Assembly: GCA_943736015.1 (NCBI GenBank)
Contig: OX031059.1
Span: 49,549,159-49,613,158, forward strand
Direction of reading: 5' to 3'
Length of the DNA: 64,000 nucleotides
Source of the DNA: Tridacna crocea
Taxonomy: Eukaryota; Mollusca; Bivalvia; Cardiida; Cardiidae
Shown here piece after piece: positions 1 through 64,000 of this stretch; the stretch's first letter is position 1, and every line of letters begins with the position of its first letter. The position numbers were made by a program, and so were the translations under genes. The notes beneath the pieces are model-generated. The model worked only from the letters and a program-made list of their open reading frames with translations. It did no database searches and was not told where the DNA came from.

Positions 1-33
1 AGTCTAAAATGTTGTCGTTTGGTAATGAGTTAA
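1..33 (+). mobile_element. Type A hairpin MITE, right end only
   Basis: The window opens inside the 3' end of a type A copy: the AGTCTAAAAT box, the GTCGTTTGGTAATGAG terminus and TTAA at 30-33. Confidence 0.7.
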
Positions 34-79
34 ACTTAAAGCTAACAAAAATAGACACAGAAATTCAGTACAAAACACA

Positions 80-241
80 AGGAATTTCTAATGTGTATAT
101 GACACCTTTTGATAGCCTAGAAAACATTGTGGCAAAAGGTGAAATTGCTTGTCACGAGCAATTTCACCTTTTGCTACAATGTTTTCCAAAGGCTCCTACA
201 AGCATTGCATAGAAATGAGTGTCTATGGAGTAAAGGGTTAA
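80..241 (+). mobile_element. Type C hairpin MITE, 5' part diverged
   Basis: From ATTTCTAATGTGTATATGACACC onward this matches type C, including the stem GTGGCAAAAGGTGAAATTGC and its complement, and the CTATGGAGTAAAGGGTTAA end. The 5' 80 bp are poorly matched and may begin at the TTAA at 30. Confidence 0.8.
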
Positions 242-253
242 CTCAGTAGAAGG

Positions 254-336
254 ACAGTTTCCTTGGTAGCTCAGTTCAAATTCACGTGGAGTTATGATTT
301 TGAAAGTACATGAGTTTGAATCCCAGTGGAGGTGAA
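254..336 (+). mobile_element. tRNA-derived SINE head (fragment)
   Basis: It has an A-box-like GGTAGCTCAGTT and a B-box-like GAGTTTGAATCCC about 45 bp apart. It is not a functional tRNA gene: no closing acceptor stem is visible. Confidence 0.45.
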
Positions 337-679
337 TTATTTTTTAGCTGTACTGGCTGAAAGCAAGCAGAGCTTATGTCATGGCGGGGTTTCTGTCACA
401 GCTGCAGTCAATACAGCAAGTCTGAAAAAGCCTTTCTTTAATATTCTGAATACCTCTTCAAATATTTGAACAAGATCTGGACAGTGTACACTCAAGATTA
501 GTCTGCAGATTTAGCTATCATTACCTGCACAATGCAACACTATCATGTTTTTCTAAGAATATAGGATTTTGAAAACAAAAAAATGTTGTTAACCATCATT
601 TTCTTTCCCCACAATGCTTTACCCCAATACAAATCACATAATTCAAGCCACATTCAGTACTTCAGCTTCAAATGCTTGG
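337..679. other. No gene or clear repeat seen
   Basis: AT-rich sequence with no long frame and no match to the repeat families of the window. It could be the body of the SINE whose head precedes it. Confidence 0.5.
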
Positions 680-867
680 GCCTGCCGGGGAAGCTCAGTG
701 GTTAGCGTATCTGACTCTGGACTTGATGGTTATGAGAAAGAAGCCAACTTTGAAAAAGGTTACATCAGTACTGGCATGAGAAAGCCAGGAAACAAGTGGG
801 TAGATGAACCGACTGCCATAATTATTTTTACCAAATCTGTTAAAATGGTAATGAATCTAAACTGTCC
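680..867 (+). mobile_element. tRNA-derived SINE, same family as 51965
   Basis: The head GGAAGCTCAGTGGTTAGCG is followed by the family body (GAGAAAGCCAGGAAAC, CCGACTGCCATAAT) and the degenerate tail TTAAAATGGTAATGAATC. It is shortened between head and body compared with the copy at 51965. Confidence 0.7.
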
Positions 868-880
868 TTTGGTAGGAGGA

Positions 881-1331
881 CACGGCGGGGAATCACGTGA
901 CACAACAACAACAACAATGACCGTTATTTGAAAAAATTCCCCGACTTCAGGTAAGAAAATCTTCAATAATTCCGTTAATACATGACCGATTGGAATTTGG
1001 TTTGAAGCAGAGAAGGCGGAAGGACTCGGGGGATTTGCTTGATGTGTTAGATTTTTTAAACAACACCAGATACAAAAGTTATTGGCGAGCAAACAAATTT
1101 TTCACCCTGGATAATTTGTTTGCTCGTCAATAACTTTTTTATCAGGTGTTTTTTAAAAAATCTAACACATCAAGCAAATCCCCGGAGTCCTTCCGCCTTC
1201 TCTGCTTCAAACCAAATTCCAATCGGTCATGTATTAACGGAATTATTGAAGATTTTCTTACCTGAAGTTGGGGAATTTTTTCAAATAACGGTCATTGTTG
1301 TTGTTGTTGTGTCACGTGATTCCCCGCCGTG
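881..1331. mobile_element. Foldback MITE with ~220-bp arms
   Basis: Arms 881-1099 and 1113-1331 are near-perfect inverted copies around a 13-bp loop. The ends read CACGGCGGGGAATCACGTGA and its complement. GGAGGA flanks both ends (875-880 and 1332-1337), a likely target duplication, perhaps part of a longer one. A (CAA)n/(TTG)n stretch lies in each arm. No transposase; superfamily undetermined (Mutator-like foldbacks are one option). Confidence 0.85.
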
Positions 1332-1377
1332 GGAGGATTTGACTTGTGAAAATTTGTGAACTAATAGGTGAATATCC

Positions 1378-1530
1378 ATTAACCCTTTCCTCCATAGATA
1401 CTAATTTTGATGTATCAACAACAGACATCTTTTGAAAATATTGTGGGAAAAGGAGAAATTGCTCCTTACGGGCAATATCTCCTTTTCCCACAATGTTTTC
1501 CACTCAATCAGATATTTGTACCCTCATTTT
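1378..1530 (-). mobile_element. Hybrid type C/A hairpin MITE, truncated
   Basis: The left end is type C (TTAACCCTTTCCTCCATAGA), while the stem base is type A (GTGGGAAAAGGAG) with a C-like apex (AATTGCTCC/GGGCAAT). The right side loses similarity after the hairpin. Confidence 0.65.
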
Positions 1531-1636
1531 GTCCATATTTTTGACATATCTTTATTTGCTGCTGAAATGGGAGAGCCTCAAATTTGCATGTCAGGTAAAA
1601 GGTTACTTCTTTGCCACTAAATGTTGGGTTTTAATG

Positions 1637-1765
1637 ACCTTCAAAATGAAGCCTTTGGTAATCTTTGTTTTGTCTTTTTCCATAATCTTTTCTACCCTTT
1701 TACAGACAAATTCCTTTGTTTAAGCCCTGTTTAATTGGTTATTTGCAAATGCTTTCAATGAAACT
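1637..1765 (+). mobile_element. Decayed type A MITE fragment
   Basis: Traces of the right half of type A: CATAATCTTTTCTACCCTTT, ACAGACAAATTCCTTTG and TTTGCAAATGCTTTCAATG. The hairpin is mostly lost. Confidence 0.4.
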
Positions 1766-1769
1766 CTAT

Positions 1770-1988
1770 TCAAAACAATCCCTGGATTTTATGACCCAGA
1801 GGAAGAAACCGTCTGAAAGCATTGTCTTGGTAAAGGAAAAAAAATGGCAACTAGCTATTTTTTTTCATTTCCCACAATGTTTTCTAATGTTCTAAAGTCA
1901 AGTTTCAATTTTTGAGTCACACTGATTTTGTCAACTGCAAATGCTTTCATGTTGGATTAAGTGTAAAGTTTTTGTTGTTTGGTTAAAG
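1770..1988 (+). mobile_element. Decayed type A MITE
   Basis: CAATCCCTGGATTTTATGACC, a degraded hairpin ending CCCACAATGTTTTCT, then CTGCAAATGCTTTCA and TTGTTGTTTGGTTAAAG. The stem arms no longer pair well. Confidence 0.6.
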
Positions 1989-2355
1989 TTTGAACAAGTC
2001 TGAAATTTGGTAGAACTTTCAATAATAGCTTGCTGATTATGTACAGTATTTAGTTTGAAGCTAAGAGATGATAAAGTACAGTGTCATTGTATGAATGGAA
2101 GTATTAAACCACATGAACCCTCATAATTTATGTAGGTGGTTTAGATTAGTGTGTTGTGTAACCCGATTTCTTTGGGTAGATGCCCACTCTCATCAAACTG
2201 TTTATTGACTGCTGCCAGAATTGCTGAGAATTTACTTGTTGGTTCCCATATGTCAATGTTTGGTGCTGGAGTGTCTTCAAATGAGACCATTTGTACATGT
2301 ACATGAAAAAGTATGTTTATCCCAACACCTCAACTGCTAGTTCTTATTACTTCAA
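1989..2355. other. No gene or repeat recognised
   Basis: Ordinary AT-rich sequence; no long frame, no hairpin. Confidence 0.5.
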
Positions 2356-2602
2356 TTAACCCTTTACCACACAGTAGAATTTTAGACCTATGCAAATGGA
2401 AAGCAGGTGCAGACGATAATTTTCATTTTTCATTTAATTTCATAGTGGATCAAATGGTGCAGTTTTTCTTAGATAGAGTAGAAAACTTTGTGAGAAAAGG
2501 AGAAAATGCTGGTTACCAGCATTTTGTCCTTTTCTTACAAAATTTTCAAAATGCTTCTTCCTCAGGGTCATTAAAAGTCATCATTGTATGGTAAAGGGTT
2601 AA
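2356..2602 (-). mobile_element. Type A hairpin MITE, diverged
   Basis: TTAA at both ends (247 bp). The internal part between the GACGATAATTT box and the hairpin is a variant also seen at 3431 and 42294 (AAATGGTGCA followed by a T-run and TCTTAGATAGAGT). Stem arms carry matched changes (GTGAGAAAAGG / CCTTTTCTTAC). Confidence 0.85.
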
Positions 2603-2951
2603 AAGATTTCTTATGATGCCTAAGCAAGAACAACCTCACCATGAGCAATTTCTTTCTGTTCCATAATATTTTCTTGGTAAACTCTGATTTTGAAATTCAC
2701 ATTGCAGATTTTGTGAATAAAATAGTGACTATTCTGAAATTCACATTATTTGGTAAAATAAGCAGTGCGGCCAGCTTCTATTGGTATGTCTGATATTTTT
2801 CAGGGTTACATATTTAATCAAGAACTGGCATAGGGCTGCTATGTTTGCATTTTGAAAGAATCACTCTTTTTTTTCTAACCGGTGGTTTTACTTTCTTATT
2901 ACTTATGTGCTGCAGAAAGATTGATGTTGAATAGATCTAAAGAATAAGACA
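2603..2951. other. No gene; possible decayed hairpin trace
   Basis: TTTCTGTTCCATAATATTTTCTTGG near 2650 resembles a hairpin arm; otherwise nothing is recognised. Confidence 0.4.
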
Positions 2952-3296
2952 TTAACCCATTGCCACACAGTCCCTACTTTTGACGCCCCTTAGAAAGAAG
3001 CCTTTAGAAAACATTGTGGGAAAAGGAGAAAATGCTGGTAACCAGCATTTTCTCCTTTTCCCGCAATTTTTTCTACCCTTCACAAAACAAAATTTTTGAC
3101 TTGTCCAAATTGAAAGCATTTGCAGACGACGAAATAAAAGTGAGTGAAAATTTGAAATTTGTTTTGTGAAGGTAAGAAAACATTGTGGAAAAAGGAGAAA
3201 ATGCTGGTCACCAGCATTTTCTCCTTTCCCCACAATGTTTTCTAAAGGCTTCTTTCTCAGGGCGTCAAAAGTAGGGATTGTGTGGTAATGGGTTAA
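2952..3296. mobile_element. Head-to-head dimer of type A MITEs, two hairpins
   Basis: Both outer ends are the CCCTACTTTTGACG end, in opposite orientation and bounded by TTAA. The left unit keeps its end and hairpin, then joins at ACAAAACAAAATTTT to a reversed unit with its own full hairpin. The two hairpins centre near 3039 and 3212. Confidence 0.9.
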
Positions 3297-3309
3297 AGGA
3301 TAAGATTTG

Positions 3310-3415
3310 TCTCTAGAAGCATTTTTAAACGTTGTGGAAAAGAAAAAAATGCTGATTACTAGTATGTTGTCCTTTTTCTACAATGTTTTCCAAGGGCTTC
3401 TTTCTCATTATAAGT
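3310..3415 (-). mobile_element. Type A MITE fragment with decayed hairpin
   Basis: GTTGTGGAAAAGAAAAAAATG is followed by the opposed arm TTGTCCTTTTTCTACAATG and CTTCTTTCTC. Outer ends are missing. Confidence 0.55.
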
Positions 3416-3430
3416 ACTTGAAACACAGAT

Positions 3431-3654
3431 TGTTTTACCAGATGATAAAATTTTAGCCTTGTCCAAATTGAAGGCAGTTGCAAATGACAATTTCAGTGGG
3501 GCTCAAAGGGTGCAATTTTTCTTCTATAGATGAAAAAACATTGTGGGAAAAGAAGAAAATGCTGGCTACCAGCAGTTTCTCCTTTTCCCACATACTTTCA
3601 GTAACATTATTTCTCAGAGTCGATTAAATTTGGCATTGTGCAGTAGAGGTTTAA
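3431..3654 (-). mobile_element. Type A hairpin MITE, diverged
   Basis: End box GATGATAAAATTTTAGCC, hairpin with centre GGCTACC, and an end reading CAGTAGAGGTTTAA. Shares the GGTGCAATTTTTCTT variant interior with 2356. Confidence 0.8.
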
Positions 3655-3847
3655 AACTGGTGCAGTTGGAGTCTACTTGTATAATTTAGCTGGGGAGAAT
3701 TCAGAAAAGATAATTACATGATTACGCTATAATTAGATTTTGTTCCTCAACTTCGGTTGATTAGTGAAGAGTTGGACAAAGCCATATTCTCAGTTGTATA
3801 CCAAACCAAATATTGTTTTCTACAGACCGCTTTTCAAAGTTGCTTAG

Positions 3848-3884
3848 CTATTTACCGAACAACAAAGTTATAGACTGGTCTAAA
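3848..3884 (-). mobile_element. Type A MITE end fragment
   Basis: TTTACCGAACAACAAAGTTA and TAGACTGGTC, cut off where the next copy begins at its TTAA. This looks like an element interrupted by the insertion of its neighbour. Confidence 0.6.
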
Positions 3885-4112
3885 TTAACCCTTTACTACA
3901 CGACAAAATTTTAGACTGGTTCAAATTGAAAGATCTGCAGACGACAAAATAAAGGTGACTGAAAAATTGAAATTTGTTCTGGGAAGGGTAGAAAACACCA
4001 TGGGAAAAGGAGAAAATACTGGTTACCAGCATTTTATCCTTTTCCCACAGTGTTTTCAAAAGGCTTCTTTCTCAGGGGCGTCAAAAGTAGGGATTGTGTG
4101 GTAATCGGTTAA
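3885..4112 (-). mobile_element. Type A hairpin MITE, complete
   Basis: 228 bp, TTAA both ends, TIRs TTAACCCTTTACTACACG and GTGTGGTAATCGGTTAA. The hairpin has mismatches at CACCATGGG and ATACTGG. It shares its right TTAA with the next copy. Confidence 0.93.
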
Positions 4113-4338
4113 CCCATTACCACACAATCCCTACTTTAGACGCCCCTAAGAGAGAAGCTTCTAGAAAACATTGTGGGAAAAGGAGAAAATGCTTGTAACC
4201 AGCGTTTTCTCCTTTTCCCACAATGTTTACTACCCTTCACAAAACAGATTTCAAATTTTCAGTCACTTTTTTTTTTGTCGTCTGCAAATGCTTTCGATTC
4301 GGATAAACCTAAAATTTTGTCGTTTGGTAATGAGTTAA
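4109..4338 (+). mobile_element. Type A hairpin MITE, complete
   Basis: 230 bp, TTAA both ends, sharing 4109-4112 with the preceding copy. Stem apex GCTTGTAACCAGCG. Confidence 0.93.
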
Positions 4339-4525
4339 GCATTTGCAGACGACAAAATAAATGTGACTGAAGAATTGAAATTTGATTTGGGAGGGGTAGA
4401 AAACATTGTGGGAAAAGAAGAAAATGGTTTCCAGCACTTTTGCCTTTACCTACATATACAATGTTTTCACATGTTTTTTTTTTGACACACTCTTTAAAAG
4501 TAGGGATTGTTTGGTAAAACGTTAA
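4339..4525 (-). mobile_element. Type A hairpin MITE lacking its left end
   Basis: It starts abruptly at GCATTTGCAGACGACAAAAT directly after the previous TTAA and runs through a decayed hairpin to TTTGGTAAAACGTTAA. Confidence 0.8.
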
Positions 4526-4871
4526 CCCTTTACCACACAATCACAAGTGTTTACGACCCTGAAGAAGAACATTTTTTAAAACAATGTGGGAAAAGAAGAA
4601 AATGCCGATAACAGGCAATGGTACTGGCATTGCCTTAACGACAAAATTTTAGACTAGTCTAAATTGAAAGCATTCGCAGAGGACAAAATAAACATGAATC
4701 AAAAAATGAAATTTGATTTGGAAAGGGTAGAAAACATAGTGGGAAAAGGTTAAATGCTCGTTACCAGCATAAAATGCTGGTTACCAGCATTTTCTCATTT
4801 TCCCAAGATGTTTTCAAAAGGCTTCTTTTGTTAGGGTCGTTTAAAGTCGGGATTGTGTGGTAAAGAGTTAA
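4522..4871. mobile_element. Head-to-head dimer of type A MITEs
   Basis: Left unit: TTAACCCTTTACCACACAAT to a broken hairpin near 4610. It joins at CCTTAACGACAAAATTTTAG (about 4634) to a reversed unit ending GTGTGGTAAAGAGTTAA. In the right hairpin the apical segment is duplicated (two TTACCAGCAT runs). Shares 4522-4525 with the preceding copy. Confidence 0.85.
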
Positions 4872-4979
4872 TTTCCCATAATGTTTTCTACCTTTTCTTA
4901 GACAACTTTTCTTTTTAGCTATGTTTAATTTGTGGCTCGCAAATGCTTTAACAACATTTTGTCTTTAATAGAGGGTTAA
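4872..4979 (+). mobile_element. Type A MITE, right half
   Basis: Begins at the right hairpin arm (TTTCCCATAATGTTTTCTAC) and continues through GCAAATGCTTTAAC to AGAGGGTTAA. Last member of the chain that starts at 3848. Confidence 0.7.
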
Positions 4980-5007
4980 CTGGGTAAGTTTATTTATAGT
5001 AAAATTA

Positions 5008-5205
5008 GGAAATCCCCCTACCAAATTGAAAGCATTTTACAGTTGATGTAATAAATGTAGCACAAGCAATGAGGTTCATTGGTAAAAGGTAAGAAAACAT
5101 GGCAGGAAAAGGAGAAAATGATAGTAAATAGCATTTTCTGGTTTTCTCCCAACTTTTGTGAAAAGCCTCTCTGCTTGTTCTCATTAAACCTTGGGATCAC
5201 AATGG
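5008..5205 (-). mobile_element. Decayed type A MITE
   Basis: CCAAATTGAAAGCATTTTACAG, the arm GGCAGGAAAAGGAGAAAATG, and the opposed arm ending TTCTCCCAACTTTTG. No TTAA ends. Confidence 0.6.
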
Positions 5206-5249
5206 TTACAGGTTTGATGAAGTTTAATAATTGGATATTATAGATTTTC

Positions 5250-5400
5250 TACAATGAAGATGTGAAAATATTGGCGCAGAGAAATGTAGAACTTAAGAAA
5301 AAGAAATACCAATACCATTTCTGATACCCATTTACAAGCAATTTCTCCTTTTCCTTCAATGCTTTCAAAAGCCTTCATCAGGCTTGCAGAAACATGGTAG
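5250..5400 (-). mobile_element. Type A MITE right half, decayed
   Basis: TTTACAAGCAATTTCTCCTT, then TTCCTTCAATGCTTTCAAAAG, with an AATTGC-type apex. The left arm is missing. Confidence 0.45.
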
Positions 5401-5727
5401 TATTACCGGTAAGTAAAGGGAAGGGTAAAACATATTTATTATCACAGCCAGCAGGCAATCTGCTACTAATAAATTTTCTTTGCTACCTGTTGTAGCAGCT
5501 AGAACCCGATTTACCTGCAGGTTGCTGGAAATAAACTTGTCGGCTTGACGGGGAGGGATAATAATCCTACATCATTGACAGTACTTTACTTATATTTAAG
5601 TTTCTAGCATTCTGGTTGTTTTCTTATTAGGTAACCAAATTACTTTTGTAGCAGCTGACTACCGTACTTTACCTGGGTAAACAAACTGAAAACAGTGTTG
5701 GGGGTTGGGATCAGGGATAAAGTTAGT
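5401..5727. other. No gene or clear repeat seen
   Basis: Contains GTAGCAGCTAGAACC and GTAGCAGCTGACTACCG as an imperfect direct repeat; nothing else is recognised. Confidence 0.4.
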
Positions 5728-5899
5728 TTAACTCTTTACCAAACAACAAATTTATAGACTGGTCCAAATTGAAAGCATTTGCAGACGACAAAGTAAATGT
5801 GACTGAAAAATAAAAATTGGTTTGGGAAGGGTAGAAAACACAGTGAGAAAAGAATAAAATGCTGGTTAGATTTTATCTTTTTTTTTTTGGGGGGGGGGG
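5728..5899 (-). mobile_element. Type A MITE with hairpin replaced by T/G run
   Basis: TTAACTCTTTACC end and interior are good to the left arm and GCTGGTTAG. The right arm is then replaced by TTTTATC, 11 T and 11 G (5878-5899), and the right end is missing. Confidence 0.8.
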
Positions 5900-6133
5900 T
5901 CTTGTTGTTAGAGTAAATACCTACATGTAACAAGTTTCAGACAGTGAAGACCCAGTGTTAAAGTAAGACAACATTGAAAATTTTCAGTCTAATCTAGATC
6001 TACTCGGTATACGAAAGCAACCAGTTGAATGAATGGAAAGAATTTCAGCAGAAGTGGGATCAGAAGCCAATTTACTTACTGGGGATAGTACAATACCATA
6101 ATGTTCAGCTATTTTTCAGATGACAAAATTATA

Positions 6134-6363
6134 GTCTGTACCAAACGACAAATTTTCAGCCTAGTTAAAATTGAAAGTATTTGCAGATGACGAAATAAAG
6201 ATGACTTAGAAGTTAAAATTTGTTACTGGAAGGCTAGAAAACATTGTGGGAAAAGGAGATAATGCCAAATACTTAACAGTATTTTCTGCTTTTCCCCCCA
6301 ATGTTTTCAAAAGCCTTCTTTTCCAAGGTCGTTAAAAGTCGGGATTGTGTGGTAAATAGTTAA
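6134..6363 (-). mobile_element. Type A hairpin MITE
   Basis: Left end CTGTACCAAACGAC, without an intact TTAA; right end GTGTGGTAAATAGTTAA. Stem apex decayed (GCCAAATACTTAACAG). Confidence 0.85.
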
Positions 6364-6402
6364 GGCTAGCCATAATCAAAGACAGATTTTGGCACAGACA
6401 AT

Positions 6403-6631
6403 TTAACCCATCACCACATAATCCCTACTTTTGAAGCCCTAGAGAAAGAAGCCTTTTGAAAACACTGTGGGAAAAGGAGAAAATGCTGGTAAGAAGCATT
6501 TTCTCTTTTTCCCACAGTGTTTTCCACCCTTTCTAGCAGAAATTTCCATTTTTCAGTCATTTATTTTTGTCGTCTGCAAGTCCTTTCAATTTGGACCAGT
6601 CTAAAATTTTCTCATGTGGTTAAAGAGTTAA
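6403..6631 (+). mobile_element. Type A hairpin MITE, complete
   Basis: 229 bp with TTAA ends. Both stem arms share the change ATTGTG to ACTGTG/CACAGT, so pairing is kept; the centre is decayed (GGTAAGAAGC). Confidence 0.92.
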
Positions 6632-6689
6632 CTGGTAGGCTGAAATGATAGAAGTCATCTGTAAAACACGGTAATAGTGCTTTCTCTAA

Positions 6690-6760
6690 TTCCAACAGTG
6701 TTTTCAAAAGCCATCTCCCTCAGATTTGCCAAACCACAGGTTGGTTTGGTAAAGGATTAA
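6690..6760 (-). mobile_element. Type A MITE, right end
   Basis: CTCTAATTCCAACAGTGTTTTCAAAAG through GGTTTGGTAAAGGATTAA; shares its TTAA with the next copy. Confidence 0.65.
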
Positions 6761-6980
6761 CTCTTTACCAAATAACAAAATTTTAGACTGGTCCAAATTG
6801 AAAGGACTTGCAGACAACAAATTGAATGTAACCCAAAATTTGAAATTAGTTTCCAGCAGGGTAGAAAACATTGTTGGATAAGGAGAAAATGCTGGTTACC
6901 ACTGGTGCTTTTTCCACAATATTTTGAAAAGGCTTCCATCTCAGGGTCATCAAATATCAGGATTGTGTGGTAAAGGGTAA
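6757..6980 (-). mobile_element. Type A hairpin MITE
   Basis: TTAACTCTTTACCAAATAAC to GTGTGGTAAAGGGTAA. The right arm is eroded (GGTGCTTTTTCC), so the hairpin is imperfect. Confidence 0.85.
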
Positions 6981-7056
6981 ACCATGAAGAGTTGCAAAAG
7001 TAAATGTTATCTGCACCAATGATTTCAACCTTGAACAATTTTTAGGTAATATAAAT

Positions 7057-7294
7057 TTAACCCTTTACCCCATAAGGCATTTCTGTGGTATCTCTAATTG
7101 ATCCTAAATAACAGCAAGGATGATGCCGTTTCTGATGTGTATATCACACCTTTTGATAGCACAGAAAAAATTGTGGCAAAATGTGAAATTGCTTGTCACG
7201 AGCAATTTCACATTTTACCACAATGTTTTCCAAAGGCTTATACAAGCAGTGCGTAGAAATGATAGAAATGAGTATCTATGGAGTAAAGGGTTAA
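7057..7294 (+). mobile_element. Type C hairpin MITE, complete
   Basis: 238 bp, TTAA ends, TIR TTAACCCTTTACCCCATAAG against CTATGGAGTAAAGGGTTAA. The central palindrome has apex AATTGCTTGTCACGAGCAATT. A short GATAGAAAT duplication lies near the right end. Best-preserved reference for type C in + orientation. Confidence 0.92.
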
Positions 7295-7462
7295 ATTGTG
7301 GTGTTTTCATGTTGTAAAAAAAAAGCCAGAAATTGTTGCAGTTGAAGGTGAAATGTAAAATGAGACTGGAAACCTAGTTTCATACAAATATAGCATGTAC
7401 TCGTTGACAAAAGTTTAGACATGCCCCTATCAACCAAATCAGCAGCACTTGCAGATTATATA

Positions 7463-9040
7463 TTAACCCTTTACTAAATGACAAAATTTAGACCGGTCCA
7501 AATTGAAAAGACATGCCGACAACAAAATGAATAATGCTTAAAGAATGAAATTTGTTTTCAGCTGGGTAAAAAACATTGTAGGAAAAGGAGAAAATGCTGT
7601 TTATCAGCATTTTATACTCTTCCCACAATTTTTATACGCCCGTCGAAGACGGGACGTATTATGGGATCACCCGTGCCGGGCGGGCGGCATCCAGTTCTTT
7701 GTCCGGAGCATATCTCCAAAACTATACAAGCTATGGTTATGAAATTTCATGGGTGGATAGATCTCATCGAGGGGGAGTGCAGTGCACAGGAATCATAACT
7801 CTTGCTCGCTTAACTTTTGAGTTACTGCCCTTTGTTGTTTTTCAAACTTGAATTTTGTCCGGAGCATATCTCCAAAACTATATTACCTAGGTTTATGAAA
7901 TTTCATTGGTGGATAGATCTCATCGAGGGGGAGTGCAGTGCACAAGAATCATAACTCTTGCTCGCTTAACTTTTGAGTTATTGCCCTTTGTTGTTTTTCA
8001 TACTAGAATTTTGTCCGGAGCATATCTCCAAAATTATACTACCTAGGGTAATGAAATTTCATGGGTGGATAGATCTCACCGAGGGGGAGTGCAGTGCAAA
8101 GGAATCATAACTCTTGCTGGCTTAATTTTTTGGTTATTGCCCTTTGTTGTTTTTCATACTTGAATTTTGTCCGGAGCATATCTCCAAAACTATACTACAT
8201 AGGGTTATGAAATTTCATGGGTGGATAGATCTCATCGAGGGGGAGTGCAGTGCACAGAAATCATAACTCTTGCTCGCTTAACTTTTGAGTTATTGCCCTT
8301 TGTTGTTTTTTATACTTGAATTTTGTCCGGAGCATATCTCCAAAACTATACTACCTAGGGTTATGAAATTTCATGGATGGATAGATCTTATCGAGGGAGA
8401 GTGCAGTGCACAGGAATCATAACTCTTGCTCGCTTAATTTTTGAGTTATTGCCCTTTGTTGTTTTTCATACTTGAATTTTGTCCGGAGCATATCTCCAAA
8501 ACTATAATAGCTAGGGTTATGAAATTTTGTGGGTGGATAGATCTCATGGAGGGAGAGTGCATGCTTAATTTTTGAGGTATTGCCCTTTGCTGTTTTTTTA
8601 TACTTCAGTTTTGTCCGTTGAATATCTCCAGAACTATACTAGCTAGGGTTATGAAATTTCATGGCTGGATAGATCTCACCGAGGGGGAGTGCAGTGCACA
8701 GGAATCATAACTCTTGCTTGCTTAATTTTTGAGTTATTGCCCTTTGTCGTTTTTCATACTTGATTTTTGTCCGGAGCATATCTCCAAAACTATACTAGCT
8801 AGGGTTATGAAATTTCATGGGTGGATAGATCTCATTGAGGGGGAGTGCAGTGCGCAGGAATCACAACTCTTGCTTGCTTAATTTTTGAGTTATTGCCCTT
8901 TGTTGTTTTTCATACTTGAATTTTGTCCGGTGCATGCCCCAGCTTTACAACTTGGGGTAAGACGGGCGTATCTTGCGACAATTTGCCGCTCTTGTTTTCA
9001 AAAGGCTTGTATCTCAGGTTTGTAAAAAACCTTAACCAAA
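7463..9040 (-). mobile_element. Type A hairpin MITE split by a tandem-core element
   Basis: The left part 7463-7633 runs from TTAACCCTTTACTAAATGAC through the hairpin to CCCACAATTTT. The right part 8996-9040 resumes at TTTCAAAAGGCTTG and stops near GTAAAAAACC. The 1.36-kb insert at 7634-8995 sits in the right stem arm. Confidence 0.88.
7634..8995 (+). mobile_element. pearl-like / Helentron-associated tandem-core element 1
   Basis: Begins TATACGCCCGTCGAAGACGG (a short hairpin) and ends with GACGGGCGTATCTTGCGAC and a terminal CTTGT. The core is about nine copies of a ~156-bp unit starting at GTCCGGAGCATATCTCCAAA (near 7700, 7857, 8013, 8169, 8325, 8481, 8613, 8769, 8925); one unit is 24 bp short. 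Each unit contains GTTATTGCCCTTTGTTGTTT. This matches the plan I recall for bivalve 'pearl' and other non-autonomous Helentron-associated elements. No protein gene. Confidence 0.8.
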
Positions 9041-9190
9041 CAGTCTCAAATTTTAACAAGAAATAAGCCTTCCAAAACATTGTGAGGACAGGAGACATTG
9101 TAATGTTGGTAACCAGCATTTTCTCCTTTTCAATGTTTTCATTCCAAACCAAAAAAAAGTTAGAGAAGCATTTAATTTGTCATCTGCGAC
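9041..9190 (+). mobile_element. Decayed type A MITE
   Basis: TTAACCAAACAGTCTCAAAT, AAAACATTGTGAGGACAGG, GTTGGTAACCAGCATTTTCT, then TTTGTCATCTGCGAC. Right end lost. Confidence 0.65.
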
Positions 9191-9275
9191 AAATTTTCCA
9201 TTTTATTTTAGAAAATGCTCTTTTCTTAAAAGTTAAGATTACAAATCTGTTTCTCAAGGCAATTAATAAACTATC

Positions 9276-9400
9276 TTAACCCTTTACTCCATAGATACTC
9301 GTTTCTACGCATTGCTTGCAGGAGCCTTTAGAAAATATTGTGGCAAAAGGTGAAATTGCTCGTGGAGAGCAATTTCACCTTTTGTCAAAATGTTTTCTAT
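9276..9400 (-). mobile_element. Type C hairpin MITE, truncated after hairpin
   Basis: TTAACCCTTTACTCCATAGA to TTTTGTCAAAATGTTTTCTAT. The sequence that follows (AGGGAAGCAGGACTCCC) is unrelated. Confidence 0.85.
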
Positions 9401-10566
9401 AGGGAAGCAGGACTCCCAAAACTTATGCTACTGCGTCTCCTGGGACGCAATTCTAATTTTGATGTCATTGGGTAAAGATGCGATGATTGAGAACCCTAAG
9501 AAGTAGCTGACTTCAAAAGATAAAATTTGTCAAATGTAAACAATATTACCCAAAACGTACCACAGCTTTGCAGACCATAAGTGTGATACGGTATAAGGCT
9601 TCTGTTTTGATCAATGACACTTAGCAATTTGAAATGACCTGTCTTTGACAATGAAAAATATCTGCCTAAATGTCAATATGATGCATGAAATTATCGTCTA
9701 GAGCTTCAAATCACCTGGCTTGCGCTCATCCAGAAGAAAATAGGCTAAACATGATCAGTTAAAAATGCTAAGGACACGCAGATGATAATGAAGTTGGCGT
9801 TCTCCAAAAATTAATTGTCACGAAAAAATAGATCACTAAAAAAGCATGAAAAGCCATGACACTACATTGAGCAGCGTGACATCGTCCGATCAGGGAGACT
9901 TAAAACTATCTTCTCATCTGTAATAATGAATTTAAACAGTGAATTTACACAAATCTCTGTATAAAGCAATAATTGGAAGCTATACTTCCGTTCATGAGTG
10001 AAAAAAATGTTTTATGAAATGAAAATGTAGATCTATAGCAGACAGGAGTGGTTGTCTGCAGATGCTTGCAATATTTCTGTTTTTTTTTTTTTAAACCAGT
10101 TTGGAAATATATTAAAATGTATGCAAAAAATAAATGGTATTGGTATTCAAATTTGCACAACCAAGGGACTCTCAATTTTTAAACCAGGACTCCCATAGTC
10201 ATAGAAGTTGAGTCCCAAGGACCCCCAAAAGGAAATGTGAGGCTGTAATCCCCAAAAGTTGAGCAGCTAGTAAAGATTACTGTTTAACCTTTCATATCGA
10301 TAGAAAATCAACCTATTTATTGTATTGTTTTCAGTGTGGCAGATTTCGTGTAAGTTAATAACAGGGAATGCTTGCATCAATTCTCTCTTGTAGCTACTTC
10401 AAACAGATAATCTATATAAACACTGTTTTTAGCTATTCTCTTTGTTGTATAATCCCTGCATGAATACTGAAAGGAAATGAAATTGTATAACAGGTGTGTA
10501 TTAAAATTGATAAACTGATGAAATAATGTCAGTATTTAAAAAGCTTTCCAAATAGTAGATAGATGA
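9401..10566. other. 1.2 kb without gene or known repeat
   Basis: No coding frame with family similarity. GCAGGACTCCCAAAACTTATG near 9406 and CCAGGACTCCCATAGTC near 10185 are similar and may mark the two edges of a decayed element of about 0.8 kb. There is a T-run at 10079-10092. Confidence 0.35.
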
Positions 10567-10767
10567 ATCAACCCTTTACCATACAATCCTGAGTTTTACT
10601 CATACCTCAAGAAAAAGAGAAAATGCTGGTAATCAGTGTTTGCTCTTTTTCCCACAATGTTTTCTATTCTGTTTTTTTTCTTTTTTGCCCCATTTAAACT
10701 TTCTAAAATGCTCATGTTCTAGACAAGTCTGGAAGTCATGTCATGTCATAGTGAAGTAAAGGATTAA
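10567..10767 (+). mobile_element. Type A MITE, diverged and partly deleted
   Basis: TCAACCCTTTACCATACAAT to AGTAAAGGATTAA. The left stem base is deleted: AAAAAGAGAAAATGC directly follows the CATACCTC box. Confidence 0.75.
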
Positions 10768-10842
10768 CGTTTTGGCTGAATTTTCTCAATTCAGGTTTTT
10801 ATCTCCTAAAGTCTCAAAGAATTAAGTTGTCTGCTGAGTGGC

Positions 10843-10895
10843 CAGTGTAAAGCAGTCTGTTTCATGCAGTCTGATCTTGATCTACGCTAGCCACT
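10843..10895. repeat. Type D short palindromic repeat
   Basis: GTGTAAAGCAGTCTG then GCAGTCTGATCTTGATCTAC; arms partly paired. Confidence 0.55.
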
Positions 10896-10923
10896 AAATA
10901 CAACTTAAATGTGAAAGACACTT

Positions 10924-10988
10924 TTAACTCTTTACCAAACAACTTTGTAGACCAGTCAAAACTGAAAGCATTTGCAGACAACAACATA
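10924..10988 (-). mobile_element. Type A MITE left end, interrupted
   Basis: TTAACTCTTTACCAAACAAC to TTTGCAGACAACAA, then cut at the TTAA of the next copy. Confidence 0.7.
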
Positions 10989-11217
10989 TTAACTCTTTAC
11001 CAAACGACTAAAATTTTAGACCGGTCCAATTTGAAACCATTTGCAGACGACAAATCAAAGGTGAATAAAAAGTTGAAATTAGTTTTGGGAAGTAAAAAAA
11101 ACATTATGGGAAAAGAAGAAAATGCTGGTTACCAGCATTTTCTTCTTTTCCCATAATGTTTTCAAAAGGCTTCTCTCTCAGGGTCGTTAAAAGTCGGGAT
11201 TGTGTGGTAAAGAGTTC
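10989..11217 (-). mobile_element. Type A hairpin MITE, near-complete
   Basis: TTAACTCTTTACC start; end AAGAGTTCA (last TTAA mutated). The stem carries matched changes: ATTATGGG with CCCATAAT, and AAGAAGAAAATG with CATTTTCTTCTT. Confidence 0.92.
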
Positions 11218-11361
11218 AGAATGACTCAAAAATTGAAATTTGCCTTGGGAATGGTAGTAAACATTGGGAAAAGGAGAAACTGTTCTCCTTTTCCTACAAT
11301 ATTTTCAAGAGGCTTCTTTCTTAGGGTTGTTGAAAGTCAGGATAATGTGGTATAGAGTAAA
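11218..11361 (-). mobile_element. Type A MITE, right part, hairpin shortened
   Basis: ATGACTCAAAAATTGAAATT to GTGGTATAGAGTAAA. The arms GGGAAAAGGAGAA and TTCTCCTTTTCC meet at ACTG: the apical stem is deleted from both sides. Confidence 0.75.
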
Positions 11362-11435
11362 AGGTTAAAATCTTTCTGTATGGTATGTAGTGCAGAACTG
11401 CTCTTTCTGATCAGATAAGTCTGTTCTATTGTCTT

Positions 11436-11671
11436 TTAATTCTTTACCAAACAAGAAAATTTAAACTGATCCGAATCGAAAGCACTTGCAGTCATGACAA
11501 AATAAATGTGACTCAAAAATTGAAATTTGTTGTCAGCAGAGTAGAAATCATTGTGGGAACAGGAGGAAAATTTAATGCTGGTTACCAGCATTTTCGCCTT
11601 TTCCCAGTAAGTTTTCTGAAGGCTTCTATCTCGGAGTCGTAAAAACCAGGGATTGTTTGGTAAAAGGTTAA
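11436..11671 (-). mobile_element. Type A hairpin MITE, complete
   Basis: TTAATTCTTTACC to TTTGGTAAAAGGTTAA. A 5-bp TTTAA insert makes the left arm asymmetric. Confidence 0.9.
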
Positions 11672-11700
11672 CTCTTTACCAGACAGCAAAATTCTAAAGT
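11668..11700 (-). mobile_element. Type A MITE left-end fragment
   Basis: TTAACTCTTTACCAGACAGC, sharing its TTAA with the preceding copy. Confidence 0.5.
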
Positions 11701-12408
11701 CATGAATATTGACAGTAAATGATATGCTGGAATCTGTCCCTGAAATGAATAATTCTACAGATTGGAAACAGGAAAAAATGCAAGTTGCCTACCAGGTAAT
11801 ACCAGGATGATCAATTCTATAGTTCTGAATGTTTTCAAAATCATTAATTTTGTTCTTTGGGTTATCAAAAGAAGCAGTAGTTTGATGGAGAATTCCTGTC
11901 TGTCCCTTTGTAACTAATGCCAAACCTTCTGTGGGACAGGGCAGTGTAAGAATTCAACCTGTTGTCACATACTAGTATACCAAGACAAGGAATCTGATTC
12001 AGAACATCTAAACTTTGAAGCATATTCAATGCCATGTTTCAGAGTTAAATCTGTAAAACTATCTTTTAGTATCTGATAATGATCTTGAAAGCAAAACAGT
12101 GGTCTTCATGCAGCAAATTTTGTTATAATTGTTACAGTCATGTATAATGTACAAATATTTCAGTAATTTTTAGCTTGTATCCTGTGCTTGTACATAGGTA
12201 GTGAAAAATTCATCCTCTTAATATTTTTGCTTTTGATTTGTCTGTATATTCTGTATTTTATTCTAGTTGAAGATCTGTTTTCAAAAAGTGAAATTGAAAT
12301 ACAGCTTTTCAACCCCCTGCCATAGACTACATGTACTTGTTGTGGAGGCAAAACAATTGCCTTTCATGCTTGCCTTACCATAGACAGCACTTGAAGCCTT
12401 TGTGGACA
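11701..12408. other. No gene or repeat recognised
   Basis: AT-rich; no frame with recognisable product. Confidence 0.45.
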
Positions 12409-12638
12409 TTAACCCATTACCACACAATCCCTACTTTTGATAACTCTGAGAAAGAAGCCTTTAGAAAACATTGTGGGAAAAGGAGAAAATGCTGGTAACC
12501 AGCATTTTCTCCTTTTCCCACAATGTTTTCTACCCTTCACAAATCAAATTTCAATTTTTCATTCACTTTTATTTCGTCATCTGCAAATGCTTTCGATTTC
12601 AAGCCTAAACTATATATTGTTGTGGGGTAATGAGTTAA
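12409..12638 (+). mobile_element. Type A hairpin MITE, complete
   Basis: 230 bp, TTAA ends, a perfect 65-nt palindrome with centre GGTAACC. The right end box is altered (TATATATTGTTGTGGGG). Confidence 0.95.
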
Positions 12639-12640
12639 AA

Positions 12641-12697
12641 GATTGAGATCAGACTGCACAGAATGTGTAGTTTGATCCCTGGTATACAGTGTCCTCT
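12641..12697. repeat. Type D short palindromic repeat
   Basis: GAGATCAGACTGCACAGAAT then GTGTAGTTTGATCC. Confidence 0.5.
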
Positions 12698-13108
12698 ACT
12701 TCATTGTAGATTATGACAAAATAGTCTCTTCATGTTGCAACAGAACCATATTTTATTCCTGTTGGAAAAAATGTAACTTATTAAATTTTGTTAGTGAAAG
12801 AGTAGACAAGTAACTGCTACTTTTCCCACAATCATATCCATGATAATTACATATATCAGAAACTGGATTTTTCTTTTATATATATGCATGGTACTGATGT
12901 GTCATTTGTAACTGTTTTACTTATTTCTTGAGATATGTTGTTAAGTGCTTGGCCGCCATAAAGATTTTTAATTTGCAATCGGTGTTACAAGTCATTGACA
13001 AAAGTGGAAGAAAAAAACATCCAATAGTTTCAGAACATATTCAAAATGTATAATCCGTAAAAAGTTGTTTGCAATGATTTCCCAGTACAATGAGGTAAAA
13101 TTTCCTAT
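12698..13108. other. No gene or repeat recognised
   Basis: AT-rich sequence with no features. Confidence 0.45.
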
Positions 13109-13337
13109 TTAACCCATTACCACACAATCCCTACTTTTGACGCCCCTGAGAAAGAAGCCTTTAGAAAACATTGTGGGAAAAGGAGAAAATGCTGGTAACC
13201 AGCATTTTCTCCTTTTCCCACAATGTTTTCTACCCTTCACAAGACAAATTTCAAATTTTCAGTCACTTTTATTTTGTCGTCTGCAAATGCTTTCAATTTG
13301 GATCAGTCTACAATATTGTCGTTTGGTAATGGGTTAA
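13109..13337 (+). mobile_element. Type A hairpin MITE, complete (reference copy)
   Basis: 229 bp. TIR TTAACCCATTACCACACAAT / TTTGGTAATGGGTTAA, perfect palindrome, and intact CTTCACAAGACAAATTTC and GTCGTCTGCAAATGC boxes. One of the best-preserved copies in + orientation. Confidence 0.96.
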
Positions 13338-13406
13338 AGAATTAATGTACTGTAATTGTAAGATTTATATTAGCCCTCTTGTTTTGTTGATGATATTGAA
13401 TTTTGG

Positions 13407-13530
13407 TTAATCCATTACCACACAATCCCGACTTTTGATGATGCTGAGAAAGGAGCCTTTTGAAAACATTGTGAGCACAGTGTTTTCTACCCTTCCGATG
13501 TTTCAGTTTTTCAGTCACATTTATTTAATA
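13407..13530 (+). mobile_element. Type A MITE with hairpin deleted
   Basis: Left end TTAATCCATTACCACACAAT, but GAAAACATTGTGAGCACAGTGTTTTCTACCC shows that only the base of both arms remains. The right end is lost. Confidence 0.8.
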
Positions 13531-13670
13531 GCAGATAACAACTTTGATATCAGATAACAGAAATGTCAGTAGAACTGCAGATATTTTGCTGAAGACTGAA
13601 AATAGTTAAAGATCAAGGAGGGTCAAGTGTAGTCTAAACTGAACATTCTAGATTAAATATCATCACCATA

Positions 13671-15156
13671 TTAACTCTGTACCCGATGACAAAATTGTAG
13701 ACTGGTCCAAGTTATTAGCATTTGCAGATGGAATATGGAAGGTTGATAAAATACAGAATAGAAAACATTGTGGGAAAATGAGAAAATGCTGGTTACAAGC
13801 ATTATCTCCTTTTTATTATATGCCCGAAGGGTCGTATTATGTTATACCCCCGGTCGTCCGTCCGTTCGTCCGTTAGCAATTTCTTGTGTGCGCAACTCCT
13901 CCTACAGTTTTCATCGGAATTATTTGAAACTTGCCACAATGAATCTCCATCATGTCTAGTTGTGCACCTGGGTCTTAGAATTTTGATCGCTGTTTGCGTT
14001 CCAAAATTATCTGCCCTTGATTTCTGAAATAACCAACTTTTCACTTTGAATTTTTGTTCAGGCCATAACTTTCATACCATAAAAGGTATCAAATTGAAAC
14101 TACATACACTGATAGAACACATTATGGAGAAGTGCAGTGCACATAAAACATAACTCTGCCACTTTTAGTTTTTGAGTTATTGCCCTTTGTTAATTTTCAG
14201 TTTGAATTTTTGTCCAGGCCATAACTTCCAAACTATAAAAGCTAATAACTTGCAACTTCATACACTGATAGAACACATTATGGAGAATTGCTTTGCACAA
14301 GAACCATAACTCTGCGACGTTTATTTTTTTAGTTATTGCCCTTTGTTAATTTTCAGTTTGAATTTTTGTCTAGGACATAATTTCTAAACTATAAAAGCTA
14401 TTAACTTGGAATTTAATACACTGATAGAACACATTGTGGAGAAGTGCATCGCATACGAACCATAACTCTGCCACTTTTATTTTTTGAGTTATTGCCCTTT
14501 GTTAATTTTCAGTTTGAATTTTTGTCCAGGCCATAACTTTTAAACTATAAAAGCTAATAACTTGCAACTTCATACACTGATAGAACACATTATGGAGAAG
14601 TGCACTGCACCAGAACCATAACTCTGTGTCCTTTATTTTTTTAGTTATTGCCCTTTGTTAATTTTCAGTTTGAATTTTTGTCCAGGCCATAACTCCCAAA
14701 CTTTAAAACCTATAATCTTGAAACTTCAAAGACTAATAGAACACATTATGAAGAAGTGCACTGCACAAGAACCATAACTCTGCCATCCTTCTTTTTTAGT
14801 TATTGCCCTTTGTTAGTTTTTCTCTTTGAATTTTCGTCTGGGCCATAATTTCTAAAATAAAAAAGCTATGATCTTGAACCTTTCAAAACTGATAGAACTC
14901 CTTGTTGAGAACAGCAATTCACAAAATTTGTAACTGGGCCACCCTTCTTTTTTTTAGCTATTGCCCTTTAATACTTTTCACATATCATGGAGATTAACTA
15001 CTCTTCATTCATGGCCCTTCCGTCATTTCAACTCATTTCACTGACAAGCCCCTTCGGGCGTATATGCACCGCTTTGCGAAGGTCTTGTTCCACAATGTTT
15101 TCCAAAGCTTCTACCCCAAGAGTGGTTAAAATTTGGAATTGTGTCATAAATAGTTG
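13671..15156 (-). mobile_element. Type A MITE split by tandem-core element 2
   Basis: Left part 13671-13814 from TTAACTCTGTACCCGATGAC to the right stem arm (TATCTCCTTTTT). Right part 15090-15156 resumes at CCACAATGTTTTCC and ends ATAAATAGTTGA. Confidence 0.88.
13815..15089 (+). mobile_element. pearl-like / Helentron-associated tandem-core element 2
   Basis: Starts ATTATATGCCCGAAGGGTCG with a (CGTC)n-type stretch (13851-13872) and ends CCCTTCGGGCGTATATGC with terminal TCTTGTT. About six core units of ~156 bp begin at TTTTTGTCCAGGCCATAACT (near 14055, 14213, 14367, 14523, 14680, 14836). The core differs from element 1 but also contains GAGTTATTGCCCTTTGTT. Same architecture, different subfamily. 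Confidence 0.8.
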
Positions 15157-15286
15157 ATGCTTTCATCTAGTAAACAAGGTAATGGCTTGAATATCTTGGT
15201 TTAATTTTCTCATTTTATACTTATTAGGCACTATGGTTTTATTATCAAATTACACATTCTGGAAATCACAATATTTCCATGTGAGC

Positions 15287-15517
15287 TTTATCCCATTACC
15301 ACACAACCCCTAATTTTGAAGTCCCTGAGAAAGAAGCCTTTAGAAAACATTGTGGGAAAAGGAGAAAATGCAGGTAACCAGCATTTTCTCCCTTTTCCCA
15401 CAATGTTTTCTACCCTTCACAAAACAAATTTCAAATTTTCAATCACTTTTATTTTGTCGTCTGCAAATGCTTTCAAAATGTACCAGTCTAAGATATTGTC
15501 GTTTGGTGATGGGTTAT
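15287..15517 (+). mobile_element. Type A hairpin MITE, complete
   Basis: 231 bp; TTAT instead of TTAA at both ends (TTATCCCATTACC and GGTGATGGGTTAT), suggesting insertion at a TTAT site or a converted end pair. Hairpin near-perfect. Confidence 0.92.
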
Positions 15518-16208
15518 TTTGCGAAAACCACCTACCTGACTTATTCCGCGGATTTGTGAATTGGAGTCCGATGGTTTGTAATGTTTAATTCGCGAGACCC
15601 AAATACCGAAAGTATAAATACTGAATTTCCGGTTTGGCCTAAAACATAAGTAAAAAAAGTTAATAATATCACATCACACATATAAATCAATCATAGTTAG
15701 GTGAACAGCAAACCCCTCACCGGATAATTCGTTTCTTTGATATGTTTTCACGTACATAGCTATTATACAAGGTTGTGTCAAACAGACCATGTATTCCTAT
15801 TGTTATGATAACCTGTTTTCACACTTTTTAGGCACGTTCAAAAGATCATCTTGCCCTACATTGAGGCCGTAACGAAACAAAACAAACAGGCCTAATTACT
15901 AGGTTGTGTTTGGTAACGATTTATACGATGCTTTCATAGTTTGCTTTTGCTTTCATTATATTACTTTCCAATAAACGTTGAAACTTAAGTCTGTTTCTAT
16001 TTCATACTTAAGAAAATGGGAGACTTGAACAAAATGTTATCAGCTGCCAGTAGACATTTGGCTGTGCGATCGTCATGCGATTTCAGACGGTTCTAATTCT
16101 CGGATACTTGTAAATAACTTATGTTCTGTTGGCAAATTCGTAATATGCGGATTTTTGAAATCGCGACAGACTATCCATTAGCGAATATTAGCGAAAATAA
16201 AACTTGCA
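15518..16208. other. Higher-CpG non-repetitive stretch
   Basis: Contains more CG dinucleotides than the rest of the region (CGCGAGACC, TTCCGCGG, GATCGTCATGCG). No open frame of note. Could be a part of the host locus or an older element. Confidence 0.35.
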
Positions 16209-17402
16209 CTGCAAATTACGGCTCCGTATCGGTCAGTTTGATCGATACGATATTTGTATCGTTACAAAATGATCGATATTCGATATATCATATGATATTT
16301 CAATTTTCGATAAAAGAAAGAAAAAAATGCGAAAATTATGTTTGTTCTTTTTTCAGCATACCTGAAAAACAAAATACCGCAAATTTAACACTTCTAGATT
16401 GTATTGAAATTTCATAATTGTGTAGGCCTAAATTAATATGAATTCTAACTAGATCTACATTTACTACTCATTAAAAAGCTGAAAAGACAGTCTAAGAGGA
16501 CTCTGATCGGACAATGTCAAGGAGACATTTTGTTGTGTCATGGGTTTCCGTGTTTTTTTTTCACCGAACAATTTTTCATGCGTGTTAATTTCTGGATAGG
16601 TATGTTCGCATGATTCGACATAGATTTCTCAGTAAGGATTAGAACTACATGTAGCATCAAAACCTGTTATTTTACTCACGATAAACAGACAATGGCCTTT
16701 TGTGTCCATGTTTTTTCTTACGTGAGGTCTCGCGTGTGATTAACATTTGTTATGCAAATTTCAAGTCTATAAAATGATTTACACAATAATTTACGCGAGT
16801 CGGAACACTGATTTCAGATAATCTAATGGAAAAAGAGATTTGATTTTCGAGCCACATTTTTCGGCAATATTAAAAGATCGACCAAATGAAATCTTAGGAA
16901 GGTTGAAAGGTCACGGCTTCAATTATTTCCATCGCTACCTGTCGATCACATCACGAGATGTTGATTACCTTTCTTTAATCAACTATATTGACCAATGATC
17001 AGCGTAAATTTGTCTGCAATCTGCTGATTGATGCATAATTTGCAGATTTCAAACAACATGACGGGGGAACGAGAACAGGGGTATTAGCTAATTGTCATCC
17101 ATTGTGTAACGGGTACAGGAGGGCGAGTAATAAAGAATGACGCATTTCGATTGGTTGTAAGTTTCCCAGGTAGCCACACCTACCTCTACGACTACTCGAC
17201 TTTAGAGATTACCTCAAGTAAACTCGTAATGAATTTCGCCGTTAAAAACAACTAAATTGGGTATTTATATGCTTTACTTTTATTTTCTTTTGATGATCGA
17301 TATTTTGTTCGATACAGAAACGTTCGATCCGATATATCTATCGAACGTAAAATACCGGTTTTCGATATATATCGAGTACCGGTACGCAGCCCTACTGCGA
17401 AT
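16209..17402. mobile_element. hAT-like non-autonomous element with 8-bp target duplication
   Basis: Element 16217-17394 lies between CTGCAAAT (16209-16216) and CTGCGAAT (17395-17402). The terminal repeats TACGGCTCCGTATCGGT and ACCGGTACGCAGCCCTA are imperfect inverted copies of the CAGGGCTGCGTACCGG-type hAT end. GATCGATATTCGATATAT-like subterminal tracts occur on both sides. The 1.18-kb interior has no transposase frame. Confidence 0.7.
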
Positions 17403-17834
17403 AATACCTGATTTACAGTAATTTATTTGACACCTTGGAGTACCAAGTGTAGTAGACAATCATGTTCTTTCAGTGAAGTCAAACCCTGATAGGGCAGCCC
17501 ATAGCATGTATAGAGGATTTGAGAACAGGTTGTTTGCTGGATTTGAAGGCTCAGCCTAGTCAGTTTGTTGCCTAAGATTGATCATTGTTGTTGAAACAGG
17601 ATTAATTCCTTCCTGCTTACACTTATTATTGTTTTAACGATGGTAATGTGGGATGGGGGCCACTGTGGCTTGGAAAGAATTTTATTCAAAGCACTGGTTT
17701 GAATAAACTCAAGTAAAGTTGCGGCGATATAAACTAAAATATTGTTTGATTAGTTCTTTGAAAGTGACATAGCTAATGATCTGAGAATTAACCGTTATTC
17801 TGCTAAACATGACTGAAGGACCTTTGCAGACCAT

Positions 17835-17900
17835 GAAGATCAAGATCAGACTGCACAGACTGCACATAATATGCAGTTTGATCTTGGATCTAAACTGTCA
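17835..17900. repeat. Type D short palindromic repeat
   Basis: AAGATCAGACTGCACAGACT ... ATGCAGTTTGATCTTGG; the arms pair over about 14 bp. Confidence 0.65.
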
Positions 17901-17969
17901 TCATAGATACTGCTACTTTTCCCCAAACAGTAACTTTAAAATAGCAATATTTGGTATATAGCAGGACTG

Positions 17970-18199
17970 GTTATCTCTTTATCAAACAAACCTTGGTTTT
18001 CTCAACTAGGTGAAAGAAGCCTTTTGAAAATATCGTAAGAAAAGGAGAATTGCCAGTAACCAGCATTTTTCTCCCTTTCCAACAGTGTTTTCTATCCTTC
18101 CCACAACAAATTTCAATTTTTGAGTCATTTTCATTTCGTTGTCAGCTGATGCTTTCAGTTTGGGCCTGTGTAAAATATTTTCATGGGGTAAATTGTTGA
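17970..18199 (+). mobile_element. Type A hairpin MITE, diverged
   Basis: TTATCTCTTTATCAAACAAA to GGGGTAAATTGTTGA. Stem decayed but recognisable (GTAAGAAAAGGAGAATTGCC). It lies 67 bp upstream of the first recognised CDC14 exon. Confidence 0.8.
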
Positions 18200-18266
18200 G
18201 GGTAAATACAAATTGAAAATTTTACATGTATTTATAACAGAATTTTTTGTTTTCTTTTTATTACAG

Positions 18267-18359
18267 TCATTTTCCTTGGCAAAGAAGAGGATTGTTCATT
18301 ACACAAGTTTTGATGCAAGAAAAAGAGCAAATGCAGCGTTTCTTATTGCCAGTTATGCA
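18267..18359 (+). CDS. CDC14: CDC14 exon, A-domain segment ([10 protein letters not shown])
   Basis: An exon of 31 codons, phase 0 to 0, with acceptor TTATTACAG and donor GTAAGT. It reads [20 protein letters not shown] followed by [11 protein letters not shown], a segment highly conserved in CDC14 of animals and yeast. It belongs to the N-terminal A domain, which has a phosphatase fold but no catalytic cysteine and helps form the substrate groove; by alignment from memory it covers about residues 73-103 of human CDC14A. It lies 67 bp downstream of a degenerate hairpin MITE. The exons for the preceding ~72 residues were not found in the 18 kb upstream, so they lie outside the window or are too small to see by eye. 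Confidence 0.95.
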
Positions 18360-18964
18360 GTAAGTAGTCTACTTTATTTCTGCAACAAAATTTCATATAT
18401 TGAATTTTATGTCCACCTTTTCTTGCAAAAAGTACCTATTTACACATTGACAAAGACCATTTTGCCATTTATGGTACAGTTCTTGTCAATAATACAGTTA
18501 CTTATGTCCTTTAGGTGTGTTGTCTTACTGGCTATGACATTTTGTCTGAAAATGATTAAACTTGGAATAAAAAAGTTTATTTAGTAAAGCTGAACACAAA
18601 TACAGATGTCCATGAACCTTGTTCGGTTTGATAAGAAAATTACCGGGTAATACAGCAGGCCTAAAAATGTTGGATCTTGTTAAAAGAGTTGACACATTTC
18701 CTTGGCACAAATCCATCAGTTGTACAATACTGACTTTAAAATTGTCAGGTTGAAAAACACAGTTGGAACTTTTGAACTGATTGATGTGAAGCTCAGATTA
18801 AAATTTTTATATGCATGCTTGAAATCTTTTTTTTTTGTCAGAATTACCCATATCTATTTTCACAGAAAACATACAATGTTACTATTATGTAGATCTATTC
18901 CAGCTCATACTGTTTGTTTTATGCAGTTTTATCTTGTGTATTGAAGTGGAAGGATTTAATCAAT
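18360..18964. other. Intron start, no repeat recognised
   Basis: First 605 bp of the 10.1-kb CDC14 intron. An open + frame begins before the exon and runs on to 18584, but it leaves CDC14 similarity at the GTAAGT donor. Confidence 0.5.
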
Positions 18965-19418
18965 TTAACTCTTTACCAAATGACAAAATTTTAGACAGGT
19001 CCAAATTAAAGGTACTCGCAGACAACAAAATAAAGGTTATTCCAAAATTGAAATTTGTTTCCAGCGGGGTAGAAAACATTGTGAAAAAGGGAGAAAATGC
19101 TGGTTACCAGTATTTTCTCCTTTTCCCTCAATGCTTTTAACTCATTACCACACGAGAAAATTTTGGACTGGTCCAAATTGAAAGCATTTGCAGACGACAA
19201 AATAAAGGTGACTGAAAAATAGAAATTTGTTCTTGGAAGGGTAGAAAACACTGTGGGAAAAGGAGAAAATGCTGGTTACCAGCATTTTCTCCTTTTCCCA
19301 CAGTGTTTTCAAAAGGCTTCTTTCTCAGGGGCTTCAAAAGTAGGGATTGAGTGGTAATGGGTTAAAAGGCTGTTCTTTCAGGGTTGTTGAAAGTCAGGAT
19401 TGAGTGGTAGAGGGTTAA
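18965..19418 (-). mobile_element. Type A MITE interrupted by another type A MITE
   Basis: The host copy is 18965-19136 (TTAACTCTTTACC to the right stem arm CCCTCAATGCTT) and 19366-19418 (AAGGCTGTTCTTTCAGGG to TAGAGGGTTAA). Removing 19137-19365 restores a collinear element. Confidence 0.88.
19137..19365 (-). mobile_element. Type A hairpin MITE, complete, nested
   Basis: 229 bp, bounded by TTAA on both sides, inserted in the TTTTCAAAAG region of the older copy. Perfect hairpin with the matched change CACTGTGGG / CCCACAGTG. Confidence 0.96.
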
Positions 19419-19542
19419 ATTTTGTTGAATTTCAATTGAAATTACATTTGGATTATTGGAACATAAATTGTTAAGTTTGTCAAATTGTAGAATTCTCCTA
19501 ATCATTGAACCAGTATGCAACTTGATTGATATTTTATGTTAT

Positions 19543-19771
19543 TTAACCCATTACCAACTGACAATATTTTAGACTAGTCCAAATTGAAAGCGATTGCAGA
19601 CGACAAATTAAAAGTGACTGAAAATTTGAAATTTGTTTTGTGAAGGGTAGAAAACATTGTGGGAAAAGGAGAAAATGCTGGTTACCAGCATTTTCTCCTT
19701 TTCCTACAATGTTTTCTAAAGACTTCTTTCTCAGGGGCGTCAAAAGTAGTGATTGTGTGGTAATGGGTTAA
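19543..19771 (-). mobile_element. Type A hairpin MITE, complete
   Basis: 229 bp, TTAACCCATTACCAACTGAC to GTGTGGTAATGGGTTAA, near-perfect hairpin with centre GGTTACC. Confidence 0.95.
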
Positions 19772-19930
19772 CTGTATCGATTGGTTCAATTTACCTGGAA
19801 TGGATTGGTTGTTTACTCGTATCAGGTACTAAATAGAAGAAATGAAATTTTCAAGATTACCTGTATAGTGATTAGCCAAATTTACCTATTTCGAAGCTAA
19901 TCTTTGAGAAAAAATATCTCCTTACCAGAC

Positions 19931-19997
19931 AGTGTAAATCCAAGATCAGAATGCACATTCTTTGCAGTCTGAGCTTGATCTACGCTATTTGCAAAAG
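19931..19997. repeat. Type D short palindromic repeat
   Basis: GTGTAAATCCAAGATCAGAA ... GCAGTCTGAGCTTGATCTAC then GCTATTTGCAAAAG. Confidence 0.65.
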
Positions 19998-20026
19998 TCA
20001 GTGAGTCGCAATAAGCAGCCAAAGGG

Positions 20027-20218
20027 TCAACTCTTTACCAAAAGTAAAACTTTTAGGCTTTCCTAAATTGAAATCACTTGCAAGGGGACTAAATGACTCA
20101 AAAATCAAAATTTGTTTTTCGAAGGTAAGGAAACATTGTAAGAAAATAAAATGCTGGTAACCACACATTCTTCTTTTCGTATAATGTTGTCTAAAGCTCT
20201 TTTCTTCAGGGTGGTTTA
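20027..20218 (-). mobile_element. Decayed type A MITE, reversed centre
   Basis: TCAACTCTTTACCAAAAGTA to TTCTTCAGGGTGGTTTAA. The centre reads GGTAACC although the copy is in - orientation. It is cut by the next copy. Confidence 0.75.
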
Positions 20219-20405
20219 ACTCATTACCTAACGAAAAATTTATAGACTGGTCCAGATCAAAAGCATTTGCAGATGACAAAATAAAAGTGACTGAAAATTT
20301 GAAAATTGTTTTGTAAAGGGTAGAAAATATTGTGGGAAAAGGAGAAAAGGCTTCTTTCTCAAGGTCGTTAAAAGTTGGCATTGTAGGGTATTGTTTGGTA
20401 AAGGT
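20216..20405 (-). mobile_element. Type A MITE with one hairpin arm deleted
   Basis: TTAACTCATTACCTAACG to TTTGGTAAAGGTT. GTGGGAAAAGGAGAAAA runs straight into GGCTTCTTTCTC: apex and right arm are gone. Confidence 0.85.
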
Positions 20406-20629
20406 TCCAGTAGTGGGTCAAAGGTCACACTGACTTGTATCATGTCCACTCAATATCACTTGGTCGGATTTGTAAAATGTTCACCTTGATCAGGAAGAAT
20501 GGCAAATCAAGTTTTACCGATCGGGCACCCTATTTACATCACATGTCATTGTGAAAAAAATGTACAGATTCGGCGGCGGAGACTCTGGTAACCAGTAATT
20601 GGTTGGCCGATAGACACTGTGACACTGCT
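20406..20629. other. Non-repeat stretch
   Basis: TCAAAGGTCACACTGACTTG and nearby GGCGGCGGAGACTC suggest a fragment of an unidentified repeat. Confidence 0.3.
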
Positions 20630-20860
20630 TTAACCCTTTATCCCATAAGGCATCCCTATGGAATCTCTAATTGACCCTAAATAACAGCAACTTGGCGAAG
20701 TCGTTTCTTATGTGTATATGACACCTTTTGAAAGCATAGAAAACATTGTGACAAAAGGTGAAATTACTTGTCACAAGCAATTTCACCTTTTGTCACAATG
20801 TTTTCCAAAGGCTCCTACGAGCAATGCGTAGAAATGAGTATCTATGGAGTAAGGGGTTAA
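20630..20860 (+). mobile_element. Type C hairpin MITE, complete
   Basis: 231 bp, TTAACCCTTTATCCCATAAG to CTATGGAGTAAGGGGTTAA. Stem changes are matched (GTGACAAAAGG with CCTTTTGTCAC; ACTTGTCACAAGC). Shares its right TTAA with a type A copy. Confidence 0.94.
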
Positions 20861-21082
20861 CTCTTTACCAAACAACAAAATTTTAGACTGGTCCAAATTA
20901 CAAGCATTTGCAGACGACAGAATAAAAGTGATTGAAAATTTGAAATTTCTTTTGGGAAGGGAAAAAAACGTTGTGGGAAAAGAAAATACTGGTTACCAGC
21001 ATTTTCTCCTTTTCCCACAATGTTTTCAGAAGGCTTCTCTCTCAGTGTCGTTAAAAGTCGGGATTGTGTGGTAAAGGGTTAA
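20857..21082 (-). mobile_element. Type A hairpin MITE, complete
   Basis: 226 bp. The left arm has lost a few bases (GGGAAAAGAAAATACTGG), so the arms are unequal. Confidence 0.93.
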
Positions 21083-22360
21083 ATTTGGATTACCTGAGTC
21101 TTCGCCGAATCCATACAATTTCGGTGATGAAAAGCAATGTTAGACGAATCCCATCAGGATGCCCTGTTCTTGATGCTCAAAGGTCAAGGTCATAGTAGAT
21201 GGGACCAAAGGTGACAAGCCCCCGATAGCTTCCTGTGGTCATGTATTACCCTGCCCTTGAGAGCTCATGTTCCCATTAGGAGTGCAATTGCGTTTTTTTT
21301 GTACCGCTTTTGTGGTATTTGTCTAAGACAATACCACTATGAGTTCAGGATTGAATTTTGATAACCATGTATCTTATTTTATGCAAAGCCGAAGGAAATA
21401 AACCCAGTTAAACTTATTTTTTCTCAGGCATATGAGTTTTACTGTGGCACAAAGATATGTAATTTGAAATGGCATATTAAAATACATTGGGCCAGGGCAT
21501 CGATCGTTGAGATACTTATTTTTGATTGAAAATAGCTTCTCTCACTCATAGCCTTTTATTGGCAATGATACAAGTTTGCCAACTGACCATGGGCTTTTTT
21601 GTTCAAAAACCAATGCGTTCCATGGCTTATTCGTCCTATGATTGCGTGCTACTCCATTTGATTGCTGATGAATATCGAGGTAAATGATTGAAATGTTAGA
21701 AATTAAATGTAAAAGGCTAGAGATATTTCAAATTATAGTTTTCAGAACAAACTTAATTTTGTTCGATATATCAACAGGACTTTTCTCTCTACTCGTCATG
21801 CATCCTGCTGTCAAGGGGCCTTACTCTTGCTTCCTCCTAATGATCAGAGGGAGACCACTTATACAAAAATAAACTGAAGTTTGTCATGAATATTTTCCCT
21901 TCAACCGAAAAGGTATTCATTTGCTTAGTGGGTTGACTTTTAAGCCAATATTTGAACAATATGCCTCTCTTTCTTTCAAACTATTAATTCCATACAATGG
22001 GTTTCCTTCACAAATACCACTTCAGCATTCTCAGCGCTTTGATTTATACTGGAGAGAAAAATGTTCTTTTTTTTTCTGTGAAATGGTTGTCCAAACAATG
22101 GTTTAAGCAGCAGCAGCTGTATTTGATAGGTTGTACAAAACCCTTTACAGACAGGATTTTAAAATTGCATTTTTTTTTCTCCCATTAAATCTATAGATCA
22201 TAAACCTAGTTATAATAGGTTGAGATTTTGGACTGAGACATGAGATAAGCCTTACATGTAGATATGCAATGTTAAAGCCATAATAGGTAAAAAGTAAATA
22301 CAGGGATTATCCCCATTTAACCCTGCCTGATTAATCCTTTGCTCAACTCTCCGTTTCTAT
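21083..22360. other. 1.3 kb with no gene; unknown repeat traces
   Basis: CAAAGGTCAAGGTCATAGTAG at 21179-21200 is the type of motif seen in other mollusc dispersed repeats. TACCGCTTTTGTGGTATTTGTC and GACAATACCACTATG near 21302-21342 form a short inverted pair. No credible coding frame. Confidence 0.35.
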
Positions 22361-22579
22361 CAGACAACACAATTTTAGACTTGTCTGAATTAAAAGCATA
22401 TGCAGATGATTAAAAAAATGTGGTAAAAGAATTGAAATTTATTTCTGATGAGATAGAAATGGTTATAGGAGAAGGAGATAATTATGTTTTTCTAGCATTT
22501 TCTCCTTTTCTCAGATTTTTTTTCAAAAGCCCTTTTTACAGTGATTTTAATGAGGAAATTATGTGGTTAAAGAGTGAAA
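22361..22579 (-). mobile_element. Decayed type A MITE
   Basis: AGACAACACAATTTTAGAC to ATGTGGTTAAAGAGTGAA with a weakened stem (GGAGAAGGAGATAATTATG). Confidence 0.65.
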
Positions 22580-22929
22580 CAAACCAGATACAGGAAAAAG
22601 GTTTTTGAAAACATTGCAGAGAGGGTAGATAGTGTATTTGGAAGTCTATAGGAGTTCATCATTCTTTGCCAAAATTAATAATCCTGCACATTTATATCCC
22701 CAGGAAGAGACCAGGTTGTTGAAAAACACTGGTATGAAGTTTAGTCTGACTTTCAAACTGTGTTTTCTACTCATTCAAATGTTAAGTCCTATCATTTCAG
22801 GGAGATTAATATTATTGTCAGCCAGAACATGTACTTCCTATACTGACAATGCTAGAACTTTGTCACACAGTGAAAAGATACCAGTTACTATGGAAAATTA
22901 TAGGAAAATTGTTCCCTTTTCTAGTCCTG
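22580..22929. other. No gene or repeat recognised
   Basis: A + frame is open over most of 22632-23009 but lacks family similarity and runs into MITE sequence; not called. Confidence 0.4.
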
Positions 22930-23009
22930 TTTTGTTGTCCAAATTGAAAGCGTTCGCAAGTGCAATTTCAGTGTGGTTCAGATGGTGCAATTTTTCCTTG
23001 ATAGGGTAA
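22930..23009 (-). mobile_element. Type A MITE left-end fragment
   Basis: TTGTTGTCCAAATTGAAAGC to TTTTTCCTTGATAGGGTAAA (variant interior as in 2356), joined to the next copy just before its hairpin. Confidence 0.6.
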
Positions 23010-23225
23010 AAAACAATCCCTGGTTTTTACGACCCTAAGATAGAAGCCTTTTGAAAACATTGTGGTAAAAGGAGAAAATGCTGGCTACCAGCATTTTCTC
23101 CTTTTCCCACAGTGTTTTCTATTTCATCACAGGCAAATTTTATGACTTGATCAATTTTAAATTTATTGTCTGCAAATGCTTTTAATTTAACCAGTCTAAA
23201 ATTAATGTCGTTTTGTAAAACTTTG
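23010..23225 (+). mobile_element. Type A hairpin MITE
   Basis: CAATCCCTGGTTTTTACGACC, hairpin with centre GGCTACC, then TTTGTAAAACTTTGA. No intact TTAA ends; with the preceding fragment it forms a tail-to-tail-like fusion. Confidence 0.82.
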
Positions 23226-23352
23226 AATTGAGACGAGTCTTAAATTTTTGTCGTGTGGTAAGGTAAAGAGTAAAGTCAGGTTAATAAACTCTGCACGAGA
23301 TGAAAAAGAGAAACTCATCTATTTTGAAAATATTTTGATGACTAATTTACCC

Positions 23353-23529
23353 TTAATTCATTACCAAATGATAATATTTTAGGTTTGTCCAAATTGAAAA
23401 CATTTGCAGACGACAAATTAAAAGTGACTGAAAAATTTGAAACTTGTTTTTTGAAGGGTAGAAAACAATGTTTTCTAAAGGCTTCTTTTTCAGGGGTGTC
23501 AAAGTAGGGATTGTGAGGTAATGGGTTAA
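23353..23529 (-). mobile_element. Type A MITE with hairpin cleanly deleted
   Basis: 177 bp with both TTAA ends and all flanking boxes intact, but GAAAACAATGTTTTCTAAAGG stands where the 65-nt palindrome should be. Confidence 0.92.
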
Positions 23530-23544
23530 CAAAGCTATCCAGTG

Positions 23545-23712
23545 TTTTTACATAATAGCCCTTTGAAAACATTGTGGAAAAAGGAGAAAATGCTGATATT
23601 AACATTTTTTCCCAAAGCATTTAGTACTCTTTCATAGACAAACCTTATGGTCAGAGCCCACATTGATTTGTGCTATAAAAGCTTTCAATTTTGATGAGTC
23701 TTTATCATTTAG
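23545..23712 (+). mobile_element. Decayed type A MITE
   Basis: CCTTTGAAAACATTGTGG, GGAGAAAATGCTG, CATTTTTTCCCAAAG, then CTTTCAATTTTGATGAGTC. Confidence 0.55.
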
Positions 23713-24064
23713 TATAAGATGAAAATTACCTCAAACGATCAAGATTTGTCTGGAAATAATAGAAACATTGAAAATCTGGAAGAAATACATGTACCAATTA
23801 CAAACATTAGAATTTTCACCTCTAAAAAGAAACTGTCTGGCTCAAAGTAATATGAAAATCAGATCATTTAGGAAAGGGTTAATCATTTCAACTTTCGCCT
23901 CAGGTATTTTATTACCTAATTTACAAACTTTAGAGTCCTGTAAATAATGGGAAATCCTTATGCCCCATACACCTGCATTTTGAATCGGCAAGAAAAAAGA
24001 TTTCCCCAGTGTGATAGCATAAGATGGAAAACCCTTTACCGTACAATCCCAGTTTATAACCACC

Positions 24065-24299
24065 TTAACCCTTTACTCCATAGATACTCATTTCAACACA
24101 TTGCTTGTACGAGTCTTTGGAAAACATTGTGGCAAAAGGTGAAATTGCTCGTGACGAGCAATTTCACCTTTTGCCACAATGTTTATGGTTTCTATGCTGT
24201 CAAAAGTTGTCATTTACACATAAGAAATGGCTTCATCCTTGCTGTTATTTAGGGTCAATTAGAGATGCAATAAAAATGCCTTATGGTGTAAAGGGTTAA
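24065..24299 (-). mobile_element. Type C hairpin MITE, complete (reference, - orientation)
   Basis: 235 bp, TTAACCCTTTACTCCATAGA to CCTTATGGTGTAAAGGGTTAA. Perfect stem with apex AATTGCTCGTGACGAGCAATT. Shares its right TTAA with the next copy. Confidence 0.95.
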
Positions 24300-24512
24300 C
24301 CCCTTACCACACAATCATGACTTTTAACGACCCTGAGAAAGAAACATTTTGAAAACAATGTGAGAAAAGGTTACCAGCATTTTCTTCTTTTTCCACAATG
24401 TTTTTTCTTCCTCTCAAACCAAATTTCAATTTTTGAGGAACATTTATTTTGTTGTTTGCAATTGCTTTGAAGTCTGGCTAGTCCAAAATTTCATAGTTTG
24501 GTAAAGAGTTGA
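24296..24512 (+). mobile_element. Type A MITE, left arm shortened
   Basis: TTAACCCCTTACCACACAATC to TTTGGTAAAGAGTT. GTGAGAAAAGGTTACCAGC: the apical left arm is deleted. Confidence 0.85.
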
Positions 24513-24699
24513 GGAAGAAGCCTTTTGAAAACATTGTGGAAATAGGAGAAAATGCTGGTAACCAGCATTTTCTTCTTTTCCACAGTGTATTCTACCTTTC
24601 AAAATATGATGTCAGTTTATCAGTTACATTAGTTTTGTTGTCTGCATAAATTATACTTTTAACTTTGACTAGTTTAAAATTTTGTTTGGTATAGAGTCA
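24513..24699 (+). mobile_element. Type A hairpin MITE without left end
   Basis: GAAGAAGCCTTTTGAAAACATT, a full hairpin with centre GGTAACC, then TTTGGTATAGAGTCAA. Its last ~50 bp are duplicated in tandem at 24700-24752. Confidence 0.82.
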
Positions 24700-24771
24700 A
24701 GCAAAGCAGACCGTGCAAACTGTCTAAAATTTTGTTTGGTGTAGAGTCAAGCAAAGTAGACAATGCACACC

Positions 24772-24825
24772 TAAGATCAGACTGCACAGGATGTACAGTC
24801 TGATCTTGATATTCACTGGCTGTAC
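24772..24825. repeat. Type D short palindromic repeat
   Basis: AAGATCAGACTGCACAGGAT then TACAGTCTGATCTTGATATTC. Confidence 0.65.
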
Positions 24826-25724
24826 AAGTAACTAAGGTCAAAAGTCTGAAAAGCATAAAAGTAAGACTGTTTATTTTGTTGTACTGGATTATTGAAATAC
24901 CACAGCTACAGCACTTTGATCTCTAGGAGTTAAAGTGTTGGTTGGCAGAGAGCTAGACTGGTTACCGCCCCTGATACACTACGTGTATAGGGACCGGTAC
25001 AGGCTAAATCGAAACGGGGCGAATTCTGCCCGTATTATGCGAGGTAACTGTGCAAGTAGTAACTTAGAGTAGCGTCTCTTGATTTTTGTGTGTATGTTTT
25101 TGGTGGGTGTAAAAAGCAATAGCTATGAAAATAATTTTCGAATACTGTCTTTTAAAGTGATTGTTTTGTGATCATAATATAATTACTTATGCATGGTATC
25201 ATTTCAACAAACGATAGGTGAATGTCTAAAATTTGATAGAAAAAAAATGTTAATGATTATAGGAGTATTATTTGATTATTATGTTTATAATAAAAGCTAA
25301 ATTAATGAATACATGAAAAATTTTCAAGTGCTGACGTTGAACTTTTACTAAAAAAATTAACATCAAAATAACAAATATAATGCACAAGATTGTACTTGAT
25401 AAAGCAGAAAGGGTAATAAGATAATCAATTATCTTATAAATTGAATTGTAGGTTACAATTCTCAAAGATTAAAGTCTGTTGTCCGAAGAAGCCTGCAGAG
25501 ATAAGCCTAGGGGCAATAAAACACATGTGGTGTCTAATCATCATTTAATTCTCCCTTAACATTTAATTTCTTTGTTTTGTAAGGAATAAAGAAGCATGTT
25601 TCAACATTTACTAACAAGTGTTTGGGGGAAAAAATTTATGTATTACTCAGTTGTTCAGATGTCTAATAGTCAAAAAATTAAATGAATAAAGAATTTAGAG
25701 AGGATTTGAAATAAAAGTATCTAA
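24826..25724. other. No gene or repeat recognised
   Basis: AT-rich. Near 24965-25040 there is a more GC-rich, CpG-containing patch (GGGACCGGTACAGGC, CGAAACGGGGCG). Confidence 0.4.
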
Positions 25725-25895
25725 TTAACCCATTACCAGACGACCAAATTTTAGACTAGTCCAAATTGAAACAAATTGCAGACGACATTTTAAAGAGCAT
25801 TTAAATTGAAAATGAGTACTATATAGGGTAGAAAAATTTGTGAGAAAAGGAGAAATTGCTTGTTACAAGTAGTTTCTCCTTTTCTCACAATGGAA
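25725..25895 (-). mobile_element. Type A MITE with type C-like stem apex, right end lost
   Basis: TTAACCCATTACCAGACGAC; stem GTGAGAAAAGGAGAAATTGC with apex TTGTTACAAG. It stops after CTCACAATG. Confidence 0.85.
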
Positions 25896-26335
25896 TGTTC
25901 AGATTTCCCTCTCCTTTTTATCTAAAAAAAAAATGATCATTCTAGATGGAAAAGGTCCTTTTATCTGAAAGTTATAAATTATGCTCTATGAATACCTGTA
26001 TTCTATTATTTATTAATAACATAATAATCAAAATAAGAATGAAATAAAGTCAACTGAGCACATTGTCAGGTTACTCGATATATGTTTCGAGCCGTTTCAT
26101 TGGCCGTATCAATTATCCAATCACAGGGCACGGTACGATTAGCTTGTGCCTGTTGTAATACACGGTATACAACGGTGGCCAGTTCAGCAGAGAGCTACCC
26201 ACATTGTACACTAGCTAGATAGATGTTCATGTATATTACCTATTCAGCTGTAGATATTGATTGATTTTTACCTGTCAACCAGTCTATGTACACTCAAGGT
26301 ATTAGAAACCCTTCACACAAAGGGTTGCTTGGTCC
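25896..26335. other. No repeat recognised; one CpG-rich patch
   Basis: 26090-26180 is richer in CG (TTTCGAGCCG, GGCACGGTACG, ACGGTATACAACGG). No gene seen. Confidence 0.35.
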
Positions 26336-26564
26336 TTAACCCTTTAGCACACAAGAAAATTTTAGACTGGTCCAAATTGAAAGCATTTGCAGACGACAAA
26401 ATAAAAGTGATTGAAAAATTGAAATTTGTTCTGGGAAGGGTAGAAAACACTGTGGGAAGAGGAGAAAATGCTGGTTACCAGCATTTTCTCCTTTTCCCAC
26501 AATGTTTTCCAAAGGCCTCTTTCTCAGGGGCGTCAAAAGTAGGGATTGTGTGGTAATGCGTTAA
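26336..26564 (-). mobile_element. Type A hairpin MITE, complete
   Basis: 229 bp. CACTGTGGGAAGAGG pairs imperfectly with CCTTTTCCCACAATG. Shares its right TTAA with the next fragment. Confidence 0.95.
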
Positions 26565-26622
26565 CCCTGTACCAAATAATAAAATGACAGATCCAAATTC
26601 AAAGCAGTTGCAGACAACAATT
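26561..26622 (-). mobile_element. Type A MITE left end, cut by a type C copy
   Basis: TTAACCCTGTACCAAATAAT to AGTTGCAGACAACAA, ending at the TTAA of the type C copy at 26623. Confidence 0.7.
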
Positions 26623-26827
26623 TTAACCCTTTAACCCGTAAGGCATTTCTATGGTATCTCTAATTGATCCTAAAGAACAGCAAGGATGAAGCAGTTTCTT
26701 TTGTGTATATGACACCTTTTGATAGCCCAGAAAACATTGTGGCAAAAATGTGAGATTGCTCATCACGAGCAATTTAATCTTTTACTACAATGTTTTCCAA
26801 AGGCTCCTACAAGTAATGCGTAGAAAT
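26623..26827 (+). mobile_element. Type C hairpin MITE, right tip missing
   Basis: TTAACCCTTTAACCCGTAAGG to AATGCGTAGAAAT, joined directly to type A sequence. Stem apex GCTCATCACGAGC; arms partly decayed. Confidence 0.88.
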
Positions 26828-27103
26828 TTACCAAACGACAATATTTTAGACTGGTCCGAATGGAAATCATTTGCAGACAACAAAAAAGTGACTGAAAATT
26901 TGAAAATCCTTTTGTGTAGGGTAGAAAACATAGCGGGAAAAGGAGAAAATACTGGTTACCAGCACTTTCTCATATTCCCACAATGTTTTCTATAGGCTTC
27001 TCTCTCAGAGGCGTCAAAAGTAGGGATTGTGTAGCTGCCACATAGGAAGCTGAGCCCCCCCCCCCCCCCCCTGTTCCTACGGGCCTGTGTAGTAATGGGT
27101 TAA
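26828..27103 (-). mobile_element. Type A hairpin MITE with a small insert
   Basis: TTACCAAACGACAATATTTT to AGTAATGGGTTAA. A ~58-bp insert (about 27034-27091) containing a 17-C run lies between two GTGTAG repeats near the right end. Confidence 0.88.
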
Positions 27104-27216
27104 TCTCACTTTTTCCCAGGTATTTCAGTTAGTCCTTCTTTGTTTTCTGGACCCTGAAACTGGAATCTGTTGAAATCACTGGAAAAGCAAGAAAATGGTA
27201 TTATTGTCTCCTTTAC

Positions 27217-27445
27217 TTAACCCATTATCACACAATCCCTACTTCTGATGCCCCTTGAAAAGAAGCCTTTTGAAAACATTGTGGGAAAAGGAGAAAATGC
27301 TGGTAACCAGCATTTTCTCCTTTTCCCACAATGTTTTCTACCCTTCACAAAACTAATTTCAGATTTTCAGCCACTTTTATTTTGTCGTCTGCAAATGCTT
27401 TCAATTTGGACAAGCCTAAGATATTGTCGTTTGGTAATGGGTTAA
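27217..27445 (+). mobile_element. Type A hairpin MITE, complete
   Basis: 229 bp, TTAA ends, perfect palindrome, centre GGTAACC. Confidence 0.96.
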
Positions 27446-27739
27446 ATTATTTTCTACCTTTATATATTGAGATTCCATAGTTTCAGTCAAAATTGACTTG
27501 AAGTCTTGAAATGATTTCAGTGTGGAGAAGTCCTTAGTTTTGTCGGCTGATTATAGATTAGTGTATTTCCAATGTCTTTGGTTTAGACGGACTGTAGGGT
27601 AATGTAGCTGAAGATATCTGCACTTTATCACATGTATACACATTCATAAGAGGACATTCACCATTTGATCATGTGGATGAATGCTTGTTTTCATCAATTA
27701 TTCATTTTGAGGATTCTAGACTTTCTGATGTGATACAAA

Positions 27740-27931
27740 ACTTCGTACTCAATGACAACATTTTTGATTCAACCAGATTCAAAGCACTTGCCGACAACCA
27801 ACTAAATATGGCCTAGAAAATGGATTCTGTCCATGAAATGGAGAAAGCATCAAAAAAGGAGACAATTTTCATCAAACACAATGTTCTGCAATGACACTTT
27901 TTTCTATGCTATTCAAAAGATTTAGTTATTA
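27740..27931 (-). mobile_element. Strongly decayed type A MITE
   Basis: GTACTCAATGACAACATTTTTG, TTCAAAGCACTTGCCGACAAC, AAACACAATGTTCTGC, ending ATTAA. Confidence 0.5.
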
Positions 27932-28156
27932 ACCCTTTCCCAAACAATCCCTGGTTTTCACGGCCCTGAAAAAGAAGGCTTTTGAAAACATTGTGGGAAA
28001 AGGAGAAAATGCTGGTAACCAGCATTTTCTCCTTTTCCCACAGTGTCTTCTACCTTCCCAGAACAAATTTCCATTTTTGAGTGACGTTAATTTTGTCATC
28101 TGCATATGCTTTCAATTGGGACCAGTCTAAACTTTTGACATCTGGTAAAGAGTTAA
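27929..28156 (+). mobile_element. Type A hairpin MITE, complete
   Basis: 228 bp, TTAACCCTTTCCCAAACAATC to TCTGGTAAAGAGTTAA; hairpin perfect except for the outer arm CAGTGTC. Confidence 0.95.
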
Positions 28157-28496
28157 AAGGTAGAAAATGAAGCCGTGTTTGAAACAGAATGATTTTATTT
28201 GTAAAGAATGTAGTTTCTTTTGATTAGCTGGAGGGAAAGGGTTTCAAACTTTCAAAGGCTCCATTTTTTTAAATCCAATCTTCCGGATATTAATATCAAA
28301 CAATTGTTATAACTGATAAAGCTCCAATGTAGGGGGCAATGGATCTAATGATCCTCCTAAACTTGAGATGAGGTGCATTTTCATTGGCAAAACATACTCT
28401 TTGTTTCATTACATAGAGTTTTTAGTTATAGCTTCACCACTTCAATTTCATAATTAGAATATTTTCATTGAAAAGTTTCACAATTTATCATTTCAG
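28157..28496. other. Intronic, no repeat recognised
   Basis: 340 bp leading into the CDC14 exon at 28497, ending in a clear TTTATCATTTCAG acceptor. Confidence 0.5.
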
Positions 28497-28576
28497 ATTA
28501 TATATTTAAAGAAAACTCCTGAAGAGGCCTACAGACCATTAGTTGCAGGTTCAAATCCACCATTTTTACCTTTTAG
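28497..28576 (+). CDS. CDC14: CDC14 exon, A-domain segment ([14 protein letters not shown])
   Basis: An 80-bp exon, phase 0 to 2, with acceptor ATCATTTCAG and donor GTAAGT. It encodes [18 protein letters not shown] then SNPPFLPF, plus two bases of an Arg codon completed by the next exon (AG|A). [12 protein letters not shown] and the [10 protein letters not shown] stretch are CDC14 hallmarks in the A domain, about residues 104-130. The intron before it is about 10.1 kb and holds more than a dozen hairpin MITEs. The downstream intron starts with 313 bp free of recognisable repeats apart from a type D palindrome. Confidence 0.95.
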
Positions 28577-28710
28577 GTAAGTCTTGTTGTTTTTCAAGGT
28601 GAACAGGCTTCCCCCTTTTCCCTTCCCCCTTTCCCCCTAAAAAATAAAAGAATTAATAATACATTTTCACTGCATAGTTGGATTTTTTAATCATAAAAAA
28701 TTAGAAGCAG

Positions 28711-28772
28711 ATGTTAGATCAAGATGTGACTGCATGTTCTTTTCAGTCTGATCTTAATCTATATGTTCTACA
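28711..28772. repeat. Type D short palindromic repeat
   Basis: GTTAGATCAAGATGTGACTG ... TTTCAGTCTGATCTTAATC. Confidence 0.5.
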
Positions 28773-28889
28773 TCATTTTTATTGTGGCAATGAAGGTGTT
28801 AATACTTTTCTAAACTATCCAGAATTTTCAAAGCCATGAAAAAGGCTTTTGAAGATTTTCAGTGGGTGCATTTGAACCACTTAGCAAAA

Positions 28890-29117
28890 TTAACTCATTA
28901 CCAAACAACTATTTTAGGCTTGCCCTAATTGAAAGCATTTGCAGACGACAAAATTAAAATGGCTGAAAATTTGAAATTTGTTTTGTGAAGGGTAGAAAAC
29001 ATTGTGGGAAAAAGGAGAAAATGCTGGTTACCAGCATTTTCTCCTTTTCCCACAATGTTTTCTAAAGGCTTCTTTGTCAGGGGCGTCAAAAGTAGGGATT
29101 GTGTGGTAATGGGTTAA
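28890..29117 (-). mobile_element. Type A hairpin MITE, complete
   Basis: 228 bp, TTAACTCATTACCAAACAAC to GTGTGGTAATGGGTTAA; one extra A in the left arm. Confidence 0.95.
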
Positions 29118-29144
29118 TGCTTTCAACATAGACAAAGCCTGGTT

Positions 29145-29395
29145 TGGTAATATAGTGATAAGTGTATCCAACTTATTATTGCGGGTTTAGTGCCTGGTTC
29201 AGACGAACTTTCTGTACAGCATTTTTGTTGCCTTTATTCTCTGATGTATGTTAGAAAAGTAGTCACTGATTTGTAAAAAAATTGTCTCTGTATCAGTGCG
29301 AAAAACGCAGTAAACATATCTATATGTGACATAAGCACTATGATATGAGCTAAGTTCCTAAGATGGCATTAAATTCCAATACAAAAAAACAATAG
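29145..29395 (+). mobile_element. Old copy of the 51965 SINE family
   Basis: GGTTCAGACGAACTTTCTG, AGAAAAGTAGTCACTGATTTG, ATCAGTGCGAAAAACGCAG and GATGGCATTAAATTCCAATAC match the SINE body in order. The tRNA-like head is almost unreadable. Confidence 0.65.
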
Positions 29396-29478
29396 AGGCA
29401 AGGCTGAAATTTTGCAGGTAAGATAGTGTAGTAAAAGAAAAATAAATTACCACCGAATACAGATATGATGTGACCTTA

Positions 29479-29708
29479 TTAATCCATTACCACACAATCC
29501 CTACTTTTGATGCCCCTGAGAAAGAAGCCTTTAGAAAACATTGTGGGAAAAGGAGAAAATGCTGGTAACCAGCATTTTCTCCTTTTCCCCACAATGTTTT
29601 CTACCCTTCACAAAATAAATTTTAAATTTTCAGTCGTTTTTATTTTGTTGTCTGGAAGTGCTTTCAATTTGGACCAGTCTAAAATATTGTTGTTTGGTAA
29701 TGAGTTAA
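29479..29708 (+). mobile_element. Type A hairpin MITE, complete
   Basis: 230 bp, TTAATCCATTACCACACAATC to TTTGGTAATGAGTTAA; one extra C in the right arm. Confidence 0.95.
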
Positions 29709-29947
29709 TTCAATAGTGTCCAGGTATAAGATTTCTGCTAAATGTGTTAAATAATTCAACAAATATTGTCTTGACCTGGTCATTATCAAAATATGTCTTT
29801 GACCTTGTTTCACAAAATCTGAAAGCAAAACACCCTAATCCTACCTACTCTAGTCCTAGGGCAAATCCTATAGACCAAGATCATATGTTGCATCTTGTAG
29901 TGTCAAATCTGTACCTACAAATCTAGCCATTGCTGACCTTAATTAGA

Positions 29948-30174
29948 TTAACCCTTTACCAAAACTTCAAAAGATTCCATATTCCAACAGCCCATGACCA
30001 TTAAGAAAAAAGGCTTCTGGAAACATTGTTTGTAATGCTGTTGACCAGCATTTTTTTCCTTTTTCCACAATGTTTTCTAACCTTTCAAAAGCAAATTCTG
30101 TAATTTCTGCCAAATCTGATTTGAAATACTCTCAAGCTGAATCTTTCCAAAATTTTGTTTCTGGTAAAGAATTG
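29948..30174 (+). mobile_element. Decayed type A MITE
   Basis: TTAACCCTTTACCAAAAC, GGAAACATTGTTTGTAATGCTG, CCTTTTTCCACAATGTTTTC, TTTCTGGTAAAGAATTGA. Left arm largely lost. Confidence 0.65.
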
Positions 30175-30384
30175 AAATATTCATGTAAATTTCACTTGCA
30201 TTTCTTGGCAATATGTATGCCAAGTAAGAGCATATAAAGGTAGAGGAGTTTACTTTATGATAGAGCAGTGAAGAAGAAATGTGATTTCTCGGAAAGGAGG
30301 ATCTATTTATCCAATGTTTCCGGGAGAAAGTGGCAGAAACCGCCACGTTTGCTAATGGTTTATTAAACATGTACATAATTATAT

Positions 30385-30607
30385 TTAACCTTTACCAAAC
30401 CATCCCTGGTTTTTACGACCCTAAGATAGAAGCCTTTTGAAAACATTGTGGTAAAAGGAGAAAATGCTGGTAACCAGCATTTTCTCCTTTTCCCACAATG
30501 TTTTAGACCCTGCTGGAAACAAATTTCAATTTTTGAGTCACTTTTGTCGTCTGCAAATGGTTTCAATTTGGACCAGTCTAAAATTTTATCATTTGGTAAA
30601 GAGTTAA
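30385..30607 (+). mobile_element. Type A hairpin MITE, complete
   Basis: 223 bp, TTAACCTTTACCAAACCATC to TTTGGTAAAGAGTTAA. The left arm has GTGGTAAAAGG against CCTTTTCCCAC. Confidence 0.94.
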
Positions 30608-30732
30608 CAGGTTTTTAAATTTGATTTTGGCAAAGTAAAACATATTTTGGGAAAAGGTGAAAAAAGTGTTTTCCAGCACACATCTCCTTTTTCCCGCAAT
30701 GTTTTCAAAAGCTTTCTTTCTCATGGTTGACT
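30608..30732 (-). mobile_element. Type A MITE, right half
   Basis: AAATTTGATTTTGGCAAAGTA, decayed hairpin, then AAAAGCTTTCTTTCTCATGG, cut at the next copy. Confidence 0.65.
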
Positions 30733-30965
30733 AACTCTTTACCAAACGACAGAATTTTAGACTGGTCCAAATCAAAAGCATTTGCAGACGACAAAATAAA
30801 AGTGACTGAAAATTTGAAAATTGTTTTGTGAAGGGTAGAAAGCATTGTTGGGAAAGGAGAAAATGCTGGTTACCAGCATTTTCTCCTTTTCCTACAATGC
30901 TTTCCAAAGGCTTCTTTCTCAAGGTTGTCAAAAGTAGGGATTGTGTGGTACATGTAATAGGTTAA
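30729..30965 (-). mobile_element. Type A hairpin MITE
   Basis: CTAACTCTTTACCAAACGAC to GGTACATGTAATAGGTTAA; a CATGTA insert lies in the right terminal repeat. Confidence 0.93.
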
Positions 30966-31677
30966 AAATCAGGATTGTATAGTAGGTGGTTTACAGGCAA
31001 AATGTTCAAGGGGCCATGGCCAGGTCAGTTCTGTATGATCGCCTTAATAATTATTTGTCAACTACAGGATTCACTTTGTCATTTTGTAATGATTGCCCCT
31101 GGTTTCTGCTTACCCTGTCTTTTATGTACATGTCTACTTTTGTACTTTTCTTTCAAATTCAAAATCTGTTGCTGCTGGGTTGGGTATTTTGACAATCAAT
31201 TCATTTAGTTTTTGGTAGGATACTTAGGAAGTACTTCTTTTAATTGAATATTTTTTTCGTTTCAATGGTTAATATTAGGAATATATTCAAAGTACTTGCA
31301 GTGGGAAAAGTGTTTCTGTATATTGAAAATGATTCATTCTGAACATGTAACATGTTTATGCAGTCTGATCAATTGATAGTGTCTGAGTAGTAACACATCA
31401 ACACTTCAAAGGTGTCAAAAATGAGCTTTTACATCTAGATAAACATGATCATTTAAAGATCAAAATATTCTTTGCTTCATTGCATTTATATTGTCACACT
31501 TACATGGGAACTGCAACAAAAATGGATACTTCAACCCTTAATGAAAAGCCAACCTTTTGAGAAATTTCTTGTAAGGCTTTAGCAGAAAATTTTGAAAAAT
31601 ATTGGGTATAACTATTTGTAAATCAAAATGCACTTTCTATGCCACCCGATCTTGATCAATACTTACTATGAAAGGGC
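30966..31677. other. No gene; a type D trace
   Basis: GCAGTCTGATCAATTGATAG at 31360-31379 is a faint type D copy. Otherwise unremarkable intron. Confidence 0.4.
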
Positions 31678-31887
31678 TTAACCCTTTTCAAACAATCCCT
31701 GAAAAAGAAGCCTTTTTAAAATATGAGGAAAGGAGAAAATTCTGGTAACCAGCATTTTCTCCTTTTACCACAATGTTTTCTACCCTCCCAGAACAATTTT
31801 CAAGCTTTGTGTCATCTTAATCTAGTGTTCTGCAAAATGCTTTCAGTTTAAATCAGTCCAAAAATTTGTCCTTTGGTGAAGGGTTAA
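31678..31887 (+). mobile_element. Type A hairpin MITE, diverged
   Basis: TTAACCCTTTTCAAACAATCC to TTTGGTGAAGGGTTAA; the end box is shortened and the left arm reads ATGAGGAAAGGAG. Confidence 0.88.
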
Positions 31888-32104
31888 AAGTTGTCCACAG
31901 TATCTAGGGGCTTACAGCAAAGTTGTAGTAACATAATGCTATAAATAATTTTTTAGGTTGCTTGTCTGTTTATTATTCCAACAGGAATCATTCCTGTTAG
32001 TAAAGATTAGAAAAAAGAAATGCCCATCTCTTAAAAATCAAACAGTTGTATGGTTTTCTTATTTCCTTATTCACAATTCTTTTTGTCCATCTGATATTTT
32101 GCTC

Positions 32105-32333
32105 TTAACCCTTTACTCCATTGATACTCATTTCTACTCATTGCTTGCAGGAGCCTTCAGAAAACATTGTGGCAAAAGGTGAAATTGCTCATCATGAGCA
32201 ATTTCACCTTTTGTCACAATGTTTTCTATGCTATCAAAAGGTGTCATATACATATAAGAAACAGCTTCATTCTTGCTGTTATTTAGGGTCAATTTGAGAT
32301 ACCTTAGAAATGCCTTATAGGGTAAAGGGTTAA
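32105..32333 (-). mobile_element. Type C hairpin MITE, complete
   Basis: 229 bp, TTAACCCTTTACTCCATTGA to CCTTATAGGGTAAAGGGTTAA. Apex GCTCATCATGAGC keeps pairing with changed bases. Confidence 0.95.
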
Positions 32334-32399
32334 ATATTGCATATTAAACGGAAGTGGAGTTTATATGTCAGTAGACTATTAGAAATTTTTCAAGATCAA

Positions 32400-32595
32400 G
32401 GCCCATATTCACCAACCATTCTTGAGAATATTCTTAGTCTTATTCTCCAAGGTTTTCCAAATTTGTAAGTAACACAACTTCTGATTGGCTAAACCGAATG
32501 GTTTAGCCAATCAGAAGTTGCGTTACTTACAAATGTAGAAAATTCTGGAGAATAAGACCAAGAACATTCTTAAGAATGGTTGGTGAATACTGGCC
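32400..32595. mobile_element. Foldback MITE (type E) with ~95-bp arms
   Basis: GGCCCATATTCACCAACCATT ... AATGGTTGGTGAATACTGGCC, near-perfect over the whole length with a ~6-nt loop at CCGAAT. Fragments of the same element occur at 34277-34303 and 51168-51240. Confidence 0.85.
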
Positions 32596-32649
32596 CAAGA
32601 CTTTTTAGATCAGAGAATCTTATGTAACTTTGGTTAATGTGGATCATAG

Positions 32650-32700
32650 TTCACACTTCACAGTCTGTGCAGTCTGATCTTGGTTGTTTGCGCTGCAAAA
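32650..32700. repeat. Type D short palindromic repeat, half
   Basis: CACAGTCTGTGCAGTCTGATCTTGG. Confidence 0.5.
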
Positions 32701-32818
32701 AGTATACCAAAAATTAATATCAAATCTGGATGGGTAAAGCTTGGCAGAGAGTGAATTTCATACTGTGTTCATGTATTTTGATAATGGGGGCATCATTCTT
32801 TGCCTTGTTTATTTTCAG

Positions 32819-32885
32819 AGATGCTTCATTTGGTGCATGTACATACAACCTCACCTTGTTAGACTGTCTCCATGGTTTGAATAAG
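32819..32885 (+). CDS. CDC14: CDC14 exon, A-domain segment ([15 protein letters not shown])
   Basis: A 67-bp exon, phase 2 to 0, with acceptor TTATTTTCAG and donor GTACGT. The first base completes Arg (AGA), followed by [20 protein letters not shown] and NK. The family motif is DASFGxCTYNLTILDCLxGL, near residues 131-152 of the A domain. A complete hairpin MITE begins 131 bp after the exon (33016). Confidence 0.95.
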
Positions 32886-33015
32886 GTACGTACAGCTTGA
32901 TTTATTGTACTCTTTTGGCAATAACCACTGGTATATGTTGATTCTTGCAACATTGTTAATTATATTGCCTGTAGTGTATTTTATCTCGGCCTAGACCTGT
33001 GTCATCTAGACTATC

Positions 33016-33244
33016 TTAACCCTTTACCAAACGACAAAAATTTAGACTAGTCCAAATTGAAAACATTTGCAGTCGACAAAATAAACATAACTCAAAAATT
33101 GAAATTTGTTTCCAGCAGAGAAGAAAAGATTGTTTGAAAAGGAGAAAATGCTGGTTACCAGCATTTTCTCCTTTTCCCACAATAGTTTCAAAGGGCATCT
33201 ATCTCAGGGTCATAAAAACCAGGGATTGTTTGGTAAAGGCTTAA
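33016..33244 (-). mobile_element. Type A hairpin MITE, complete
   Basis: 229 bp, TTAACCCTTTACCAAACGAC to TTTGGTAAAGGCTTAA; the stem base is eroded in the left arm (GATTGTTTGAAAAGG). Shares its right TTAA with the next copy. Confidence 0.94.
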
Positions 33245-33465
33245 CTCCTTACCGAGCAACGAATCTTTGGACTGGACCTACGACAAAGTATCTGCAGATA
33301 AGAAATGAAATCTTACTAATATGATGATTTCTGACTTTGATAGGATAGAAAATATTGTGGGAAAAGGAGAAAATGCTTGTAACCAGCATTTTCTCCTTTT
33401 GCCACAATGTTTTCTATAGGTTTCTTTCTCAGGGTCAATAAAATATCAGATTGGGTGGTAAAGAC
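33241..33465 (-). mobile_element. Type A hairpin MITE with reversed centre
   Basis: TTAACTCCTTACCGAGCAAC to TGGGTGGTAAAG. The apex reads GCTTGTAACCAGC, i.e. the A centre expected of the opposite orientation. Confidence 0.85.
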
Positions 33466-33647
33466 ATTTGACACATGACAAATATTTTAGACCTGTCTAA
33501 GTCCAAAGGATTTTTTCAGGCAACAAATTAAATGTCTCAGATCATGATAGCTGCTTTTGATATGGTAGAAAACATTGTGGGAAAAGGAGAAAATGCTGGT
33601 TGTTTTCTAAAGCCTTGAATAGTCAGGAATGTGTGGTGAAGGATTAA
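33466..33647 (-). mobile_element. Type A MITE with right hairpin arm deleted
   Basis: TTTGACACATGACAAATATT to GTGTGGTGAAGGATTAA. GGAGAAAATGCTGGT runs straight into TGTTTTCTAAAGC. Confidence 0.85.
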
Positions 33648-33750
33648 CCATTACCATAACACTTTTACCATTGAACAACCGTGAAGAAAAAGATCTTTTG
33701 AAAACATTCTGTCCTGGCTGCTTTTCTACATACCTATCTTCAAAACAAAG
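33648..33750 (+). mobile_element. Decayed type A MITE fragment
   Basis: ACTTTTACCATTGAACAACC, GATCTTTTGAAAACATTCTG, CTGGCTGCTTTTCTACAT; the hairpin is mostly lost. Confidence 0.4.
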
Positions 33751-33839
33751 ACTAATGGTGAGAGTGGAAAGAATCCTGTGTAGATGACTATCACCAATCC
33801 TCAGAAAGAAATCCTCTGAGCTGGGATCAGTATACCCAT

Positions 33840-34033
33840 GCAGAGCTCCAGATAGAGGGAGTGATTTTGATTTCAAAATTGAAATTATTCATTATTCTCC
33901 ACTAAACCCTATGTTATGGGTACTCATTAGAATCGTCTCATGGAGATGATTCTAATGAGTACCCATGACATAGGGTTTGGAAAAGAAATAATGGATTTAG
34001 AATATCATCACTCCCTCTTATCTGAAGCTCTGC
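33840..34033. mobile_element. Foldback MITE (type F)
   Basis: Outer ends GCAGAGCTCCAGATAGAGGG and CCTCTTATCTGAAGCTCTGC pair. The inner arms 33904-33934 and 33948-33978 are almost perfect (AAACCCTATGTTATGGGTAC and complement) around a 13-nt loop. Confidence 0.8.
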
Positions 34034-34062
34034 CTATAGTCTTAAGTTGTATTACATAAGAT

Positions 34063-34277
34063 TTAACTCTTTACCACATAATCCAGACTTTTAACACCTC
34101 TGTGAAAAAAGCCTCTTTAAAAAACATTGTGGGAAAAGGTTAATATGCTGGTTTCCTACAATGTTTTCTTCCCTTCCAAAAACAAATTTACCAGCATTTT
34201 CTCCTATTCCTACAATGTTTTCTAAAGGCTTCTTTCTCAGGGTCATCAAAAGTAGGGATTGTGTGGTAATGGGTTAA
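34063..34277. mobile_element. Head-to-head type A fusion
   Basis: TTAACTCTTTACCACATAATC at the left and GGGATTGTGTGGTAATGGGTTAA at the right: both are the same end. The hairpin is broken into GTGGGAAAAGGTTAATATGC and a distant TTACCAGCATTTTCTCC. Confidence 0.82.
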
Positions 34278-34303
34278 GAATGGTTAGTGAATACGGTCCC
34301 TGA
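34277..34303. mobile_element. Type E foldback end fragment
   Basis: AGAATGGTTAGTGAATACGG matches the right end of the element at 32400-32595. Confidence 0.5.
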
Positions 34304-34448
34304 GCTTGATTGGCACTGACCGAAAAGGTAAGCGAAGTAAGTTGTTGAAAACCTAATGGAGTTAATTTCCAGTGATATTGAAGCAAAAATTTGTACTGTT
34401 TATTACAATTTTACTAATACATATATTTCTATCCTTCTTTCTTTACAG

Positions 34449-34511
34449 GCCTTAGCAAATGGGTTTTTTAATTTTGACACATTTGATGTGGATGAATATG
34501 AGCATTACGAG
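34449..34511 (+). CDS. CDC14: CDC14 exon, A-domain end (FDVDEYEHYE)
   Basis: A 63-bp exon, phase 0 to 0, with acceptor CTTTACAG and donor GTGGGT. It encodes ALANGFFNFDTFDVDEYEHY plus E. FDVDEYEHYE is nearly invariant in CDC14 and sits at the end of the A domain, just before the linker into the catalytic domain. The next exon exists in two versions about 10 and 12 kb downstream. A diverged hairpin MITE starts 62 bp after the donor site. Confidence 0.95.
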
Positions 34512-34572
34512 GTGGGTATTGCCATAGTAACCAGTAACAGAGTGACATTAACATTGTTATATAAATTCTAAT

Positions 34573-34830
34573 TTAACCTTTTGCCAAATGGTACTGCATT
34601 TCAGTAGTGCAGGGGAAGAAGGCCGTTTAAAAACATAGAAAATGGAGAAAATTTTAGCAACCACTTTTTTCTCCCTTTCAGACAATATTTTCTCCCATTT
34701 ATCTCTCCTTTTCTCACAATGTTTTTTACCCTGCTGGAAAGAAATTTCAATCGAGTTATGTTTATTTTGTCGTCTGCAAGTGCTTTCAATTTGAACCAGT
34801 CTCAAATTTGGTCATTTGGTAAAGAGTGAA
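34573..34830 (+). mobile_element. Type A MITE with extra arm copy
   Basis: TTAACCTTTTGCCAAATGG to TTTGGTAAAGAGTGAA. Two successive right-arm-like stretches (TTCAGACAATATTTTCTCCC and CTCACAATGTTTTTTACC). Starts 62 bp after a CDC14 exon. Confidence 0.78.
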
Positions 34831-35269
34831 AACTTCAGGAGAAGGGGGCACTTTTGTTCATAGTCTACATTGAACAATTTTTTTTCTGAATAGATATATA
34901 AATTTGAGTTTGTAGATTTCAATACCAACAGAACTTAACAAAAAAAATCAAAAATATATCATGTTTTATGCAAGGAAGTTGAACATAGCAGTAGACAGTA
35001 TGATTTCAGAATCAGACAGCTTATTCTTAGTAGACTGATCTTGATTTTGCTCTATACACTAAAGATAGTCTGATATTCAGTGCAACCTACAAAAACAGTT
35101 ATTGTAGCTGTGCAACATACTCAAAGTGTTAATATGTATTGATTTCTAACTTGGCAAAAAAAATTTTCTTGTTTCTGTACTAATTTAAAACTCATTACCC
35201 CTGAAACCTTGCAGCAGACAAGTTTGGAAATATTCTTGACCTTGTGGAATCCTGGATGATCAATAGAAA
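34831..35269. other. Intronic; contains a type D repeat
   Basis: 34995-35060 has AATCAGACAGCTTATT ... AGACTGATCTTGATTTTGC, a decayed type D palindrome. Nothing else is recognised. Confidence 0.45.
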
Positions 35270-35400
35270 TTAACTCTTTACTGTACAATCCCAAAAAGAA
35301 AAGTTCTTTTGGAAATCATTCTGAGAAGAGGCTGGTTACCAGCAGTTTCTCTTTTTTCCTGCAGTTTATTTTCCTTTTTAAGACAAATCCCTTCATTTAA
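35270..35400 (+). mobile_element. Decayed type A MITE, right end cut
   Basis: TTAACTCTTTACTGTACAATCC to AGACAAATCCCTTCATTTAA, cut by the next copy. Confidence 0.65.
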
Positions 35401-35671
35401 CTCTTTACCAAACAACAAAAATTTAGACTGTTAGAAATTAAAAGGTTTTGCAGACAACAATTCATATCTTGCTCAAACTGTACAGTATATCTCTAAAACA
35501 GAACAAAACATTGTGGGAAAAGGAGAAAATGCTGTGAATTATTTCTCAAAAGAGTAGAAAACTTTGCATATTGGAGAGATTCTTGTTAACAGCATGTTTT
35601 TCTTTTTTCCACCATGTTTTCTAGATTTCTCCCTCATAGTTGTTAGGACAGGTGGTTTTTGGTAAAGATTA
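35397..35671 (-). mobile_element. Type A MITE, hairpin split by local duplication
   Basis: TTAACTCTTTACCAAACAAC to TTTTGGTAAAGATTA. Two AAAGAGTAGAAAACTTTG/AACAAAACATTGTGG stretches indicate an internal duplication of the left arm region. Confidence 0.7.
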
Positions 35672-35745
35672 GTAAATACATGTAATGTTATACACAAGGT
35701 TAAGACACTTCCTAATTGGGAAAAAAATCGAGCTGTTGTATACCC

Positions 35746-35953
35746 TTAACTCATTACCAAACAACAAAATTGTAGGTTTGTCCCAATTGAGAGCATTTGC
35801 AGATGACAAAAATGTGACTGAAAATTTGAAATTTGTTTTGTGAAGGGTAGAAAACATTGTGGGAAAAGGAGAAAATGCTGATTACCAGCATTTTCTCTTT
35901 TTTCCTACAATGTTTTCTAAAAGCTTCTTTCTCAGGGTTGTGCAGTAATGGGA
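35746..35953 (-). mobile_element. Type A hairpin MITE, right end shortened
   Basis: TTAACTCATTACCAAACAAC through a good hairpin to CAGGGTTGTGCAGTAATGGG; the GTCAAAAGTAGGGA box is deleted. Confidence 0.88.
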
Positions 35954-36142
35954 ATGGGAAATTAATTGAAAGGTTAGATGGAATAAATCACTAAGTAATA
36001 TGTATGAGGTTTGGTGAAAACATTGTTGGGACTAGAAATTTAGCAAAATATAGACAGGTAGCCATTATAGACAAATTCTTGATCTGTTAACAAATATTTT
36101 GTCGACAGAATGTCCAAGACTATCTGTCTGTAGTTTGAAGGA

Positions 36143-36354
36143 TTAACTCTTTACCAAATGGCACTGTTAGATTGGTTCAATTTGAAAGCACTTGCAGACG
36201 ATAAAATAAACGTAAATACCAGCAGGGTAGAAAACATTGTGGGGAAAAGGAGAAAATGCTGGTTACCAGCATTTTCTCCTTTTCCCCCACAATGTTTTCA
36301 AAAGCTTTCTTTGTCAAGGTTGTTAAAAGTCAAGATTGTGTGGTAAAGGATTAA
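36143..36354 (-). mobile_element. Type A hairpin MITE, shortened interior
   Basis: 212 bp. Both arms have gained G/C at the same place (GTGGGGAAAAGG against CCTTTTCCCCCAC). Confidence 0.93.
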
Positions 36355-36489
36355 GGTGTGACCCATTACTTCAAGTGTATGCTGGATATAGCACAAACAG
36401 GTATGAGTTTAGTGAAGGGAAATTTTTTGAAGAAGTAAAATTACCTGTCTGAACACTTACCAGAATGGAGGAGAACGGGAATTACTGCT

Positions 36490-36583
36490 TTTATAAAGCC
36501 AATACTTCTTTCCCCTGAAGGTTTTAAAAAGGTGTCTACCCATAGGGCTGTCAAAAGTCATGTATGTGCAGTAAGGGATTAAT
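36490..36583 (-). mobile_element. Decayed type A MITE right end
   Basis: GCTGTCAAAAGTCATGTATGTG to GCAGTAAGGGATTAA. Confidence 0.45.
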
Positions 36584-36859
36584 CCTAAATATATACATAG
36601 ATTATATAGGCTTGGTTTGTTACCTAAAGTTGGCTTTTGTCCAGAAAATACCTTTAATCCAAAACATGAGTATTTTGAATTTAATTTGTGCTGAAAGTCC
36701 TTCTATGTTGAAACTTTTTGTTACTGGTCTGTTTCTGCATGTCCAAGGACCAGTCTTCCACTTGATTCACTCACTGGTTAGCCATAATCAATAGGTTTTA
36801 TGGATCCACCTTTATGAGATGATTTGTTTTGTACATATAATAGGCATCATTTTGTAGCA

Positions 36860-37087
36860 TTAACCCGTTATCACACAATCCCTACTTTTGACGACTCTGA
36901 GAAAGAAGCCTTTAGAATACATTGTTGGAAAAGGAGAAAATGCTGGTAACCAGCATTTTCTCCTTTTCCCACAATGTTTTCTACCCTTCGCATAACAAAT
37001 TTCAAATTTTCAGTCACTTTTATTTTGTCGTCTGCAAATGCTTTCAATTTGGACAAGCCTAAAACGTTGTTATTTGGTAATGAGTTA
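36860..37087 (+). mobile_element. Type A hairpin MITE, complete
   Basis: TTAACCCGTTATCACACAATC to TTTGGTAATGAGTTAG; hairpin near-perfect, centre GGTAACC. Confidence 0.94.
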
Positions 37088-37620
37088 GACCCAGTTTTCT
37101 CATGGTATGGCTTCTTTACTTATTTGAAAAAAAATATCAACCAAGAACACACTGATCAATGTGAGCCGCGGACACCATGTGTTCTCGGTACACCAGATCA
37201 AATTTTTCCATGGAAGAACCGAAGGTGGTGTAAGTATTTTCATTTTTATGGACCTGATTAACCTAGATAGAAATGTTGATTTACAGCAATGTCAAGACGA
37301 ATGATTGATCTGTTTACACACATACTAGGGAATAATAATACCATCATATAAGCGAGCTGTGGCTTAATGAGCAACTGGGGTCTTATTGTTTTGAAGTTTG
37401 TTGCCGATTTTCGGACAAAATCCCCTAACCATTGTTCATTTTACAAGTTTGTATGATAAGATAAATGTATTCCCTAAAGGAACACAAAATTTCACTTAGA
37501 AATGTCCATCCAAAGCGAAGATATACGTTTTTGAATGGACCTGGGTAGAGGAAAATATGCTAACAAGACACCATTTTCATTTTCAGAGTATGTACATGGA
37601 CACCAGATCAGAAACAGATT

Positions 37621-37845
37621 GTGGTAACTGGACACCAACCTTTAAATCATCAATATTTCTGCCTGAAACTGGATGCATGGGCTGTATACGAAGACTATTT
37701 TTGTAAACATTATGTCACTACGGTCCATTACCTGATAAAGAACATGTTCAACGCAATTTCATTACTTGTAGCACTTGCTTTTTTGAAATATTTGCAATGT
37801 TACGGCAATTTACGAAGTAGACCTACGATGCTTGATCACAAATGA
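37621..37845 (+). pseudogene. 74-codon open frame in left arm, unknown
   Basis: MVTGHQPLNHQYFCLKLDAW then a Cys- and aromatic-rich stretch and a hydrophobic segment (FNAISLLVALAFLKYL). The same frame lies in the right arm (39972-40196) with one residue change seen (AVYEDYF versus AEYEDYF). It may be an exon remnant: an AG precedes it at 37587, and exon-like sequence with a GTAAGT donor lies near 37220. I recognise no family. Confidence 0.3.
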
Positions 37846-37918
37846 CCGGTCATTGCCTCTAATGTTGGTGCAAGACATGTTCTTTTTTTTACAGCGTTTC
37901 AGTTTTATGAATGGCGTA

Positions 37919-38000
37919 TTAACCCATTACCACGCAATCACGAGCTTTAATGTCCCTGGGAAAGATGGCTTCAAAAAGCATTGTCTTTAAAGAAAAACCC
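37919..38000 (+). mobile_element. Type A-like MITE end (inner end of left arm)
   Basis: TTAACCCATTACCACGCAATC, CCCTGGGAAAGATGGCTTC, AAGCATTGTCTTTAAAG; the rest of the element is missing. Confidence 0.7.
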
Positions 38001-38582
38001 CTATTAACTAATACAGAGTGTACATTATTTACCACATTTGGCCCGATTCTTAGTTAAATAATTTTCAAATCCGCTTGGCCAACTGCCAGCGAGCTATTAG
38101 AACGGCGTTCTGCCCTTCGTACATTTGCATGGGTGCGTTTGTTCGTCTACGCATTAATTACTTCTAAAATTTTTATTTAATTGACTTCTCCTCAGAAACC
38201 ACCAAGTGGAAATCAACAAAATTCAACGTGGATGATTCCATAAATTTCTTCGAGATACTTCGATCCTTTAAAAAAGATGGCTTATGTGGAAGGAGCTTAT
38301 TTTCGTGTACGGCGCATTGTGAAAATTGTAAAATTTGTCCTCTCAAAAGAACTCTATCATGAGATTGGCATTGGGTAGCTTTCTATCACATTCCTTCAAT
38401 AAATTTTGATCTGCTGAAAAACATGGCTTTTGTTGGTGGGGCTTATTTTCTCTTTGTGTCATAAAGCGGAAGTACTCGCAGCTCTTTAAATAAATTCATC
38501 GATAATGCATGTAAGTAGATCTACATGTATTTCATAACACAAATGATCACTGATAATGTTTCATTGTATCAAATACGCTGGG
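38001..38582. other. Spacer of the large inverted repeat, unidentified
   Basis: GCCCTTCGTACATTTGCATG, GACTTCTCCTCAGAAACCACC and GGAAGGAGCTTATTTTCG recall tandem-core element heads, but no tandem units are seen. Two related stretches (AAAAAGATGGCTTATGTGGA near 38271 and AAAAACATGGCTTTTGTTGG near 38416) suggest one duplicated unit. Confidence 0.35.
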
Positions 38583-39224
38583 TGATCATGATATAATGAG
38601 ATATCAATCTTTATTGTTAGAAACTTGCATAGTTCTTGGAAATGCAGCATTAGTGCTCAGAAATAGTTTTGTACGTAGTGTGTTAGGAAATTATTGGAGA
38701 GGTTAATTGCAGCCATGGCAAATTACTAAATTAAATCTTTTCTAAAATTCGTCATTTATAAAAAATAAACCATCCCTATTTCCTGTTTCGGTTTTTTTTT
38801 ATTTCGCTTTATTTACAAAACCATGACGAAACAGACTGTGTATCAGAACAATTACGCTCGAAGAGATAGAATTAGACAGCAAATTCTGTGGCAGTCTGCA
38901 ATTTGAACTCACTACTGTTGGAGGGTCTGATGACCTCTCCAATAAATTTCAGCAATACGAAATACAGTTAAAGCTGGCATGTTGGCCACCTGTATTAAGC
39001 AAGCAACCTAAATAAACAAGCATACATGTAGTTCCCGACAAATAGCAATGCACAGACATTCATCTGTATCAAACAAGCACCTGCATTTGGCAAGCTTTTT
39101 TGACCGTCTCTTTGGTAATTGATTAATATAGGTTGAACAGTATCTATTCCTGAGCACTAATGCTGCATTTCCAAGAACTTTGTAAGTTTGTAACAATAAA
39201 AATTAATATCTCATATATCATGAT
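38583..39224. mobile_element. Inner foldback element, ~80-bp arms
   Basis: Arms 38583-38666 and 39146-39224 pair: GATCATGATATAATGAGATA against TATCTCATATATCATGATC, and TTCTTGGAAATGCAGCATTA against its complement. The ~480-bp interior has no recognised gene. Its right arm overlaps the 3' end of the LINE frame by a few bases. Confidence 0.7.
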
Positions 39225-39800
39225 CTATGTATGATTTAAGCACGTCTCTCCAGAAATCGTTTTTTGTCACTTTCGAGATGAGTTCGGAATAGGCTTTTCC
39301 TAAATTTATTATTTTTCTTACGTCCATCGTGTCATATACTAGCTGATAGCATTTATTAGGTTTACAATTTATTAGGTTTTTAAACCATTTTAATTTCATG
39401 CTAACGTTAAAGCTTTTGATGTCTATCATTTTCATACCACCTTCTTCGTAGTTTTTTATAAAAACATTTTTTTTAATTTTTGCCCTTCCATCCCATACAA
39501 AGTTGTATAATAAATCATTTAAACGTTTTATGAAATCTGTTGTCAGAGAAGGGAGACTTATAAATAAATGTGTTAAAAGTGGAACAAGAAGTGATTTTAC
39601 CACAGTTATTCTACCAATAGGTGTAAGCTTTCTTCTTTTCCAGTAGGCTATGCATTTTGAAATAGTTTTAAGTTTCGGTTCATAATTTAAATCTATCATC
39701 TTATGAATATTAATGTCAAAAGTTTATCCAAGTAGCACAAATTGAGTTTCACCCCAGTTTAATTTCCATTTAGTTTTTATCGAATATGCGCTATATGTAC
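39211..39800 (-). pseudogene. LINE reverse-transcriptase C-terminal fragment
   Basis: The minus-strand frame from 39699 to 39211 reads IAYWKRRKLTPIGRITVVKS, then LLYNFVWDG, NYEEGGMKMIDIKSFNVSMK and LKWFKNLI. This is the region after the RT catalytic domain in L1/Tx1-like non-LTR elements. Upstream the frame continues (TKWKLNWGETQFVLLG) across one in-frame TAA near 39725 to about 39800, where it abuts the inverted-repeat arm. No catalytic YxDD and no endonuclease: a 5'-truncated dead copy. Confidence 0.8.
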
Positions 39801-39811
39801 GTGACCCTATG

Positions 39812-39892
39812 GGTTTTTCTTTATAGACAATGTTTTTCGAAGCCATCTTTCCCAGGGACATTAAAGCTCGTGATTGCGTGGTAATGGGTTAA
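39812..39892 (-). mobile_element. Type A-like MITE end (inner end of right arm)
   Basis: AAGCCATCTTTCCCAGGGAC to GATTGCGTGGTAATGGGTTAA, the mirror of 37919-38000. Confidence 0.7.
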
Positions 39893-39971
39893 TACGCCAT
39901 TCATAAAACTGAAACGCTGTAAAAAAAAAAAAAAGAACATGTCTTGCACCAACATTGGAGGCAATGACCGG

Positions 39972-40196
39972 TCATTTGTGATCAAGCATCGTAGGTCTAC
40001 TTCGTAAATTGCCGTAACATTGCAAATATTTCAAAAAAGCAAGTGCTACAAGTAATGAAATTGCGTTGAACATGTTCTTTATCAGGTAATGGACCGTAGT
40101 GACATAATGTTTACAAAAATAGTCTTCGTATTCAGCCCATGCATCCAGTTTCAGGCAGAAATATTGATGATTTAAAGGTTGGTGTCCAGTTACCAC
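39972..40196 (-). pseudogene. 74-codon open frame in right arm, unknown
   Basis: Inverted twin of the frame at 37621-37845. Open in both arms and of unknown identity; preservation may only reflect recent duplication or conversion. Confidence 0.3.
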
Positions 40197-40679
40197 AATC
40201 TGTTTCTGATCTGGTGTCCATGTACATACTCTGAAAATGAAAATGGTGTCTTGTTAGCATATTTTCCTCTACCCAGGTCCATTCAAAAACGTATATCTTC
40301 GCTTTGGATGGACATTTCTAAGTGAAATTTTGTGTTCCTTTAGGGAATACATTTATCTTATCATACAAACTTGTAAAATGAACAATGGTTAGGGGATTTT
40401 GTCCGAAAATCGGCAACAAACTTCAAAACAATAAGACCCCAGTTGCTCATAAAGCCACAGCTCGCTTATATGATGGTATTATTATTCCCTAGTATGTGTG
40501 TAAACAGATCGATCATTCGTCTTTACTTTGCTGTAAATCAACATTTCTATCTAGGTTAATCAGGTCCATAAAAATGAAAATACTTACACCACCTCCGGTT
40601 CTTCCATGGAAAAATTTGATCTGGTGTACCGAGAACACATGGTGTCCGCGGCTCACGTTGATCAGTGTGAAGAACCAGT

Positions 40680-40786
40680 ATGGGCAAAAGTATTTGTTAC
40701 AAGCTATTGCTCCTGTTCCTGTAATATTCTCAAAAGCTGTCTGCAATTAGGTCGTAAATGAAAGCTTGTGTGTGCAGTGGGTTGAA
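40680..40786 (-). mobile_element. Decayed type A MITE right half
   Basis: GTTACAAGCTATTGCTCCTG, TATTCTCAAAAGCTGTCTGC, GTGTGTGCAGTGGGTTGAA directly outside the large inverted repeat. Confidence 0.55.
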
Positions 40787-41057
40787 TTAGTCATTAGACA
40801 GGTCTTCTGTTTGAAGTGTTCTTGTCAACTTGGCTTATCGTTGTTTATCAACAAATATAGGATTTAGATAAACTTGCCTTTCAACAATTTTTCTCTCATA
40901 CTTGTTGTATGCTTCTGAAGGTTTCTTAAGGAAAGAGTTGTTTTGAAATGTTACTAGATTTAAAATTGGAGAGAATTATTTGCATATAAGAATCTATTGC
41001 CTGTTTTCTCAATGCCTGTATATGTGAATTAGGCAACATATATTGCTTTCTTAGGGT

Positions 41058-41290
41058 TTAACCCATTACCACACAATCCCTACTTTTGAAGCCCCTCAGA
41101 ATGAAGCCTTTAGAAAACATTGTGGAAAAGGAGAAAATGCTGGTAAACAGCATTTTCTCCTTTTTCCACAATGTTTTCTACCCTTCACAAAACAAATTTA
41201 AAATTTTTAGTCGCATTTATTTTGTCGTCTGCAAATGCTTTCAATGTGGACAAGTCTAAAATAAAATTTTGTTGTCTGGTAATGAGTTAA
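41058..41290 (+). mobile_element. Type A hairpin MITE, complete
   Basis: 233 bp, TTAACCCATTACCACACAATC to TCTGGTAATGAGTTAA; a 5-bp duplication (AAAAT) in the right end box. Confidence 0.95.
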
Positions 41291-41638
41291 AAATAGTGCA
41301 GGTCAGAGGTCAGTGACCTGATGAAATGGAGATTTGATATGCAGAAAAAAACAATGTGAGGGTCTGAACCTGTCAAAATGGAGGTCAGACATGTTCTGTC
41401 TTCAAAGTATGAAGTCCCATGCCAGAAATTAATTAAAAGATAAATTAGATTTAGAATAGTAATTCCAATAATAACTCCCGTCTGCTTGTATAGGTTAATC
41501 AAATAAGTGTAACAGTGAACTGCTTCGAAAAATTTCCGTATACCGGGTCGCCCAATTTTCACACTTATTTAAGTCATTGTAATATCAGCAGTTTTCCTTG
41601 ATCCTACCGACAACAATGGTTCCATGCATTGTAGCCGG
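41291..41638. other. No gene or repeat recognised
   Basis: GGTCAGAGGTCAGTGACCTG near 41301 and GGTCTGAACCTGTC near 41361 are short palindromic bits; nothing else. Confidence 0.4.
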
Positions 41639-41851
41639 TTAACCCTGTACCAAACAATCCCTGGTTTTTGCGGCCCTGAGAGAGAAGCCTTTTGAAAACA
41701 TTGTGGGAAAAGAAGAAAATGTTGGTAACCAGCATTTTCTTCTTTTCCCACATTGTTTTCTTCCCTGCTGGAAACAATTTTTGCTTTTTGTCGTCTGCAA
41801 GTGCTTTCAATTTGGACCAGTCTAAAATTTTGTCGTTTGGGAAAGGGATAA
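41639..41851 (+). mobile_element. Type A hairpin MITE
   Basis: TTAACCCTGTACCAAACAATC to TTTGGGAAAGGGATAA. The stem carries matched AAGAAGAAAATG / CATTTTCTTCTT. Confidence 0.92.
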
Positions 41852-42293
41852 AATCTACAAGTGATATTACTCTTCGAAGTTAACACAGAAAGGTTTATTC
41901 GGACTTAAGTTTTCATCAAATATCAAACAAAAAACTCAGGAAGAAAATAAAACAGAGCTTTCATAATTGGAGGAAGATAGAAAATAAGGGAACAAAGAGG
42001 GAGTTGGGACCTTTCAACAACACTGAAATAAGTTAGATGTGGGGTTTGTTCCATGATGCAACCATTCAACTGAGTTGCTCCTTGAGAAGACCATGCTCCT
42101 TGAGAAGACCAATATGATAAAGAATATTCCAAATTGCAAGTGTTAACTTTTTGTCAACATTATGATTAAATACATGAATAACATGATGTGAAACATATTG
42201 ACTAAGGGAGAATTATGTGTTACGAGGGATTTCTTCTGGTGCTTATTTGTTAAAAAAGACCAGCAATACATATATGTTATTTGCCTGTGGTAA
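41852..42293. other. No gene; short tandem duplication
   Basis: GCTCCTTGAGAAGACCA occurs twice in tandem (about 42074-42108). No other structure. Confidence 0.45.
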
Positions 42294-42478
42294 ATTATCT
42301 CTTTACCACAGCATTTTCATTGTGGCTCAAATGATGCTATTTCTTCTCGATAGAGTAGAAAACATTGTGGAAATAGAAGAAAATGCTGGTAACCAACATT
42401 TTCTTCTTTTCCAACAGTGTTTTCAAAAGGCTTTGTCCTCAGGGTCGTTAAAAGTAGCATGGTGTGGTAAAGAGTTAA
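42294..42478 (-). mobile_element. Type A MITE, internal deletion, reversed centre
   Basis: ATCTCTTTACCACAGCATTTTC to GTGTGGTAAAGAGTTAA; the GACGAC end box is deleted and the hairpin centre is GGTAACC in - orientation. Confidence 0.85.
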
Positions 42479-42616
42479 GAAAATATGATCAAGGTCATGG
42501 ATGGAGAGATAGACAATAACCTTGCACCTTGCTTTGTAGTACCATTTTGTTTGTTTGTACTTAATACCTTGATGGTAAATATAGACAGGTAATGTGACCT
42601 ATAGTAATGATAACCT

Positions 42617-42845
42617 TTAACTCATTACCAAACAACAATATTTTAGGCTTGTCCAAATTGAAAGCATTTGCAGACGACAAAATAAAAGTGACTGAAAATT
42701 TGAAATTTGTTTTATGAAGGGCAGAAAACAATGTTGGAAAAGAAGAAAATGCTGGTTACCAGCATTTTCTCCTTTTCCCACAATGTTTTCTAAAGGCTTC
42801 TTTCTCAGGGTCGTCAAGAGTAGAGATTGTGTGTTAATGGGTTAA
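42617..42845 (-). mobile_element. Type A hairpin MITE, complete
   Basis: 229 bp, TTAACTCATTACCAAACAAC to GTGTGTTAATGGGTTAA; left stem base eroded (GAAAACAATGTTGGAAAAG). Confidence 0.95.
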
Positions 42846-42937
42846 CACCATACCACCTGCCGATGTCTTGATACAGGCTGATCTCATACATTTTGTTTTG
42901 CAAGAGATATCTGTTTTTGCCACATTTTTTTGTAAAG

Positions 42938-43137
42938 TAACTCTTTACCATATAATCTCAACTTTTAACGACCCTGAGAGAGAAGCCTTTAGAAAACATT
43001 GTGGAGGAAAAGGAGAAAATGCTGGTAACCAGCATTTTCTCCTTTTCCCAAAATGTTTTCTTATCTTCACAAAACAAATTTTAAATTTTCAGTCACATTT
43101 ATTTTGTCGTCTGCAAAATTTAATGCTCTAATACTAT
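42938..43137 (+). mobile_element. Type A hairpin MITE, right end lost
   Basis: GTAACTCTTTACCATATAATC to GTCGTCTGCAAAATTTAATGC; ends where a tail-to-tail fusion begins. Confidence 0.85.
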
Positions 43138-43268
43138 TTAACTCATTACCTAACACAAAATTTTAACTTGGACCAAATTAAAAAAAGTTGCTTTTATTTT
43201 GTCGTCTGCAAGTGCTTTCAAGTTGGACTACCCGTAGTCTAAAATTTTGTTATTTGGTAAAGGGATAA
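43138..43268. mobile_element. Tail-to-tail type A fusion without hairpin
   Basis: TTAACTCATTACCTAACACA and TTTGGTAAAGGGATAA are both the GACAAAATTTTAG end, facing outward. The whole middle including the hairpin is missing. Confidence 0.8.
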
Positions 43269-43736
43269 TATTGATTACGGGAATTGTAATTTTAACCTGT
43301 AAAATGCTAAGTAAATTGAAACTTTCGAGCCTATAGTAAAAAACACAAATGATGTTATTTTAAAGTTTCTCACGGGCAAAAAAATATTTCCCTCTCTGAC
43401 AGTGTAGATCCAAGATAAGACTGCTCATTATATGCATTTTGATCTTGACCTACACTGTCTGCAAAAGTTTCTTGCTCAGCAATCTCACTGTTAAGCTGTT
43501 TCACCTGGTAGCTCTCACAAAAGACTTGACAGCAATTAGATCCTACAGTAACAGTAGCATCTCTTAGTGACATGCCTGTTAACATCTGTCATGTATAATG
43601 GACAACAAGTATTAATTCTGATATAAATCTACACTGTTCACAAAATCACCTGAACCTTTTACTGAAAGACTGCTGTTTTTTCCTTGACCATGGGAAAGAA
43701 AGCTCTCCAAAACAAATTCACTATGTTCTCTTTTCC
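43269..43736. other. Intronic; contains a type D repeat
   Basis: 43400-43467 is a good type D copy: GTGTAGATCCAAGATAAGAC ... ATTTTGATCTTGACCTACAC then TGTCTGCAAAAG. The remainder is unrecognised. Confidence 0.55.
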
Positions 43737-44088
43737 TTAACCCTTTACCAAACGACAAAATTATAGAACAGTCCAAATTGAAAGCATTTGAAGATGACAA
43801 CCTAAGTATGTCTCAAAAATTGAAATTTGTCCTGGGAAGTATAGAAAACATTGTGGGAAAAGGAGAAAATGCTGGTTACCAAGTTTTATTGACCCTGAAG
43901 AAGAAACCTTTTTAAAACATGATGGGAAAAGGAGAATATGCTGGTAACCAGAATTTTCTCCTTTTTTCCGTCCTTGTTTTGTACCTTATTATAGACGGAA
44001 ATAATCATTTTGGCTACATTGAATATGTTGTCTGCTAATGCTTTGAATTTGGTTTAGTTCATCATTTTGTCATTTGGTAAAGAGTTAA
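43737..44088. mobile_element. Tail-to-tail fusion of two type A MITEs
   Basis: TTAACCCTTTACCAAACGAC through the left arm and GGTTACC, then a switch at AAGTTTTATTGACCCTG into a + oriented unit with its own hairpin, ending TTTGGTAAAGAGTTAA. Confidence 0.88.
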
Positions 44089-44094
44089 AAGAAA

Positions 44095-44257
44095 AAAATG
44101 ATTTTGACACGAAACTTTCATCTTTTCCATCTGCTGTGTAAATGATAGTGAAATCCATAATTTGCTATGATTTGAAAAAATGATTTTGTCATGAAGCGTT
44201 CATCTCTTCCACCTGTTGTGTAAATGATAGTAAAATCCATAATTTGCTATAATTTTG
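44095..44257 (+). repeat. Tandem duplication, two ~83-bp units
   Basis: AAAAATGATTTTGACACGAAAC and AAAAATGATTTTGTCATGAAGC start two copies; each contains GTGTAAATGATAGTRAAATCC and ends TAATTTGCTAT. Confidence 0.8.
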
Positions 44258-44386
44258 AACAAAAGGGTGAGGATTTGTATTATTATTTTCTGTTCCAGGT
44301 ATTAGCATTTCTTATATATGAGTTTTTTTGGTGTAATATAGTATGACAATTTCATTATTGCTAACCATGTCATCTCATCATTGCAG

Positions 44387-44474
44387 AAAGTAGAAAACGG
44401 AGATTTCAACTGGATTGTGCCAAATAAATTCTTAGCATTTTGTGGACCTCATCCTAAAACAAAGATTGAAAATG
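44387..44474 (+). CDS. CDC14: CDC14 exon, version a of a duplicated exon
   Basis: An 88-bp exon, phase 0 to 1, with acceptor CATTGCAG and a weak-looking donor GTAACA. It encodes [18 protein letters not shown] then [11 protein letters not shown] plus the first base of Gly. This is the start of the catalytic B domain, about residues 174-202. A second exon of the same length and phase lies at 46194. The two share 22 of 29 residues; version a has Phe at position 7, Asn at 13, Leu at 16, Cys at 19 and Thr at 25. Including both gives 176 bp and shifts the frame, so transcripts should use one or the other. It is intact, with no stop and no splice-site loss. Confidence 0.9.
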
Positions 44475-44706
44475 GTAACATCAGTTCTTATGGCAACCTA
44501 GTCTAGAATGCAACCCTTTTGCATTGTGTCCCTTGTGTGACCATATACCCAGATTTAGACAGGGACTAACCATTCTACTAATACATGTATCTGCAAAATA
44601 CCCTTTTTTTGTCACGATAAGCAACATATCATTCAATTAGAACCAGCTGTTCATAGACATGCACTTATTTTTGCTGGAATGTCTAAACCCAGTTGACAGA
44701 ATAGAT

Positions 44707-44760
44707 TCTAGATCAGATGATGTTAAACACATTCTGGTTTTGATCTGAACTGTCTGCAAT
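44707..44760. repeat. Type D short palindromic repeat, decayed
   Basis: TCTAGATCAGATGATG ... CTGGTTTTGATCTGAACTG then TCTGCAA. Confidence 0.45.
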
Positions 44761-44784
44761 TAATCCTAGAGTTGAGCTTTAGAT

Positions 44785-45003
44785 TTAACCCTTTACCACA
44801 CAATGCACACTTTTAATGACCCTGTAGAAGAACCCTTTTGAAAACGTTGTGGAAAAAGGAGAAAATGGCTACCATTTTATCCTTTTCCTACAATGTTTTC
44901 TACCCTATCGAACAAAAAATTTGCATAATTGAGCCATGATGAATTTTTCTTCTGCAAAAGCCTTCAATTTGGTCTGAAATTTTGCCGTCTGGTAAATGGT
45001 TAA
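44785..45003 (+). mobile_element. Type A MITE, apex of hairpin lost
   Basis: TTAACCCTTTACCACACAATG to TCTGGTAAATGGTTAA; GGAGAAAATGGCTACCATTTTATCC has a shortened stem. Confidence 0.9.
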
Positions 45004-45353
45004 AGGATTAAATGGTAAGTAACATGCATCAAAAAGGGTATTTAACATGATACTTACTGTATGTCTTGAGTTTTAACAATGGTATGCTCACATGTTTGCC
45101 AGGTAGTCAAAGCAGCCTATACTTACTGTCTGTTACTTACTTTATTTCTTATTTAATTACAAGGTGAATGAATGTAAGACATGTTATTCACCTTGAAAGT
45201 TTGTAGAACATGATAAATGTTACAGTAGTCTTGGCAGACATGGTGGCATAGAAACATTTTTATGTGTATATATTCGCAGGTAACAAATCATCTGGAACAC
45301 ATCCTTATCCGTAGCATATGCTTTTAAGGGTTTAATGGTTGTTTAATGGTTGT
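45004..45353. other. No gene or repeat recognised
   Basis: Intronic sequence between the two versions of the duplicated CDC14 exon. Confidence 0.45.
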
Positions 45354-45582
45354 TTAACTCTTTATCACACAAGAAAATTTTAGACTGGTCCAAATTGAAA
45401 GCATTTGCAGACAACAAAATAAAGGTGACTAAAGAATAGAAATTTGTTCTGAGAAGGGTAGAAAACACTGTGGGAAAAGGAGAAAATGCTGGTTACCAGC
45501 ATTTTCTCCTTTTCCCATAGTGTTTTCAAAAGGATTCTTTGTCAGGGGCATCAAAAGTAGGGATTGTGTGGTGATGGGTTAA
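45354..45582 (-). mobile_element. Type A hairpin MITE, complete
   Basis: 229 bp, between the two alternative CDC14 exons. CACTGTGGG pairs with CCCATAGTG; the stem is otherwise perfect. Confidence 0.95.
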
Positions 45583-46193
45583 ACTGTTACAGGACAAATG
45601 ACAATTTCTTATTGTATTTATTGTTCATCAAAGATGAAAAGTAGAGTTTCTTGGTAATGTTTGCTTCAAAGGATCTCTGTGCACCAAATATTCCAACCCA
45701 CTCTGTAAAGATGAAAAGTAGTACACAAAGCTGCCTTAGACTGGCGAATGTCTTTCACTGTATTTCAGAAGGGCAAATAACAACACATGTTTCTGTGACT
45801 TTGCTGTAGTTGTTTACCTTGTTTATTAGAATGACTTAAGTCCAGGGCCTGAATGCCAGGCTAAAGGCTACCTGTACTGAATTTAAACTGATAGTAGTTA
45901 AAATTGTAGGCTATTTCTTAACAGAAAAGATGTTTACTCTTATGGTTGTGATACATGTTCCAGAGGATTTGTTTAGAACTGCTTTATGTCTGTACTTTTC
46001 TCAGTGTTCTTCACATGCCATCCCTACCCATTGTTCCTCACAGTTAAATTTCATCTCTTCATACAGATGTAGTACCCACTTACAGTTTTCTAATACTGCA
46101 TTCATCCCCATACATCACAAGCATACAGCTCTCATTCTCGGACTTCTATTTAATATTAATTACTTCTATTTGCTTTCGCCTTCTTTCAAACAG
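45583..46193. other. Intron upstream of CDC14 exon version b
   Basis: No repeat recognised; a long pyrimidine-rich approach (TTCTATTTGCTTTCGCCTTC) precedes the acceptor at 46192-46193. Confidence 0.5.
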
Positions 46194-46281
46194 AGAGTTG
46201 AAAATGGAGATCTAAATTGGATCATTCCAGACAAGTTTGTAGCATTTAGTGGACCCCATCCAAAGAGCAAGATAGAAAATG
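46194..46281 (+). CDS. CDC14: CDC14 exon, version b of a duplicated exon
   Basis: An 88-bp exon, phase 0 to 1, with acceptor TTCAAACAG and donor GTAGGT, a better match to consensus than the donor of version a. It encodes [18 protein letters not shown] then [11 protein letters not shown] plus the first base of Gly. It has the [11 protein letters not shown] spelling that I recall from vertebrate CDC14A, so it may be the ancestral version. Many third-position differences from version a, with only 7 residue changes, suggest an old duplication kept under selection in both copies. The intronic flanks of the two exons do not look alike. Confidence 0.92.
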
Positions 46282-46837
46282 GTAGGTTTTGTATGGAGTT
46301 AGTGGAATTTTACAGAGTGAAAGTGATGGCTATACTTGTAGATCTAATTTCTGTTTTTATTGGCATCTACTTAATACTGTCCGGTGACTGTTGCTATTTG
46401 GCTTTGGCTTAATCCATTACCTTTTGCTTGTTTGTGGCTGTCTTAATTTCCAGTAAATAAATATGACCGGTGACAAGCTAGGTAGGTGAGTGTTGTTCTT
46501 GTCAGACTGTTTGCATGATAAAAATCATGCCGTAGAAAATTGCTAAAGAATTCTTTCTTTGGTGTCTTTGAGATGAAAGTTCGGTAACTTTTAACTTGAC
46601 CATAGGAATCACTAGGTTCAGAAGAGTTGCACTAACCTCACTTACTTTACTTTGACTAACTCTATCTAATTTCTGTGATTCCATATACCGTATTTATTCT
46701 AATAATCGCCCTTATTCTAATAAACGCCCAGTCCCCAAAGAAGCGCATAAAATCGGCCGTAAAGTGGTAGATTTTACTGAAAAGTTGGTGATTCTATTAA
46801 ACGCCCACCACCGAGTCAAAAAATTTCGACTTGCGGT

Positions 46838-47242
46838 CTATGCAGTAATTTTCAGTATTTCCTTCTTTAAAAATAATCGCACTTCAGCTTTCCTCTCACC
46901 AGATCTGTACAGTTTATATGAACATGGCACTTCTATGCTGCCATCCTTCACAAAGATTCCATTCGAGGACGGCCGAGGAGGTCCCGTTATTTCAGCCGAA
47001 ATGTTGACGACAAGGCCGTCATTGAAAAGTTTTGTAAATAATTGACAAAGTCCTTCGGGCACGTGCCCAATAACTATTTCACCTTTTTTCACGATAATTG
47101 CTGATTCACTGTATTCGTTTTCTGGTTCTCGTAAGCATTCTAAAATTGTCCCTTTAGAAAATTCATTTCTGTATACATGATATCCTTTAACAGCAGATTT
47201 CACAGACACTAACATACAAGTTGCCATTATTGTTACAACCAT
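46838..47242 (-). CDS. HIRAN-like domain protein in a transposon
   Basis: 134 codons, ATG at 47242. The segment VKGYHVYRNEF, then LRExENEYSESAIIVKKGE, IVIGHVPEGLCQLFTKLF and IEVPCSYKLY follows the pattern of short HIRAN-like proteins (GYHVYR..., a central D/E-x-Y-A-V strand, IVGHVP, GGLEVPC) that I recall from invertebrate transposon-linked families. HIRAN domains bind DNA ends in helicases such as HLTF; a role here is unknown. The frame is intact but lacks proof of expression, and upstream exons or a fused transposase are not visible. Confidence 0.5.
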   Translation of the reverse strand: MVVTIMATCMLVSVKSAVKGYHVYRNEFSKGTILECLREPENEYSESAIIVKKGEIVIGHVPEGLCQLFTKLFNDGLVVNISAEITGPPRPSSNGIFVKDGSIEVPCSYKLYRSGERKAEVRLFLKKEILKITA

Positions 47243-47364
47243 ATCTAAAATTATGGGTTAACACATTGATTCTCACGACAGTGAGTCACAAGTGACACAA
47301 TCGAAATATATATTACGTCAGCTTTTCGCAGGAGTGATACATGTAAATCGACATTTGGAACACC

Positions 47365-47760
47365 TCGGCCAATCTTTCGATCCAGCCTCGGATGTATGCC
47401 GACGGAATAATATGTTAAAAAACTTGACATGCATCGCCGGAAGCGGTTATTCGACAGATACTCCCTACTACATAGTTCTCGGGATGTTCCAAATGATGTC
47501 AACTAGTAACCATTTCAAATGGCAACAAATCCTGTAGAATGACGGTAAGTCTAGCTGTAGCAGCATAAATGGCTTAATTTAGGACTTGCATTGATTACGC
47601 ACTTGAAAAAATGGGCTAGATCGAAAGATTGGCCGAAATTTTCCAAACTTTTGCGCGATAATGACATTGTATTTCTTGTTATGGGGTTGTTGTTGTTCCT
47701 TCTGGAAGTAGTCTGTCGGCATACATCCGAGGCTTGATTTGTAGAATTGAACGAGGTGTT
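47365..47760. repeat. Split inverted repeats inside the TIR element
   Basis: TCGGCCAATCTTTCGATC (47365-47382) is complemented at 47619-47636, and GCCTCGGATGTATGCCGAC (47385-47403) at 47715-47733. AACACCTCG is complemented at 47751-47759. The paired pieces are adjacent on one side and spread out on the other. Confidence 0.8.
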
Positions 47761-48325
47761 CCCAATGGTAAATCGAGCGCGTATCTTGTAAGGGGTGTTT
47801 ATGGGGTGTTTATGGCCCCAGTCTTGGCGCCATTTGCTGGCAATTCCAAGAATTTAAGATCGGACATTACTAACCCGATGGAAGAATCTTCAGAAGGAAA
47901 GATTTGTTCGCTTGGAGTAATTTATCTTTTTCAAATAAGGATTTGGCCAACTAGGCCCAGGGACGACCAAGCCCATGGACGAACTGGCGTTGTGACGAAC
48001 AAGCACGGACGACAGGACAGTCTATTTTTGCACTTCTTCCGTATTTCCGATGTAAACAATGATTGTACGCAGTTATAGAGTGAAAAATGGCTATATGAAT
48101 GACGATATTACGTAGATGCTGATTAAAACATGGTATTTACGTCTTTTTGAGGGTTGAATTGGTCACTTTAGATCTATTCTCTGCGATGCAAAGTCAATTA
48201 ACTTGTAATAACCGCCCACCCCAAACTTCGTCATTGATCATGATTCTAATAATCGCCCATCCCCAACGTCATCATTGATCATCATTCTAATAAACGCCCG
48301 GGCCTTTATTGGAATAAATACGGTA

Positions 48326-49149
48326 CTCAGTTTTCTTTTCATACTAACCATAATCCATTCCCTCACATTTAAGCTTCAGCTATTTATTCTGAATTCTAAC
48401 ATGACATGCGACTTTGGCTCTATAAATACAGTGCAAGGAAAACATGGTAAAATCTGCGACAATCCATGTAGCGTGACGTCATCCTTTATCGAGTGACGTC
48501 ATTCAGAGAGTGAGTTATTCAATGGAACACAATCTTCATCCGTGTTTTTACTCCAAGTTTGAACATGTAGATAGCATTGATTTACTTAGAGCTGAGTAAG
48601 TGATTTAGGGTAGTGCTGTTTTCTTTTACATATTTTACTCACAGAACTCAAGAGTGCACTATAAATCTTCCATTAAGGTTTATGTCATAATCTGTGTTGT
48701 TTTTGCATTTGTATTACAGAAAAAAAATGAATGTTTCTTTTGTTATCAAAATTTAGGTTACTGAAACTGATAGAATTGTAAAAAAATTAAAAAATATTCA
48801 TATTAAAAAATGTTTTACCATTTCCATATCCATTGGCTCAGTGGTGTAGATGTGTTTTGATAAAGAAGTAAAAGGTTTGGTTGCTGCTGATGGCTCTGAC
48901 TAGATAGATGTATCTGTTGTAAAGCACAGGAGAACTACAGCCTGATACTTGTGGAACCTAGACAAGACTTAAAGGCCTTGCAGCAGCAAGAGTAAACAAT
49001 GTGTGCTTTGAAATGCATTTAAGTTGAAATCATATCATTTAAATGTATGAAAATTATTGTGACAAAAAAGTATGAAAATTGCATGTTAACATCTCTTAAT
49101 ACATACATGCACGCTTAAAAAAAAACTATTGATGCGCCATTAATAAAAC
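48326..49149. other. No gene; two CRE-like sites
   Basis: Contains the paired TGACGTCA sites listed separately and several A/T runs; no coding frame recognised. Confidence 0.4.
48474..48501. promoter_or_regulatory. Paired TGACGTCA (CRE) palindromes
   Basis: Two perfect TGACGTCA sites at 48474-48481 and 48494-48501, 20 bp apart start to start, close to two helical turns. CTATAAATACA lies about 50 bp upstream. Full CREs are bound by CREB/ATF proteins in animals; use here is unproven. Confidence 0.3.
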
Positions 49150-49306
49150 TTTCATTCATTCATTCATTCATTCATTTCATTTCATTCCATTCCAATCCAT
49201 TCCATTCCATTTCATTTCATTTCAATTCATTCATTCATTCATTCATTTCATTTCATTTCATTTCATTTCTTTTCATTCATTCATTCATTCATTCATTCAT
49301 TCATTT
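49150..49306 (+). repeat. Microsatellite (TTCA)n / (TTTCA)n
   Basis: A compound array of TTCA, TTTCA and TTCCA units, about 157 bp, with two long (TTCA) blocks. Confidence 0.97.
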
Positions 49307-49747
49307 TAACACCTGCATTGTTTACTTTTGGCCACTGTTGAACCTGAAGTGAAATTTGTTTCTGAGATAGTATGGAAAGAGACCTAAACCTTCATTTAAC
49401 AAAGCAATATTTACTTGCCATTATTAGTCTGCATGTTTTTGGCTTTTAACTCCTAAAGATTTTTTTTGTTTTTCCCATGTATTTCAAACTAAACAAAGAA
49501 CTCTAATTATTTTTGATTATGTTTCTGGCATAAAGCCATTTAATAGAATGTTTAGGTATTTATTTTGAAATGTTCATTACATGATTTACATACTCCAACA
49601 TAAATACATGTACATTTATAAAGCTTTATATCCTTTCCGTGATAGTTTCATGGTTTTTTCAAAAGAAAAACATTTTAACAATTTTTTTTACTTTTTGAAA
49701 AATCTTGATTTCATATCTCTTGCATTAGCATGTAATAGCTAGGTAGG
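49307..49747. other. No gene or repeat recognised
   Basis: AT-rich intron. Confidence 0.45.
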
Positions 49748-49942
49748 GATCCTGTGTGGCTCAGTGGTTTATGTGTAGTATTGATAATCCAAGGTCAAAG
49801 GTTGGATCCTCTCACTTGACACAGTGAGATTTTTAGTGGGAGTGTCTTTGGGCAAGGCACTTCAGAGCTGCAGCCTATTAATTTTGTAACCCAGGAAACC
49901 AGTGCATAAATAGGATGACACCCTGTAATACCCAAATTATAG
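49748..49942 (+). mobile_element. tRNA-derived SINE, second family
   Basis: Head GGATCCTGTGTGGCTCAGTGG with B-box-like GGTCAAAGGTTGGATCCTC, then the body GTCTTTGGGCAAGGCACTTC. The TTTGGGCAAGGCACTT stretch is typical of invertebrate SINEs as I recall them. Confidence 0.7.
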
Positions 49943-50174
49943 CTTTACAATTAATATTTGTGAAATTGGTGCAAAAGAAGCATTAGAAATAAGTGACAGT
50001 TACTGGTACTTATACATGTACTTTGATTAGCAAATGGGCTGATGATCTTTAAGAAAGCAATTTTTAGTTCTTAAAAATTTAATTTTTGTTTAGATAAAAA
50101 AATCAAGAATACTAAGATGGAAGTGTTACAGGTGTAAAACAAGTTTCATACATGCTTTTTTGTGCCCCTCCAGG

Positions 50175-50392
50175 TTAACCCTTTACCAAAAAACAAAATT
50201 TTAGACAGGTCAAAATTGGAAGCATTTGCAGACACAAATAAATGAATTTGTTTTTGATGGGGTAGAAAGCATAGTGGGAAAAGGAGGAGAAAATGCTGGT
50301 GACCAGCATTTTCTGACCGCATTTTCTCCTTGCAAACTATGTTTTTTAAAGCCTTCTTTGTTAAGGTCATGAAAACTTGTGTTAAAGGGTTG
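50175..50392 (-). mobile_element. Type A hairpin MITE, stem tip duplicated
   Basis: TTAACCCTTTACCAAAAAAC to TTGTGTTAAAGGGTTGA. GCATTTTCTGACCGCATTTTCTCC: the apical right arm is repeated. Confidence 0.88.
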
Positions 50393-50545
50393 AAACATTG
50401 GAAATTCTTGGAGAGGGAAAAATAATTATTTTCAGTGCCTATTTATGCTTTCATTTGTGTAGTTTTCAATATTTCTCAACAGTTACAAAAATTATGTACA
50501 GTTCATGTTAATGACTAATGAAGTTACTTCCCCTTGGTTTTCCAG

Positions 50546-50776
50546 GTTACCCTTTACATGCCCCAGAAGCCTATTTTCCATACTTCAGGAAGCATTCTGT
50601 TACCACCATAGTGCGTCTCAATAAGAAAATTTATGATGCACGGCGGTTTACAGATGCAGGGTTTGATCACTACGATCTTTTCTTTATTGACGGCAGTGTA
50701 CCCAACGATACTATAGTGAGACAGTTTTTAGAGCTTGCTGAAAATGCTGATGGTGCTATAGCTGTTCATTGTAAAG
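50546..50776 (+). CDS. CDC14: CDC14 exon with general-acid loop and catalytic Cys
   Basis: A 231-bp exon, phase 1 to 1, with acceptor TTTTCCAG and donor GTGAGA. It encodes [20 protein letters not shown], then [19 protein letters not shown] and [20 protein letters not shown], ending AIAVHCK. The Asp in FFIDGS is at the place of the general acid of the family. The Cys in AVHCK is the nucleophile, matching Cys278 of human CDC14A. The intron splits the HCxxxxxR P-loop just after the Lys codon. The catalytic residues seen are intact, which supports an active enzyme. A type A MITE begins 44 bp after the donor. Confidence 0.96.
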
Positions 50777-50820
50777 GTGAGATTGACTATGTTATTGTGC
50801 TAGGCTTAGTAAAAAGGGGT

Positions 50821-51052
50821 TTAACTCTTTACCGAACATCAAAATTTGGGATTTGTCTCAACTGAAAGCATTTGCAGACGACAAAATAAATGTGACCCAA
50901 AAATTGAAATTTGATTCAGGAAGGGTAGAAAACATTGTGGGAAAAGGAGAAAATGCTGGTTACCAGCATTTTCTCCTTTCCCACAATGTTTTAAAAAGGA
51001 AGGCCTCTATCTCGGGGTCGTCAGAACCAGGGATTATTTAGTAATGGGTTAA
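50821..51052 (-). mobile_element. Type A hairpin MITE, complete
   Basis: 232 bp, 44 bp after the exon carrying the catalytic Cys; TTAACTCTTTACCGAACATC to TTTAGTAATGGGTTAA; hairpin centre GGTTACC. Confidence 0.95.
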
Positions 51053-51167
51053 TTCATTTGCATGAAATACCACCCTGGTCAGCACAAAAAAGGGATCCAG
51101 TATAGATTATTTATGGGTGTGAAAGATTCACAACGTGGAGGCCTGAGTTTGATTCTCACTCCAGGCC

Positions 51168-51313
51168 CACATTCACCAACCATTCTTAAGAATATTCTTA
51201 GTCTAGTTCTCAAAATTTTTTTCTTGAATTTGAAAGTAACACAACTTTAGATTGTGTTACTTTGATATTTAGACATTCTTTGCCTATAATTTTGTTGTTC
51301 GGTAAAGAGTTTA
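51168..51313. mobile_element. Type E foldback fragment plus type A end
   Basis: CACATTCACCAACCATTCTTAAG and GAAAGTAACACAACTT match the left arm of 32400-32595. GTTACTTTGATATTTAG follows, then a type A right end (TAATTTTGTTGTTCGGTAAAG) at 51284-51313. Confidence 0.6.
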
Positions 51314-51464
51314 CAATGGTTCTTCAATACAGACCATAATCTCGAACTTCTCTGTTGGCAATATTGACAAAAACAGAGGACTATTTGTTTAGTGCTCTAA
51401 GGGTTAAGTTTATTTGGTATCAACAAGTCAACCAGCCTGCACCGTTTTCTGTTCTATTTTTCAG

Positions 51465-51655
51465 CTGGTCTTGGGCGAACAGGAACCTTGATAGCCTGTT
51501 ACATGATGAAACATTACAAATTTACGGCAGCAGAATGTATCGCTTGGTGTCGTATATGTCGACCAGGGTCCATTATAGGACCTCAACAAAACTTCCTGGA
51601 GGAGAAACAAGCATGGATGTGGATGCAAGGGGACTTATTTAGGGCCAAAATAAAG
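51465..51655 (+). CDS. CDC14: CDC14 exon with P-loop arginine (AGLGRTG)
   Basis: A 191-bp exon, phase 1 to 0, with acceptor TATTTTTCAG and donor GTAAGA. With the preceding exon it completes HCKAGLGRTG, including the phosphate-binding Arg, then gives [38 protein letters not shown] and [29 protein letters not shown] is the CDC14 signature that closes the catalytic domain, with its Gln pair near the active site. There are no stops or frameshifts. Confidence 0.97.
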
Positions 51656-51769
51656 GTAAGATTTGTTTTTTCACATCACTTCAATTGAATGTCAAGTTTT
51701 TTTGTTAGCTGATATCGTATGATATGATATGGCTTGCAACATGCTAGAAGGAGCATTAGGACATTTACG

Positions 51770-51955
51770 AAATGTTATCTCCAATCAGCCTGGGCAGTCT
51801 ATGCAGGCTAATCCGAGATGGCACTTTACAACTACACTAGATTTTGTGCTACAGGAGACTTGAACAAAACAGAAAATTATATAAGGACAGAAAGTGTTGC
51901 TTTGGGTTAGCCTGCGGGGACTGCGCAGGCTGATCTGAGACAACGCTTTTCGCAA
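51770..51955. mobile_element. Palindromic GCAGGCT-type MITE
   Basis: ATCAGCCTGGGCAGTCTATG with GCAGGCTAATCCGAGATGGC at the left; TTAGCCTGCGGGGACTGCGC with AGGCTGATCTGAGACAACGC at the right. Each block is itself a stem-loop, and the two resemble each other in inverse. Related in plan to the type D repeats. Confidence 0.7.
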
Positions 51956-51964
51956 ATAAGCCCG

Positions 51965-52229
51965 CCCGGGTGGCTCAGTGGTGAGCGTGTCGGACTCATG
52001 ACCTGGTGGTTGTGAGTTCGATACCCGGTTGAGGCAAACTTTCTTTCCGGCATATTTTCGCCTCTCACCTCTGCTGAAGCATGTGAGAAAAGTAGTCGGT
52101 GACTTTGGAAAGAAAGTAGTGTAAGTACCGGTGTGAGAAAGCCAGGAAACACATGTGCGTCACCGACCGCCATGATATGACCTTAGCTGTTAAAGTGGCG
52201 TTAAACCCCAATACAACCAATACAACAAT
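51965..52229 (+). mobile_element. tRNA-derived SINE, full-length
   Basis: The head CCCGGGTGGCTCAGTGGTGA with B box GAGTTCGATACCC is tRNA-like. The body contains CTTTCTTTCCGGCATATT, CTGCTGAAGCATGTGAGAAA and GAAAGCCAGGAAACACATG, and the tail GTGGCGTTAAACCCCAATAC followed by AACCAATAC repeats. The window also holds copies at 680, 29145 and 63803. Confidence 0.88.
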
Positions 52230-52481
52230 TTTCGCAAATATAGGAATGCCTCTGAATGCTGAATGCTTTTTTCAACATTATTTAGTCATTCATACAAATT
52301 TCAAGTTTTTCATAAGCCATTGCTATGTATTGTGAGGAGTCAAATTACTTGTTGCCTTGGAAAGGGTTGAGTTGTGCTAGTGATTATAATTATGATGATT
52401 TTTAGCTGATTATTTGAATGTACTGGTATTCAAACACATTTTCTAAATAAGGATAATGTCAATAAATTTTGAAAATACACG

Positions 52482-52719
52482 TTAACCTTTTCCCAAATAG
52501 TGACTTGTTTTTACGACCCTTGGAAAGAAGGCCTTTGAAAACATTGTGAGAAAAGAAGAAAATGCTTGTTACAAGCATTTTCTCTTTTTCATACATTTCA
52601 TTTTCTCTTCTTCTACTCTATCAAAGTCAAGTTTCAATTTATGAGTCACTTTTTTTTGTCATCTGCATATATGCATTCAGTTTGGACCAGTCTAAGATTT
52701 TGTTGTTTGTTAAAGACTT
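52482..52719 (+). mobile_element. Type A hairpin MITE with reversed centre
   Basis: TTAACCTTTTCCCAAATAGTG to TTGTTAAAGACTTA. Apex GCTTGTTACAAGC: a T centre in + orientation. Confidence 0.85.
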
Positions 52720-52823
52720 AAATGTTATTAACAGAGGTGATGTATATACAGAAGGTACATAATAACATTGACTTACTCACTTGAGGAATGTTATTATAAT
52801 TTTTAATTTGTTAAATGAAGGAG

Positions 52824-52940
52824 AATGACAGAAAAAGAGAAAGACATCACAGTGTATCTAAGTTACTATCAGGTGTTGATGATATGAAGATACAGGATGC
52901 CTTGGATGGGGGCTACAGTAATTGGAGCAACGAAGATGAT
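52824..52940 (+). CDS. CDC14: CDC14 exon, start of C-terminal extension (LLSGVDDM)
   Basis: A 117-bp exon, phase 0 to 0, with donor GTGAGT. The acceptor is ambiguous: the tract is poor and AG occurs at 52819-52820 and 52822-52823, both in frame and differing by one Glu. The product is NDRKRERHHSVSKLLSGV, DDMKIQDALDGGYSNW and SNEDD. The SxxKLLSGVDDM stretch matches the conserved segment just after the CDC14 catalytic domain; the acidic end is typical of the less conserved tail. The weak pyrimidine tract suggests regulated or inefficient splicing (inference). Confidence 0.88.
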
Positions 52941-53290
52941 GTGAGTTTGAGTTATAGACACAGTTACTTGATCCTGTATTGCTCATTTGTGAAGTCACAG
53001 GATTTTCATTCAGGTTGTCCAGGATTTGATCAACAACTGAGGCTCTTACTTTGTCATTCAAGTGTCATTTGATTACACACTTCCAAGCACCGGCATAGTA
53101 CTGGTGACGTCCAGGACAGATATGAATAACTTAGGTATTGCACTGATATGACCAAATCATTGTTGAAAATTGCATTTTCTTCTGCTTCAACATTGGTGTC
53201 AGAGGTAAATAGGAAAGGATCATTCAAGCTTTGTCTTATCATATAATCATCAATGTAACTTCTAAAATGAGTTTCTTTGCTAGGGCTAAG
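52941..53290. other. Intronic, no repeat recognised
   Basis: 350 bp after the exon ending at 52940; nothing recognised. Confidence 0.45.
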
Positions 53291-53465
53291 TTAATTCTTT
53301 GCCAGACAAATAAGTTTTAGACTTAACTTATCAAGTTTCTTAAGAGATAAAATGTGGCTCAAATAATAAAAATTTCTCTTGGAAAACATTGGGGGGGGGG
53401 GGGGGAATGTTTTACAAAGTTGTGTTCCTGTTCTTTAAATGAATGGTTTGTGTGGTAAACTGGCT
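53291..53465 (-). mobile_element. Type A MITE with hairpin replaced by poly-G
   Basis: TTAATTCTTTGCCAGACAAA, then GGAAAACATT, 15 G (53391-53405), AATGTTTTACAAAG, and a decayed right end near GTGTGGTAAACTGGC. Confidence 0.8.
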
Positions 53466-53559
53466 TAATGGCAGTGCTTTTGACCACTAGTCAGGATGAT
53501 AGAATGTGATTCAAATATCTAAAATTTGCTTGTAAAATAAAATGAAATTGACATGTATA

Positions 53560-53787
53560 AACTCTACTAAGTGACAAAAACTATTCTTTTCCAAGATGAA
53601 AGCATTAGCAGAGGCCAATTTAGATGTGGCTCAAATTATTTAGTTTCTCAGTGACAGGGTGGAAAACATTGTGGGAAAAGGAGAAAATGCTGGTTTCCAG
53701 CATTTTCTCTTTTTTTCCCACAATGTTTTCAAAAGGCTTATTTCCTTGAGATTGTTATAGCAAGGATAGAGTGGTAAAGGTATAAAT
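53560..53787 (-). mobile_element. Type A hairpin MITE abutting a CDC14 acceptor
   Basis: CTCTACTAAGTGACAAAAAC to GAGTGGTAAAGGTATAA. Hairpin good, centre GGTTTCC. It ends about 14 bp before the exon at 53801. Confidence 0.85.
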
Positions 53788-53800
53788 GGTCTATCTACAG

Positions 53801-53919
53801 AGAATATATACTGGTCCAGTCACAAGAGGTACAAGAATAGAAACCCAGGGAGATAAGCTAAACCAGCTGAAACTTTTGCGAGGCAAACACTCAAGGTCGG
53901 CTACTACAGGAGCTTTAAC
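53801..53919 (+). CDS. CDC14: CDC14 exon, C-terminal extension (TQGDKLNQLK)
   Basis: A 119-bp exon, phase 0 to 2, with acceptor CTATCTACAG and donor GTAAGT. It encodes RIYTGPVTRGTRIETQGDKL, NQLKLLRGKHSRSATTGAL and two bases of Thr. TQGDKLxxLK is the last widely conserved CDC14 motif, followed by the start of a Ser/Thr- and Arg-rich tail. A hairpin MITE ends only about 14 bp before the exon, so the likely branch point is transposon-derived. Another MITE begins 37 bp after it. Confidence 0.9.
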
Positions 53920-53955
53920 GTAAGTATACCTGACTTGACATAAAGCTGAAAAATA

Positions 53956-54182
53956 TTAACCCTTTACCACACAATCACGACTTTAACGACCTTGAAAAAG
54001 AAGCCTTTGGAAAACATTGTGGGAAAAGGAGAAAATGCTGGTGACCAGCATTTTATCCTTTTCCTAAAGTGTTTCCTACTCTTCCCAAAACGAATTGTAC
54101 TTTTTGAGTCATGTTAAATTTGTCGCCTACCGATGCTTTCAGTTTGGACAAATCCAAAATTTGTCATTTGGTAAAGAGTTAA
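53956..54182 (+). mobile_element. Type A hairpin MITE, complete
   Basis: 227 bp, TTAACCCTTTACCACACAATC to TTTGGTAAAGAGTTAA, 37 bp after the CDC14 exon; right arm partly eroded. Confidence 0.94.
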
Positions 54183-55364
54183 TGTGTTGGCATTTGTGTT
54201 GACTGTCTGATTGACTAAAGTGTGGTTTGTATGTCTGATCTCAGAGGACTTCAAGGTAAGTTGTTTTCTTCAAACTCGTTAAATATATAGACAGTTTAGC
54301 AGCAGATGATTAAGTGATGAACATGTACATAAGTTTGATATGGGAAACTGAACAAGAATTTTGGCATTAATGGCTCCTGCAAGGTTTTGTATACTGGTTC
54401 CTAATTTAAAAATTTATTAGCTAAGATATGACAGAAATCTAATCCTCATAGTTTTCAGCTTGAGGATGAGGAGTTATAACATTTTCTGATTCAAGTATAC
54501 GCCTATAAGATCAGAAACTTTTAGTAGTTTTAGTGAATTCTGTGGTCATTATGACCTTCCAGATATCATATTTAAATTGAGAGGCAAAGCAAGGGCAAGT
54601 ATCAGAAAGAGAAGAGTAGAAAATATGAGGTGTAAAAAGAGCATTGTAGAGATGAAGAAAATTAGCCAAAGTGTATTATGTTCGGTCAGCTGCAACTGCT
54701 GTCCATTATTTTAAGTAAAGGTTATCATGAAGGACCATGAAGGAATTGATCCCTAGGCAGTCGTTGGTACTGCAGCTGAAGTTACCGTTATTTCATACAG
54801 GTTAATTAGAGGGCCTCAGTGGAATGGTCCTGGGAAGTAAAAGGATGCTTTAGAAACTATAGGTAGAAATCTAATAAAATACTGGTAAAACAAAAACCCC
54901 AGCTAGTGCAATTGTTAATTGTTGAAATGGGGACCAAAGAAGTTTGTAATTTTTTCATTGGAAGCTGGATCTAGTAAGGTCTGATCCAGTGTGGTTAATG
55001 TTTTGAATGTCTCATGAGTGCTTCTGTGACAATGAACAAGAAAACAGTAAGTAAGTTTGGAAAAAAAATGACTACTGAAGGGGTATTTTTTAGAATGGCA
55101 GAATAATGTCTTTGAATTTGACTATTGATACAGCCTTTTTTAGAATGGCAGAATAATGTCTTGTGTTGAAAGCCCCCTTATAGATAAATTGGGACGAACA
55201 CAGTACAATGTTTATTGCTGTTGGTGATATTTCATTTGGAATATTTAATTTATAAGATCAAAATCTGTGAATGCAAGAATTTGGATTTGCATTAATGCCT
55301 GTGTTTTTCATTTGGAACTGATCAATTCTTTGAACAATTACTGTCATTTGTTTGTTTTTCTCAG
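54183..55364. other. 1.2 kb without recognised repeats
   Basis: Intron. TTTTTTAGAATGGCAGAATAAT is directly repeated at about 55086 and 55137. No coding frame recognised. Confidence 0.45.
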
Positions 55365-55440
55365 AATATACTCAGACTGTGATTTGATCACCAAAGAGAG
55401 AACTGTTTATCGTACAACAATCACATTTGCTGTGGAGTAA
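55365..55440 (+). CDS. Possible alternative 3'-terminal CDC14 exon
   Basis: A strong acceptor (long T-rich tract ending TTCTCAG) is followed by a frame that fits the phase left by the exon ending at 53919. It reads T-IYSDCDLITKERTVYRTTIT-FAVE then stop TAA at 55438-55440. No family similarity is recognised; the case rests on acceptor quality, phase and a 25-codon open run. If used, it would give a short-tailed CDC14 lacking the basic Ser-rich tail exon. It may be chance. Confidence 0.25.
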
Positions 55441-56138
55441 GGTTGGAAAAAATCTGAATTTTTTGAACAGTTATTGCCAATTTGTTTTGTAACAGTTTTT
55501 CCCAACCCAGAGCAGTGGTTGCACAACTATTTAACTCCAGTGTGTTGTCTTCGTATATTTGTATGTGAGGTCTGTCTTGCCTGGCTGTTTATGTTCCATG
55601 AGTTGTCTAAGTTTGCATCTTCTTGATCTGTTTATATTTTCAAAATTGGAATTGTCAGTTTGTTGAAGAAAAAGATCATGTTTATTTTGAAATGTTTATG
55701 CCCCCTTTTTTTTACTGCAAAAGTAATGGAATTGTTCATGACTGTGAGAGTCAAGACTTTTTTTTTGTTGATACATTTAGTTTCTTAATGTCGATGGTTT
55801 ACAGTTGTCAACATTTGAGCATTCATGACCTCATTTACTGTACTTTCAAAGTCTCATACCTGGTCTAGGTTTGGTGTTCACTGTTCATTCATGCATATTT
55901 CTGTCTCTATGATCTCTATTTCATCCTGTTTGAAATCATTGTATGGCTGAATTTACCTTGATTATCTACTGCCCAAACATCTAATCTTTTCAACATTGTT
56001 TTGATTTGAATTCTATTAGAGTGATCAGTGATTCAGTTATAATAATTTGATGTGTTTGTGCTGTGTTTTCACTTGAATTTAAATAGTTTTTCAGGATCAT
56101 CTGTAATTTTTAAGTATGAAATATTAAATGAAGTAAAG
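55441..56138. other. No gene or repeat recognised
   Basis: T-rich intron. Confidence 0.45.
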
Positions 56139-56254
56139 TCCTGTTATGCTGAGTGGTCAAGGCATTGAGTGTGCCTGCTATGATTCAATATATAAGGGAG
56201 CATTCCTGAGCAAGGCTTTACACAGCCCAAGACCAGTATGGATAGAATATAGAG
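56139..56254 (+). mobile_element. Possible SINE fragment
   Basis: GTCCTGTTATGCTGAGTGGTC has an A-box-like core and TATGATTCAATA a weak B box; GAGCAAGGCTTTACACAGCCC follows. Low confidence. Confidence 0.3.
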
Positions 56255-56407
56255 GATAATCAGCTGGTTATTTTTGACATGAAAATTATCTCAGGAGGAT
56301 GCGTTGTTAGGTGTTGAAAAAACGAGTGAGCAGCACGAGGTTTTTTTTAATGCCTTACGACACATCTGAGTGAGATTTTTCATATCAAAAATAACCAGTT
56401 GATTATT
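56255..56407. repeat. Foldback repeat, ~38-bp arms
   Basis: CAGCTGGTTATTTTTGACATG (56262 on) pairs with CATATCAAAAATAACCAGTTG (ends near 56401), with TTATCTCA / TGAGTGAGATTT inside. Confidence 0.7.
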
Positions 56408-57169
56408 CTATTTATTATATACCTTATTAACACTATTATTTTTAATTTTTCGTTTGAAAGTCGAAATCAATACTTTGGATAGAGAGAAGAAATCAGGGAC
56501 ATAGTGCGGATGAATACATAATTTAAAAGAACAAAACAAGACTACTGGTTGAAATATAGAACTTACAATTAACACTATCTAGAAATGCTTAATGAAAAAA
56601 AAAGTAGTTCCTAAATTACAGCAGGAAGTGAAAGTGAAAGTTGATATCGTCACTAGTAATGATATGAAAATTTATTACACTGGGAAATTCCAGGATTTCA
56701 CTGCTAGGTATATAATAAACGTGGGTAAGCTTTTGCCATTACTTTTCTGATATACTATTGAAAACAGTGAAAAATATACAGCTACACAGATGTTGAAGGA
56801 AATACAGCACAAAGACAGCTTTGAAGTGTATTGGATTGGAAACTTTTGGTTTGTCTTTGCTTAGAAACAACCAGAGGGATATAACAGACAGAAATCTCTG
56901 GAAATTATTACTTGAACGTGGTTGGTGGACTAAATTTGGTACTTCTTTGGCGCTAGTATTTTTGCTCCAGCAGAAAGAATTTTTTATACTTTTGCCTGTC
57001 AAGATCTGCCAAAGGAAACAGAAGGAAGATGAAAACAAAGAAATCAGAAAAAATGGACTACAGTACAATTTACTGGATCATTAAAACATTCAACAAAGCT
57101 ATGTGACTCATGTAGCTTTTGGTTATGTTCATGTTTTGCAATTCTCTATTACATATATTATTTATTATC
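56408..57169. other. No gene recognised
   Basis: Overlapping frames on both strands at 56739-57084 remain open for about 90-110 codons, but neither shows family motifs or clear splice context. Confidence 0.4.
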
Positions 57170-57386
57170 TTAACTCTTTACCACATGACAAATTGTTAGA
57201 CTGGTCCAAATTGAAAGCACTTGCAGACAGTAACTCAAAAATTGAAATTGGTTTCCAGCAGGGTAGAAAACATTGTGGGAAAAGAGAAAATGCTGGTTAC
57301 CAGCATTTTCTCCTATTCTCATAATGTTTTTATCAGGTTTCTTTCTCAGGGTCATTAAAAGTAGGGATTGTGTGGTAAAGGGTTAA
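57170..57386 (-). mobile_element. Type A hairpin MITE
   Basis: 217 bp, TTAACTCTTTACCACATGAC to GTGTGGTAAAGGGTTAA; a ~10-bp interior deletion at GCAGACAGTAACTC. Confidence 0.93.
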
Positions 57387-57459
57387 AATGTTATATGAGG
57401 ATTTTAGCTGTTTTCTTTTTAGCATGGCATGTTCAGGATACCTAAGACACTACAGCTCA

Positions 57460-57520
57460 AGGTCACATAGCACAGACCATGCAGTCTGATCTTGCCTATT
57501 TATTGGGCCTGCATTGTCAG
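57460..57520. repeat. Type D short palindromic repeat, half
   Basis: CACAGACCATGCAGTCTGATC and TTGCC; the left arm is weak. Confidence 0.45.
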
Positions 57521-57617
57521 ATATTCTGGTCAAGGTAGCCACATGCTTTGATCTTGCAGTATCTATACCTTGACCTTATTTAAAGACCTATTTTGATTTT
57601 CTAGTTGTGTTATCTTA

Positions 57618-57828
57618 AGACTTTTACTAAACAATCTTGCATTGAAAAAGGCTGGGAACATTTTTGGAAAAGGAGAACACGATGGTTTCCAGCATTTCTC
57701 CTTTTCCAACAATGTTTCTACCCATTTGAAGATAATTCCCATCTTTTAGGCCACATTTATTTGTGGTTTGCAAATGCTACCTCTGTAAATTATGGTAGTC
57801 TAATTTTTGTCTACAGGTAAAGATGTTA
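57618..57828 (+). mobile_element. Decayed type A MITE before CDC14 tail exon
   Basis: CTTTTACTAAACAATCTTGC, GGAAAAGGAGAACACGATGG, CATTTCTCCTTTTCCAACAATG, GGTTTGCAAATGCTACC. It ends about 75 bp before the exon at 57904. Confidence 0.7.
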
Positions 57829-57903
57829 GTTAATGCTAACCTAACTTATGTACAAAAATGACCTTCAGTAATAAGCAATTCCTGCATGTTCTTCCCCCCC
57901 CAG

Positions 57904-58095
57904 GTCAGACGATCCCAAAAGTCACAAACGCTCCACCACCCAACCCTTCCGAACTGCATCTAAAAGTGCCCATGGGTCTGTTATGTCCCCCATGAAAGCG
58001 AGTAAAGTTAGCTCTGTTCTTACCAACAACCACACTAACACAGGTTCTCTGAAGCGAAGCACCCGGCATTCGGCAACCTCCTCCAGTTCAAAGAG
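57904..58095 (+). CDS. CDC14: CDC14 exon, basic Ser/Thr-rich tail
   Basis: A 192-bp exon, phase 2 to 2, with a C-run acceptor (CCCCCCCCAG) and donor GTTAGT. The first base completes Thr (AC|G). It encodes a 63-residue low-complexity basic tail rich in Ser, Thr, Lys and Arg: SDDPKSHKRSTTQPFRTASK, then an SPMK site of CDK type, and TRHSATSSSSKR at the end. Such tails are poorly conserved in CDC14 but are usually basic, disordered and phosphorylated, serving localisation. The frame stays open over 192 bp and the codons do not look like the neighbouring repeats. Later exons and the stop codon were not found in the remaining 6 kb. Confidence 0.82.
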
Positions 58096-58258
58096 GTTAG
58101 TAGTCTTCTAAACTCATCACCTGCTGGAGAAATTTACTGCAGGTGACTTGTGAAACATCCATGTAAAATATGGATTACCAACATGCATAAAGAGGTTTAA
58201 TTTTTATCAGATAGAGAATGACGGTTCATTTATTTTTAGTCTATAGGTGCATTAACAT

Positions 58259-58487
58259 TTAACCCATTACCAAACAATCCCTACATTTGATGCCCCTGAG
58301 AAAGAAGCCGTTAGAAAATATTGTGGGAAAAGGAGAAAATGCTGGTAACCAGCATTTTCTCCTTTTCCCACAATGTTTTCTACCCTTCACAAAACAAATT
58401 TCAAATTTTCAGTTACTTTTATTTTGTCGTTTGCAAATGCTTTCGATTTGGACAAGCCTTAAATATTGTCGTTTGGTAATGGGTTAA
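58259..58487 (+). mobile_element. Type A hairpin MITE, complete (reference copy)
   Basis: 229 bp, TTAACCCATTACCAAACAATC to TTTGGTAATGGGTTAA, perfect palindrome apart from one base in the left foot. Confidence 0.96.
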
Positions 58488-58511
58488 AAAAACAAAAAAA
58501 ACCTCCATACA

Positions 58512-58735
58512 GGATCAAACCATTTACAACACACTCCTGGGTTTTAGCAACTCCAGGGAGTAGGGTTTCAAAACTACATGTATTGTGGGAAAAGGAGAAA
58601 TTAGTGGAAACTATGTTCTTATCCTTTTTTCACAAATTCATTAAAAAAAAAAAAAGGTTCCACTATACAGCTAAACTTGAATTGTCTGCCATTGCTTACA
58701 ATTGGGACAAGCCTTAAAATTTGTCAATTAAAGTG
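58512..58735 (+). mobile_element. Decayed type A MITE
   Basis: ACCATTTACAACACACTCCTG, GTGGGAAAAGGAGAAATTAG, CTGCCATTGCTTACAATTGGG, ending TTGTCAATTAAAG. Confidence 0.6.
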
Positions 58736-59232
58736 ATGATCATGTTGGATAACTGCAGAGGTTGAAAGTTTCCTGGTGAAATTTCAAGTTCAGGAAATTG
58801 AAACATCCTGAAAGCATCTTTTTGTATAAGAAATTGTTAAAATTGTAAAACCTCACTTTCATTAGTGAAATTAGTCATGTAACATGTTATATTATCCTTA
58901 TTAGTTCTTTTTACTTATCAACTCTACTAATTAGTGTCCCTAGCTGTAATTCCAAGACTACATGTCATTCTGTCAGCCAGTTAGATTGATCTAAGTCTTG
59001 GAATTTAGAATCAGAATTTATTTTAGAATATCAGGTGAAGATGACCCCTGATGTTTTTTGATATGATTCGCTTTCAATTTTATTGTGCGGAGCACAACTT
59101 ACTCAGTTTTGGGGACAATGCACTTGAAGGTCAGATTGCTTAGAACGTGCAATCAGATGACAGATCAATAAACTGAATATGTCAAGTTCTAACGGTTACA
59201 TGTTGTGATAATCTTTGCATTTTCTTTATATT
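58736..59232. other. No gene or repeat recognised
   Basis: Sequence after the last recognised CDC14 exon; no further exon could be identified. Confidence 0.4.
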
Positions 59233-59457
59233 TTAAGCCCTTTCCAAACAACAAATTTTGGACCCTTCCAAACGGAAAGAATTTGCAGATGACAATTTTA
59301 GAGTTGGAGAAAATTGCAGAAAGTTCTCAAAAAGGGTAGAAAACACTGTGGGAAAAGGAGAAATTGCTCGTTACGAGCAATTTCTCCTTTTCCCACAGTG
59401 TTTTCAAAGACTTACTGCAGACACCTAAAAACTAGGGCTTGTTTTGGAAAGGGTTAC
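59233..59457 (-). mobile_element. Hybrid hairpin MITE: type A body, type C-like apex
   Basis: TTAAGCCCTTTCCAAACAAC to TTTTGGAAAGGGTTAC. The stem base is type A with matched CACTGTGGG / CCCACAGTG. The apex is AATTGCTCGTTACGAGCAATT, as in type C. Perfect pairing. Confidence 0.9.
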
Positions 59458-60055
59458 GCCCTAAATATTCAGTCACTGAATGATAATTTATTTTCCTATC
59501 TTAAATTTTATATATGACATTTTGCTGTGTTACTTGTTTCAATGTTATCAGTGATGGGTATGACAACAAAATATTTTGTTAAAAAAAGAATGTTTTTTCC
59601 ATGATTTGTATTCATGAACGTTTACATTGGGCGTTAATGTTTGTCAGTATCTGGTCAAGAATTTCTTGCCTTATTATTATGTCATGCAATATTGGTCATG
59701 TCACAAGTTTGATTGTTGAAAACAAACATGTCTTTTTACACTTTTTTCGACTAATTATGCACTTGTCGTGTTTTTTTTTTTTTTCAAAGTTTGGCATGCT
59801 TGAGGTAACATTCTTTGTTCATTGTCTTGAAATTCTGGCAAAAGGTTTCCAGTATATGGGTCTATTTTTCTACTTTGCATTAAATCATGGAACTGAGAAA
59901 CTATAGCTGTTGATCTTTATTTTGTGGTGTATTAGGACTTGCATAGTTGGAGTTGCTAAATTTAGCAAATCATATTTGATAGCAATTGATAATATAAACA
60001 TTAAACTTCTTTCAAAGTTTATTTTCTTTACCAACAACAAATATGTTGATTGCAG
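59458..60055. other. No gene or repeat recognised
   Basis: A ~100-codon + frame at 59601-59906 has no family motifs; a T-run at 59771-59784 lies within it. Confidence 0.4.
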
Positions 60056-60204
60056 TTAACCCTTTATCACACAATCCTTTTTATGACCCTGAGAAAGAAA
60101 GCTTTTGAAAAAGTTGTGGGAAAAGGAGAAAACTCTGGTTACAAGCATTTCCTCCTTTTACCATGTTTTCAATAGCTTTCTGGGATTGCTTGGCAAAGGA
60201 TTAA
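60056..60204. mobile_element. Head-to-head type A fusion, single hairpin
   Basis: TTAACCCTTTATCACACAATC and GGGATTGCTTGGCAAAGGATTAA are the same end in opposite directions around one hairpin; the whole GACAAAAT half is missing. Confidence 0.82.
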
Positions 60205-60401
60205 GACTGGTCAGAATTATTAGCATTTGAATATGATACAGTAAATGTTACTCAAAAGAAGAAATTTATGTTTGCAATGTTAGAAAAAATTGTTGGTAAA
60301 GGAGAAATTGATGCTTTTTAGCATTTTCTACTCAGAAATTTTTTTTGAAAGCCTTCTCTCTTAGGGTTGTTAAAACCAGGGATTGTTTGGTAAAGGATTA
60401 A
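60205..60401 (-). mobile_element. Type A MITE without left tip
   Basis: GACTGGTCAGAATTATTAGC to TTTGGTAAAGGATTAA; hairpin decayed (GATGCTTTTTAGCATTTTCTAC). Confidence 0.75.
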
Positions 60402-60856
60402 GGAAGCAATGAATTAAGCCTTGAGCATGCTTAGGCAAGGTACGTTTTGGTCACAGATGTTATCAAACTTTTGTGCAGTGAGGAAGATTTTGATTCTACC
60501 ATGGCCCTAGATATGATGATAGTGTATTTTTTATGACCAATTTGATTATATGTACTTAATAATTAATATTTTCCTACTTGGAAGCCGCATATATGTTCGA
60601 GATGTATCAGTCAACCATGCTGGCATTTATCATAGATATCCATGGTCAAAAGTCTATAAAGACACCACCTTTCCTTGCTGTAGCTTTTCTCTTTCAATCA
60701 GTACAGAAAATGAGAGGTCTTGCAGTACAAATTTCCTAATTATAATAGTCTATTAGAGGAAATGCAATGTTGATGTTAAGCCAAGTAAATCAAGGATTTA
60801 CTTCCTGTAGTTATTGAACATCACGATGTTATATTGACTCTTTACAAAACTATTGT
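60402..60856. other. No gene or repeat recognised
   Basis: Featureless by eye. Confidence 0.4.
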
Positions 60857-61047
60857 TTAACCCTTTATCAAACAATCCCTGTTACTCACAACTCTGGGAA
60901 GGGTAACAAACATTTTTTTTTTCGTTTTCCTACAATGTTTTCTACCCTATCAAAAACGAAAATCATTTGAGCTACATTTTAAATTGTTGACGTCTAATGC
61001 TTTCAGTTTGGTATGGTCTAAAATTTCACCATGTGGTAAAGGGTTAA
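60857..61047 (+). mobile_element. Type A MITE with left hairpin arm deleted
   Basis: TTAACCCTTTATCAAACAATC to ATGTGGTAAAGGGTTAA. Left arm and apex are replaced by a T-run followed by CGTTTTCCTACAATG. Confidence 0.85.
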
Positions 61048-61182
61048 GACTTCCAACATGCAAGCATTTGAAGAGAACAAACCAAACACTACTTCACTGA
61101 TTGGATTTTGCTTTGAATGGGTAAAAGCATGGTTGGAAAGGGAGGAAATGCTGGTTACCAAATTCCATCTTTCGATCCTTAT
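61048..61182 (-). mobile_element. Type A MITE fragment
   Basis: GACTTCCAACATGCAAGCATT, GGTTGGAAAGGGAGGAAATG and GCTGGTTACCAAATTCC, cut at the next TTAA. Confidence 0.6.
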
Positions 61183-61411
61183 TTAACTCTTTACCACACG
61201 AGAAAATTTTAGACTTGTCCAAATTGAAAGCATTTGCAGATGAAAAAATAAAGGTGACTGAAAAATTGCAATTTGTTCTGGGAAGGTTAGAAAACACTGT
61301 GGGAAAAGGAGAAAATCCTGGTCACCAGCATTTTCTCCTTTTCTCACAGTGGTTTCAAAAGGCTTCCTTCTCAGGGGTGTCCAAACAAGGGATTGTTTGG
61401 TAATGGGTTAA
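61183..61411 (-). mobile_element. Type A hairpin MITE, complete
   Basis: 229 bp, TTAACTCTTTACCACACGAG to TTTGGTAATGGGTTAA; matched CACTGTGGG / CTCACAGTG foot; centre GGTCACC. Confidence 0.95.
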
Positions 61412-61499
61412 TTTGTCATCTGCAAATACTTTCAATTTGGTTGCGTCCAAAATTTGGCTTGTGGGAAAGGGTTAAACCCGAGCGTGGTAAAGAGTTAAC
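61412..61499 (+). mobile_element. Two type A right-end fragments
   Basis: TTTGTCATCTGCAAATACTTTC to TTGTGGGAAAGGGTTAA, then CGAGCGTGGTAAAGAGTTAA: stacked right ends left after partial deletions. Confidence 0.65.
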
Positions 61500-61903
61500 C
61501 ATGAAGAAATGGATGTTATTACTGTCTATATATATCTTGTAGAAAGCATTCACACAATTATAGCTTGAGGAACGCAAAAGGCGTGTCACCTAGGTAGGGA
61601 CTGAAACTACTCCATATATTGACACAGTTGTTCAGTGTGCACTTAATCTTGCCTCAGTGCCTGGCCACATGTACAGTCTGACCCAAACATTTGTATTGGA
61701 GAACATGCAAAAATCTCACAACAAATACAAAGATTTCTCTCCTCTTTTCTAATTATGTTTAATTTTTGTCATTGTCCATTTTCGAAGGTATTCAAAACAC
61801 CAATAATAATTGTTCGATATTAATGACTGAAACTTCCATAGCCCTCTTTGAATATATAAAATGTAGTCATCGTGATATCTAAAATATGTGGGTCATTTAT
61901 TGC
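61500..61903. other. No gene or repeat recognised
   Basis: GTACAGTCTGACCCAAAC near 61671 may be a type D trace. Confidence 0.35.
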
Positions 61904-62132
61904 TTATCCCATTACCAAACGACAAAATTATAGGTGTATCCAAATAGAAAGCATTTGCAGACGTCAAAATAAAACTGACTGAAAATTTGAAATTTGTTTT
62001 GTGAAGGATAGAAAACATTGTGGGAAAAGGAGAAAATGCTGGTTACCAGCATTTTCTCCTTTTCACACAATGTTTTCTAAAGGCTTCTTTCTCAGGGGCA
62101 TCAAAAGTAGGGATTATGTGGTAATGGGTTAT
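61904..62132 (-). mobile_element. Type A hairpin MITE, complete, TTAT ends
   Basis: 229 bp, TTATCCCATTACCAAACGAC to ATGTGGTAATGGGTTAT. Second copy with TTAT at both ends (the other is 15287). Confidence 0.93.
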
Positions 62133-63062
62133 CCATTTGATGGGAGTTTTGCATTGACAGAACATTGGATTATATTGAACAAATTCCTATTGTAATTGAA
62201 AGTGAAAGTAAAGGGTATTGATTCAGTGTCTCTGTCGTATTAAAAATTATTGTGTTTCAAGAAATACCCAGCATTGAAGCTTGATGGTATTGGCACAGAA
62301 ACCCAAAAAGAAATAAGGATGGGGGATGAATGGAAATCCTGTGTCAAATAGATACACATACTGCTAAAAGATGTGCAGATGTGCATATTGTTATAATTGC
62401 CCAAATTTTTCATTGGTTCACACACAATATTTTATCTAAGAAGTCCCTTTTTGTGGAAAGAAAAAGGAGGATTTTTTTTTTAGCAAGTGTTAAAAAATCT
62501 CTGAAAGATAGACTGTACATGTTTGGCCACAAGCTCTTTCTCTCTTGTGTTTCATTTATGGTTTCTTTTCATCCTCATTGTTTAGCATAAACAAGGCATC
62601 TCCTTTATCAGTTCTATAATATGATCCTTAGCATGCTGGTGTAACTGTACCTGCTATACCTACAGTGAAGATAAAGATCAGATTAGACAGATTATGAAGT
62701 CTGATCTTTGATCTGAACTGTCAAATATTATGTGAGATACTGTGGCTAGAACAGTCCTGAAATTGTAATACATGTACATGTATTTAATAATTTTGCAGGA
62801 CTGTAAATTCTGTTTTCCATTACATTTATGCCGCATGCTAAGGGTTGCTTCGGGTTCTTGTATTTTTTAGTGAATGTTTCTCTAGCCCATTTGTTTTCAG
62901 TTAGGTCCCATGCATGGTTTTGCAATGATTTGACAACCCTTTCCTCGTAAAGATGCATTATTTTGTTTATACCTTACAGATAACTTTAGAGACTCATGTT
63001 TGTTATCAATACTTGGCTTTGATCATTCAAAATGGCCTACACCAAACTGGTTACAGAAGGAA
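62133..63062. other. No gene; contains a type D repeat
   Basis: 62662-62725 is a type D copy (AAGATCAGATTAGACAGATT ... GAAGTCTGATCTTTGATC). The rest is unrecognised. Confidence 0.5.
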
Positions 63063-63292
63063 TTAAACCCATTATCACACAGTCCCTGGTTTTTATGGTC
63101 CTGATAGAGAAGCCTTTTGAAAACATTTTGGGAAAAGGAGAAAATGCTGTTAAGCAGCATTTTCTCCTTTTCCCACAATGTTTTCTACCCTTCACAAAAC
63201 AAATTTCAAATTTTCAGTCGCTTTTATTTTGTCGTCTGCAAATGCTTTCAATTTGGACAAGCCTAAAATATTGTCGTTTGGTAATGAGTTAA
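63063..63292 (+). mobile_element. Type A hairpin MITE, complete
   Basis: 230 bp, TTAAACCCATTATCACACAG to TTTGGTAATGAGTTAA; apex GCTGTTAAGCAGC is a perfect alternative apex. Shares its right TTAA with the next copy (tail to tail). Confidence 0.95.
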
Positions 63293-63517
63293 CCCTTTCC
63301 CAAACGACAAAATTTTAGACCGGTCCAAACTGACAGCACTTGCAGACGACCAAATTAACGTAACTCAAAAATTGAAATGTGTTTCTAGCTGGGTCGAAAA
63401 CATTGTTGGAAAAGGAGAAAATGCTGGTTACCAGCATTTTCTCCTTTTCCCACAATGTTTTCAAAAGGCTTGTAGCTCAGGGTCGTAAAAACCAGGGATA
63501 GTTTGGTAAAGGGTTAA
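63289..63517 (-). mobile_element. Type A hairpin MITE, complete
   Basis: 229 bp, TTAACCCTTTCCCAAACGAC to TTTGGTAAAGGGTTAA; hairpin perfect but for one base at the foot. Confidence 0.95.
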
Positions 63518-63629
63518 GTAATATCATATGTCCCTGTGTCCTGTCCAAAGTTTGAGGAAAGCTTGAATTGTTTTTATGCTCTGTATTTCACGATCAGATG
63601 GACCAGAATGTGATACCTGGTTTTAATAA

Positions 63630-63802
63630 AACATTAATTTTCTTGCAAAATTGAAATCATCTGCAGATGACAAAGGGTGTGTGGTGCCAGTGATGGTATT
63701 GTTTGTATAGGGTAGAAAACAAAGTAGAGAAAAGAGAAAATCCAGGTCACTAGTACCTCCTTTTCCCACAATGTGTTAAGAAGCCATTTTCCTCAGTTTG
63801 GG
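63630..63802 (-). mobile_element. Decayed type A MITE, cut by a SINE
   Basis: TTGAAATCATCTGCAGATGAC, GTAGAAAACAAAGTAGAG, CCTCCTTTTCCCACAATGTG, TTTTCCTCAGTTT, then SINE sequence. Confidence 0.7.
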
Positions 63803-64000
63803 TTTGCCTGGGTGGCTCAGTGGTGTGCGCGTCGGACTCCTGACCTGGTGGTTGCGAGTTCCATACCCGGTTGAGGCGAACTTTCTTTCCGGCGTATTGT
63901 CACCTCTCACCTCTGCTGAAGCATGTGAGAAAAGTAGTTGGTGGCTTTGGAAAGAAAGTAGTGTAAGAACCAGTGTGAGAAAGCCAGGAACTCATGTGCG
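63803..64000 (+). mobile_element. tRNA-derived SINE, runs off the window
   Basis: CCTGGGTGGCTCAGTGGTGTG, GAGTTCCATACCCGGTTGAG, then the same body as 51965-52229 up to GCCAGGAACTCATGTGCG; very close in sequence, so a young copy. Confidence 0.9.

Follow-up and report, generated by a model that had tools for sequence, protein, structure and literature searches.

Does the CDC14 phosphatase gene at this locus carry two interchangeable versions of one exon, and would each mRNA take only one of them? Most of a CDC14 gene lies on the + strand of the 64-kb stretch of genomic DNA analysed here (the window). Its exons were located by tblastn with human CDC14A, and they follow one another at ~18.3, 28.5, 32.8, 34.4, 44.4, 46.2, 50.5 and 51.5 kb. 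The exons at 44.4 and 46.2 kb, here called A and B, match the same segment of the protein.

18267..18359, + strand: CDC14 exon, N-terminal (DSPn) domain; tblastn identity 73.5% over residues 71-104 of human CDC14A; AG/GT boundaries
28497..28576, + strand: CDC14 exon, N-terminal domain; tblastn identity 73%; AG/GT boundaries
32819..32885, + strand: CDC14 exon, end of N-terminal domain; tblastn identity 79%; AG/GT boundaries
34449..34511, + strand: CDC14 exon directly upstream of the pair, ending ...DEYEHYE, phase 0, donor GTGGGT; tblastn identity 73%
44387..44474, + strand: exon A, 88 bp, phase 0 to 1, 29 residues, weak donor GTAACA
44475..46193, + strand: intron between A and B, 1719 nt, in which a frequent palindromic repeat occurs twice (about 44784-45000 and 45353-45583)
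46194..46281, + strand: exon B, 88 bp, phase 0 to 1, 29 residues, stronger donor GTAGGT
50546..50776, + strand: CDC14 exon following the pair, encoding the catalytic domain as far as HCK; tblastn identity 79% over 77 aa; the only match in the assembly
51465..51655, + strand: CDC14 exon, remaining catalytic domain (GLGRTG...); tblastn identity 80%

Two more N-terminal exons, matching residues 14-46 and about 47-72 of human CDC14A, lie directly upstream of the window, and weaker C-terminal matches were found near 52.9 and 57.9 kb. A further CDC14 exon is likely at 53801-53919 (+), preceded by AG and followed by GTAAGT. It encodes TQGDKLNQLKLLR (motif at 53843-53881), which is close to the vertebrate SLiCE pseudosubstrate motif TQGDKLRALKSQR, with Gln, Leu and Lys kept and Arg replaced by Asn. 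The available text of PMC11407943 leaves the universality of SLiCE open and mentions related sequences in Drosophila and Tetrahymena.

The tandem DSP architecture, DSPn followed by DSPc, is present with either of the twin exons. The DSPc family scored 53.3 and 53.2 in Pfam for the isoforms containing A and B, respectively (cut-off 33.5). DSPn scored 29.6 and 29.4 (cut-off 28.2) with a query that held only the last 24 of the 140 profile positions, the other DSPn exons being recognized by tblastn. The HCx5R catalytic motif is present as HCKAGLGR, and human CDC14A is the closest solved structure both for the B isoform (E 8e-124) and for exon A joined to the next exon (E 3e-59). A search of the whole assembly (1,048,827,098 bases, 31 contigs) found one CDC14 gene in 1.05 Gb, with the other CDC14 exons present once each. 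Residues 1-345 of human CDC14A gave 19 matches at E up to 1, from 22 scored candidates; 10 of these fall in the CDC14 gene, and the 9 found elsewhere are weaker and each lie over the active-site region. Relatives were sought in viral and prokaryote contig collections and none were found there, as expected for an animal gene.

The coordinates, lengths, phases and peptides that a preliminary description had assigned to A and B match the sequence exactly, as do the two donors, and the residue differences were recounted as 7 of 29. The two are neighbouring internal exons of equal length (88 and 88 bp), in the same reading frame (phase 0 to 1) and with compatible AG/GT splice sites. They differ at 21 of 88 bases (67 identical), distributed 5/2/14 over the three codon positions, and at 17 of 29 codons, 10 of them synonymously and 7 nonsynonymously. 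The earlier statement that synonymous changes clearly outnumber residue changes thus holds in direction, by a margin that is not overwhelming as a count. The contrast in rates is stronger than these raw counts: dN was 0.11 (LWL85) and 0.14 (YN00), with a range of 0.10-0.14 across four methods, against a dS of 1.08 (LWL85) and 1.32 (YN00). The NG86 estimate of dS was undefined (saturated), and a maximum-likelihood dS of 8.7 cannot be trusted from 29 codons, a sample that makes any dN/dS imprecise. The age of the duplication is uncertain, because only three of the seven fourfold sites common to A and B differ.

The similarity stops at the splice sites. Identity between the flanks of A and B was 33/100 upstream and 27/100 downstream, about the level of chance, and among direct repeats in 43900-46700 the longest one consists of CAG-exon-GTA (94 bases, 78%). 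Homology that is preserved right up to the splice sites and absent beyond them is the pattern expected from selection on both exons as exons. A larger segmental duplication was ruled out, the identity of the flanks being at chance.

A scan was made beside eight CDC14 exons under WebScipio-like rules, as given in the available text of PMC3228551: similar length, same phase, AG..GT, no stop and a score of at least 15% of the self score. Matches occurred only at the twin, with six overlapping candidates for each of A and B, and the best twin reached 81% (A) and 85% (B) of the self score. No twin was found for the other six scanned exons; for those at 50.5 and 51.5 kb only 25+0 and 1+25 candidates existed, so the absence of a twin is weaker evidence there. 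Five first-order resamples of each intron, scanned likewise, gave no match, and a 30-residue query of the segment hit two places in the whole assembly, both at this locus. The exon pair is confirmed as real and not a chance similarity.

Both copies also appear to be constrained. In a drift simulation, one copy evolved neutrally and the other accepted silent changes only until 21 differences had accumulated (5000 runs per starting sequence). Seven or fewer residue changes without a stop were seen in a fraction of 0.001 of the runs from either starting sequence, and the neutral copy carried a stop in 53-59% of the runs. Compared with human CDC14A, exons A and B are each identical at 25 of 29 residues; at the seven sites where they differ from one another, A alone is changed at three, B alone at three and both at one. 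Given this even divergence and the simulation P of about 0.001, neither copy seems to drift. Unconstrained drift of one copy is unlikely. The pair is conserved and probably old.

The reading frame allows one exon at a time. An mRNA with A alone or B alone has an open frame through the catalytic domain. The claim that both exons together would shift the frame was borne out, since A+B runs into a stop once 5 bases of exon B have been read, and an mRNA with neither exon meets one inside exon 50546-50776. Joint use and joint skipping are both predicted to be non-productive, with early stops, and in both mRNAs further exon junctions lie >50 nt downstream of the stop. A stop with exon junctions >50 nt downstream of it usually leads to nonsense-mediated decay, and these mRNAs are expected to decay because their stops are early and so placed; the both-in and both-out products would probably be removed in this way. 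In the available text of a human survey of such exons (PMC5740500), exons whose length is not a multiple of three occur in 377 of 629 clusters (60%), and the frame-shifting type makes up 91 of 122 annotated pairs versus only 25 of 615 newly predicted exons.

Other modes of exclusion were considered. The same survey text places the steric limit at about 50 nt from donor to branch point, and with 1719 nt between A and B steric exclusion was ruled out. Incompatibility of U2 and U12 sites was likewise ruled out, no U12 signature being present at the 4 donors and 3 acceptors checked. As the long intron and the U2-type sites fit neither block, exclusivity would be enforced at least partly by the frame shift and nonsense-mediated decay. 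Docking/selector RNA structure is one known mechanism of mutual exclusion and is not required. Four tests of 200-400 nt stretches showed no excess of docking/selector pairing, the observed joint pairing being equalled by 10 to 21 of 30 shuffles, and such tests have little power in one species.

The splice sites of the two exons differ in strength. Scored with a 5' splice-site matrix, donor A reached 0.68 and donor B 3.86, and the six other CDC14 donors 2.18 to 7.18, making donor A the weakest of the eight scored. Donor A beats 93% of intronic GTs and donor B 99%, and the pyrimidine fraction before the exon is 0.65 for A and 0.75 for B. The weaker donor and poorer pyrimidine tract suggest that B is the default and that A is an exon needing help or held back; A is probably the weaker, regulated exon. 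Three candidate regulatory motifs lie near the pair.

44357..44386, + strand: four YCAY tetramers within the 30 nt that precede exon A, candidate NOVA-type site; 1.3% of 30-nt intron windows have at least four; post hoc
44565..44582, + strand: ACTAAC-N6-ACTAAT, 90 nt after exon A, resembling a bipartite QKI site; present in 2.9% of random 300-nt stretches of the window; post hoc
46512..46517, + strand: TGCATG (RBFOX-type), 230 nt after exon B; present in 9% of random 300-nt stretches; weak

We take YCAY clusters, the ACTAAC/ACTAAT pair and TGCATG to be motifs of the NOVA, QKI and RBFOX types, respectively. A TGCATG is also found no more than 300 nt downstream of the exons at 28.5 and 50.5 kb, and three YCAY tetramers precede the exon at 28.5 kb. 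Because eight motif patterns were inspected, post hoc, these motifs serve as leads only. Inverted copies of a repeat stand on either side of exon A (43901-43965 with 45475-45539). Looping-out of exon A by these copies is possible, but it would not be specific given the abundance of the repeat, whose 14-mer core GGAGAAAATGCTGG occurs 34 times on the + strand and 32 times on the - strand in 64 kb. The repeat is palindromic, MITE-like and about 230 bp long (e.g. 45353-45583, 44784-45000 and 43900-44089); among the matches listed, the best 15 copies are 85-94% identical, and several open reading frames in the window contain translated repeat.

The explanation we favour, and consider very likely, is that one internal exon of the only CDC14 gene found was long ago duplicated in tandem, giving A and B, and that the two are used mutually exclusively. 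Each mRNA would take A or B, both exons would be spliced in life, A under regulation and B by default, and two CDC14 isoforms would result that differ at seven residues at the start of the catalytic domain. The mutually exclusive reading of the preliminary description stands in part: length, phase, splice-site class, homology, constraint on both copies and the frame shift all agree with it. Counted against it are the weak donor of A, the small share of the frame-shifting type among newly predicted human exons (25/615), the lack of excess docking/selector pairing in the tests made, the post hoc character of the motifs and the shortness of a 29-codon comparison. The support comes from the sequence of a single genome, and on this basis A and B are very probably a working mutually exclusive pair.

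One could also suppose that a single exon, probably B, is in use and that the other is dying or very rarely used, as the low score of donor A and its poorer pyrimidine tract would allow. This seems unlikely to us in view of the open frame and intact AG/GT sites of both copies, the residue changes far fewer than neutral drift predicts and the symmetry of the changes relative to human CDC14A, although a relic created by recent loss of use could escape such sequence tests. That A and B come from two haplotypes, or from two CDC14 genes wrongly joined in the assembly, is extremely improbable, and nothing seen in the data favours it: alleles would not be expected to have unrelated flanks and a dS of about 1 or more, the other CDC14 exons are present once each, and the contig measures 69.8 Mb.

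The early stops of the two frame-shifted products, with junctions downstream, would equally suit a switch in which joint inclusion or skipping lowers CDC14 by nonsense-mediated decay instead of making two proteins. A parallel exists in human CDC14B, where, in the available text of PMC10132239, Matrin3 represses exons 13 and 14, exon 13 bears a stop, and CDC14B falls when the stop-bearing exon is included on Matrin3 knockdown. That case resembles the present one in being alternative CDC14 splicing with a frame-ending product expected to be degraded; it differs in that it concerns exons 13-14 and the inclusion of a stop, whereas here homologous exons would be swapped. Nothing obliges a pure poison exon to preserve its coding sequence, whereas both copies here have preserved theirs, and we regard such a switch as very unlikely to be the main function of the pair; it may coexist with a choice between isoforms.

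If A and B are indeed alternatives, the swap would tune the enzyme rather than change it, because the residue changes are mild. We take residue 314 to be the catalytic cysteine of human CDC14B, which would place the segment at residues 210-238 and the D of ENGD at D215. In this numbering the changes between the two exons are K/R210, F/L216, V/I220, N/D222, L/V225, C/S228 and T/S234. The acidic groove described by Gray et al. in 2003 reportedly includes D215 together with E206 and E209, which are encoded by the preceding exon; D215 is identical in A and B. Two isoforms with different properties, as the preliminary description proposed, are plausible on these mild changes.

The vertebrate CDC14A/CDC14B pair offers a likeness, two CDC14 proteins with small changes in the same segment, and a difference: the vertebrate pair arose by whole-gene duplication, whereas one 88-bp exon is duplicated here. 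Human CDC14A and CDC14B differ from each other at 14 of the 29 positions, and these include all seven A/B sites (chance 0.0022); four of the seven show the same residue pair. The overlap can reflect tolerated sites as easily as parallel specialization. A one-to-one correspondence of A with CDC14A and B with CDC14B was ruled out, as the sites are mosaic and both exons are closer to CDC14A (25/29 each) than to CDC14B (17/29 and 18/29). Exon duplication may here substitute for the gene duplication that vertebrates show. A more far-reaching idea, to which we give a small but real chance, is that a lineage with a single CDC14 reached a division of labour like that of CDC14A and CDC14B through the 88-bp duplication. 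A tissue-controlled switch (for example repression of A by a YCAY-binding protein, activation of A by QKI and activation of B by RBFOX) would then pick between enzymes whose substrate grooves are unlike in shape and charge (F/L216, V/I220, N/D222) next to the conserved acidic residue.

The pair fits a known class, mutually exclusive exons from tandem duplication as defined by the WebScipio/Kassiopeia criteria and seen in human substitution events. In the available text on that class (PMC3228551, PMC5740500, PMC9741552 and PMC3923563), as here, adjacent homologous internal exons share length, phase and splice class, substitutions are conservative and joint use breaks the frame. The present pair, predicted from genome sequence, differs in its host gene, CDC14. 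The main text of these four exon-pair papers does not mention CDC14 (0 occurrences), and no homologous exon pair in CDC14 was found in the available text of the literature on CDC14 with splicing or gene structure. The remark in the preliminary description that no such pair is known in CDC14 therefore agrees with the literature searched, with the reservation that one human CDC14B event of the mutually exclusive type, ‘CDC14B-86977-ME’, is listed in a cancer splicing signature (PMC6503875), whose available text does not specify the exons. In the available part of a PTBP1 study, one mouse Cdc14b exon is among the predicted repressed exons (PMC3907290). The kind of event is common in animal genes, and in the literature searched CDC14 is unreported as a host gene.

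CDC14 phosphatases reverse proline-directed phosphorylation, and a natural pair of enzymes differing at seven places in a 29-residue piece amounts to a ready-made specificity experiment. The role of CDC14 in animal mitotic exit is called ill-defined in the available text of PMC6406801.

Several other elements were noted around the gene. An antisense open frame of 134 aa lies within the intron that follows exon B, at 46838-47242 (-). It encodes a HIRAN domain (Pfam E 3e-06, above cut-off) and may belong to a mobile element or represent a small nested gene. A 162-aa open frame at 39211-39699 (-) looks like the end of a reverse transcriptase, with no Pfam family match. It is flanked by inverted stretches at 37597-37755 (+) and 40062-40220 (-) that encode almost identical peptides (WTPDQKQIVVTGHQP...). 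Two 82-bp units arranged in tandem, 88% identical to each other, occupy 44093-44256 and end 130 bp before exon A.
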